This document shows positions 1 to 37,533 of a stretch of 37,533 bases of DNA, one piece after another. Source of the DNA: Oceanobacillus luteolus (GTDB lineage Bacteria; Bacillota; Bacilli; Bacillales; Amphibacillaceae); contig NZ_JAMBON010000035.1 in NCBI RefSeq assembly GCF_023715655.1, positions 1 to 37,533 of the forward strand. Direction: 5' to 3'. The position numbers were made by a program, and so were the translations under genes. A model generated the notes under the pieces. The model did not search any database. It was not told the DNA's origin and was given only the letters and a program-made list of their open reading frames with translations. The stretch's first letter is position 1. Each line of letters starts with the position of its first letter.

Positions 1-140
1 CTCAAGTCTAATTGTATATTGTAAAAAAAATGAATGGAGCCACCTTTAGTTGGGTATTTACTTTTTTGGCTCTAATAGAAAAAAGATTAAAACTGAAAAT
101 TCTGGTATTATTTATGCAACGCTAGTGTACTTTCACCTAT

Positions 141-170
141 AAAAAACGAACCAATCCACTCGATTGGTCC
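141..170 (-). terminator. Rho-independent terminator after wrbA
   Basis: Read on the minus strand, a nine-base stem (GGACCAATC with GATTGGTTC, loop GAGTG) is followed by G and six T residues. It starts 11 nt past the stop codon of the WrbA-type gene, so it probably ends that transcript. The remaining 140 bases at the window edge hold no gene I can support. Confidence 0.85.
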
Positions 171-180
171 GCATTATCTC

Positions 181-792
181 TTATTGACTTCCTTTTTTAA
201 CCCACTCCGCAACCTGAACCGTCCGTTTTGCTTGGTGTTTAACCGCACCTTCCACATCTTCTATCATTTTTCCATCCTGGTCGACAGATACGCTTGTTCC
301 ATAAGGATTTCCTCCGGCACCGAACAACACTTGATCTGTATATCCAGGAGCAGCAATAATTGCACCCCAATGCATCATCGATGTATATAAAGCAAGAATT
401 GTAGCCTCTTGTCCACCATGTGGGTTTTGTGCTGAAGTCATAGCACTTACCACTTTATTTACTGTTTTGCCACTCGCCCATAATCCACCTTGTGTATCTA
501 AGAACTGCTTCATCTGAGATGCCACATTACCAAATCGAGTAGGGGTACTAAAGATAATTGCGTCCGCCCACTCGAGATCATCAGAGGTTGCAACAGGAAC
601 ATCTTTTGTAGCATCTACAGTTTTTTTCCAGACTTCATTACCTTCAATAACTGATTCTGGCGCTAATTCCTGAACTTTTAATAATCGGACTTCTGCACCA
701 GCTGCCTCTGCCCCTTCCTTTGCCCACTTGGATAATTGAAAATTCGTTCCACCCATACTATAGAATACAATTGCTAACTTAACGTTTGACAT
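181..792 (-). CDS. wrbA: WrbA-type NAD(P)H:quinone oxidoreductase
   Basis: The 203-residue protein has a flavodoxin-like fold of the WrbA family, FMN proteins that reduce quinones by two electrons in the cytoplasm and limit semiquinone stress. The phosphate-binding loop of FMN is visible as YSMGGTN (residues 11-17), followed by the STPTRFGN segment near residue 82 and the HGGQEATI segment, both typical of WrbA. The length matches the family. I start at the ATG at 792 because AAGGAG lies 9-10 nt upstream; another in-frame ATG three codons earlier would fall inside that ribosome binding site. The gene stands alone with its own terminator. The quinone preference cannot be told from the sequence. 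Confidence 0.88.
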   Translation of the reverse strand: MSNVKLAIVFYSMGGTNFQLSKWAKEGAEAAGAEVRLLKVQELAPESVIEGNEVWKKTVDATKDVPVATSDDLEWADAIIFSTPTRFGNVASQMKQFLDTQGGLWASGKTVNKVVSAMTSAQNPHGGQEATILALYTSMMHWGAIIAAPGYTDQVLFGAGGNPYGTSVSVDQDGKMIEDVEGAVKHQAKRTVQVAEWVKKGSQ

Positions 793-961
793 GCTTTCCA
801 TCTCCTTTTCCTTTTCCCAAATAATCGACTTAGGAAGCCCATTAACTTTATCCTTTCTTGTATTTAATTTTTAATACCATTTCTTAGAATATCCTGCTAC
901 AAAATTTCAATACCACAACTTAACTTAAACCTTTGCTTAGTATTACAATGGACAAGAAAGA

Positions 962-993
962 AGCTTCCATATGCACATAGGCACATGGAAGCT
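962..993 (-). terminator. Terminator-like hairpin after the Lrp gene
   Basis: An inverted repeat (AGCTTCCAT with ATGGAAGCT, extended by TGC with GCA past a one-base mismatch) lies just beyond the Lrp stop codon. T-rich sequence flanks both sides (CTTCTTTCTT on the minus strand, CCTTTTT on the plus), so it may work in both directions. Confidence 0.65.
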
Positions 994-1020
994 CCTTTTT
1001 GAGAATCCCAGTAAAACTAT

Positions 1021-1509
1021 TCAACGATTTTCATCATCCCAGATAGGTAAAGCTGTGGAATATTTAATTTCCCTTAATGCTAAGCTAGTTTGAATACGAG
1101 TAATACCAAGACTATTTAATTTCCTGATGAAGTTTTCTAATTCTTTGCGGTCTTTGTTTGCAACCTTGAGAAGATAATCATACTCTCCGGTAATGCACTG
1201 ACATTCCAAAATCTCCGGCATTGACTTTAGTTTTCTCTCTAAGACTTCCAACTTTTCTTGTTGATGTATGTTTGTACTCATAAAAATAAATGATAATAAA
1301 TCAAATCCTAATTTTTCCTGATTTAAAATCGCAACATGATTCGTGATGTACCCTTCAGCTTCCAGTCTTTTTATCCTTGTATGAGTTGCCGGCGGAGATA
1401 AGTTCACCCGTTTAGCGATTTCTGAATTGTTTAGCTGCCCTTCGGTTTGTAAAATATGTAAGATGTTACAATCCAATTCATCAAGCATTTTATTTTTACT
1501 GAATTCCAA
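1021..1509 (-). CDS. Lrp/AsnC family transcriptional regulator
   Basis: The protein of about 162 residues has an N-terminal winged helix-turn-helix (NNSEIAKRVNLSPPATHTR) and a C-terminal RAM/AsnC ligand domain (EYDYLLKVANKDRKELE), the standard Lrp/AsnC architecture. Such proteins bind DNA as multimers and sense small molecules, usually amino acids. The frame is open to 1557, but I prefer the TTG at 1509, which gives MEFSKNKMLDELD, because AAAGGGGTG sits about 6 nt before it. The gene diverges from the broken EamA transporter with some 230 bp between them. Lrp-type regulators often control an adjacent exporter, so that pairing is a reasonable inference. The effector is unknown. Confidence 0.85.
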   Translation of the reverse strand: MEFSKNKMLDELDCNILHILQTEGQLNNSEIAKRVNLSPPATHTRIKRLEAEGYITNHVAILNQEKLGFDLLSFIFMSTNIHQQEKLEVLERKLKSMPEILECQCITGEYDYLLKVANKDRKELENFIRKLNSLGITRIQTSLALREIKYSTALPIWDDENR

Positions 1510-1739
1510 TATTTTCACCCCTTTATTTTCTTCGGATATTATGATAAAGCAACTCATGAACTGAACATTATTTCCCTTTAATCCACTTTAACTTAATATT
1601 ATTTTTAATTTATTCCATTATACAAAATAACCACTAATAAATGTTCGATAATGTTAAAATGATTTAAAGTAAAGCATTCAATACTTAAAGCGCTTTTTCA
1701 TATTGAATGTTACTGTTTAAAAAAGGAAGGCTTGAATTA

Positions 1740-2650
1740 ATGTTGATGATGTATTATGTCTTATTGCTATTAACCTCATTATTTTGGGGAGGAAATTTTG
1801 TCGTCAGTAAAATACTTGTGGAGCATGCCTCACCGATCACTCTGACGACTTTAAGATGGATCATTGCGGTTGTCTGCTTAGTCCCACTTGTTTGGAAAAA
1901 AGAAAGAAAACTTCTGCCACCACGTGCTGCACTTCTTCCATTGTTTTTCATGGGATTAACAGGTGTAGTGCTGTTTAACCTTTTACAGTTTCTTGCATTA
2001 GAACGAACGACAGCTCCAAATGTAGGATTAATCTCCACATTAAATATGATTTCCATCGCAGTCTTTTCTTTTATATTCTTCAAAGAGAAAATAAATGTAC
2101 TTCAGTTTATTTCCATGATTTTCTGCTTCTTTGGAGTAACTCTTGTACTTACTAAAGGTGAAATAAACGATATGCTTTCATTGAGTTTTAATACTGGAGA
2201 TTTATGGATGTTGGCTGCAGTTTGTGTATGGGGGATCTACACCATATGCACGAAATGGGCTATGACAAAAACTACGGCTCTAATGTCTACTCTGTACTCT
2301 GCGGTTTTGGACTGATTATCCTTCTACCATTGAGTGTCCCTAATTTTACAGTTACAAATATTAATATCTCCTTTATTAGTGCAATCATTTATACAGGCCT
2401 AATCTCAACCGTTGTATGTATGCTGCTTTGGAGTATTTGTGTTCAAAAATTAGGTTCGACGACATCAGGGGTATTTCTTAATTTTAACCCGGTATTTACT
2501 GCAATTTTAGCTTTTCTATTCTTAGGTGAACAAATGACTTGGATACAGGGGATAGGTAGTGCCATTGTAATAACTGGTACTTATTTATTTTCATACTTTA
2601 AAACAAAAGAATTGAATATATTCTCTTTAGGAAAGTTGAGACACGACTAG
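1740..2650 (+). pseudogene. EamA/DMT family transporter, interrupted by a -1 frameshift
   Basis: Two overlapping frames together make one drug/metabolite transporter of about 303 residues, the usual size, with ten predicted membrane segments. The first frame starts at the ATG at 1740 (AAGGAAGG upstream) and carries the first EamA domain (LFWGGNFVVSK). It ends in a stop right after LYSAVLD, near 2315. The next frame continues the same alignment with FGLIILLPL and the second EamA domain, to a stop at 2650. Adding one T to the T run at about 2304-2307 would restore YSAVFGLIILLPL. The loss is either real inactivation or a homopolymer sequencing error. The divergent Lrp gene is its likely regulator. 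The substrate is unknown; amino acids are a guess. Confidence 0.8.
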
Positions 2651-2676
2651 ACACTCATGCACCTTTTCTCGCCCAA

Positions 2677-2719
2677 CTTTGAATCCCACCGTACTTTTTA
2701 AGTAGGTGGGACTCAAGGT
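2677..2719. terminator. Hairpin between convergent genes
   Basis: CTTTGAATCCCACC pairs with GGTGGGACTCAAGG (one G-U pair) around a short T/A-rich loop. It lies between the plus-strand EamA gene and the minus-strand monooxygenase, which converge here, and probably ends both transcripts. The T-tracts are weak. Confidence 0.5.
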
Positions 2720-2730
2720 TTCACTTCCTA

Positions 2731-4071
2731 TTAATTCGTAACTTTTCCTTTCGTGAAACGATTTTCTGGTTTTTTCAGGCCAAGATGATCACGTAATGTA
2801 TTTCCCTCATAATCCAAGCGGAATAAGCCTCTTTTCTGCAAAATCGGAACAACTAACTCAACAAAATCTTCCAAATCCCTTGGTAAAAGGGGGAATTGAA
2901 TCATAAAACCATCTGTTGCTTTTTCTGTAAACCATTTTTCCATCTCATCTGCTACTTGTGTAGGCGTACCAATAAAGCCGTCTTTTTTAGCTGCGCCGAA
3001 AAATCTAGTATAGAGATCTCCAACTTTGAGATTTTCTTCCTCAATAATCTTCTTCATTTCATTGAATTGACTTTGGATACTATTTACTTTTGGAAATTCC
3101 ACTTCTTTTGCTGGTGTATCTAGAGAGTATTTGGAAAAATCTACATTCCCCATATATCCAGAAACAAATTTCAAACTTTCATATGGATCAATGAGTTTTT
3201 GTAACTCATTATATTTTTCATATGCTTCTTTCTCAGTTTCTCCTACTATTGGTGATATGCCATGGAGAATGTGAAGCTCATTTTCACTCCTGCCAAAGTC
3301 CACTAATTGTGATTTTAATTTTCGATAAAACTGTTTCGAATCCTCAATATTATCCCAGTGCGTAAAAACAACTTCCGCGGTGCGGGCTGCCAGTCTCTGT
3401 CCTGGAATGGATGCACCAGCTTGAATGATTACCGGCTGACCTTGAACTGACCTTGCAATATTCAACGGGCCTTTTACTGAAAAATATCTGCCTTTGTAAT
3501 GGAGCTCATGTACTTTATCCTGGTCATAAAATTCTCCTGTCTCTTTGTTATAAGTAAAAGCATCATCCTCCCATGAATCCCACAGGCCTTTTACTACATC
3601 TACGAACTCTTCCGCCCTCTCATAACGATGATCATGTTCCCAATGCTGTTCCCTACTAAAATTCAAGGCCGTTTGTCCTGTTGCATCAGCTGTCGTCACC
3701 ACATTCCATGCCGCACGCCCACCACTTACATGATCGACGGATGAGAATTGACGTGCAAGAGTGAATGGTTCGTTATATGTTGTCGAGGCTGTAGCCCCGA
3801 TACCGATTTTCTCGGTTGCTGAAGCTAAGGCAGTTATAAGTACTACTGGATCAAAGCGATTCAAAATTTGTGGATGTGACTCGTGATTAATTGCTAAACT
3901 ATCTGCAACAAACGCAAGATCAAACTTTCCTCTCTCAGCAATCTGTGCTAGCTTTTGCAGTGCCTTTACATCAATACTTGCATTTGGACTTGATAGTGGA
4001 TGGCGCCAGGAGGCAACGTGCATCCCTGTCCCTATCAAATATGCCGCTAATTTTATTTGTCTTTTCGTCAC
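2731..4071 (-). CDS. NtaA/SnaA/DszA-type FMN-dependent monooxygenase (CmoJ/YxeK-like)
   Basis: The 446-residue protein is a bacterial-luciferase-fold monooxygenase of the nitrilotriacetate/pristinamycin/DszA subfamily, of standard length. It uses reduced FMN from a separate reductase. Supporting segments are LAAYLIGTGMHVASWRHP at the N-terminus, FDLAFVADSLA, TYNEPFTLARQF, SGGRAAWNVVTT and the GQRLAARTAEVVFT region. The start is a GTG at 4071 with GGGAGAG about 7 nt upstream. Relatives in Bacillus (YtnJ/CmoJ, YxeK) oxidise N-acetylated S-alkyl or S-succinyl cysteines beside an acetyltransferase, an M20 deacetylase and an amino-acid ABC transporter, and the same set is present here. I infer that this last gene of the SAM-riboswitch operon cleaves an N-acetyl S-substituted amino acid. 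The exact substrate is unknown. Confidence 0.85.
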   Translation of the reverse strand: MTKRQIKLAAYLIGTGMHVASWRHPLSSPNASIDVKALQKLAQIAERGKFDLAFVADSLAINHESHPQILNRFDPVVLITALASATEKIGIGATASTTYNEPFTLARQFSSVDHVSGGRAAWNVVTTADATGQTALNFSREQHWEHDHRYERAEEFVDVVKGLWDSWEDDAFTYNKETGEFYDQDKVHELHYKGRYFSVKGPLNIARSVQGQPVIIQAGASIPGQRLAARTAEVVFTHWDNIEDSKQFYRKLKSQLVDFGRSENELHILHGISPIVGETEKEAYEKYNELQKLIDPYESLKFVSGYMGNVDFSKYSLDTPAKEVEFPKVNSIQSQFNEMKKIIEEENLKVGDLYTRFFGAAKKDGFIGTPTQVADEMEKWFTEKATDGFMIQFPLLPRDLEDFVELVVPILQKRGLFRLDYEGNTLRDHLGLKKPENRFTKGKVTN

Positions 4072-4093
4072 ATTTCTCTCTCCCTCAACAAAT

Positions 4094-4941
4094 TTAGTTA
4101 TTTGAATAAGTTTCTTTAAATGTACTTAATTCCTCTAAAGAGATATTGATTGGAAGATAGTTCCCTTGATATGTCTCTTCAATAAATGCAGCTGTCTCGT
4201 CGGATTGATAAATTTCAACTATCTTCTGGAAAATTTCCTTATCCTATCTTGGTCCCTAGCCGCGATTACATTGATATAAGGTTTTGCTGTTTGACTTTCA
4301 TGAATAATCGCATCTTTTAGTGTTAGCCCCGCCTCCAATGAAACCCCATTATTTATTACCGAAGCAGCTACATCTTCCATTACACGAGGGGCATTTGCAC
4401 CATCTACTGGTACAATTTCAATATTCTTGGGGTTTTCCTTAATTTTGTCTTCACCACCAAAACCATCAAAGTCATCAACAACCGTTAATAATCCCGCTTC
4501 TTGTAGTAGTAACAACGCCCTTCCCCAGTTAGGTGCATCATTCGGCACAGCTATTTGTGCCCCATCTGGAATTTCACTCAACGCTTGATATTTACTGGAA
4601 TACAATCCCAGTGGAGCAATAATCGTTGTGCCAATTGGAACAACTTCTGAATTGGTATTCTCATTAAATGACTCCAAATATGCTACATGTTGGAACGCAT
4701 TTATATCAACTTCTCCTTCAACTAAGGCTTGATTTGGATCATACGCAGATGAGAAATTGACAATTTCGATTTTTATTCCTTCTTTCTCGGCTTGCTCCTT
4801 TAAATATTCCCATGTTCGCAGTTCGGAACTTCGAATTCCAACTTTGACTGTTGCTTGTTCATCTACTGCCTTTGCATTTCCAGAACACGCACCTAACAAC
4901 ACACTCAATACTATAAATAACGGAAACAACCATTTTTTCAT
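4094..4941 (-). pseudogene. Second MetQ/NlpA-type substrate-binding lipoprotein, frameshifted near its C-terminus
   Basis: A lipoprotein signal ends in the lipobox LLGAC, followed by a NlpA/MetQ binding domain (VKVGIRSSELRTWEY, DINAFQHVAYLE, IAVPNDAPNWGRALLLL, PYINVIAARDQD). The ATG at 4941 has GAGGAG 7 nt upstream. The frame stops early, at about 4219. In the -1 frame the family's missing tail follows directly: DKEIFQKIVEIYQ, then AAFIEETYQGNYLPI, to a stop at 4094-4096. Adding one A near 4240 (GATAAGGATAAGG instead of GATAGGATAAGG) would give about 282 residues, normal for MetQ. The gene sits 22 nt before the monooxygenase in the operon. It is either a recent loss or a sequencing error. It is a second receptor beside the intact MetQ at 6666. 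Confidence 0.8.
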
Positions 4942-4963
4942 GATTACACTCCTCTTTGTCACT

Positions 4964-5614
4964 CTAAATTCTCCTTGCCTTTCGTTCTAGTCTGTTTCCA
5001 ATTTCCTGTATAGCTTGAACGAGGATCACTAGAATAACAACAGTTACTAGAATCGTAATGGAACTAAATCGCTGATAGCCATAGGTTATGGCTACATCCC
5101 CGAGTCCTCCACCGCCAATTGCTCCTGCCATTGCAGTTGCACCTATTAATCCAATCGTCACTGTTGTTAAACTTAAAATTAATGAAGAAAAAGCTTCTGG
5201 CATTAAAAAGCGATAAATGATTTGCAGTGGTGTCGCTCCCATCGCTTTTGCTGCTTCAATAATTCCTTCATCTACTTCTAATAACGAATTTTCTACTAAC
5301 CTAGAAAAATAAGGCCCTATATGAAGTACCAGGGGAACTATCGCAGCCGTTGTCCCAATTGATGTACCTACAATTAACCTTGTAAAAGGAATAATTGCTA
5401 CAAGCAAGATAATAAACGGAATGGAACGAAAGATATTAACGATTGGATTCACGCTGGAATAAATCAACCGGTTTTCCAGGATATGTCCTTTCCTCGTTAC
5501 TACTAATAACACACCTAAGAATATCCCGATGATCCCTCCAAAAAAGAGTGAAACACTAACCATGTAAAGCGTTTCCCACAACGCGTTCAATATCAATTCT
5601 TTGCTCACTTCCAT
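4964..5614 (-). CDS. metI: MetI-type ABC transporter permease
   Basis: The 216-residue membrane protein has about five hydrophobic segments and the EAA loop that docks the ATPase (EAAKAMGATPLQIIYRFLMPEA, around residues 122-143). The glycine-rich GAIGGGGLGD that follows is characteristic of MetI. It would form the pore of a methionine-type (MetNIQ) importer. The ATG at 5614 has an excellent AAGGAGG about 8 nt upstream, so the 59-nt overlap with the end of metN is real rather than a start error. The cargo may be methionine, its sulfoxide, or an S-substituted amino acid; the operon context favours something beyond plain methionine. Confidence 0.93.
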   Translation of the reverse strand: MEVSKELILNALWETLYMVSVSLFFGGIIGIFLGVLLVVTRKGHILENRLIYSSVNPIVNIFRSIPFIILLVAIIPFTRLIVGTSIGTTAAIVPLVLHIGPYFSRLVENSLLEVDEGIIEAAKAMGATPLQIIYRFLMPEAFSSLILSLTTVTIGLIGATAMAGAIGGGGLGDVAITYGYQRFSSITILVTVVILVILVQAIQEIGNRLERKARRI

Positions 5615-6635
5615 CTTCGATAACCTCCTTCACTTCGATTTCTTGGCTAATGATATATTCAATCGCTCGCTCAATTTCGTAATTATCTCCAATTAACTCG
5701 ACAACTAAGTTACCAAAAGGAATCCCTTGTAATTCCGTAATGTTTCCAAACAGAACATTGATTTCCACGTTGTAAATCTTTGCAGTTTTAGAAACAATCG
5801 GTTGCCCGGAGTCTGCTCCGAAAAATTCAATTTTGAAGATACGACTAAAATGATCCTTTTCTTTTAACAGTTGATAAACACTTTGAGGCACTTCATCGCG
5901 AATGACAGATTTAACAAAGTTACGTGTTGTAGCTGTTTTTGGATGTGCAAAAACTTCATAGACACTTCCTGTTTCAATAATTTGACCATCTTCCATTACC
6001 CCAACCCGATTACAAATCTCTTTGATAACTTCCATTTCATGGGTAATGATTAAAATCGTAATATTGTATTCCTCGTTTATCCTTTTTAATAGATTTAAGA
6101 TTGACTTTGTAGTTTCCGGATCTAATGCTGATGTAGCTTCGTCGCATAATAATATGGAAGGATTCGTTACTAATGCTCGGGCAATTCCAACACGTTGCTT
6201 TTGTCCACCTGATAACTGATCCGGGTAATTATTTGCCTTCTCCTCTAATCCAACAAAACGAAGAGTTTCATATACCTGATCTTCTACCGCTTTCTTGTTA
6301 TATCCACTTAGCAATAAAGGCATAGCTACATTATGAAAGACATTTCTAGAATTTATCAGATTAAAGTGTTGGAAAATCATTCCGATATCCTTCTTTGCTT
6401 CTCGTATCTCATTATGAGACAGTTTTGCTAAATTTTTCCCCTTGACAATCACTTCACCCGATGTCGGATATTCCAATAAATTCACGGTACGGATAAGTGT
6501 ACTTTTCCCGGCTCCACTGAAGCCGATCACTCCAAAAATGTCCCCTTTATTAACGCTTAACTGAATATTTTTTAATGCTTCAACTTTTTTTCCACCACTA
6601 TCAAATACTTTGGAGACCTGACGAAATTCTATCAA
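5556..6635 (-). CDS. metN: MetN-type ABC transporter ATP-binding protein
   Basis: The 359-residue ATPase energises the methionine-type importer. Walker A is GFSGAGKST (38-46), the Q-loop glutamine is Q89, the signature is LSGGQKQR (141-148), Walker B is ILLCDE (161-166) and the switch histidine is H200. A C-terminal NIL/ACT-like domain (from about residue 270, GNITELQGIPFGNL) is the regulatory domain that in E. coli MetN binds methionine and inhibits uptake. It is somewhat longer than the typical 340 residues because its tail runs 59 nt into metI. Translation starts at a TTG with AGGAGG 7 nt upstream; no ATG is available at the domain start. Confidence 0.93.
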   Translation of the reverse strand: MIEFRQVSKVFDSGGKKVEALKNIQLSVNKGDIFGVIGFSGAGKSTLIRTVNLLEYPTSGEVIVKGKNLAKLSHNEIREAKKDIGMIFQHFNLINSRNVFHNVAMPLLLSGYNKKAVEDQVYETLRFVGLEEKANNYPDQLSGGQKQRVGIARALVTNPSILLCDEATSALDPETTKSILNLLKRINEEYNITILIITHEMEVIKEICNRVGVMEDGQIIETGSVYEVFAHPKTATTRNFVKSVIRDEVPQSVYQLLKEKDHFSRIFKIEFFGADSGQPIVSKTAKIYNVEINVLFGNITELQGIPFGNLVVELIGDNYEIERAIEYIISQEIEVKEVIEDGSEQRIDIERVVGNALHG

Positions 6636-6665
6636 TCTAACCCCTCCTGAAGAATATTGATTTCA

Positions 6666-7472
6666 TTAGAACGCAGGGACAACTGCTCCTTCGTAATTAT
6701 CTAATATAAATTCCCTTACCTTTTCCGTTGTTAATGCATCCGCAAGTTTTTGAATTAGTTCGCTGTCCTTGTTGTCGGGACGAGCGACTAAAACATTGAC
6801 ATATGGTGAGTCCAATCCTTCAATAATTAAAGAATCTTCTAGAGGCTTAAGATCAGCTTCTAAAGCATAGTTTGTATTGATGGCCGAAGCCTCTACATCA
6901 TCTAAGGAATGAACTAAGAGAGGTGGATCAACTGGAATAAATTCTAAGTTTTTATCGTTTCTAGTGATGTCTTCCAATAAGAAGTCACCTGATTTAGCAT
7001 CATTCAATTCAATTATTCCATGCTCTGCAAAAAGCAGGAGTGTTCTTGAGAAGTTCGAAGGGTTATTCGGAACAGCAATTTGTGCCCCTTCCGATAAGTT
7101 ATCAATGGAATCAATTTCCTTTGAATACACTCCAAATGGTTCAATATGAATACCTTCCACTACTACTAAATCTAGCCCACTGTCCTCGTTAACTTGTTCT
7201 AAATACGGCGTATGCTGGAAGAAATTTGCATCTAAATCTCCATCTGATGTCTGCTGATTCGTTTGAATACCATCCGTAGAAATCATAATTTCTAGTTTCA
7301 CACCATCTTCTTCCAAATCTGGTGCAATAAACTCCAATATTTCTGCATGTGGTACAGAAGAAGCCCCAACTTTCAATGTCGCTTTCTCGTTTTCAGAAGC
7401 TGATCCTTCCACACAACCTGTTATTACAAATAATCCAATTGTGATCATCGCTAAAAGATGTTTGATTTTCAT
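6666..7472 (-). CDS. metQ: MetQ/NlpA family substrate-binding lipoprotein
   Basis: The 268-residue lipoprotein starts with a signal peptide ending in the lipobox VITGC, so it should be anchored outside the membrane. The binding domain has the family segments LKVGASSVPHAEILE, LDANFFQHTPYLE, IAVPNNPSNFSRTLLLF and SPYVNVLVARPDN. It delivers substrate to MetNI, encoded directly downstream. A purine-rich site (AAAAAGGGG) lies upstream of the ATG. It is intact, unlike the second MetQ copy at 4094, from which it is strongly diverged, so the two probably bind different ligands. Confidence 0.9.
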   Translation of the reverse strand: MKIKHLLAMITIGLFVITGCVEGSASENEKATLKVGASSVPHAEILEFIAPDLEEDGVKLEIMISTDGIQTNQQTSDGDLDANFFQHTPYLEQVNEDSGLDLVVVEGIHIEPFGVYSKEIDSIDNLSEGAQIAVPNNPSNFSRTLLLFAEHGIIELNDAKSGDFLLEDITRNDKNLEFIPVDPPLLVHSLDDVEASAINTNYALEADLKPLEDSLIIEGLDSPYVNVLVARPDNKDSELIQKLADALTTEKVREFILDNYEGAVVPAF

Positions 7473-7487
7473 TTTCTCTACCCCTTT

Positions 7488-8669
7488 TTAATTATTAACC
7501 TGGTTTATTCCTACTTTTTCATCTTGATTGTCCTGAATTTCATTTAATAATGACAAAGCACTTTCATAGAAGAAGTAAGAGGCTTCAATGAGCGCTGATT
7601 CATCGACTGTAAATGCAGGATGGTGCCATTCTTCATTGCCATTTGTCCCGAAGAATACAAATGCGCCCGGTATTTGCTGCTGATAAAAGGCAAAGTCTTC
7701 CCCACCCATTGTCGGTTGCGGTTTTACTACTCTTAGTCCTCGTTCTTGAGCCGCTTCACGTAAAATGTCTATCGTTTCTGCATCATTGACCAATGGAGGT
7801 GGTCCTGGAAACCACTCAATACTAGCTTCCCCTGAATATGCCCGCGCTGTGTTTTCAACTATCGTATTTACTTTTTCTATAATTTCTTCGCGAATTTGAT
7901 GATTAAACGTTCGAGTCGTCCCCTCAAGAATCACTTCACTCGGGATGACGTTCCACGTACTTCCGCCGGTTATTCTTGTCACGCTTACTACAGCACTTTC
8001 CAAAGGTGAAACATTTCTGCTGACAATCGACTGTAGGGCTGTAACGATTTGTGAGGCGGCAAGGATGGGATCTTTTCCATTTTGCGGAATAGCGGCATGA
8101 CTTCCTTTCCCAGCGACTTTAATATGAAATCGATCGACAGACGCCATTAGCGCTCCAGCTTTTAAACCAATTGTGCCAACTGGTAAATCGGGTTTATTAT
8201 GGATGCCAATGATGGCTTCGACCCCTTGAAGCTGGCCATCATTAATTACCTGTTCCGCTCCTCCGCCTATTTCTTCTGCCGGCTGAAACAAGAATCTAAT
8301 ATTTCCTCTCAACTTATTTTGATTCTTTTTTAATAAGGAAGCAGCACCAATTAATGCGGCTGTATGGAAATCATGTCCACAAGCATGCATGACACCTTTT
8401 ATTTTTGAAGCGTAAGGTAAGCCAGTTTTTTCATGGATTGGCAATGCATCGATATCAGCTCTAATTGCAATCGTCGGTCCGGGAGATGCTCCTTCTATTT
8501 GGGCAAACACCCCCGTTCTTAAGCCTGTTTTTCTTATATTAATCCCTATCTCTTCTAACTCTTTTTGGATAAACTTCGTTGTTTCGAATTCTTTAGTTGA
8601 TAGCTCCGGATACTGGTGTAAATGACGTCTAATTGAAATTAAGTAATCATTCAAATCCGTTTTAAACAT
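7488..8669 (-). CDS. M20D family amidohydrolase / N-acyl amino acid deacylase (YxeP/YtnL-like)
   Basis: The 393-residue dinuclear metal hydrolase of the HipO/N-acyl-aminoacylase group has visible metal ligands: HACGHD (95-100, with C97 and H99), the catalytic EE pair (E132-E133) and H157 in IGIHNKP, with MGGEDFAF and EWHHPAF near the C-terminus. Length and motif order are standard for M20D. In Bacillus, YxeP and YtnL remove the N-acetyl group from S-substituted cysteines after the monooxygenase has acted. Here it lies 14 nt after an acetyltransferase gene and in one operon with two monooxygenases, which fits that role. Hydrolysis of other N-acyl amino acids is possible. Confidence 0.88.
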   Translation of the reverse strand: MFKTDLNDYLISIRRHLHQYPELSTKEFETTKFIQKELEEIGINIRKTGLRTGVFAQIEGASPGPTIAIRADIDALPIHEKTGLPYASKIKGVMHACGHDFHTAALIGAASLLKKNQNKLRGNIRFLFQPAEEIGGGAEQVINDGQLQGVEAIIGIHNKPDLPVGTIGLKAGALMASVDRFHIKVAGKGSHAAIPQNGKDPILAASQIVTALQSIVSRNVSPLESAVVSVTRITGGSTWNVIPSEVILEGTTRTFNHQIREEIIEKVNTIVENTARAYSGEASIEWFPGPPPLVNDAETIDILREAAQERGLRVVKPQPTMGGEDFAFYQQQIPGAFVFFGTNGNEEWHHPAFTVDESALIEASYFFYESALSLLNEIQDNQDEKVGINQVNN

Positions 8670-8683
8670 GGCAGTTCCCCTCT

Positions 8684-9202
8684 CTATAAATCCAACCTAT
8701 AGCATTTCGATACAATATTTCCTCTTGAAAAATCCTTTGATACCTCTCTTTTGAAACCAAGCTTTTCATAAATTTTGATTGCATGATGCATGAAATCAGT
8801 TATATGCAAATATATGCTCGATTCGCCGAGAGCTTTTGCATCATGAATGACAGTATTTAATAAAGCATGGCCAACACCACGACCTCTTGCGCGGGGATGA
8901 ACTCCGAGTAGCCGAATAATCGGTGCCTCGATTTTAAGCTCTGGAATTGCATATGCCTTTTCTCCAGATTGAAATAACTGCAAAGTGCCTAAAACTTCTT
9001 GATCCAGTTTGGCTACTAGAATTTTATCTACATTCGGATTATCAATAGAAGAAACAATTCTCTTTAAATAATCCTCCCACGCTTGAGGAGGGAAATAGCT
9101 TTCATACTGTTGGTAACTTTCAATCAGAACACGCCGAACGTTCTCCATATCCTCTCTAACCAACTCATTGACACTGACTGGATTACTAATTAATTTACTC
9201 AT
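8684..9202 (-). CDS. GNAT family N-acetyltransferase
   Basis: The 172-residue protein carries the acetyl-CoA-binding motif A of GNAT enzymes (LLGVHPRARGRGVGHALL, residues 98-115) and the usual C-terminal pattern AIKIYEKLGFKREV. I use the ATG at 9202 with GGAGG 6 nt upstream rather than the upstream in-frame ATG at 9226. By position it matches the acetyltransferase (SnaA/YxeL role) that protects the amino group of S-alkyl or S-succinyl cysteine before oxidation. The sequence alone does not show the substrate. Confidence 0.85.
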   Translation of the reverse strand: MSKLISNPVSVNELVREDMENVRRVLIESYQQYESYFPPQAWEDYLKRIVSSIDNPNVDKILVAKLDQEVLGTLQLFQSGEKAYAIPELKIEAPIIRLLGVHPRARGRGVGHALLNTVIHDAKALGESSIYLHITDFMHHAIKIYEKLGFKREVSKDFSRGNIVSKCYRLDL

Positions 9203-9232
9203 GGCTGTCCTCCATTTGATAATCAATCAAGA

Positions 9233-10240
9233 TTATATTGATTCCACTTTCGCTGCAACTTCACGTGGGCTCAATAGTTGGAACGAACGAAAACGCTCAG
9301 CTTCTCTTCGAATCGGAGTATGCAATATAAATTCATCGATATGATAGAGATGTTGAAATCGAATTAGCTCCCCTTTCACATATTCTGGTGTTCCAGCTAT
9401 GATATTCGCTGCCTTTTCTTGTACTTCAAAAGGGCCTTCTGCTTGTTTCTCATATGCCAAAACTTGCTCTTCCGATTGAACGGTCAATGTCCGGCCGTCA
9501 TGAAGATGAAGGCTGAATAATTTATGCTCCGCCGCTAATTTTTCTGCTTCGTCTTGGGTAGGTGCTGCAAGGACTGCTAAAGAGAAAATAAACTTCCCTT
9601 CTCTGAAATTCGATTTAAAGTTATGAACTGTTTCATGAAGTACTTTATCGTCATTATTTAAAAATCCTGCGTAAACAAAATTAACTCTTAAATCAGCAGC
9701 AAATTTGGCACTATTAACACTTCCTCCAAGTAAATAAATATCCGGTTTCTCATCTGGCCTTGGTAAAGCTTGAATACCTGCTAATGGATGGTCATGCTCA
9801 ACCGTTTCATCTATCAATTGTTTTAGAAATGTGAAGCGCTCATTGAAATCATTTTTATTATTTGATTCACCATTTTGTAATGCTTTCGTAGACAAAGGTA
9901 ATCCACCAGGAGCCTTCCCAATTCCTAGATCTACTCTTCCAGGAGCGAGAGTTGATAAAACATTAAAGTTTTCGGCAACTTTATAAGGACTATAATGTTG
10001 TAGCATCACACCACCAGAACCAACTTGAATCGTATTTGTTTGTGCTAACAAATGCGAAATTAATACTTCTGGTGAAGAACCTGCTACCTGCTCCATGTTG
10101 TGATGCTCCGAAACCCAGAAACGGGAGTACCCCCATTCTTCAGCTCTTTTTGCCAGTTGTATCGTATGCTGAAATGCGTCAGCTGCTGTTTTTCCATTAA
10201 AAATTGGACTTTGATCAAGAATCCCAAGTTTTAAGCTCAT
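9233..10240 (-). CDS. Luciferase-like (LLM class) flavin monooxygenase, MsnO8-type
   Basis: The 335-residue protein is a single-component-type bacterial luciferase homologue. Segments diagnostic of this group are LKLGILDQSPI at the start, WVSEHHNMEQVAGSSPEVL, VGSGGVMLQHYSPYKVAE and LAPGRVDLGIGKAPGG. It should use reduced flavin and oxygen on a small organic substrate. It belongs to a different luciferase subfamily from the NtaA-type enzyme at the operon's end, so the operon encodes two distinct flavin monooxygenases. The start is the ATG at 10240 behind GGGGGAG; the frame is open further upstream but runs into the leader hairpin. The FMN reductase at 10950 is a plausible partner. Confidence 0.85.
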   Translation of the reverse strand: MSLKLGILDQSPIFNGKTAADAFQHTIQLAKRAEEWGYSRFWVSEHHNMEQVAGSSPEVLISHLLAQTNTIQVGSGGVMLQHYSPYKVAENFNVLSTLAPGRVDLGIGKAPGGLPLSTKALQNGESNNKNDFNERFTFLKQLIDETVEHDHPLAGIQALPRPDEKPDIYLLGGSVNSAKFAADLRVNFVYAGFLNNDDKVLHETVHNFKSNFREGKFIFSLAVLAAPTQDEAEKLAAEHKLFSLHLHDGRTLTVQSEEQVLAYEKQAEGPFEVQEKAANIIAGTPEYVKGELIRFQHLYHIDEFILHTPIRREAERFRSFQLLSPREVAAKVESI

Positions 10241-10272
10241 TATTTCTCCCCCATTCCCTCTAAAAAATTGCA

Positions 10273-10330
10273 AAAGGCAGCTTTCCATTCAATAATGAAT
10301 GGAAAGCTGCCTTTAGTTGTCTAATCGGCA
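10273..10330 (-). promoter_or_regulatory. Palindromic element overlapping a terminator-like hairpin, first S-box operon
   Basis: On the minus strand a 23-nt imperfect palindrome (10308-10330) has arms TGCC and TTAG pairing with CTAA and GGCA around an ACAA loop. Its 3' arm is also the start of a perfect 19-bp hairpin (10273-10314, loop TTAT) followed by a T-rich run, so the two structures are mutually exclusive. It lies between the yezD-like gene and the luciferase-like gene. The same 23 bases occur at 16142-16164 in the other S-box leader. The structure is seen in the sequence; a regulatory role is inferred. Confidence 0.6.
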
Positions 10331-10353
10331 TGCTTCATTTCGTTTGATGATTC

Positions 10354-10500
10354 TTACCTTGTAGTTTGGTAACGTAATTTTTCAGTTGTTTCTATTTGTG
10401 TAATTTCATCGTCATGAACAGTTATGATTAAGGATCCAAATTTAAGTTTTTTCAATTCGGTTACGATGTCTAAGATCTTTTTGTCAGTTACATTTGCCAT
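10354..10500 (-). CDS. yezD: YezD-like small protein (DUF2292)
   Basis: A 48-residue ORF begins MANVTDKKILDIV and continues with the family-like core FGSLIITVHDDEITQIETTEK. The ATG at 10500 has a near-perfect AAAGGAGGAG about 6 nt upstream, which makes translation convincing despite the size. I recognise the pattern of the YezD/DUF2292 family, tiny bacterial proteins of unknown function often found beside sulfur assimilation genes. It is the first gene after the SAM riboswitch and its terminator, and it is separated from the rest of the operon by a second hairpin. It should therefore respond to SAM. The function is unknown; small charged proteins of this type could be regulators or adaptors. 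Confidence 0.8.
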   Translation of the reverse strand: MANVTDKKILDIVTELKKLKFGSLIITVHDDEITQIETTEKLRYQTTR

Positions 10501-10539
10501 AGAATCTCCTCCTTTATCAAAATATTATATAGAAAATTC

Positions 10540-10692
10540 AAAAAACCTCTTCTATACAAATAAGAAGAGGTTTTCATTTATATCATTCTCTTCTTATCTG
10601 CCAGTCACATCGACTTGCTGGAATTGGCACGGTGCTATAAAAGTCCGTTGCCGAGGTTTCAAAGGGCCAGTCCCTCCACCTCTCTGGATAAG
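10540..10692 (-). ncRNA. SAM-I (S-box) riboswitch with terminator, first operon
   Basis: The minus strand from 10692 carries the S-box conserved core: CTTATCCAGAGAGGTGGAGG, ACTGGCCC, GAAACCTCGGCAAC, GTGCCAATTCC and the closing P1 strand GATAAG at 10593-10598. An intrinsic terminator follows (AACCTCTTCT with AGAAGAGGTT, then a T run, ending near 10540). When SAM binds, P1 forms and the terminator is free to stop transcription, so the operon is expressed when SAM is low. The next gene is the yezD-like ORF. Confidence 0.96.
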
Positions 10693-10782
10693 AAATACTT
10701 TATTTAGTTTTTTATGTTGTAAGTAGTACTTTGTTAAAGCTTATAAATCTTTGAGAATAATACCTTTATTCTAATACTGTAC

Positions 10783-10811
10783 ATCTTAGCATCCCTTTAT
10801 TATCTTGTCAA
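10783..10811 (-). promoter_or_regulatory. SigA-type promoter of the first S-box operon
   Basis: TTGACA (10806-10811), a 17-nt spacer and TAAGAT (10783-10788) on the minus strand. It lies about 90 nt upstream of the riboswitch, and the same -35, spacer length and TAAGATGTA block occur in front of the second S-box leader. Confidence 0.8.
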
Positions 10812-10949
10812 GGAAAATTCAGGGAATTTTTTATAAATTCCGATGTTAGACGTTAATGCTTATAAATATGGCCACAACATGTTCAAATTGATAATATTTC
10901 CTTAAGTAGCTCATAATCAGAAGCCTATTGCTACTTTCAGAAATAGTAT

Positions 10950-11522
10950 TTAATAATGACTTGCACTTACTACATCTTTTTCTGATATAACTGGCACATC
11001 AACTGAAATCTTCCTCATAAAATAATTAAGCTGCTTCTTCGTTCGATTTAACATAACATTATCAATTATAACTTCACTGCCAGTCTTGCTTATTTCACTA
11101 TCTTGGAAATATAGTCCTTTTAAGCTATGTGCTTTTACTGTTGCCAGTAGAGGCTTCAATGCATAATCGAGCGCGAGTAAATGCGATGAACTGCCTCCTG
11201 TCATCACCGGTAGTACAAAAGTATCTTGTAAAACATCTTGGGGCAGCAGATCAAACAGTGCTTTTAATACGCCGGAATATGAAGCCTTGTATACAGGGGA
11301 TCCAACGATAACACCATCCGCTTTTTGCAGTTCCACAGAAATCTCTTTTATCTTAGAACTGTTGAAGTTTGCAAAAAGCAGGTCCTCTGCATCGAAATCT
11401 TTTACAGAAACATGGTGAACAGAAAATCCTTCCTGCATAGCGAGGTCTCCTAAATAATAAAGAATGCGTTCTGATCTCGATAACGAAGATGGACTTCCAG
11501 AAACAATGACAATTCTCCCCAT
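10950..11522 (-). CDS. NADPH-dependent FMN reductase (SsuE-like)
   Basis: The 190-residue flavodoxin-fold reductase has the FMN phosphate loop GSPSSLSRS at residues 9-17 and the family segment VIVGSPVYKASYSGVLKALFDLLP. Such enzymes use NADPH to make free reduced FMN for two-component monooxygenases. I start at the ATG at 11522, which has AAAGGGG about 7 nt upstream; the earlier in-frame starts lie inside that site. It is the last gene of the yitJ-metE operon. The nearest flavin monooxygenases are in the neighbouring S-box operon, so it probably serves them. An azoreductase- or sulfonate-linked role is possible. Confidence 0.85.
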   Translation of the reverse strand: MGRIVIVSGSPSSLSRSERILYYLGDLAMQEGFSVHHVSVKDFDAEDLLFANFNSSKIKEISVELQKADGVIVGSPVYKASYSGVLKALFDLLPQDVLQDTFVLPVMTGGSSSHLLALDYALKPLLATVKAHSLKGLYFQDSEISKTGSEVIIDNVMLNRTKKQLNYFMRKISVDVPVISEKDVVSASHY

Positions 11523-11543
11523 AGTCATTCCCCTTTCCAATTT

Positions 11544-11819
11544 TTAATGGATGCCCTTCAAGGCGGTGTTTTCCAGTGCTTTCTCCAAATGTTCAATCCC
11601 AACTTCTGTTACCGCTTCATATACATTCCCTTGACCAATCTCGACAACTGGTACATGGCGCACCCCATACTTAGCTTGTAAAATATCTCTCCTGTCATCC
11701 TTTTCCGTTACATCTATCGTTTGGAAAGCTAAACCTTTTTCGTGTAGATATGTTTTTACTTCCGTGCAATAACTGCAACCTTGTTTGGACCAAACTACAA
11801 TTGATAGATTATTTGCCAA
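11544..11819 (-). CDS. Glutaredoxin-like protein
   Basis: The 91-residue thioredoxin-fold protein has the active-site motif GCSYC (C15 and C18), the cis-proline segment VRHVPVVEIG and a C-terminal helix, all typical of NrdH/glutaredoxin-like proteins. I prefer the TTG at 11819, which gives MANNLSIVVWSK, because GAGGTGG is well placed upstream; the ATG at 11846 would add nine residues that contain the binding site. It lies between metE and the FMN reductase under SAM control. It may keep MetE or homocysteine-handling thiols reduced, since MetE is sensitive to oxidative thiolation in other bacteria. That role is inferred. Confidence 0.8.
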   Translation of the reverse strand: MANNLSIVVWSKQGCSYCTEVKTYLHEKGLAFQTIDVTEKDDRRDILQAKYGVRHVPVVEIGQGNVYEAVTEVGIEHLEKALENTALKGIH

Positions 11820-11850
11820 CGTAGTCTTCCACCTCTCCCTAAGCATAAAT

Positions 11851-14133
11851 TTATATTGTTACTTTTACTTGACGTGCCTCTTTTGCAGCTTGCACCATTA
11901 CTTCCAATGCTGCTACAGTTTCTTCTTCTTTGCGTGTTTTCAGTCCGCAATCTGGATTAACCCAAAACTGCTTTGGTGAAATGGTTTCTAATGCCCGGTC
12001 AATATTTTGTTTTATTTCATTGACAGATGGAACCCTTGGACTATGAATATCATAAACACCGAGTCCAATCCCTTTTCTGTACGTGTTTTCTTCGAAAGTT
12101 GAAACGATCTCTCCGTGACTTCTCGATGACTCAATCGAAATTACATCAGCATCAAGTGCATCAATACAATCAAAAATATCCTCGAAGTTCGAATAGCACA
12201 TATGGGTATGAATTTGTGTATCTGCATCAACGCTTGCAGTAGCTAAACGGAATGCATATGCAGATACTTTTAGATATTCTTCCCATTTGGCCCTGTCTAG
12301 TGGCAACCCTTCACGTAAAGCAGGCTCATCTACTTGAATGATTTTTATGCCATTCTTTTCTAATGCAACAACTTCTTTTTGAAGAGCCAATGCAATCTGC
12401 TTCATCGTTTCATAACGATGACTTGCATCGTGAACGAATGACCAGTTCAAGATCGTTACCGGTCCAGTCAGCATTCCTTTTACAGGACGATCGGTCAATG
12501 ATTGTGCATAAACACTTTCTTTTACCGTAATTGGTTTTTCCCAAGATACATCACCGATAATTAGCGGCGGTTTCACATAACGTGAGCCGTAAGATTGAAC
12601 ATACCCATTTTCCGTTACAATAAATCCGTTAAATTTATCACCAAAATATTCAACCATGTCATTACGTTCGAACTCACCATGGACAAGAACGTCAAGATCC
12701 AATTGTTCTTGGATATCAATCCAGCGTTTAATATTATCCTTTACAAATTTTTCATATTGTTGATCTGTAATTTCACCTTTACGCCATTTCGCACGGGTAC
12801 TTCTTACTTCTTTTGTTTGTGGTAAGCTACCAATCGTAGTTGTCGGTAGTAATGGTAAATTCAAACATTCTTCTTGAAGTTTTGAGCGTTCTTCAAAAGA
12901 TACATTCCGTTTTGCATCTTCTGGCGTCAGATTTTTTATTTCCTCGTGTACTTTGTCATTTGAACGATAGTTTGCTTGTAAATTATTCCGTTCGGTAATT
13001 GATTTCTGAATTTCTGTCTCGATTGCTGCTCTACCTTGTTGCAATCCTTTCGTCAAAATTACAATTTCTTCTAGCTTCTCATCCGCAAATGATAGGCCCC
13101 CAAGAACTATCGGATCAATCTTTTGTTCCAGCTTTTTCGTGATTGGAACGTGAAGTAAGGATGATGACGGCTGAACGATTAGCTGATCTTCATTTATAAA
13201 TTGCTTAATTGTTTCTAAAAGCGTCAATTTTTCTCCAAGCTTTGCCCGCCATACATTGCGACCGTCGACAATGCCTGCAGCGAGTACTTTATCTTTCGGA
13301 AATCCATATTCTTGCAATAAACTTAGTGAATCTCCGTGCACGAAATCAAGTCCTATCCCCTTTACCGGTAAATTAACAATCGTTTCATAATCGGATACTT
13401 TTTCAAAATAGGTTTGAAATATAATGTTAATCTCTGGAACTTCTTCGGCAAAAGTTTGATATACTTTTTGCGCTGCTGCCAAAACATTTTCAGCCACATC
13501 GGTAACGAAAATCGGCTCATCAATTTGCACCCACGTAGCACCGGCATCGACCAGTTCTTTCAGAACCTGAACATATAATGGAAGAAATGTATCCACCAGT
13601 TCGCTAAATTGACTTTCTTCGTATCCTTTTGAAATCTTTAAATAAGTGATTGGTCCTAAAATAACAGCTTTTCCATCAATCCCTAGTTTCCCTTTCGCTT
13701 CGTTATAATAGTTGAGTGCTCGATTTTCCGCTAATGTTGGTGTTACATCATTTAATTCCGGAACGATATAATGATAATTTGTATTGAACCATTTAGTCAT
13801 TTCCGACGCAACGGCATCATCGGCACCCCGTGCAATTGCAAAGTAAGTGTCCAGGTCCACTTTACCTCCCGTATAATGGAAACGTTTTGGCACAACTCCA
13901 AAGGTTGCTGATGTATCAAGTACCTGATCATATAGTGAAAAATCTCCAACAGGAATGAGATCAATTCCTATTTCCTTTTGCTTCTTTAAATGGTGAAGTC
14001 GAACTTCTCCTGTTTTTTCCAATAGTTCCGCTTCTGTGATATCACCATTCCAGTAGCTTTCAAGTGCCTTTTTCCATTCCCTGTTTTCCCCGATTCGTGG
14101 ATAGCCTAAATTTGAACTTTTGATCTTCGACAC
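11851..14133 (-). CDS. metE: Cobalamin-independent methionine synthase
   Basis: The 760-residue protein transfers the methyl group of 5-methyltetrahydropteroyl-triglutamate to homocysteine. The four zinc ligands known for E. coli MetE appear at a constant offset: H644 and C646 (in HTHMCYSNF), E668 and C729 (in PDCGLKTR). The N-terminal [19 protein letters not shown] is the usual opening. The start is a GTG at 14133 with GGAGG 7 nt upstream; the overlapping ATG is out of frame. The gene lies 85 nt after yitJ, whose reductase half makes the methyl donor. Confidence 0.97.
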
Positions 14134-14218
14134 ATTAATTCCTCCAATTTTTTATATCTTTTCTCGCCATGAAGCGATTTTTATTAGTTTGGTTTGTACA
14201 ATCAACGGTTTATGATGT

Positions 14219-16054
14219 CTAATATGCAACTTTTTCCAATACCTTCGTTTTTTCGCGGATGTACTCGACAAGTTCGATTGTAATGTCATAGCGCATAAAT
14301 GGTGTAATCAAATAAATTCCATTAAAGTGTTCCAGCGCTGTATCGATTAAATCTTTTGATATCGCAATGCTCTCAGCAGTTGATTGTGCTTTATCTCCTG
14401 CCACTTTTCTCATTCGTTCACGTACTTCATCCGTCAGCTTGATTCCCGGCACTTCATTATGGAGAAACTCAGCATTTCTGGAAGTAGTAACCGGCATAAT
14501 TCCTAAGAAAATCGGAATGTCAAAAATAGCTGTTTCCTTTTTTATTTCAATTATTTTTTCTGTACTATAAACCGGTTGCGTTAAAATATAATCCGCACCA
14601 CTCGAAATTTTCCTTTCCAATCGTTGTACTGCTTTCTTCAGATTAGCTACGTTCGGATTAAATGCTGCGGCAACACTGAAGTCGGTTTTTTCTCTTAATG
14701 ATTTTCCTGAAAATGAAATTCCTTTATTTCCTTTTTTGATTAGTTCGATCAATTGAAACGAATTGACATCAAATACCGAAGTCGCGCCGGGGAAGTCACC
14801 AATTTTCGTTGGATCTCCGGTAATCACCAGCATTTCCGTAATACCGAGAGTATGCAATCCCATTAAGTGTGACTGTAGTCCAATTAAATTACGGTCACGG
14901 CAAGTTAAGTGAACGAGTGGTCGAATACCTTGTTCTATTAATAGCTTTGCAACGGCAATATTGCTGATTCTCGGTGTGGCAAGGGAATTGTCCGCAAGCG
15001 TAATCGCATCAGCTCCTGCCTGCTTTAACGCTTTTGCCGCCTCTATATATCCAGTCATTTCTAAATGTTTCGGGGCATCTAGTTCAACGACAACTGTATG
15101 GCGTTCTATCGCAAGTTCTGGAATTGTTTTTCCTACTCGGATTCTTTCAGTTAAAAAATTTCCTTCTTCTGGTTTCTTCACATTTTTTTGTTCCAGTGGT
15201 ACTAAACCTTGAATTCCCTCAGTTAACGCACGGATATGTTCCGGCGTTGTACCGCAACAACCACCTATTAGCCGAACACCTTGATCTCGTAAATCACTGG
15301 CACAAGTTTTAAAGTAATCCGGTTTATTTTCATAAAACAACACACCATCACGATAAGCGGGCAGACTCGCATTTGGATAAGCTGCTAAGTATGCATGTTC
15401 ATGAAGTGGAACCGACTCAAGCGATCTAACCATTTGTGATGGACCAAGCCGACAATTTGTACCGACAATATCAGCACCAAGACTTTCTAATTCTTTTAAT
15501 GCATCTGCCAATGCCAAACCATTTTCAATCACACCTGGTTCATGCATGGATACATTCGCTATAATCGGTAAATCTGTTTCTTCTCTGGCAATTTTTAAAA
15601 CAGTCCTTAATTCATCCAAGCTGTAATACGTTTCTAAAATCAGACCATCTACACCTTCCAGTAATAAACAATATAATTGCTCTCTAAAACTACGTTTAAT
15701 TTCATCCTCCGTTACGGTTAACGTTTGCCCCCCGTGAATCCCTCCTATACTTCCTAAAACATAGACTTTATTGTTACTCGCTTTCCTAGCGATTTGAACA
15801 GCTCTTTGATTAATTTTTTTCACTTGTTCTTCCAATCCATAACGTGCCAGTTTAATATAATTGGCACCATAGGTGTTCGTTTGTATGATATTAGCCCCTG
15901 CATTGATGTACGCTTCATGAATTGTTTGGATTTGTTCTGGTTGCGTCAGATTCAATTCCTCAAAGCTACGATCTACCCCATTTGAATATAAAATCGTTCC
16001 CATTGCCCCATCAGCAATTAAAATCCGTTCTTTCAAGTCTGTTAAAAGAGTCAA
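14219..16054 (-). CDS. yitJ: Bifunctional homocysteine S-methyltransferase / 5,10-methylenetetrahydrofolate reductase (YitJ)
   Basis: This 611-residue fusion matches B. subtilis YitJ. Residues 1-285 form a Zn-dependent homocysteine methyltransferase with ligands C201 (VGTNC) and C266-C267 (IGGCCGTT). From about residue 310 a MetF-type flavoprotein domain follows (VVELDAPKHLEMTG, ITGDPTKIGDFPG, ADYILTQPVYSTEKI). The second half makes 5-methyl-THF for MetE, encoded just downstream; the first half can remethylate homocysteine from other donors. The start is a TTG at 16054 with GGGGGTG 8 nt upstream. It is the first large gene after the second SAM riboswitch, as in Bacillus. Confidence 0.95.
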   Translation of the reverse strand: MTLLTDLKERILIADGAMGTILYSNGVDRSFEELNLTQPEQIQTIHEAYINAGANIIQTNTYGANYIKLARYGLEEQVKKINQRAVQIARKASNNKVYVLGSIGGIHGGQTLTVTEDEIKRSFREQLYCLLLEGVDGLILETYYSLDELRTVLKIAREETDLPIIANVSMHEPGVIENGLALADALKELESLGADIVGTNCRLGPSQMVRSLESVPLHEHAYLAAYPNASLPAYRDGVLFYENKPDYFKTCASDLRDQGVRLIGGCCGTTPEHIRALTEGIQGLVPLEQKNVKKPEEGNFLTERIRVGKTIPELAIERHTVVVELDAPKHLEMTGYIEAAKALKQAGADAITLADNSLATPRISNIAVAKLLIEQGIRPLVHLTCRDRNLIGLQSHLMGLHTLGITEMLVITGDPTKIGDFPGATSVFDVNSFQLIELIKKGNKGISFSGKSLREKTDFSVAAAFNPNVANLKKAVQRLERKISSGADYILTQPVYSTEKIIEIKKETAIFDIPIFLGIMPVTTSRNAEFLHNEVPGIKLTDEVRERMRKVAGDKAQSTAESIAISKDLIDTALEHFNGIYLITPFMRYDITIELVEYIREKTKVLEKVAY

Positions 16055-16096
16055 AAATTATGCACCCCCAAGTTTGCTAACATTGAAAAACAAAAT

Positions 16097-16164
16097 AGGC
16101 ATCTAACAGTTTTCCGAATCAATACCGGAAAAACTGTTAGATGCCTTTAGTTGTCTAATCGGCA
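16097..16164 (-). promoter_or_regulatory. Palindromic element overlapping a terminator-like hairpin, second S-box operon
   Basis: The 23-nt palindrome at 16142-16164 is identical to that at 10308-10330. It overlaps the 5' arm of a 20-bp hairpin with one bulged T (16097-16146), followed by ATTTTGTTTTT. The hairpin stem (AGGCATCTAACAG outward) differs from the one in the first operon, while the overlap of four to seven bases is kept. It lies between the riboswitch terminator and the yitJ ribosome binding site. Confidence 0.6.
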
Positions 16165-16313
16165 AATTAACTTTTTTTAAGAAGCATTTTTGTGTTGAAC
16201 AAGCTCTGTAAGACTCACATCCCCCTTTTTATTCTTATGGAGTTCTGATACCGAAGAACTTGCCTATGCTAGATGGAAGAGAATAACTGTTGGTCGACTA
16301 ATAAGTTAATATC

Positions 16314-16468
16314 AAAAAACCTCTTCCTATGCAAATAAGAAGAGGTTGGATTCATCCGTTCATTCTCTTCTTATCTTCAAAGCACTTGGCTTACTGGAAT
16401 TGGCACAGTACTGATTCAGTCTGTTGCCGAGGCTTCAACGGGCCAGTCCCTTCACCTCTCTGGATAAG
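16314..16468 (-). ncRNA. SAM-I (S-box) riboswitch with terminator, yitJ-metE operon
   Basis: The minus strand from 16468 shows CTTATCCAGAGAGGTGAAGG, ACTGGCCC, GAAGCCTCGGCAAC, GTGCCAATTCC and the P1 closing strand GATAAG (16370-16375). A terminator follows (AACCTCTTC with GAAGAGGTT, then a T run). The aptamer and terminator closely resemble the first copy, with compensated differences in the variable arms. Confidence 0.96.
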
Positions 16469-16498
16469 AAATATAACTAGATATTAAATTGTAAATAC

Positions 16499-16527
16499 AT
16501 CTTACACGGAATTTTTTAATCTGTCAA
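16499..16527 (-). promoter_or_regulatory. SigA-type promoter of the yitJ-metE operon
   Basis: TTGACA (16522-16527), a 17-nt spacer and TAAGAT (16499-16504) on the minus strand, about 30 nt upstream of the S-box aptamer. The TAAGATGTA block matches the first S-box promoter. Confidence 0.8.
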
Positions 16528-16556
16528 ACAATTCTACATTTCATTTTTATTAAACT

Positions 16557-16686
16557 TCTGACAAGAGATGCTATCGATGCAGTCATTCCTGGTGCGAAGC
16601 GTTGAAATCAAGTTCTTAATAACTTGAAAACACGTGATGTGCAATTAACCGATGAGGAAATTAAAGCAATTAGCGAACATCTTTAA
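16557..16686 (+). pseudogene. Aldo/keto reductase, C-terminal remnant
   Basis: A plus-strand frame reads DAIDAVIPGAKR, a stop (TGA at 16603), then NQVLNNLKTRDVQLTDEEIKAISEHL and a final stop. This is the usual C-terminal tail of aldo/keto reductases (IPGA.R followed by an LT.EE.. helix). The rest of the gene is absent: the upstream sequence is the yitJ operon promoter. It is a dead fragment left by a deletion. Confidence 0.7.
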
Positions 16687-16736
16687 ATAAAACATATTAC
16701 TATTCAATTGTTCCTGTATTTACAAGAGTTTGCCTG

Positions 16737-17290
16737 TTATACTTCTGGAGGTGTCCCTTCAGCATTCGATACGATTACATCGATTTGGACTAAAGCATCA
16801 TTAGGTAAAGCCGATACACCAACCGTTCTTCGGGCAGGGATGCCGTCTGGGAAGAAAGTGGTGTAAGCTTCGTCTACCGCAGCCATATCTTCAATATTTT
16901 TAAGGAAAATATTTACTTTAACGACATCGTCCATCACATGATTGATACTTTCAATGATTGCCTTAATATTTTTCAAGCATTGTTCCGTCTGCTCTTTCAC
17001 GTCGCCAGACACCAACTCAGCGGTTTCCGGATTCAAAGGTAATTGAGCTGAAATGTGATTGTAATGGGAAAACGCTACAGTCTGTGTAGATATAGAACTC
17101 TTAGGTGTTGTTTGCCTTTATAACGATTCCATGCCTGTCTTCCACATCTTGTGGAGTAGTGCCATCTCCGTGAGATATGACTGCTTCAATTTGCACTAAA
17201 GCATTCATTGGTAGAGCTTGAGCAGCAACAGTTGTTAGTGCTGGAAAACTTGTGAATAGTTTTATGGGTAGAATATTCTCTTGGTATATT
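16737..17290 (-). pseudogene. Tandem RidA (YjgF/UK114) protein, frameshifted and truncated
   Basis: Two RidA-type domains lie in tandem on the minus strand. The upstream piece (about 17105-17250) reads FPALTTVAAQALPMNALVQIEAV and HGIVIKANNT, then stops. Directly after, in another frame, the reading resumes as PKSSISTQTVAFSHYNHISAQ and continues as LPLNPETAEL, then DDVVKVNIFLKNIEDM and FFPDGIPARRTVGVSALP to a stop at 16737. One added base at the junction would join both into a single two-domain protein. The N-terminal half of the first domain is unrecognisable. A 99-residue ORF from a TTG at 17036 remains open but lacks the first strands of the fold. RidA enzymes hydrolyse reactive imines; this copy is probably inactive. 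Confidence 0.7.
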
Positions 17291-17587
17291 ATCCTTTTAT
17301 TTCCATAAAGCTGTTGAAGTTCATACTTTTAGAGAATGTTTCTTTATAGAATGACCTCACTTCCCTAAAGTATTATCTACAATTTGATGGATTAAAATTC
17401 CTCTCATTTTTAAATCCTTAAGTATGTCTTTCTATTCGATTCCACGATACATCTACGATCTCTTCCCTTTTATATGGAATAATGGTATGGAAATATCAAC
17501 TAATGTACAAACTGAAACTGGATAGGAAATTTACTAATATACTGGAGATTTCGTTTATTCCTTCTGAACAGGAAAGGTGGAATTGGT
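17291..17587. other. Intergenic region without a recognisable gene
   Basis: About 300 bp of AT-rich sequence. Short open stretches exist on the minus strand, but they are broken by stops and match no family I recognise. It is probably decayed sequence plus the promoter of the next gene. Confidence 0.5.
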
Positions 17588-18460
17588 TTGTACGGGGAAA
17601 AGCAGCATATTCAAGAGGACTCTACAGATATTGCGTTTCAATATAAACAAATGCAATCTTTGAACACTAATCAAAAAGGACAATCATCCAATCATTATTT
17701 TAAATCTATTGATTCTGCAGAACAGCAATATGTACTGGGGTGGATCTATTCAAAGGGGTATCTATTTAACTTTAAAAATATAAAGCACTCTGGGCTTTCC
17801 ATCAAAGTCCCCGAAAGGGATAAGTATATCTTAAAATACATTCAAGAACTCCTCTCCTCAAAACGGCCAATAGTGATAGAAGTAATGAATGGGAGAAATT
17901 ATGCTAAATTAACGATTGGAAATAAAGATATATATGATGATCTAATGAGCTGTGGTTTGGTACCGACTACGAATGCTGAATTAGAATATCCTGTAAATAC
18001 TATAACAAACCATGCAGCTTTTATTCTTGGATACTTCGAGGGTAATGGTAGTATATCTTTTAATAATAAAACCAAAATACCAACCATTGAGATTGTTGGT
18101 ACAGAAAGCATGATATCAACTATTAGAGATATATTAGTAAAAAAATTATCCTTAATAGAAGTTCCATTAATCCAAACAGAAAACTCGCATCGTATCAAGT
18201 ATCCAGGATTTTACGTCGTCAATAAAATTAGAAAGTGGCTTTATCATTGGAACCCAGGGGTTTGCTTAATTAGGAAAAAAATAACATTTGATGAGCTTTT
18301 AAGTATAACCAATTACGGATATTCTATTTTCAGATGTCCCCATTGTGGAAAACAACAGGATCTTAACAAACTAAATATAAAACAACATGTAAAGATAGAT
18401 GAATCCAGAGATTACTGCTCCATCAAATGTTCTTTGAGTTTTATAGATAATATCATGTAG
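17588..18460 (+). CDS. LAGLIDADG-fold protein with C-terminal zinc ribbon
   Basis: The 290-residue protein has two LAGLIDADG-like helices: YVLGWIYSKG (48-57) and FILGYFEGNG (145-154), each followed by a beta strand and a region typical of homing endonucleases. The acidic residue that binds the catalytic metal (second D of LAGLIDADG) is K in the first motif and N in the second, so cleavage activity is doubtful. The C-terminus has CPHC (C250, C253) and CSIKC (C277, C281), a likely zinc-binding site. The start is a TTG with AAAGGTGG 8 nt upstream. It is free-standing, not inside an intron or intein. It may be a retired homing endonuclease turned DNA-binding protein. Confidence 0.65.
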   Translation: MYGEKQHIQEDSTDIAFQYKQMQSLNTNQKGQSSNHYFKSIDSAEQQYVLGWIYSKGYLFNFKNIKHSGLSIKVPERDKYILKYIQELLSSKRPIVIEVMNGRNYAKLTIGNKDIYDDLMSCGLVPTTNAELEYPVNTITNHAAFILGYFEGNGSISFNNKTKIPTIEIVGTESMISTIRDILVKKLSLIEVPLIQTENSHRIKYPGFYVVNKIRKWLYHWNPGVCLIRKKITFDELLSITNYGYSIFRCPHCGKQQDLNKLNIKQHVKIDESRDYCSIKCSLSFIDNIM

Positions 18461-18575
18461 AACTACTAGAACTTATACTAGATGATTTCTTAGTGCAAAT
18501 CCCTTGCATCTCCCTAAAAACAGGTTTACTTTAAAAAACTAAGAAGGAGTCGCTTTTAAAGGAGGGTATGCTAGG

Positions 18576-19334
18576 ATGCAAAAAACAGTAGACCGTTATT
18601 TACCTGCTATCAAAAAACTGCCTAAAGACAGGCCACTTACTAAACAAGATTTATTAACAGAACATTTTTTAATGATAAAAGACGGGACAACAGAAATTTA
18701 CTACGCTCCCCACAATGAGTATATCAACAGCAACGCAAAAGTCATTATTGTTGGAATTACTCCAGGATGGAACCAGATGAAAGCTGCATATGAACAATTT
18801 ATACAAAGCATAGCAGAAGGTGAAGATATAGAGTCTTGCCTTATTCAAACAAAAAAGGCCGCAAGATTTTTCGGTTCCATGAGAAGAAACCTCACTAGCA
18901 TGCTTGATCAATGTGGTGTTCCAGAAGTGCTAGGTATTCCTACATCATCCGACCTATTTGGAAAAAGTAGCGATTTACTTCATACTACTTCGATAATCAA
19001 AAATCCAGTCTTTACTCATGGAAAAAACTATAATGGTCATCAGCCAGCAATCAACAGCTCCCCTTTATTACAACATTATGCATATGAAGTATTCCCGGAA
19101 GAACTAGCGCACATTACGTCACCTGCATTATTTATTCCGCTTGGCAAAACAGTAGAACAAATGATGTATAAATTAATAGAAGAAAAGAAAGTATCCGGGC
19201 ATACTTACCTAAATGGATTTCCACATCCATCCGGTGCGAATGGACACAGGATGAAACAATTCCAACAAAACGAAAAACAACTTTGTCAACATGTGAGAAA
19301 ATGGCAAGAATATCATAGCTCTTCATTTTCTTAA
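18576..19334 (+). CDS. Uracil-DNA glycosylase superfamily-like protein
   Basis: The 252-residue protein has the two landmarks of the UDG fold: VIIVGITPGWNQ (56-67), like the G.xPG water-activating loop, and HPSGANGHR (217-225), like the HPS loop that enters the DNA minor groove. The region between has the expected length with a conserved-looking PALFIPLGKTVEQ strand-helix. Motif 1 lacks the usual Asp or Asn after G.xPG, so the activity cannot be assumed. The ATG at 18576 follows AAAGGAGGG. It lies 115 nt after the LAGLIDADG-like gene on the same strand and may be cotranscribed. No specific family name is certain. Confidence 0.6.
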   Translation: MQKTVDRYLPAIKKLPKDRPLTKQDLLTEHFLMIKDGTTEIYYAPHNEYINSNAKVIIVGITPGWNQMKAAYEQFIQSIAEGEDIESCLIQTKKAARFFGSMRRNLTSMLDQCGVPEVLGIPTSSDLFGKSSDLLHTTSIIKNPVFTHGKNYNGHQPAINSSPLLQHYAYEVFPEELAHITSPALFIPLGKTVEQMMYKLIEEKKVSGHTYLNGFPHPSGANGHRMKQFQQNEKQLCQHVRKWQEYHSSSFS

Positions 19335-19354
19335 AACATTCCTAATGATATGAC

Positions 19355-19981
19355 AAAGAACCTATCTATTATTCTAGTATGTATCTGTAACTAAGTTGGT
19401 ATCCGCCCCAAATCCAACCAACCCCTTATCCTCCAAGCCTCCACCCCCTCTTTACTCCCTTATGGCAATGGAACTTAGTTCTTCCCCAAAACACCCGAAA
19501 ATAACCTGAAATAACTCCTCTGGCTTGTATAGAATATTCGTACATTGTAACTAAGTTCTTCCCGGAATAGAAGGAAGAATTAAGAGAAAAGACTGGAAAA
19601 AGTGATAAAATCTTATTGGAAAAGCTATGGAAAAAGACACGAAAAGTGAATGGAAATCCTTCGGATTAATACAGTTAGGATAACAACTGGAAAGGGATTG
19701 GATACTGCCAGAAACCACGATTGGCAGGGATTGGAGGACTTTCTCCCGTATTGGGAAAAAGAAAAAGGGACGAAATCCTACTGGACCCGCCCCGAATTCT
19801 GATTGATATTTGATTGAAAAACCGATTGATATATTATTGTAAAAGCATTGGAACATTGTGTGCTTCCGTTCTTCTCTCCACCCTCTTTTTTCTACTCCGA
19901 TACCAACTTAGTTCCATCAGGGAAGAACAAAGTTACATGGGGAAGGAGAGAGTTACAGGGAGATATCTAGATAGGTTCTTT
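19355..19981. repeat. 0.6-kb inverted-repeat element with internal repeated motifs
   Basis: The two ends are inverted copies of AAAGAACCTATCTA, and further in, AACTAAGTTGGTATC (left, near 19388) is mirrored at 19898-19912. Shorter copies of the same words (AACTAAGTTCTTCCC near 19548, GGAACTTAGTTCTTCCCC near 19470, and GGAAGAAC with AAAGTTAC near 19920) are scattered inside on both strands. No convincing coding frame or transposase is present, and no clear target duplication. It is probably a non-autonomous mobile or structured RNA element filling the gap between the UDG-like gene and glmS. Confidence 0.5.
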
Positions 19982-20014
19982 ATTGCTTAGCATCCATTAT
20001 GAAACTTTAATTTC

Positions 20015-21817
20015 TTACTCCACTGTAACGCTCTTTGCTAGATTACGTGGTTTATCCACGTCGCAATTTCTTTGAAGTGCTGCGTAATAAGCCAATAACT
20101 GTAATGGAACAACGCTTACTAACGGTGAGAGGATCTCATGAACTGCTGGAATTGTACAAGTATCACCTTTTTCCTCTTGCCCCTCTATACTTATAACCAT
20201 CGGATGTGCGCCTCTGGCTACTACTTCCTGGACATTGCCGCGTATCAAACCATCGACGTTATTTTGAGTTACAAGTGCAATGACTGGTGTACCATCTTCT
20301 ATCAAAGCTATCGTTCCATGCTTCAATTCACCGCCAGCAAATCCTTCCGCCTGAATATACGATATCTCTTTCAGTTTTAAAGCACCCTCCATTGCAACGT
20401 AATAATCAGCGCTTCTTCCAATAAAGAATGCATTTCTAGTATTCGTGAAGTATTCTTGTGAAAGTTCTCTAAATCTATCTTTTTGATCACATAGCGTTTC
20501 AATTGCATTTGCTACAATAGCCATTTCTTGCTTGAAATTGAAATCCAGCTTTAATCCTTTATATATTGCTATATCTGCCGCTAATAATGCAAGCACAGCA
20601 AGCTGGGCTGTGTATGCCTTGGTAGAGGCAACCGCAATTTCTGGTCCTGCATAAAGTGGTAACGTAAAATCCGCTTCACGAGAAAGAGTAGAACCTGGTA
20701 CATTCGTAATTGTCATCGTTGGAAAACCCATCCGCTTTATTTGCACAAGCACTGCCCGACTATCCGCAGTTTCTCCGCTTTGGGAAATAAATAGAAAGAA
20801 TGGATTTTCTGATAATAAGGGCATATTGTAATTAAATTCACTTGCAATATGCACTTCTGTAGGAATACCTGCAAGTTTTTCCAAATATCCTTTTCCAACT
20901 AAACCTGCATGATAACTAGTACCTGCCGCAATAATATAAATCCGATCTGCTTGATTCATTCCGATACGGATATTTGGATCAATTAGTATATCTTCGTTTT
21001 CACCTTGATATTTTTCTAGAATACGTCGAATGACGATAGGCTGCTCATCGATTTCCTTCAGCATATAGTGGGCATAAGAGCCTTTTTCAATTTCCGATGA
21101 ATCAAGCTCGACTTCAAAACCAGTCCGTTCGATAGATTCACCATTCAATTTCTTAATTGCTACACGATCAGATGAAATGAAGGCAATCTCCTTATCTTGT
21201 ATATCTACATAACGATTCGTTTCCTTAATCGTAGCTATCGCGTCACTTGTTACAACATGAAACCCGTCTCCAACACCGATTAACAAAGGACTTTTGTTTT
21301 TGGAGACATAGAGATTGCTCATATCTTCAGCATCTATCATCGCAATCGCATAAGAACCATTTAATAGTCTCATCGTTTCACGGAAAGCTTCTTCAACATC
21401 GTTTAGCTTCTCATACATTTTTTCCATCAGCTGTACAATGATTTCGGTATCTGTCTTACTGATTAATGATGTTCCGCTGAGATATTCATTCTTCAATTGT
21501 GAATAATTTTCAATCACTCCGTTATGGACCATACAAAATCTTCCATTTTGACTGAAGTGTGGATGGGCATTAATGATACTAGGCTCTCCATGCGTCGCCC
21601 ACCTTGTATGTCCAATTCCAAGTGTTCCCACCATATTAGGTTGTAGTCTATTTTCTAGTTCTGCTACTCTACCTTTCACCTTTGTCATCTGAATACCATC
21701 AGCATTTCGTATAGCAATCCCAGCTGAATCATAACCTCGGTATTCCAATCTCTTAAGCCCTTCAAGCAAAATATCCTTCGCATTGTTCTGTCCAACATAA
21801 CCAACTATTCCGCACAT
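20015..21817 (-). CDS. glmS: Glutamine-fructose-6-phosphate aminotransferase (isomerizing)
   Basis: The 600-residue enzyme makes glucosamine-6-phosphate from fructose-6-phosphate and glutamine, the first step to UDP-GlcNAc and the cell wall. The N-terminal glutaminase domain begins [11 protein letters not shown], with C2 as nucleophile once Met is removed, which fixes the start at 21817 (GGAGG 7 nt upstream) rather than the longer frame. Two sugar-isomerase domains follow ([21 protein letters not shown]), ending with the KSVTVE tail. It is controlled by the self-cleaving ribozyme in its leader. Confidence 0.97.
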
Positions 21818-21832
21818 GTCATAACCTCCAAT

Positions 21833-21887
21833 AAAGGGGCAGACAAAACAAACCTCTATCTCAATAAGGGCGAGTGACTGCCCCTTT
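21833..21887 (-). promoter_or_regulatory. Stem-loop between the glmS ribozyme and the glmS start
   Basis: AAAGGGGCAG pairs with CTGCCCCTTT across a 35-nt loop. The 3' arm ends a few bases before the glmS GGAGG. There is no T-run, so it is not a classical terminator. It may stabilise the cleaved mRNA or affect translation. Confidence 0.5.
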
Positions 21888-21908
21888 CTCATGATTTTTT
21901 TGTATCTA

Positions 21909-22053
21909 GTCTTTCCTTTTGTGCAATAAGTCACCTTATTGTTTTATAGAAAGACATACGACTGAGATACGCAATCGGGAGGCATCCGCCGAACACTTCG
22001 ATAAACCTCCACCTCGTCAGCTATTTTATTTCCGTCCAAAATAGCTCTGGCGC
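21909..22053 (-). ncRNA. glmS ribozyme
   Basis: The minus strand shows the conserved cleavage-site core AGCGCCAGAGCTATTTTGG, then AGCTGACGAGGTGGAGG, TTATCGAAG, GTTCGGCGGATGCCTCCCG and the distal P4 helix (GTCTTTC with GAAAGAC) capped by an extra hairpin. Cleavage is expected just before the G at 22053. Glucosamine-6-phosphate acts as cofactor, so excess product destroys the glmS message. Confidence 0.97.
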
Positions 22054-22173
22054 TTTATGATCAATAGATTTCAGGGAATTTCCACCTGAATGACTCTTAA
22101 AAAAAGAGTATAGTATATGGTATGCAAAAGTAATATATTGGTTATCTCATACTCTTATTACATACAAAGTTGT

Positions 22174-23502
22174 TTAATAATGATGCATATATTGTTCTCT
22201 TTCCCACGGGTGAACTTGTATTCGAAACATATCCCATTCCATTTCTTTCGCCTCAACAAATCGGCTAAATAAGTGATTGCCAAGTGAATCTCTTATAACT
22301 CTATCTTCTTTTAAATGATTTAAAGCTTCCATTAAGGTAGCCGGTAAGTCTACAATGTTCATTTCTTTACGTTTTTCACTACTCATGTCATAAATATTTT
22401 CATCTACAGGTGCTGGTGCCTTTTCATTATTCCTAATTCCATCCAATCCTGCAGCAAGTAATACAGCCATTGCCAAATATGGATTCGTTGAAGGATCTAC
22501 ACTTCTCACTTCAATACGTGTACTTTGTTTTCGGGATGCTGGAATACGAATGAGTGGACTCCTATTTTGCGCTGACCAAGCGATATAACAAGGCGCCTCG
22601 TAACCTGGAACTAATCGTTTGTAAGAATTTACCGTTGGATTGGTTATAGCTGTAAAGCCTTTGGCGTGCTTTAAGATTCCTGCCATGAAACTCCGGGCTG
22701 TATCACTGATTTGAAGCTCTCCTTCCGGATCATAAAAGGCGTTTTCCTTCCCTTTAAATAAGCTCAGATTGCAGTGCATACCAGAACCATTCACTCCAAA
22801 TAGAGGCTTCGGCATGAACGTCGCGTGTAATCCATGTTTACGGGCTATCGTTTTAACGATTAATTTAAATGTTTGAATATCATCGCAAGCACGCAATGCA
22901 CCACGATATTTAAAGTCGATTTCATGTTGACCTGGAGCAACCTCATGATGTGATGCCTCAATATCAAACCCTAGTTCTTGTAATTCAAGAACGATATCAC
23001 GTCTGCAATTCTCTCCTAAATCTGTAGGTGCCAAGTCGAAATATCCACCATGGTCATTGAGTTCGATTGTCGGTTGTCCTTTTTCATCTAATTTAAACAA
23101 GAAGAATTCCGGCTCTGCCCCGAGATTGAAATCTGTAAATCCCAGTTCTTCCATATTCTTTAACATCCGTTTTAATAAGAACCGCGGATCTCCTTCAAAC
23201 GGTGTCCCGTCTGAATAATAGACGTCACAGATGAAACGGGCAATTTTCCCTTTACCTTCTGTGTCCCATGGAAAAATAACAAAGGTTTCTAAATCAGGAT
23301 AAAGGTACATATCAGACTCTTCTATCCTTACAAATCCTTCTATTGATGAGCCATCAAACATCATCTTATTATCTAACGCTTTAGATAATTGGCTTACTGG
23401 TATTTCTACGTTCTTGACTGTTCCAAATAAATCGGTGAACTGTAAACGAATAAATTGCACATTTTGTTCTTTCACCATTGTCATAATATCGTCTCTATCC
23501 AT
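22174..23502 (-). CDS. glnA: Glutamine synthetase type I
   Basis: The 442-residue enzyme makes glutamine from glutamate, ammonia and ATP, and as a GSI-alpha form assembles as a dodecamer. Visible segments are [41 protein letters not shown] and [16 protein letters not shown]. The start is the ATG at 23502 with GGGGG upstream, matching the length of Bacillus GlnA. The same frame is open for another 25 codons with its own ribosome binding site (see findings). No glnR gene lies upstream, unlike in B. subtilis, and I saw no clear GlnR box. Confidence 0.96.
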
Positions 23503-23757
23503 ATCGTACCCCCAAGTAATGATTTTTTCTAAGTTAGTAAACCCCTCAGTAGAAGGTTTTCCTTCCATCGAGCACAAATCACCACCTTTACATATGGAAT
23601 TTTTATTTGAGCGATTTACTACTTTTACACTTTAGCATCTGATTTTTCATCTGTATTTGCATTTTTTAATGTAAGATTTGCACTTTTTGTAGGGAACTTA
23701 AGTCTGACAAGCCCTTTTATGAAAAGTGGAAATTAACTATATTTTTAAGCGAAGATA

Positions 23758-23805
23758 GAACCGAGCAAAACTCTCTGTCGTGCACTGTTAAGAGTTGCTC
23801 GGTTC
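23758..23805 (-). terminator. Terminator after the AraC-type gene
   Basis: GAACCGAGCAA and TTGCTCGGTTC form the outer stem, with ACTCT and AGAGT extending it imperfectly. T-rich sequence lies on both sides. It separates the AraC gene from the glnA promoter region. Confidence 0.7.
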
Positions 23806-23831
23806 TTTTACTTTATTGATTCGTTAACTTT

Positions 23832-24620
23832 TTATCTAATTTCTGAAGGTTTCTTACCTGTATATTGTTTGAACTGACGGCTGAAGTAATGCAGATCCTT
23901 ATAACCAAGTGCAGCCGCAGTTTCTGTAACATTCATGCCGGTGATGTATAGCAGATGCTCCGCTCGTCTGATTCGACACTCAATAATATAAGTTTTAACT
24001 GTCTGGCCTATTATTTCTTTGAATTTCTGCGCAAAATAGCGTGTGGATAAATTCGCTCTGGCAGCTAAACTTTCGATGGTATGTGGTGTACCCGGATTCT
24101 GTTTTACAAAGTTGGCAATCTCATGAATCGTTTCTGTTAATGTATTACTAAATTCCTGCAGAGGAGAGACAGAATCCTGTTCTTCTCTAAGCAATTGAAT
24201 CATCAGCTGTTTTAATATGAGTTTTGCCTCAATCTCTGAACCATATCCACCGATAAATAGCAGCCGAACATAGCGGGTAAGCAGAGATTCCATACTAATG
24301 GTATGTTCAATGATTCGATGAGGGGCTGGAATAAGTTGGAGTTCTCCCCTGACATCAAAGTGGATATAAGTTAATACGAGGGGGTCTTGCGGGTTATGAG
24401 TTGCGGTAGTCTCATCCCCTGGCTTAAACAAGAAGCAATGTCCCTTCTCTATTTCATAAGCCTTACCATTTAGAGTCAGTTCACCACTACCGCTCCATAC
24501 ATAGAACAAATCATAATTCGGCATCGGTTTCTCTCTTTTTCGCCACTTCCAGTTTGGTTCGCAATGAATCTTTGCAAAGGAAGGCTTTAGTATAAAGTCT
24601 TCTGGATTTATATATAGCAT
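23832..24620 (-). CDS. AraC family transcriptional regulator
   Basis: The 262-residue protein has an N-terminal cupin-like sensing domain (YDLFYVWSGSGELTLNGKAYEIEKGHCFLFKPGD) and two C-terminal helix-turn-helix motifs (TIESLAARANLSTRYFAQKFKE; NVTETAAALGYKDLHYFSRQFKQYTGKKPSEIR), the full AraC/XylS pattern. The ATG at 24620 is preceded by GGGAGG. Members with this layout usually sense sugars and activate an adjacent operon. No sugar gene is next to it, so its target is unknown; it may be a distant locus or the deacylase upstream. Confidence 0.9.
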   Translation of the reverse strand: MLYINPEDFILKPSFAKIHCEPNWKWRKREKPMPNYDLFYVWSGSGELTLNGKAYEIEKGHCFLFKPGDETTATHNPQDPLVLTYIHFDVRGELQLIPAPHRIIEHTISMESLLTRYVRLLFIGGYGSEIEAKLILKQLMIQLLREEQDSVSPLQEFSNTLTETIHEIANFVKQNPGTPHTIESLAARANLSTRYFAQKFKEIIGQTVKTYIIECRIRRAEHLLYITGMNVTETAAALGYKDLHYFSRQFKQYTGKKPSEIR

Positions 24621-24750
24621 CAAAGACCTCCCCCTAGATTCGAATTTTATACAGCAGCCCGGTTGATTCCGTTATCATCCCGAGCATTTTGCGCGTTTTT
24701 TTATGTGCTAATGATAGCAGTATTAAAAAAGTGAGTCAATATGAATCTGT

Positions 24751-24789
24751 AAAAGCCTCTCCCCATCTTAAAATAGGGAGAGGCTTTTT
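24751..24789 (-). terminator. Terminator after the ArgE/DapE-like gene
   Basis: AAAAGCCTCTCCC pairs with GGGAGAGGCTTTT around an AT-rich loop. T/A runs on both sides fit an intrinsic terminator, placed 25 nt past the gene's stop codon. Confidence 0.85.
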
Positions 24790-24813
24790 AAATATGCTGA
24801 ATGGTGATGATAT

Positions 24814-25887
24814 CTATTCATCTCCTAATGACAGGATAAAGTCCACCAGTACATTCTCATATTCTTTTACAGAGTCAATTAGAACCATCTCTTTTTCTCC
24901 GTGCCAATCGTTGCCAACTGGACCAAATTCGACCACACAGCCCCCGTGCTCGATAAAGTATTTTCCATCATTGGAACCATGCTGGCCAAAGAGATTTACT
25001 TTTTCAAGTTGAGTGACTCGATTAATGGAATCGCTCAGTTTTTTCACATAAGAATTATCAGCTTCTGTTTGGACAGGCTCACTAAAACTATGAACTGTGA
25101 CCGTGCTGTCTGTGATCTCCTTAATTTGATTAATAATCTCTTCCGCCGATTGTTCCGGTAAATATCTTATATCCAGTGACATTTCACACTGATCGGGTAC
25201 TTTATTATAAACATTTCCACCTTTGATTTTTGCTAGATTGATAGAGGGACTATTATAAAAAGAGGAGCTTTCTTGTGCAAACGGCAGTTCTAAAATCTCT
25301 TCATATAGACTGATTGCTTTGGTGATTGCATTATCACCTTCCCACGGCCTGCTTCCATGAGCCGGTTTTCCTGAAACGGTAATATCCAGTTGGACTACAC
25401 CCTTAGCCTGTATACCGATTCCCATATTTGTCGGTTCCCCACAAATGATAAAGTCTCCCAAATAACCATTTTCGGTTAGATATTTGGTGCCATAGACGCC
25501 ACCTGTTTCTTCATCAGGAACGACTTGCAACATGACCTTGGCAGAAAGTTCTTTGTCTTTCAATTGTGACAAAGCCATCATCGAGGCAGCTACACCTGCC
25601 TTCATATCCGCTGCGCCACGACCATACAACTCACCCTCAGCAAGGTAGGGTTCGTACTGATTTTCCTCTGCTTCAACCACATCAATATGTCCGTTTAATA
25701 CAATTGTTTGATCACCTTGTCCTATTTCACAAACGAGCATATGATATCCTTGATTCTCGATTTTCTTTACAGGTAGACCTTGTTCCATCAGCCATTGCTC
25801 ACAATAAGCGATCGCTTCATTCACACCCGACTTGGTGGAACTATCGAACTTTATCAGCTCTGTCAATAAGTGGATTGCATTAGCCAT
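24814..25887 (-). CDS. M20 family deacylase, ArgE/DapE-like
   Basis: The 357-residue metallopeptidase-type enzyme carries the M20A metal sites: H67 and D69 (NGHIDVVEA), D94 (GAADMKAG), the catalytic and ligand pair E126-E127 (PDEETGG) and the GEPTN segment. A dimerisation domain (GKPAHGSRPWEGDNA) sits in the middle, and the last ligand His is in GPVGNDWHGEKE. Candidates are N-acetylornithine deacetylase, succinyl-diaminopimelate desuccinylase or a dipeptidase. The sequence does not decide, and the neighbours give no pathway. The ATG at 25887 has a GGAGGAGAGA stretch upstream. It is not close to the M20D enzyme at 7488. Confidence 0.88.
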   Translation of the reverse strand: MANAIHLLTELIKFDSSTKSGVNEAIAYCEQWLMEQGLPVKKIENQGYHMLVCEIGQGDQTIVLNGHIDVVEAEENQYEPYLAEGELYGRGAADMKAGVAASMMALSQLKDKELSAKVMLQVVPDEETGGVYGTKYLTENGYLGDFIICGEPTNMGIGIQAKGVVQLDITVSGKPAHGSRPWEGDNAITKAISLYEEILELPFAQESSSFYNSPSINLAKIKGGNVYNKVPDQCEMSLDIRYLPEQSAEEIINQIKEITDSTVTVHSFSEPVQTEADNSYVKKLSDSINRVTQLEKVNLFGQHGSNDGKYFIEHGGCVVEFGPVGNDWHGEKEMVLIDSVKEYENVLVDFILSLGDE

Positions 25888-26076
25888 CTTATCTCTCCTC
25901 CATATCATTTCACGTCAGAATAACTCCAGGTTGTTGTATAGGAGCAAGCACTACTACTTTTACCCTATTTAACTATGTGTTATTCTTCGAAAGTTTCGGA
26001 ACCCCATTGCATTCCTAAACCCACATTGCTATGTTAGAAAGAGAAAAATAGATGACTAGAAAGGGGACTAAATTGG

Positions 26077-26868
26077 ATGTCGGAGAAAGTATTATCATTA
26101 CAAAATCTGATGATGAGTTATTCAGATAAAAATGTTTTAAATGGGATAAACCTAGATGTCTATCAGGGACAGATTATAGGATATATTGGCCCAAATGGGG
26201 CTGGCAAAAGTACGACATTAAAAATCATGCTTGGATTGGTGGATGGATATGGTGGCGTAGTTGAAATCTTTGGTCATAATATTGCATCGGGCAACGACAG
26301 TTACAAACAACGAATTGGTTATGTTCCAGAGAATGCGGAGATATACGATAACTTGACAGCTGCTGAATATCTTTCATTTATTGGAGAGTTATATGGACTG
26401 GATCGCGAAAAGGCGGAAAATAAGGCATTAGCTCTACTAGAAGAGTTTGATATGGGAGATGTATTTCACTCCCGAATTTCTTCATTTTCTAAAGGTATGA
26501 GGCAAAAGGTTCTCATCGTCTCCAGTTTACTACATAATCCTGATTTAATTTTTCTTGACGAGCCGTTAAGTGGGCTTGATGCGAATAGTGTCATGATTAT
26601 TAAAGATATGCTTGAAGCTTTAGCTAATCAGGGGAAAACGATATTTTACTCTTCACATATTATGGACGTCGTCGAGAAAATAAGTAATCGCATCGTTTTA
26701 TTGGTCGATGGTGAAATTGCTGCAGATGGTTCTTTTGAACAATTAAAAGAGCAAAGCAAGGCTGGTTCACTGGAAGCAATATTTAATCAATTGACAGGCT
26801 TTGACGAGCATAAAGAAACAGCAGCAAAATTAGTCTCCATTGTCACAGAGGATATTGCATATGAGTGA
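26077..26868 (+). CDS. ABC transporter ATP-binding protein (YthP-like)
   Basis: The 263-residue ATPase has Walker A GPNGAGKST (38-46), signature FSKGMRQK, Walker B LIFLDEPLSGLD and the switch SSHIMD. The C-terminal extension and KGMRQK signature fit exporters of the ABC-2 type, as in the B. subtilis YthPQ pair. AAAGGGG lies 10 nt before the ATG. The gene overlaps the permease gene by eight bases, so the two are translationally coupled. The substrate is unknown. Confidence 0.9.
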   Translation: MSEKVLSLQNLMMSYSDKNVLNGINLDVYQGQIIGYIGPNGAGKSTTLKIMLGLVDGYGGVVEIFGHNIASGNDSYKQRIGYVPENAEIYDNLTAAEYLSFIGELYGLDREKAENKALALLEEFDMGDVFHSRISSFSKGMRQKVLIVSSLLHNPDLIFLDEPLSGLDANSVMIIKDMLEALANQGKTIFYSSHIMDVVEKISNRIVLLVDGEIAADGSFEQLKEQSKAGSLEAIFNQLTGFDEHKETAAKLVSIVTEDIAYE

Positions 26869-28480
26869 TTTCCGTATGTTAAAAGTTCTCGATACCTTTC
26901 AAGCAGTATTCCGCAAATTAGATATTGATTATAACTTGATGCGGAAAATCCTTGAAATCAAACTTACAATGGACGGAAGACGGATTCCAACTATATTGAG
27001 TCAGAACTCGAAGAAAAAAGAGGGTAATCAATTTCTTAAATCATTATGGATTTATGCCTTATATGGACTTACTCTTATCCCGTTCGCATTTTTCGGTGAT
27101 AATTATTTATTCCAAATGAGTATTATTACTGGAATTGCCATGTTCATTTTGATGACCTCGATGATTTCGGATTTCTCCTCCGTACTACTTGATGTGCGCG
27201 ATAAAATCATTTTGAATACGAAACCAGTAAATAGTAGAACCATTAATGCAGCAAAATTCTTGCATGTCTCTATTTATTTAATTCTAATCACCGGGTCATT
27301 TATTTCTATTCCGGCAATTGTATTTCTTTTTTCAAAAGGGTTTATCTACTTCCTTCTATTTCTTAGTGGGATTATCCTAATAGACCTTTTAGTTTTAGCT
27401 TTTACTGCACTTATCTATATGTTTGTCTTAAGATTTTTTGATGGCGAAAAGCTGAAGGATATGATTAATTATGTACAAATCGTACTAGCTATCGCGGTTG
27501 TAGTGGGTTATCAAATTATCATAAGATTATTCGATGTTGCAGGATTTGAATATGTATACAACTTCAGTTGGTGGCATGTATTGATTCCACCAATATGGTT
27601 TGGCGCACCGTTTGAGCTGGTGCTGAATCAAAATTATGCCTTTGAAATTGTTGTCTTATCTTCATTAGCGGTCGTAGCGCCGATTCTATCCATCTTTATC
27701 TATTATTTACTCATGCCATCTTTCGAACGGAATCTACAAAAACTAATGGAGCAATCTAGTACAAAAAAGAAGCATAGAAGAACACTCCAAGATCTCTTTG
27801 AAAGATTGATTTGTTTTAGTAGTGAAGAACGAGCATTTTACAGATTTTCTTCCATTATGCTTAGTAGGGAAAGAGAGTTTAAACTGAAAGTGTACCCGTC
27901 TCTTGGAATGGCTTTCGTTTTCCCTTTAATTTTTCTCTTTAACAATTTGAGTTATCAGACACTAGATGAATTGGGGCAAGGTAAACTCTTTTTAAGCATC
28001 TATTTTTCCAATATTATCATTGGAACAGTTGTTTATATGCTGCAGTTTTCCGCAAAATATAAAGGAGCATGGATTTTTAAAACAACACCTATTCAAAAAC
28101 ATTACATTGTCTATAGCGCTACAATAAAAGCATTTCTCGTAAAGCTTTACTTCCCAATTATTTTTATACTTTCTATCATATATATCTGGATATATTCATT
28201 CCGTATCTTACCCGACTTAGCAGTGATTGTGGTCTCAGCTCTCTTACTGGTGCTGATCGCCTACAAGATCTATAATAACGAGAAATTTCCGTTTACTGAA
28301 CCGATTGATAGCGCCCAACAAGGCGGCGGTGCTACTGGAAAAATTATTCTATTTATGATTATTGTTGGGATATTTGCGTTTGTACATGGAATCATCTCTC
28401 TTATCCCTTATGCAATTTATGGATATTTGGTAGCTCTTATTGGGCTTACTATCATATTATGGAAGAGAATATTGAAGTAG
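26861..28480 (+). CDS. ABC transporter permease (YthQ-like)
   Basis: The protein of about 539 residues has a hydrophilic N-terminal stretch and roughly a dozen hydrophobic segments, with a cytoplasmic insert rich in Lys and Arg (STKKKHRRTLQDLFERL). The start is the ATG inside the ATGAGTGA overlap with the ATPase gene, with GAGGA upstream; the open frame extends 7 codons further but without a site. It resembles YthQ of Bacillus by size and layout. The substrate is unknown. Confidence 0.82.
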   Translation: MSDFRMLKVLDTFQAVFRKLDIDYNLMRKILEIKLTMDGRRIPTILSQNSKKKEGNQFLKSLWIYALYGLTLIPFAFFGDNYLFQMSIITGIAMFILMTSMISDFSSVLLDVRDKIILNTKPVNSRTINAAKFLHVSIYLILITGSFISIPAIVFLFSKGFIYFLLFLSGIILIDLLVLAFTALIYMFVLRFFDGEKLKDMINYVQIVLAIAVVVGYQIIIRLFDVAGFEYVYNFSWWHVLIPPIWFGAPFELVLNQNYAFEIVVLSSLAVVAPILSIFIYYLLMPSFERNLQKLMEQSSTKKKHRRTLQDLFERLICFSSEERAFYRFSSIMLSREREFKLKVYPSLGMAFVFPLIFLFNNLSYQTLDELGQGKLFLSIYFSNIIIGTVVYMLQFSAKYKGAWIFKTTPIQKHYIVYSATIKAFLVKLYFPIIFILSIIYIWIYSFRILPDLAVIVVSALLLVLIAYKIYNNEKFPFTEPIDSAQQGGGATGKIILFMIIVGIFAFVHGIISLIPYAIYGYLVALIGLTIILWKRILK

Positions 28481-28493
28481 ATGTAAAAAATTC

Positions 28494-28539
28494 AGGACAG
28501 TCCAATACACAGACTTTTGCTAGTGTATTGGACTGTCCT
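28494..28539 (+). terminator. Strong hairpin after the ABC exporter
   Basis: A 17-bp perfect stem (AGGACAGTCCAATACAC with its complement) and a 12-nt loop start 13 nt past the permease stop. The T-tract is poor (ATTACG), so it may protect the 3' end as well as terminate. Confidence 0.75.
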
Positions 28540-28606
28540 ATTACGTTCTATAACATAAGGGGGTGCTCCAACCGCTATTACGATTAGAGACTATGAGCAT
28601 TAAATT

Positions 28607-28936
28607 CTAGTAGCTTCTGTTACAGCAATGACAGAATTTCTTCTTAAACTTTTTCTCTTTTTTGCACTCACATTCACAAGATTTCTTCTTACTTGAATGG
28701 TATTTCTCATCATGTGATTCAGAGTCATAATAATCATGTTTCTTCTTACATGGCTCATAATCATAACAATCATGCTTCTTCTTACATGGCTCATAATCGT
28801 AACAATCATGTTTCTTCTTACATGGCTCATGATCGTAACAATCATGCTTCTTCTTACATGGCTCATGATCACAACAATCATTCTTCTTATATGAAGAAGA
28901 ATAGTAGCGATCATATTTCGCATCATAGTAGAACAT
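28607..28936 (-). CDS. Cys/His/Lys-rich repeat protein, possible spore coat protein
   Basis: The 109-residue protein has four tandem 12-residue repeats (residues 20-67) of the type DCYDHEPCKKKH, followed by a Cys/Lys-rich tail (SCECECKKEKKFKKKFCHCC). It starts MFYYDAKYDRYYSSSY, tyrosine-rich like some coat proteins. The ATG at 28936 has an ideal AAAGGAGGGG 6 nt upstream, which picks this frame over the two other frames that are also open through the repeat. Cys, His and Asp density suggests metal binding or disulfide cross-linking, as in CotD-like or metal-binding proteins. No family is recognised with certainty. Confidence 0.7.
   Translation of the reverse strand: MFYYDAKYDRYYSSSYKKNDCCDHEPCKKKHDCYDHEPCKKKHDCYDYEPCKKKHDCYDYEPCKKKHDYYDSESHDEKYHSSKKKSCECECKKEKKFKKKFCHCCNRSY
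28736..28879. repeat. Tandem 36-bp coding repeat, about four copies
   Basis: Four copies of a 36-bp unit, differing at a few positions, encode the 12-residue repeat of the Cys/His-rich protein. Because the unit is a multiple of three and has no stop on either strand, several frames stay open through it. Confidence 0.85.
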
Positions 28937-29070
28937 AACTTACCCCTCCTTTCATACTTAACTTATGTATTTCTAATATGAATAGATTGGACAAAGTAAA
29001 TAGTAGAAGGCACAATTTTATATAGTACGAAATTAAAAATATAGAAAACTTTCACACCTACCTATTAAAA

Positions 29071-29113
29071 AAGAGGTTTCCATTACGTTTTGTAACATAA
29101 TGGAAAACCTCTT
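29071..29113 (-). terminator. Terminator of the nucleoside transporter operon
   Basis: On the minus strand AAGAGGTTTTCCATTA pairs with TAATGGAAACCTCTT and is followed by a run of six T. It lies about 50 nt after the last gene of the operon. Confidence 0.88.
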
Positions 29114-29164
29114 AATTGAAGAAATATTATTAGTTTACTTTAAAAGAATTTCTTTAGAAAAGAT

Positions 29165-30124
29165 TTATCTCTTCCCTTTGTCATAAATCTCACCTAACGC
29201 TCTCGGAGCCTGATTAGATTTAGAGAAGAAGATTAATAATAATAACGTTAACACATACGGTAAAATCATGAATAAATCTGTGAAGCTACTTGGTAATGCC
29301 AGCGCTTGTGATATGAACGTTCCTCCAGATTTGGCAAAACCAAATAATAGACAAGCTGCTAAAGTAGGGAGAATCTTCCAATTACCAAAGATTAACGCAG
29401 CAATGGCCAAGAATCCGTATCCCATATAAATGCTTGAAGAGAATTGTGCAGATATGGAATAAGCAAAACACATACCTGCGAGACCCGATAATAGACCAGA
29501 TATAAGAACGGCAGAAAACCGGATTTTTGCTACATCCACTCCAGCTGCATCAACCGAATGAGGATTCTCACCACTCGCTCTTAAGTGTAATCCGAATCTT
29601 GTTTTATATAATACATACCAAGCAAAAATAGCAATCACAATAATGATCACTTGGAACGGATATACATCTGTAAATACTGCTCCAATCACTGGTATGTCTG
29701 CTAAACCTTCAATTGTAAACCGCTCTGAAACACCTAAGCGGAACTTATCTGAAGCCGCCCCGAATACGAGAGCATTTATCTGCGTTGTTAAAAATGTCGT
29801 CAGTGCTAGCGCAAGTATATTGATTACAACACCGCTGATGACTTGATTCGCTTTAAATTTAATACTTAATACTGCATGAATTACAGAAAAGCCCATACCG
29901 CCGATCATTGCAAATAGTAACGCCACATAAAATAGATTTTCAACGTCTGTACCATAAGCATTCGCGATCAGCACAGCTGACAAAGCCCCAATGAAAGCTC
30001 CGAAACCTTGAAAACCTTCAAGTGCCAGATTTGTAATCCCGCTTTTTTCACTATATATACCGCCGATTGCCATGATAAAAAGAGGCAGAGCGAAGGATAA
30101 TCCATCAATAATAATCGTATCCAT
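29165..30124 (-). CDS. nupQ: Nucleoside ABC transporter permease (NupQ-like)
   Basis: The 319-residue membrane protein of the BPD_transp_2 family opens with SFALPLFIMAIGGIYSEKSGITNLALEGFQGFGAF, typical of the second permease of nucleoside importers. It ends with cytoplasmic residues after about nine hydrophobic segments. Its start codon shares one base with the stop of the preceding permease gene (TAATG), so translation is coupled. It pairs with NupP to form the pore. Confidence 0.9.
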   Translation of the reverse strand: MDTIIIDGLSFALPLFIMAIGGIYSEKSGITNLALEGFQGFGAFIGALSAVLIANAYGTDVENLFYVALLFAMIGGMGFSVIHAVLSIKFKANQVISGVVINILALALTTFLTTQINALVFGAASDKFRLGVSERFTIEGLADIPVIGAVFTDVYPFQVIIIVIAIFAWYVLYKTRFGLHLRASGENPHSVDAAGVDVAKIRFSAVLISGLLSGLAGMCFAYSISAQFSSSIYMGYGFLAIAALIFGNWKILPTLAACLLFGFAKSGGTFISQALALPSSFTDLFMILPYVLTLLLLIFFSKSNQAPRALGEIYDKGKR

Positions 30125-31275
30125 TATGATTCACTGTCCTTTCGTTCCACTTCTTTTTCCTTCAAGCTGCTGACCTTATGCTTCAAGTATGCACCACAAG
30201 CACTAAACAACAGAATCAATCCGATGATTACAGAAGCAATTTCTTGTCTGATTCCTGCCTGTGAACTCATATACGTGCTTCCCTCATCAATAATGGAAAC
30301 TAAGAAGGATGAAAAAATAATTCCAATTGGATGAGTGTTTCCTAATAATGCGACCGCAATGGAATCAAAACCGATATTTGATAATACTTTCGGCTGTATG
30401 GAAGCAAAATAACCTAAATAATACGTTACACCTGCAAGACCAGCCAAACTTCCTGAAATAACCATCGCTAAGACCGTATTTTTTCCAACCTTGATTCCTG
30501 TATATTTAGCTGCATTACGGTTAGATCCTACAGCTTTAATTTCATATCCAACAACGGTTTTATCCATAAGGAACTTGATGAAAATTGCGATGGCAATTGC
30601 TAAGATAAAGCCTAATGAAATATCCATTTTTAAATTTGCCAGTTCGACATCCACTAACGTCAAGCGCGCTGCTTCTGTAATATATTTGGATTGTCTTGAA
30701 ACCGGATCGATATAGTACATATGGATAAAGAAGCTTATGACGTACTGGGCAATGTAATTTAGCATAATAGTAGTAACAACTTCATGAATGTTGAATTTGT
30801 ATTTTAACCAACCTACTAATCCACCCATTAGACCACCAGCAACGATACCAATCATCAATACAAGTGGTTTTGCAATGAATGCATCCAGCCCACTGTAGCC
30901 GACAATGATGGTGGCCAAAAATCCGGAGACAAGCATTTGTCCGGAAACTCCAATATTAAATAATCCTGCTTTGAGGGCAACTGCCACTGCCAAACTAGCA
31001 AATATAAGTGGCGTCATGGCATTAAGCAAACTCAAGAAATCTGTCAGCATGCTCTTATAGCCAGCATAGGAAGCTTTCGGAAATATCCCTGCTCCTTGAA
31101 ACAAATTATAAAATGCTATTATCGGATTTTTGCCAAGTAAAAGGATGACAATAGCCGCAGCAATAAAACTAATTAGAATAGAAAACACAGGAATGGTAAT
31201 TGGTTGCCATTTCTCATTCCGTATTGGCCATAATAGACGATAACTTAAACTAACTTTCTTTTTATTCTTACTCAT
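30124..31275 (-). CDS. nupP: Nucleoside ABC transporter permease (NupP-like)
   Basis: The 383-residue membrane protein of the BPD_transp_2 family has a long N-terminal extension typical of the first permease of nucleoside importers and the segments LFNIGVSGQMLVSGFLA and VVGYEIKAVGSNRNAAKYTGI. Its ATG lies in an eight-base overlap (ATGAGTAA) with the ATPase gene. Confidence 0.9.
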   Translation of the reverse strand: MSKNKKKVSLSYRLLWPIRNEKWQPITIPVFSILISFIAAAIVILLLGKNPIIAFYNLFQGAGIFPKASYAGYKSMLTDFLSLLNAMTPLIFASLAVAVALKAGLFNIGVSGQMLVSGFLATIIVGYSGLDAFIAKPLVLMIGIVAGGLMGGLVGWLKYKFNIHEVVTTIMLNYIAQYVISFFIHMYYIDPVSRQSKYITEAARLTLVDVELANLKMDISLGFILAIAIAIFIKFLMDKTVVGYEIKAVGSNRNAAKYTGIKVGKNTVLAMVISGSLAGLAGVTYYLGYFASIQPKVLSNIGFDSIAVALLGNTHPIGIIFSSFLVSIIDEGSTYMSSQAGIRQEIASVIIGLILLFSACGAYLKHKVSSLKEKEVERKDSES

Positions 31276-32800
31276 GTCTAGCCCCCATCATATATTCGCC
31301 AACTTCATTCGTTGTTAATGATTCACTGCTTGCAACTTTTTGCAGTCGGCCATTATAGATCACTCCGATTGTATCGGCTACATTCATAATCTCATCCAGC
31401 TCCAGTGAAACGAGCAAGATCGCTTTGCCTTGATCACGTTGTTGAATAATCATATTATGAATATTTTCTATCGCACCAATATCGACTCCGCGTGTTGGCT
31501 GAACAAAGATCATAAGCGGGGATTGTAATTCGATCTCACGGGCAATAATTGCTTTTTGTTGGTTACCACCACTCATTGATCGAACTTGCGTGTGAATCCC
31601 TTGTCCACTACGAATATCATATTTATCAATCAGCCGACTTCCGAATTGCTCAAATTCCAGGCTTTTTAATATGCCTTTATTGGAAAAAGGCTCTTTATAA
31701 TATTGCTTCGCACCCAGGTTCGTCGATAAATCAAAGTCTAAAAATAGTCCATATCTTTGACGATCCTCAGGAATATAAGAGATTCCAGTCTCCGTTCTAT
31801 TTCTAATACTGTCATGCGTAATATCCTTACCATTGAGGAAAATCTTCCCACCACTGGCTTTCGTCAACCCAGCAATGGCATCTGCAATCTCAACTTGTCC
31901 ATTATCTGCGACACCCGCTATTGCAAATATCTCACCGCCGTGTATCGTAAAGGAAACGTCTTGCACCACTTCAAAGCCGTCCTCATTTTTCACTGTTAAA
32001 TGTTCAACTTTCAATACTTCCTCTTTGAATTGTGCAGGTGCTTTTTCAGATTCAAAGCTTACCTCACGTCCGACCATTAATTGTGCCATTAAATTGATGG
32101 AAGTCGTTTTTACATCTAGTACATCAACTAATTTACCTTTATTTAATACGGCACATCGATCGGCCACTTTTTTGATTTCTTCCAACTTATGTGTAATTAA
32201 TATGATTGTTTTTCCGCTATTTCGCAGACCTTCGATAATACCTAGCAGAAAATCAATCTCTTGTGGAGTTAGAACTGCCGTTGGTTCATCAAAAATAAGG
32301 ATTTCAGCTTCGCGATAAAGCACTTTTAAAATTTCTACACGTTGTTGCATCGAAACCGTAAGATCCGCTATTTTTTTCTTCGGATCCACTTCCAAGCCAA
32401 AGCTCTTCGACAATTCCTCGATTGTACGATTGGCATTTCGAATATTCACATACGGAAAGAGACCAGCAAACTTGCTGATGGGCTCCATCCCTAAGATGAT
32501 ATTCTCTGTAATTGTATAATCATCGACCAACTTAAAATGCTGATGGACCATTCCTATATTCAGGTTGGCTGCATGGTTCGGTGATTTGATTTGAACCTTC
32601 TCTCCACGTATATAGATTTCGCCTTCATCCGGTTCGTACATACCGCTTAAGATACTCATCAATGTTGATTTACCTGCACCATTTTCACCAAGCAGGGCAA
32701 ATATTTCCCCCTTTTTAATACCGAGGGATACATCGTCATTCGCAACTATTCCAGGAAATCGTTTGGTTATATGTTTCATTTCTACTATATAATCAGACAT
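31268..32800 (-). CDS. nupO: Nucleoside ABC transporter, tandem ATP-binding protein (NupO-like)
   Basis: The 510-residue protein has two ABC domains in one chain. The first has an intact Walker A (GENGAGKST) and Walker B (LIFDEPTAVL), while the second has a degenerate Walker A (GVADNGQVEIADA) but a good signature (MSGGNQQKAIIARE) and Walker B-like strand (LMIFVQPTRGVD). This asymmetry is the rule for the sugar and nucleoside importers of the RbsA/NupO type. It energises NupPQ with the lipoprotein NupN. Confidence 0.92.
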   Translation of the reverse strand: MSDYIVEMKHITKRFPGIVANDDVSLGIKKGEIFALLGENGAGKSTLMSILSGMYEPDEGEIYIRGEKVQIKSPNHAANLNIGMVHQHFKLVDDYTITENIILGMEPISKFAGLFPYVNIRNANRTIEELSKSFGLEVDPKKKIADLTVSMQQRVEILKVLYREAEILIFDEPTAVLTPQEIDFLLGIIEGLRNSGKTIILITHKLEEIKKVADRCAVLNKGKLVDVLDVKTTSINLMAQLMVGREVSFESEKAPAQFKEEVLKVEHLTVKNEDGFEVVQDVSFTIHGGEIFAIAGVADNGQVEIADAIAGLTKASGGKIFLNGKDITHDSIRNRTETGISYIPEDRQRYGLFLDFDLSTNLGAKQYYKEPFSNKGILKSLEFEQFGSRLIDKYDIRSGQGIHTQVRSMSGGNQQKAIIAREIELQSPLMIFVQPTRGVDIGAIENIHNMIIQQRDQGKAILLVSLELDEIMNVADTIGVIYNGRLQKVASSESLTTNEVGEYMMGARHE

Positions 32801-32839
32801 TATTCTTTCTCCTTCCTCAGCCTGTAATAGGAAAAATAA

Positions 32840-32895
32840 TAGAAGTTCATCATTCCCTGAATAAAAACAACTGTTAGGGTTTTGATAAACTTCTA
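32840..32895 (-). promoter_or_regulatory. Stem-loop between nupN and nupO
   Basis: TAGAAGTTTATCA and TGATGAACTTCTA form a 13-bp stem (one G-U pair) around a 30-nt loop that has a small inner CCCT/AGGG stem, followed by TTATTTTTCC. It lies in the 119-nt gap after the lipoprotein gene. It probably limits read-through so that the binding protein outnumbers the transporter. Confidence 0.6.
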
Positions 32896-32919
32896 CTAAT
32901 ATTGTGTTTCTAATAAATT

Positions 32920-34071
32920 TTAAAGTCCTGGAAAATCTTCTGGAGAATGCTCATTGAAGTTAGATGCAGGTACAACCGTACCATCTTTCACTAACTCGTA
33001 AGCTTCATCCAATTTACTTAGCGTATCGTCAGATAGTTGATGACGGCCTTCTTCTTTTATATAACCAGTTGAATCTGTATCTGCATGAAGAACCACATTT
33101 CCGCCTTCAAATGTTCCATCGACGATAGAATTCAACGCTCTTTCAATATTCATTGCCATGAATTTCACACCAGAAGTTAATACGATATTTTCAGAACCAT
33201 TAGCACCTTCATCATATTGGTCAACGTCGACACCAATTACTTTCACATCGTCTTTAGCTTCCTTAACTGCTGTGAACACTCCATTACCGGTACCACCTGC
33301 AGCTACAAATATGATATCCGCGCCTTCTTTAATCAAGGCATTTCCGATTACCTTACCAGTTGGTTCGTCTGCAAAAGATCCTGCGTAGTTTCCACCAACA
33401 TCTTCACCTGTTACATCAGTCCCTGCATAACCTGATAGTTCAACAAGTTCAACATCTTTACCATAAACTTTATTAGCATAATTAACGCCTGATTCAAAAC
33501 CAAATTGATAGTTTACATTGGAAGGATAAGCAATACCATTTACAACGGCTACTTTATTTGTTTTAGTTTCCAGTGCAGCTGCAATTCCTGCAAAGAAACC
33601 ACTTTCTTGTTCAGCGAAGTTCATCGCATAAATATTATCGAAATCAGTTTGGCCATCTACAGGAGCTGGCTCGGAGTCATTTAAAATGAACATTTTATCA
33701 GGATTCTCTACCGCGATGCTTGAAACTCCAGCAAATTGGAATCCAGGTGTTATAATTACATCGTAATCTGCCACGATATCTGCTACCGCTTGAACTGCAG
33801 CGGCTGGATCACCAGATTCTTCTCTAACAGCTTTTACTGTTGCATCTGGATGATTTTCGATAAACTGCAAAATTCCATTATAGTTATCTTCATTGAAGTT
33901 TCCATCATCAACACCGGAAGGACTTGTTATGATTGCAATTTTCAAACCTTCTTCATCAGCTCCAGCATCCGCTTCATTGTCATTAGCTGAATCACTGCCA
34001 CAAGCTGCCAAAACAGCTGTTATGAATGCAATTAATAAGATCATTGCGAATTTCTTTGTACTTTTATTCAT
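32920..34071 (-). CDS. nupN: BMP/PnrA family nucleoside-binding lipoprotein (NupN-like)
   Basis: The 383-residue lipoprotein has a signal peptide with lipobox LAAC (C24), an acidic linker, then the BMP fold (LKIAIITSPSGVDDGNFNEDNYNGI, VIITPGFQFAG, IIFVAAGGTGNGVF, VIGVDVDQYDEG). PnrA-type proteins bind purine nucleosides. It is the first gene of nupNOPQ, and the guanine riboswitch and PurR-like boxes upstream agree with purine nucleoside uptake. In B. subtilis the NupNOPQ system takes up guanosine. Confidence 0.92.
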   Translation of the reverse strand: MNKSTKKFAMILLIAFITAVLAACGSDSANDNEADAGADEEGLKIAIITSPSGVDDGNFNEDNYNGILQFIENHPDATVKAVREESGDPAAAVQAVADIVADYDVIITPGFQFAGVSSIAVENPDKMFILNDSEPAPVDGQTDFDNIYAMNFAEQESGFFAGIAAALETKTNKVAVVNGIAYPSNVNYQFGFESGVNYANKVYGKDVELVELSGYAGTDVTGEDVGGNYAGSFADEPTGKVIGNALIKEGADIIFVAAGGTGNGVFTAVKEAKDDVKVIGVDVDQYDEGANGSENIVLTSGVKFMAMNIERALNSIVDGTFEGGNVVLHADTDSTGYIKEEGRHQLSDDTLSKLDEAYELVKDGTVVPASNFNEHSPEDFPGL

Positions 34072-34118
34072 CGAAATTATCTCCTCTGTTAATCATGATG
34101 TTTGTAAAAATTAAAAAA

Positions 34119-34277
34119 AGCACCGTGTTTTACCGGTGCTTGACTTCAGGAAGGTAGATGGAGATGTGACAGTCTTATCTCAGTTTTATCTCCAAATTTA
34201 TATACACAACCTCATAGTCAAGCTATTTACGGTAGCTTGGTAGAAACTTTCGGGCCATATCCCCAATATTATACGAG
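34119..34277 (-). ncRNA. Guanine riboswitch with terminator, nupNOPQ leader
   Basis: The aptamer (34210-34277) reads TATAATATTGGGGATATGGCC, AGTTTCTACCAAGC, CCGTAAATAGCTTGACTATGAG on the minus strand. The discriminating base before UAUG is C (GACTATG), the guanine type rather than the adenine type. A terminator follows (AGCACCG with CGGTGCT and seven T, 34119-34140). Guanine or hypoxanthine should shut the operon off. Confidence 0.95.
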
Positions 34278-34303
34278 AATGTTTATTTAATTTTTACTAA
34301 CTT

Positions 34304-34332
34304 ATAGTAACACCATGGCTCGTATTCGTCAA
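34304..34332 (-). promoter_or_regulatory. SigA-type promoter of nupNOPQ
   Basis: TTGACG (34327-34332), a 17-nt spacer and TACTAT (34304-34309) on the minus strand, about 27 nt before the riboswitch. Confidence 0.75.
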
Positions 34333-34337
34333 TACAA

Positions 34338-34379
34338 GATACGAACATTAATTAATAATAAACAATAAACGTTCGCGTA
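34338..34379. promoter_or_regulatory. Pair of PurR-type boxes upstream of nupN
   Basis: ACGAACATTA (34341-34350) and its inverted partner AATAAACGTTCG (34364-34375) bracket about 24 nt between the CGAAC and GTTCG cores. This matches the spacing of PurBox pairs bound by the PurR repressor in Bacillus. They sit just upstream of the -35. Confidence 0.65.
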
Positions 34380-34581
34380 TTATTCGTAAAATCCTTATTT
34401 CATATATAAAAAATAGGTTTTTGGTAAAATATCCTAACATTAAAGATTGATTTATAAGAAATCACTGATTATTTACATAAACTAGAAACTTTCCATAAGT
34501 TAAGTGGAGGTCACTTGGAGCAATTCGAGCTGTAAATGTGCGAAGACTGTGAACACTCCCCTAGAAGCGGCACGATACCTA

Positions 34582-34610
34582 TTGACATTTCAACCAATCC
34601 TAGCCATAAT
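34582..34610 (+). promoter_or_regulatory. SigA-type promoter of proBA
   Basis: TTGACA (34582-34587), a 17-nt spacer and CATAAT (34605-34610), just upstream of the T-box leader. Confidence 0.8.
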
Positions 34611-34621
34611 AGTAAACAATA

Positions 34622-34871
34622 TATTGGAACGTTGATAAAGGATCAGTAAGTAGTCCCTGCTATGAAAGAGAGTGGAATTTATTAGCTGAAAGATTCCATC
34701 GTAGACAGCCTGCCGAACCTACCTTTAGAGTCCCATGCCAAAACATGGGCGCCGAACAAGCGTTATTGTTTAAGTGGAATGTGCACAGATTTTGTGCGCC
34801 ATTCAAGTAATGGTGGTACCGCGGAAGCAAGCCCTTTCGTCCTTATGCTTATAGGATGAATGGGCTTTTTT
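34622..34871 (+). ncRNA. Proline T-box leader
   Basis: The T-box sequence ATGGTGGTACCGCGG is at about 34810-34824, followed by an intrinsic terminator (AGCCC and CGTCCT paired with AGGATG and GGGCT, then T6, 34829-34871). In Stem I the specifier position GAACCTAC at 34715-34722 shows CCT, a proline codon, preceded by the usual AGTA motif near 34638. Uncharged tRNA-Pro should therefore open proBA. Confidence 0.93.
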
Positions 34872-34951
34872 GTATTTAATTTGATTCCTAACAGTATCTC
34901 GTATCTAACATCCTTATGAGAGTTTTATCAGAAATAATAGAGGTGACCATA

Positions 34952-36073
34952 ATGCAAAAACAACGGATTGTAGTCAAAATAGGAAGCAGTTCCCTTACAA
35001 ATGAAAAAGGGGAAATTGATCAAGAAAAATTGGGAAATCATGTAGATGCACTGGCTATGCTTCGTAAAGCAAATCATGAAGTTATCCTTGTAACTTCTGG
35101 CGCCGTTGCTGCAGGTTTCCGGGGACTTGGTTATTCATCTAGACCGGTTACTTTAAAAGGTAGGCAAGCCGCAGCAGCTATTGGTCAAAGTTTATTGATT
35201 CAATCTTATCTGGAGAAATTAAGTGCTTATGATATAACAGCAGCATTGCTATTGTTGACAAGAGATGACTTCTCCAATCGTGAACGCTACCGGAATGCGT
35301 ATGCAACGATAACAGAACTATTGGATAGGGGTATTTTACCAATCATTAATGAGAATGATACCGTATCGATTGCAGAATTGACGTTTGGAGATAACGATAT
35401 GCTATCCGCTTTGGTCAGTGGCTTTATTCATGCCGACCAACTCATTATTTTAACGGACATCAATGGCATCTATAGTGGAAATCCAAAGACTGATCCTTCA
35501 GCGTATAAATATGAATTCATCCAAAAAATATCAAATGAAATGATTCAAGCTGCAGATTCAGGTGGCTCCAAAGTTGGAACAGGTGGAATGAAATCGAAAT
35601 TAATGGCGGCTAAAACCGCAACATCACTAGGGATTCCTGTCTTTATCGGGCATGGTAAAGGTCCGGATAAACTGATACAAGCCTTAGAAGGAAATGGTGA
35701 TGGAACTTATATTGCTAGTCATTCCAAGGTACCAATCAACACGAGAAAGCAATGGATTGCGCTCCACTCGGAGTCGACAGGTAAGATTTATATTGACCAA
35801 GGAGCGGAGGAAGCAATATCTCAGCGAGGAAGTAGTCTACTCTCTGCCGGAGTAATTAAGAGCAGTGGGACTTTTGAGAAAGGAGATGTTGTCGAGGTCT
35901 ATGGCATTCATGATTTACTTGGTAAGGGTGAAGTAAGTTGTTCCTCTGTTGAATTAAACAAGGAAATTAAGAGGTACCTGGAACGAGATATTAATGAAAT
36001 TACACCTTCCATCGAGGTAATCCATCGCGATGGCTGGGTAAGTAAACATAAAATGGGGGAGGTATTATCATGA
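34952..36073 (+). CDS. proB: Glutamate 5-kinase
   Basis: The 373-residue enzyme phosphorylates glutamate, the first step of proline synthesis. The amino-acid-kinase domain starts [12 protein letters not shown] and has [28 protein letters not shown] and [15 protein letters not shown]-terminal PUA domain follows ([25 protein letters not shown]). I use the ATG at 34952 with AGAGGTG upstream; the longer frame to 34916 has no site. It overlaps proA by four bases (ATGA). Confidence 0.96.
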
Positions 36074-37317
36074 GTGAAGTGATTCAAAAAGGAAAAGCCG
36101 CTAAAACAGCAAGTTACCTTATGTCAGCAGCAACAACGAAAGAAAAAAATGATGCATTAGCATTAATTGCAGAACAACTGATTTTAGACAAGGCTATCAT
36201 TCTTCAAGAAAATGAAAGGGATCTTGTAGCAGGTAAAGAAAAGGATATTCCTGCATCTGTACTTGACCGGATTATGCTGAATGAAGAAAGATTGGAAGCA
36301 ATTGCCGCAGCAATCCACCAAATTATTGAGCTCACCGACCCAATAGGTGAAACATTAACAACAATCCCTAAAGAAAATGGATTAACGATCGAAGAAAAGC
36401 GTGTGCCAATTGGTGTTGTAGCGATGATTTATGAAGCGAGACCAAATGTGACAGTAGATGCAGCAGCTCTGACATTAAAAACTGGAAATGCAGTAATCCT
36501 TAGAGGCAGCTCTTCCGCAAAATATTCCAACATGGCATTAGTCAACTCCATTCATACTGCATTGGAGAAAAGTACACTGCCGGTTCATGCTGTACAATTA
36601 ATCGAAGATACTAATCGAGAAACAGCGAAGGAATTATTCAATTTAAATGGATATATAGATGTTCTTATCCCAAGAGGTGGTAAGAACCTAATTGATACAG
36701 TAGTACGGGAAGCATCCGTTCCAGTAATTGAAACCGGGGCTGGTAACTGCCATGTATTCATCGATAAGACAGCAGAAAAGGAAATGGCAGAACAAATTGT
36801 TTTAAACGCAAAACTTCAGCGCCCGTCCGTTTGTAATGCTATCGAATCCCTCTTGATTGACAACACATGGTTCACGAAACATGGGGAGGAACTTTTAAAG
36901 AAATTAAGTTCCAATGGGGTTGAGATTTATGCTGGCGAAAACGTGCGTAATGTATATCCTATCGCTAAAGAAGCAACTGCAGAAGACTGGGGCACCGAAT
37001 ACCTCGGATATGCGATCAGCGTGAAATTGGTGGATACAGTAGAACAAGCAATCGAGCATATTAATCAATACGGAACAAAGCACTCTGAAGCTATTATTAC
37101 AGAAACAGATGCACATGCTGAAAAGTTCTTGCAGCAAGTTGATGCAGCAGCTGTTTATCACAACGCTTCAACCCGTTTTACGGATGGATTTGAATTTGGA
37201 TTTGGAGCAGAAATCGGGATCAGCACACAAAAATTACATGCTAGAGGACCAATGGGGCTGGAAGCATTAACTTCAAATAAGTTCCAAATCAAAGGGAATG
37301 GGCAAGTTAGAAACTAA
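36070..37317 (+). CDS. proA: Gamma-glutamyl phosphate reductase
   Basis: The 415-residue NADPH-dependent dehydrogenase turns glutamyl-5-phosphate into glutamate semialdehyde, the second step of proline synthesis. The catalytic cysteine is C255 in [12 protein letters not shown]. Other family segments are [43 protein letters not shown] and [21 protein letters not shown]. It is translationally coupled to proB. Proline made here may also serve as a compatible solute. Confidence 0.97.
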
Positions 37318-37353
37318 TGAGGTAAGCTAAATTATATGATTTATTCGCATAAT

Positions 37354-37394
37354 AAAAGGTCTCCACTAAGTTCAATAACTTAGTGGAGACCTTT
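37354..37394 (+). terminator. Rho-independent terminator of proBA
   Basis: AAGGTCTCCACTAAGTT pairs with AACTTAGTGGAGACCTT over a CAAT loop, followed by a T run. It lies about 40 nt past the proA stop. Confidence 0.95.
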
Positions 37395-37410
37395 TTTCTT
37401 TTGAAATTAG

Positions 37411-37474
37411 GGAGTGTAAAATAAACTGTGTAAGTGAGAGAGCGTACGGCTCTTGCTTCGCAGTTTATTTTTTT
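37411..37474. mobile_element. Possible left terminal repeat of an insertion sequence
   Basis: GGAGTGTAAAATAAACTGTG resembles the terminal inverted repeat of IS256-type elements of Bacilli, as far as memory allows. It is followed by a large stem: AAATAAACTG with CAGTTTATTT, the kind of hairpin that blocks read-through into transposase genes. The element, if real, runs beyond the window. An ordinary terminator is the alternative. Confidence 0.35.
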
Positions 37475-37513
37475 ATTGTTAGAATAAACATATAAGATTG
37501 GGAGGTTATTCTA

Positions 37514-37533
37514 TTGACTAAGTCAAAGCGAGA
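37514..37533 (+). CDS. Start of a gene cut by the window edge
   Basis: GGGAGG is followed after 8 nt by TTG ACT AAG TCA AAG CGA, giving MTKSKR and then the window end. The ribosome binding site is good. If the flanking repeat is an insertion sequence end, this would be its transposase; six residues cannot show that. Confidence 0.45.

Follow-up and report, generated by a model that had tools for sequence, protein, structure and literature searches.

The window analysed here is a 37,533-nt stretch of the Oceanobacillus luteolus genome, in which two operons on the minus strand are each preceded by a leader containing a SAM (S-box) riboswitch. In leader 1, the riboswitch aptamer (10591..10694, minus strand, identified by Rfam scan) is followed by the S-box terminator hairpin (approximately 10544..10572, minus strand, located by eye) and by yezD (10354..10500, minus strand), which encodes a 48-residue DUF2292 protein related to OscA. 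yezD sits between the S-box terminator and a short palindromic hairpin (10308..10330, minus strand), with its stop codon 23 nt 5′ of the latter. A terminator of -32.0 kcal/mol overlaps the 3′ arm of this hairpin (10273..10314, minus strand), and its T-rich tail extends to about 10261. The first gene past this switch encodes an MsnO8-family luciferase-like monooxygenase (9233..10240, minus strand), and the remainder of operon 1 contains matches to the GNAT, amidohydrolase, MetQ, MetN and NtaA/DmoA families.

Leader 2 has a similar arrangement on the same strand: a SAM (S-box) aptamer (16368..16470), an S-box terminator found by a terminator consensus scan (16318..16347), a hairpin (16142..16164) and a terminator with a T-rich tail that overlaps the 3′ arm of the hairpin (about 16097..16146, -31.3 kcal/mol). 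Downstream are a yitJ-type gene for a bifunctional homocysteine S-methyltransferase/MTHFR (14219..16054, minus strand) and metE (11851..14133, minus strand). No DUF2292 gene was seen by eye in leader 2, and the contig has a single PF10055 place.

The two hairpins consist of the same 23-mer, TGCCGATTAGACAACTAAAGGCA, present as exact copies at 10308-10330 and 16142-16164 of the minus strand. No third copy with up to three mismatches is found in the window, nor any copy in 100 dinucleotide shuffles of it. On its own, the 23-mer folds as ((((..((((....)))).)))) with -6.2 kcal/mol (z -3.28), that is, a 4-bp outer stem (TGCC/GGCA), a GA/A internal loop, a 4-bp inner stem (TTAG/CTAA) and an ACAA loop. 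In leader 1, the overlapping terminator recruits the outer arm on the 3′ side of the hairpin plus a portion of the inner one, and in leader 2 it recruits the 3′ outer arm; thus, the full folds of hairpin and terminator are mutually exclusive. Folding indicates that the terminators are more stable than the hairpin by about 25 kcal/mol in both leaders, so the terminator should win if unaided. A simple terminator consensus scan lists the overlapping terminator of leader 1 and misses that of leader 2, because the stem of the latter is interrupted and its T-rich tail is broken by other bases; the scan total of 5 is no excess over the 4.5 found in shuffles.

The first-pass annotation of this DNA had pointed to an identical palindrome after the riboswitch terminators of both S-box leaders, to a 3′ arm that opens a terminator-like hairpin such that the two folds exclude each other, to terminator stems of different sequence, and to a geometry resembling that of RAT antiterminator sites. 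The exact copies with SAM riboswitches upstream, the folding energies, the two differing stems and the overlap with an intrinsic terminator in both leaders bear this description out. The S-box family RF00162 matches only upstream of the element and never at the element itself, and in Rfam scans of the window, of family loci and of class regions no family matches the element at its cut-off.

Conservation and spread of the hairpin

The O. luteolus genome contains 17 S-boxes. A search with the 21-nt core, allowing up to three mismatches, finds four places in this genome, every one after an S-box; the copy at C123, GATTCGACAACGAAAGG, carries a compensating change of the inner stem from TTAG/CTAA to TTCG/CGAA. 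A covariance model (R2) adds a fifth element 260 nt past the copy at C128, and the next match has an E-value of 0.22. Altogether, four of the 17 S-box leaders carry five elements between them, and two of these four have yezD before the hairpin.

In 159 genomes of the host family, a pattern search returned 38 matches in 28 genomes, compared with one match for the reversed pattern that was used as a control. At these loci the hairpin either adjoins yezD or, elsewhere, precedes other sulfur genes. A wider set of DUF2292 loci was assembled from the best 80 of 377 matches listed in named genomes. Here, a structure regex detects diverged hairpins 3′ of DUF2292 genes: the interval from 90 to 320 nt past the start of DUF2292, 18.35 kb in total, contains 22 matches (21/80 loci), and the other 470 kb of both strands contain 15, with a shuffle expectation of 0.1.

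R2 was built from a seed of 46 hairpins, whose rows were partly picked by the structure regex. At E ≤1 it yields 56 matches in the best 80 of 377 DUF2292 loci, every one on the same strand as DUF2292; of these, 39 are just 3′ of the DUF2292 gene (36 loci), 7 just 5′ and 10 elsewhere. Any R2 match at this threshold occurs in 44 of the 80 loci, and one just 3′ of the gene in only 36. Fourteen of these 36 lie outside the seed, a few of them weak, and include Alcanivorax, Cellvibrionales and Akkermansiaceae records. Seven of the eight hairpin pairs change on both sides, and 96.5% of the alignment cells are paired compared with 24-52% when the partner is slid, a difference biased by the partly structure-selected seed. 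Because some seed rows were chosen by pairing, the bias in strand and position makes for cleaner evidence than the covariation. The conserved unit is a single hairpin with a GA/A internal loop and an apical loop of 4-5 nt, a length that the regex itself limited in part of the rows.

Hairpins 3′ of DUF2292 genes are found in records named Proteobacteria, Verrucomicrobia, Actinobacteria, Clostridia and Fibrobacter, and whole-genome searches of 25 named DUF2292 genomes gave one or more R2 matches at E ≤0.05 in every case, some doubtful. Genes for sulfonate, methionine or cysteine often follow the element. An S-box accompanies the element at 14/20 family loci and in 1/20 element regions elsewhere in the class; outside the host family, the element is mostly not tied to S-boxes. 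A permissive test for terminator overlap is positive in 143 of 168 contexts, with means of 131 for arms permuted among loci and 87 for shuffled arms, and on its own separates the element poorly from permuted arms.

Association with sulfur genes, DUF2292 proteins and satellite phages

In order to characterize the genes downstream of the element, we selected by hand 40 regions from the family and class lists, some of them from close relatives, in which the R2 match is mostly away from DUF2292; two of these (L255 and L282) have a DUF2292-like ORF upstream. The downstream ORF was taken as the nearest of at least 140 residues, or otherwise the longest, and was usable in 39 of the 40 regions. Excluding L279 (far ORF) and L283 (duplicate of L280), 37 ORFs were scanned against Pfam. 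Sixteen belong to families tied to sulfur: eight luciferase-like monooxygenases, three MetN-type proteins with NIL, two Cys/Met PLP enzymes, a TauD, an arylsulfotransferase and an FMN reductase. Twelve more are components of ABC transporters, and as judged by eye some of these have luciferase-like genes behind them. The others comprise two LysR proteins, one PHO4-type permease, one acyl-CoA dehydrogenase-like protein, three assigned to conserved family 698, MFS and YheCD, and two without a Pfam match.

Individual genomes extend this picture. Bacillus spizizenii has the element together with a terminator (-8.3 vs. -25.8 kcal/mol by folding), apparently directly 5′ of ssuBACD, as named by inspection, and in Methylobacillus and Methylovorus the element precedes what looks, by inspection, like a serine acetyltransferase gene. 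In Alcanivorax, no U run follows the hairpin, and a helix formed by its 3′ arm can cover the Shine-Dalgarno region of a sulfate-binding gene (-15.0 vs. -8.7 kcal/mol). This element is perhaps a translational version, a reading weakened by the full fold, in which the inner stem remains beside the masking helix.

The presence of the element closely follows that of DUF2292 (PF10055). In a class sample of 398 genomes, which we take to be Bacilli because of places in common with the Brevibacillus, Thermoflavimicrobium and Aneurinibacillus genomes among the named ones, R2 with strict filters detects the element in 143 genomes and PF10055 occurs in 157: 136 have both, 7 only the element, 21 only PF10055 and 234 neither. 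PF10055 is thus present in 136/143 genomes with the element and in 21/255 of the others (Fisher p = 1.7e-73, a value that ignores descent); the 21 of 157 PF10055 genomes without the element refer to an E-value of 0.01. Among the 159 family genomes, 44 have both, 1 only a weak element, 2 only PF10055 and 112 neither. Nine mixed genera contain no element-only genome and one weak PF10055-only genome (stratified CMH p = 6.6e-14). As a control, an SsuD-like gene, defined by TIGR03565 at E 1e-50 with only three proteins over the cut-off of that model, has the element in 18/40 of its genomes (p = 0.009). Part of the co-occurrence in the family reflects linkage, since 45 of the 71 elements lie within 1 kb of PF10055; the other 26 lie beyond 1 kb, and in nine genomes all elements do so, eight of which carry PF10055.

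A relaxed DUF2292 search was applied to eight exceptions, namely the seven element-only genomes of the class and G092. In G391 it uncovers a DUF2292-like ORF directly 5′ of the element, scoring 19.6 bits against the Pfam cut-off of 22, and in the other seven only weak or no DUF2292 matches. Six genomes with the element are left without a convincing DUF2292 after this search, including G229, whose element is strong. That the hairpin is nearly always accompanied by a DUF2292 protein suggests that this protein is the missing factor of the switch.

The G391 ORF matches 63 phage records, all of Streptococcus, and the 40 matches listed are satellite phages. In 12 of 15 satellite phage records picked, an R2 hairpin (E ≤0.03) lies close behind the stop codon of the DUF2292-like gene on the same strand, and in the remaining three there is no R2 hairpin behind that gene. 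Among viral contigs, the hairpin is present at 22 of 24 loci (E ≤0.21), and one contig ends before the site; the 24 loci represent 19 distinct contexts and likely overlap with the 15-record set. The phage stems vary with compensation (CTAG/CTAG, CTGG/CCAG, CTTG/CAAG). Overlapping terminators were read by eye, and the two that were folded have -23.6 and -25.4 kcal/mol vs. -6.9 and -8.9 kcal/mol for the hairpins. In two records the next annotated gene is that of a minor capsid protein, and in the rest it is unnamed; no sulfur gene is annotated in the satellite phage stretches fetched. Alignment of the phage proteins with the DUF2292 profile (hhalign) gives a probability of 96.3 and an E-value of 1.9e-9 over only 34 columns. 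Pfam DUF2292 is matched by 11 of 13 phage proteins at E ≤1 (best 6e-6), the first member being below the cut-off, and 11 of the 13 also match the phage XtrA family. Since the pair is kept in phage stretches without an annotated sulfur gene, it is separable from sulfur metabolism, and this provides the best argument for an action of the DUF2292 protein on the hairpin.

YezD of the window matches Pfam DUF2292 (PF10055) with 47.4 bits (gathering score 22) and has no other Pfam match. It scores 38.5 bits with the NCBIfam model of OscA (NF033785, ‘sulfur starvation response protein OscA’), below the cut-off of 85; as judged from its sequence, it is a relative of OscA and not an equivalog by the NF033785 rule. 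Its predicted fold is alpha-beta-beta (pLDDT 85) with no significant fold match, and its net charge is 0 (mean +1.1 in 21 aligned relatives). Thus, nothing in YezD itself points to RNA binding. oscA forms one transcriptional unit with a sulfate-binding protein gene and is overexpressed after chromate, and in the passages available its function is termed unknown, while a title cited there ties OscA to sulphur starvation (PMC2996968, PMC3596284). The literature searched, in the parts accessible to us, contains no link between DUF2292 or OscA and RNA.

A proposed antitermination switch and its alternatives

We consider it probable that a trans-acting RNA antiterminator binds the palindrome and that this factor is, most likely, the DUF2292 protein YezD/OscA. 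This proposal draws on the element and its covariation, the terminator overlap, the sulfur genes downstream, the co-occurrence with DUF2292 and the satellite-phage pair, all of which are observed; binding by YezD, the ON direction and the signal of YezD are what we infer, and it is co-occurrence and position that argue for binding. The SAM riboswitch would be the first gate, passed when SAM is low, and the hairpin/terminator the second. At the latter, the nascent RNA would form the 23-nt hairpin first, the more stable terminator would then displace it, and transcription would stop. yezD, itself under S-box control and encoded just before the second gate of leader 1, would supply the factor. 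YezD would bind the hairpin, probably by contacts with the apical loop and the GA/A internal loop, and the bound hairpin would withhold its 3′ arm from the terminator and let polymerase enter the sulfur operon. The hairpin would represent the ON state because it keeps the 5′ arm of the terminator.

In such a scheme, YezD could act in cis on operon 1, as feed-forward on its own transcript, and in trans on yitJ-metE; its trans targets elsewhere would be genes for sulfonate, taurine, methionine and cysteine. The competitor of the hairpin may instead, in some phyla, be a helix that masks the start site. If YezD binds the hairpin and prevents termination, SAM is followed by a second gate at both sulfur operons of the window. 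The overall evidence supports the earlier suggestion that both operons are gated by a further factor other than SAM, acting through an antiterminator with RAT-like geometry, and the 23-mer and covariance-model search proposed along with it finds covarying pairs with sulfur genes downstream even outside S-box leaders. A random or mobile repeat, the outcome named there as adverse, is not what the O. luteolus genome contains, where elements are confined to S-box leaders.

The hairpin could also be bound by a different protein or a small RNA, with DUF2292 travelling along as a frequent member of the regulon. The position of DUF2292 in regulated operons, the linkage that accounts for much of the co-occurrence (45/71 family elements within 1 kb), the non-basic YezD and the strong element of G229, where no DUF2292 was found, are in line with this; however, DUF2292 is present in 8/9 genomes with unlinked elements only, and phages keep a DUF2292-like gene and the hairpin without an annotated sulfur gene in the stretches fetched, and we regard another factor as unlikely. 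A very small riboswitch, in which a sulfur metabolite is sensed by the hairpin itself and DUF2292 is merely a target, would fit the conserved internal and apical loops, the placement resembling an expression platform and the sulfur genes downstream. It is made quite improbable by a conserved part of just 23 nt, by phage hairpins that precede capsid or unnamed genes, and by a presence that tracks the protein family; we know of no aptamer as short as 23 nt.

That these are ordinary terminators next to a conserved repeat or processing signal, i.e. a mobile repeat or RNase site without a switch, appears very improbable. The conserved sequence does recur within genomes and the terminator-overlap test is weakly discriminating, but O. 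luteolus has only five strong copies, all in S-box leaders, the stems show compensatory changes, strand and position are fixed relative to DUF2292, and sulfur genes often follow. Finally, in a Bacillus methanolicus survey, second elements after SAM riboswitches are labelled as PyrR-type sites, and its passages place such (SAM)-(PyrR) leaders upstream of an MFS gene, of ssuA1-C1-B1 and of metN1-P1-Q1, the kinds of genes seen here (PMC4342826). Across the sources scanned, Rfam gives no PyrR match, whether at the gathering threshold or with the E-value relaxed to 1 or 5, and the element tracks DUF2292, which leaves a true PyrR site barely credible; judging from these passages, the label may denote the present element under another name (PMC4342826).

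Returning to a DUF2292 antiterminator, we think it likely, if with somewhat more reserve, that DUF2292 proteins (YezD, OscA, the satellite-phage relatives and perhaps XtrA) form a large, unrecognised family of RNA-binding antiterminators of about 50 residues with one 23-nt hairpin target, which would serve a sulfur-starvation regulon in several phyla, at transcription or translation start, and would provide satellite phages with their own gene switch. If true, this would provide a mechanism for OscA/YezD, described so far, in the passages available, by phenotype (sulfur starvation, chromate resistance), reveal an RNA-based sulfur regulon across several phyla, explain the second terminator in two S-box operons, and make the satellite-phage pair a new gene control in phage satellites. 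YezD is a very small candidate for an RNA switch protein. The likely factor gene lies inside leader 1 itself.

Comparison with known systems

BglG-type factors bound to RAT, a short hairpin with an asymmetric internal loop, give read-through. In this class the antiterminator is exclusive with the terminator (PMC3369931). The element resembles the RAT sites of BglG, SacY and LicT: it, too, is a short hairpin with an asymmetric internal loop, and an intrinsic terminator begins with its 3′ arm. It seems to differ from RAT in sequence and loops and serves sulfur genes, and the proposed factor, with 48 residues and DUF2292 as its only Pfam match, lacks the CAT RNA-binding and PRD domains.

ANTAR proteins (EutV, NasR, AmiR) likewise act through a protein-bound antiterminator stem-loop that is exclusive with a terminator, and their target is described as two stem-loops with hexanucleotide loops bearing A1 and G4 (PMC3369931). 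The element differs in being a single hairpin, with a loop of 4-5 nt and a GA/A internal loop that is conserved, and YezD matches DUF2292 alone in Pfam. In bacilli, Naville and Gautheret described in 2010 a terminator element shared by a sulfonate ABC operon and a gene of unknown function, which it precedes; this unnamed attenuator cluster is possibly an earlier sight of the element, and their account of it names neither a factor nor DUF2292 (PMC2965389).

OscA of Pseudomonas corrugata shares the DUF2292 domain with YezD, and its gene is part of one unit with that of a sulfate-binding protein; the OscA passages available give it no molecular function, and an RNA partner is proposed here. Finally, the S-box (SAM-I) shares with the element the leaders of the window, the pathway and the control of termination, whereas the element, which has no aptamer match, is a separate second gate.

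Position and neighbourhoods of the element

In several genomes, an additional copy of the hairpin lies 5′ of yezD, the DUF2292 gene (loci L033, L039, L040, L110 and L111). For L033, L039 and L040, no terminator overlapping this copy was found by the permissive overlap test, in which the observed arms differ little from arms permuted among loci. In three records named Actinobacteria (L332), Alcanivorax (L335) and Verrucomicrobia (L333), the element, present in L332 as two tandem copies, is close to a start codon and is not followed by a clear U run, which suggests translational control. In Butyrivibrio (L329-L331), genes that by inspection are NifH-like, radical SAM-like and CysK-like are found near the element, perhaps forming a nitrogenase-like sulfur salvage cluster. 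The clearest exception to hairpin-DUF2292 co-occurrence is L251, where a strong hairpin with terminator precedes an HTH-like ORF in a genome (G229) without detectable DUF2292.

Other RNA elements in the window

The window also contains an ordinary glmS ribozyme (21899-22065, minus strand), an ordinary purine riboswitch (34195-34296, minus strand) and a T-box leader (34623-34847, plus strand) that scores below gathering (74.4 of 93 bits, E 2e-14).

Satellite phages, XtrA and sau-19

In Streptococcus satellite phages, a DUF2292-like gene is followed by the hairpin and a terminator in 12 of 15 records (L343-L357) and in 22 of 24 viral contigs (L358-L381). This gene corresponds to PHROG 1551, annotated as function unknown (L343-L381). 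Of 13 DUF2292-like proteins from L343-L357, 11 also match Pfam PBSX_XtrA, a hint at a common superfamily that would include XtrA of Bacillus prophages.

The hairpin and terminator of leader 2, preceding yitJ-metE (16089-16163, minus strand), give a weak full-length match to Rfam sau-19 (30.7 of 80 bits, E 0.09). sau-19 is a Staphylococcus sRNA, perhaps the same element in that genus.
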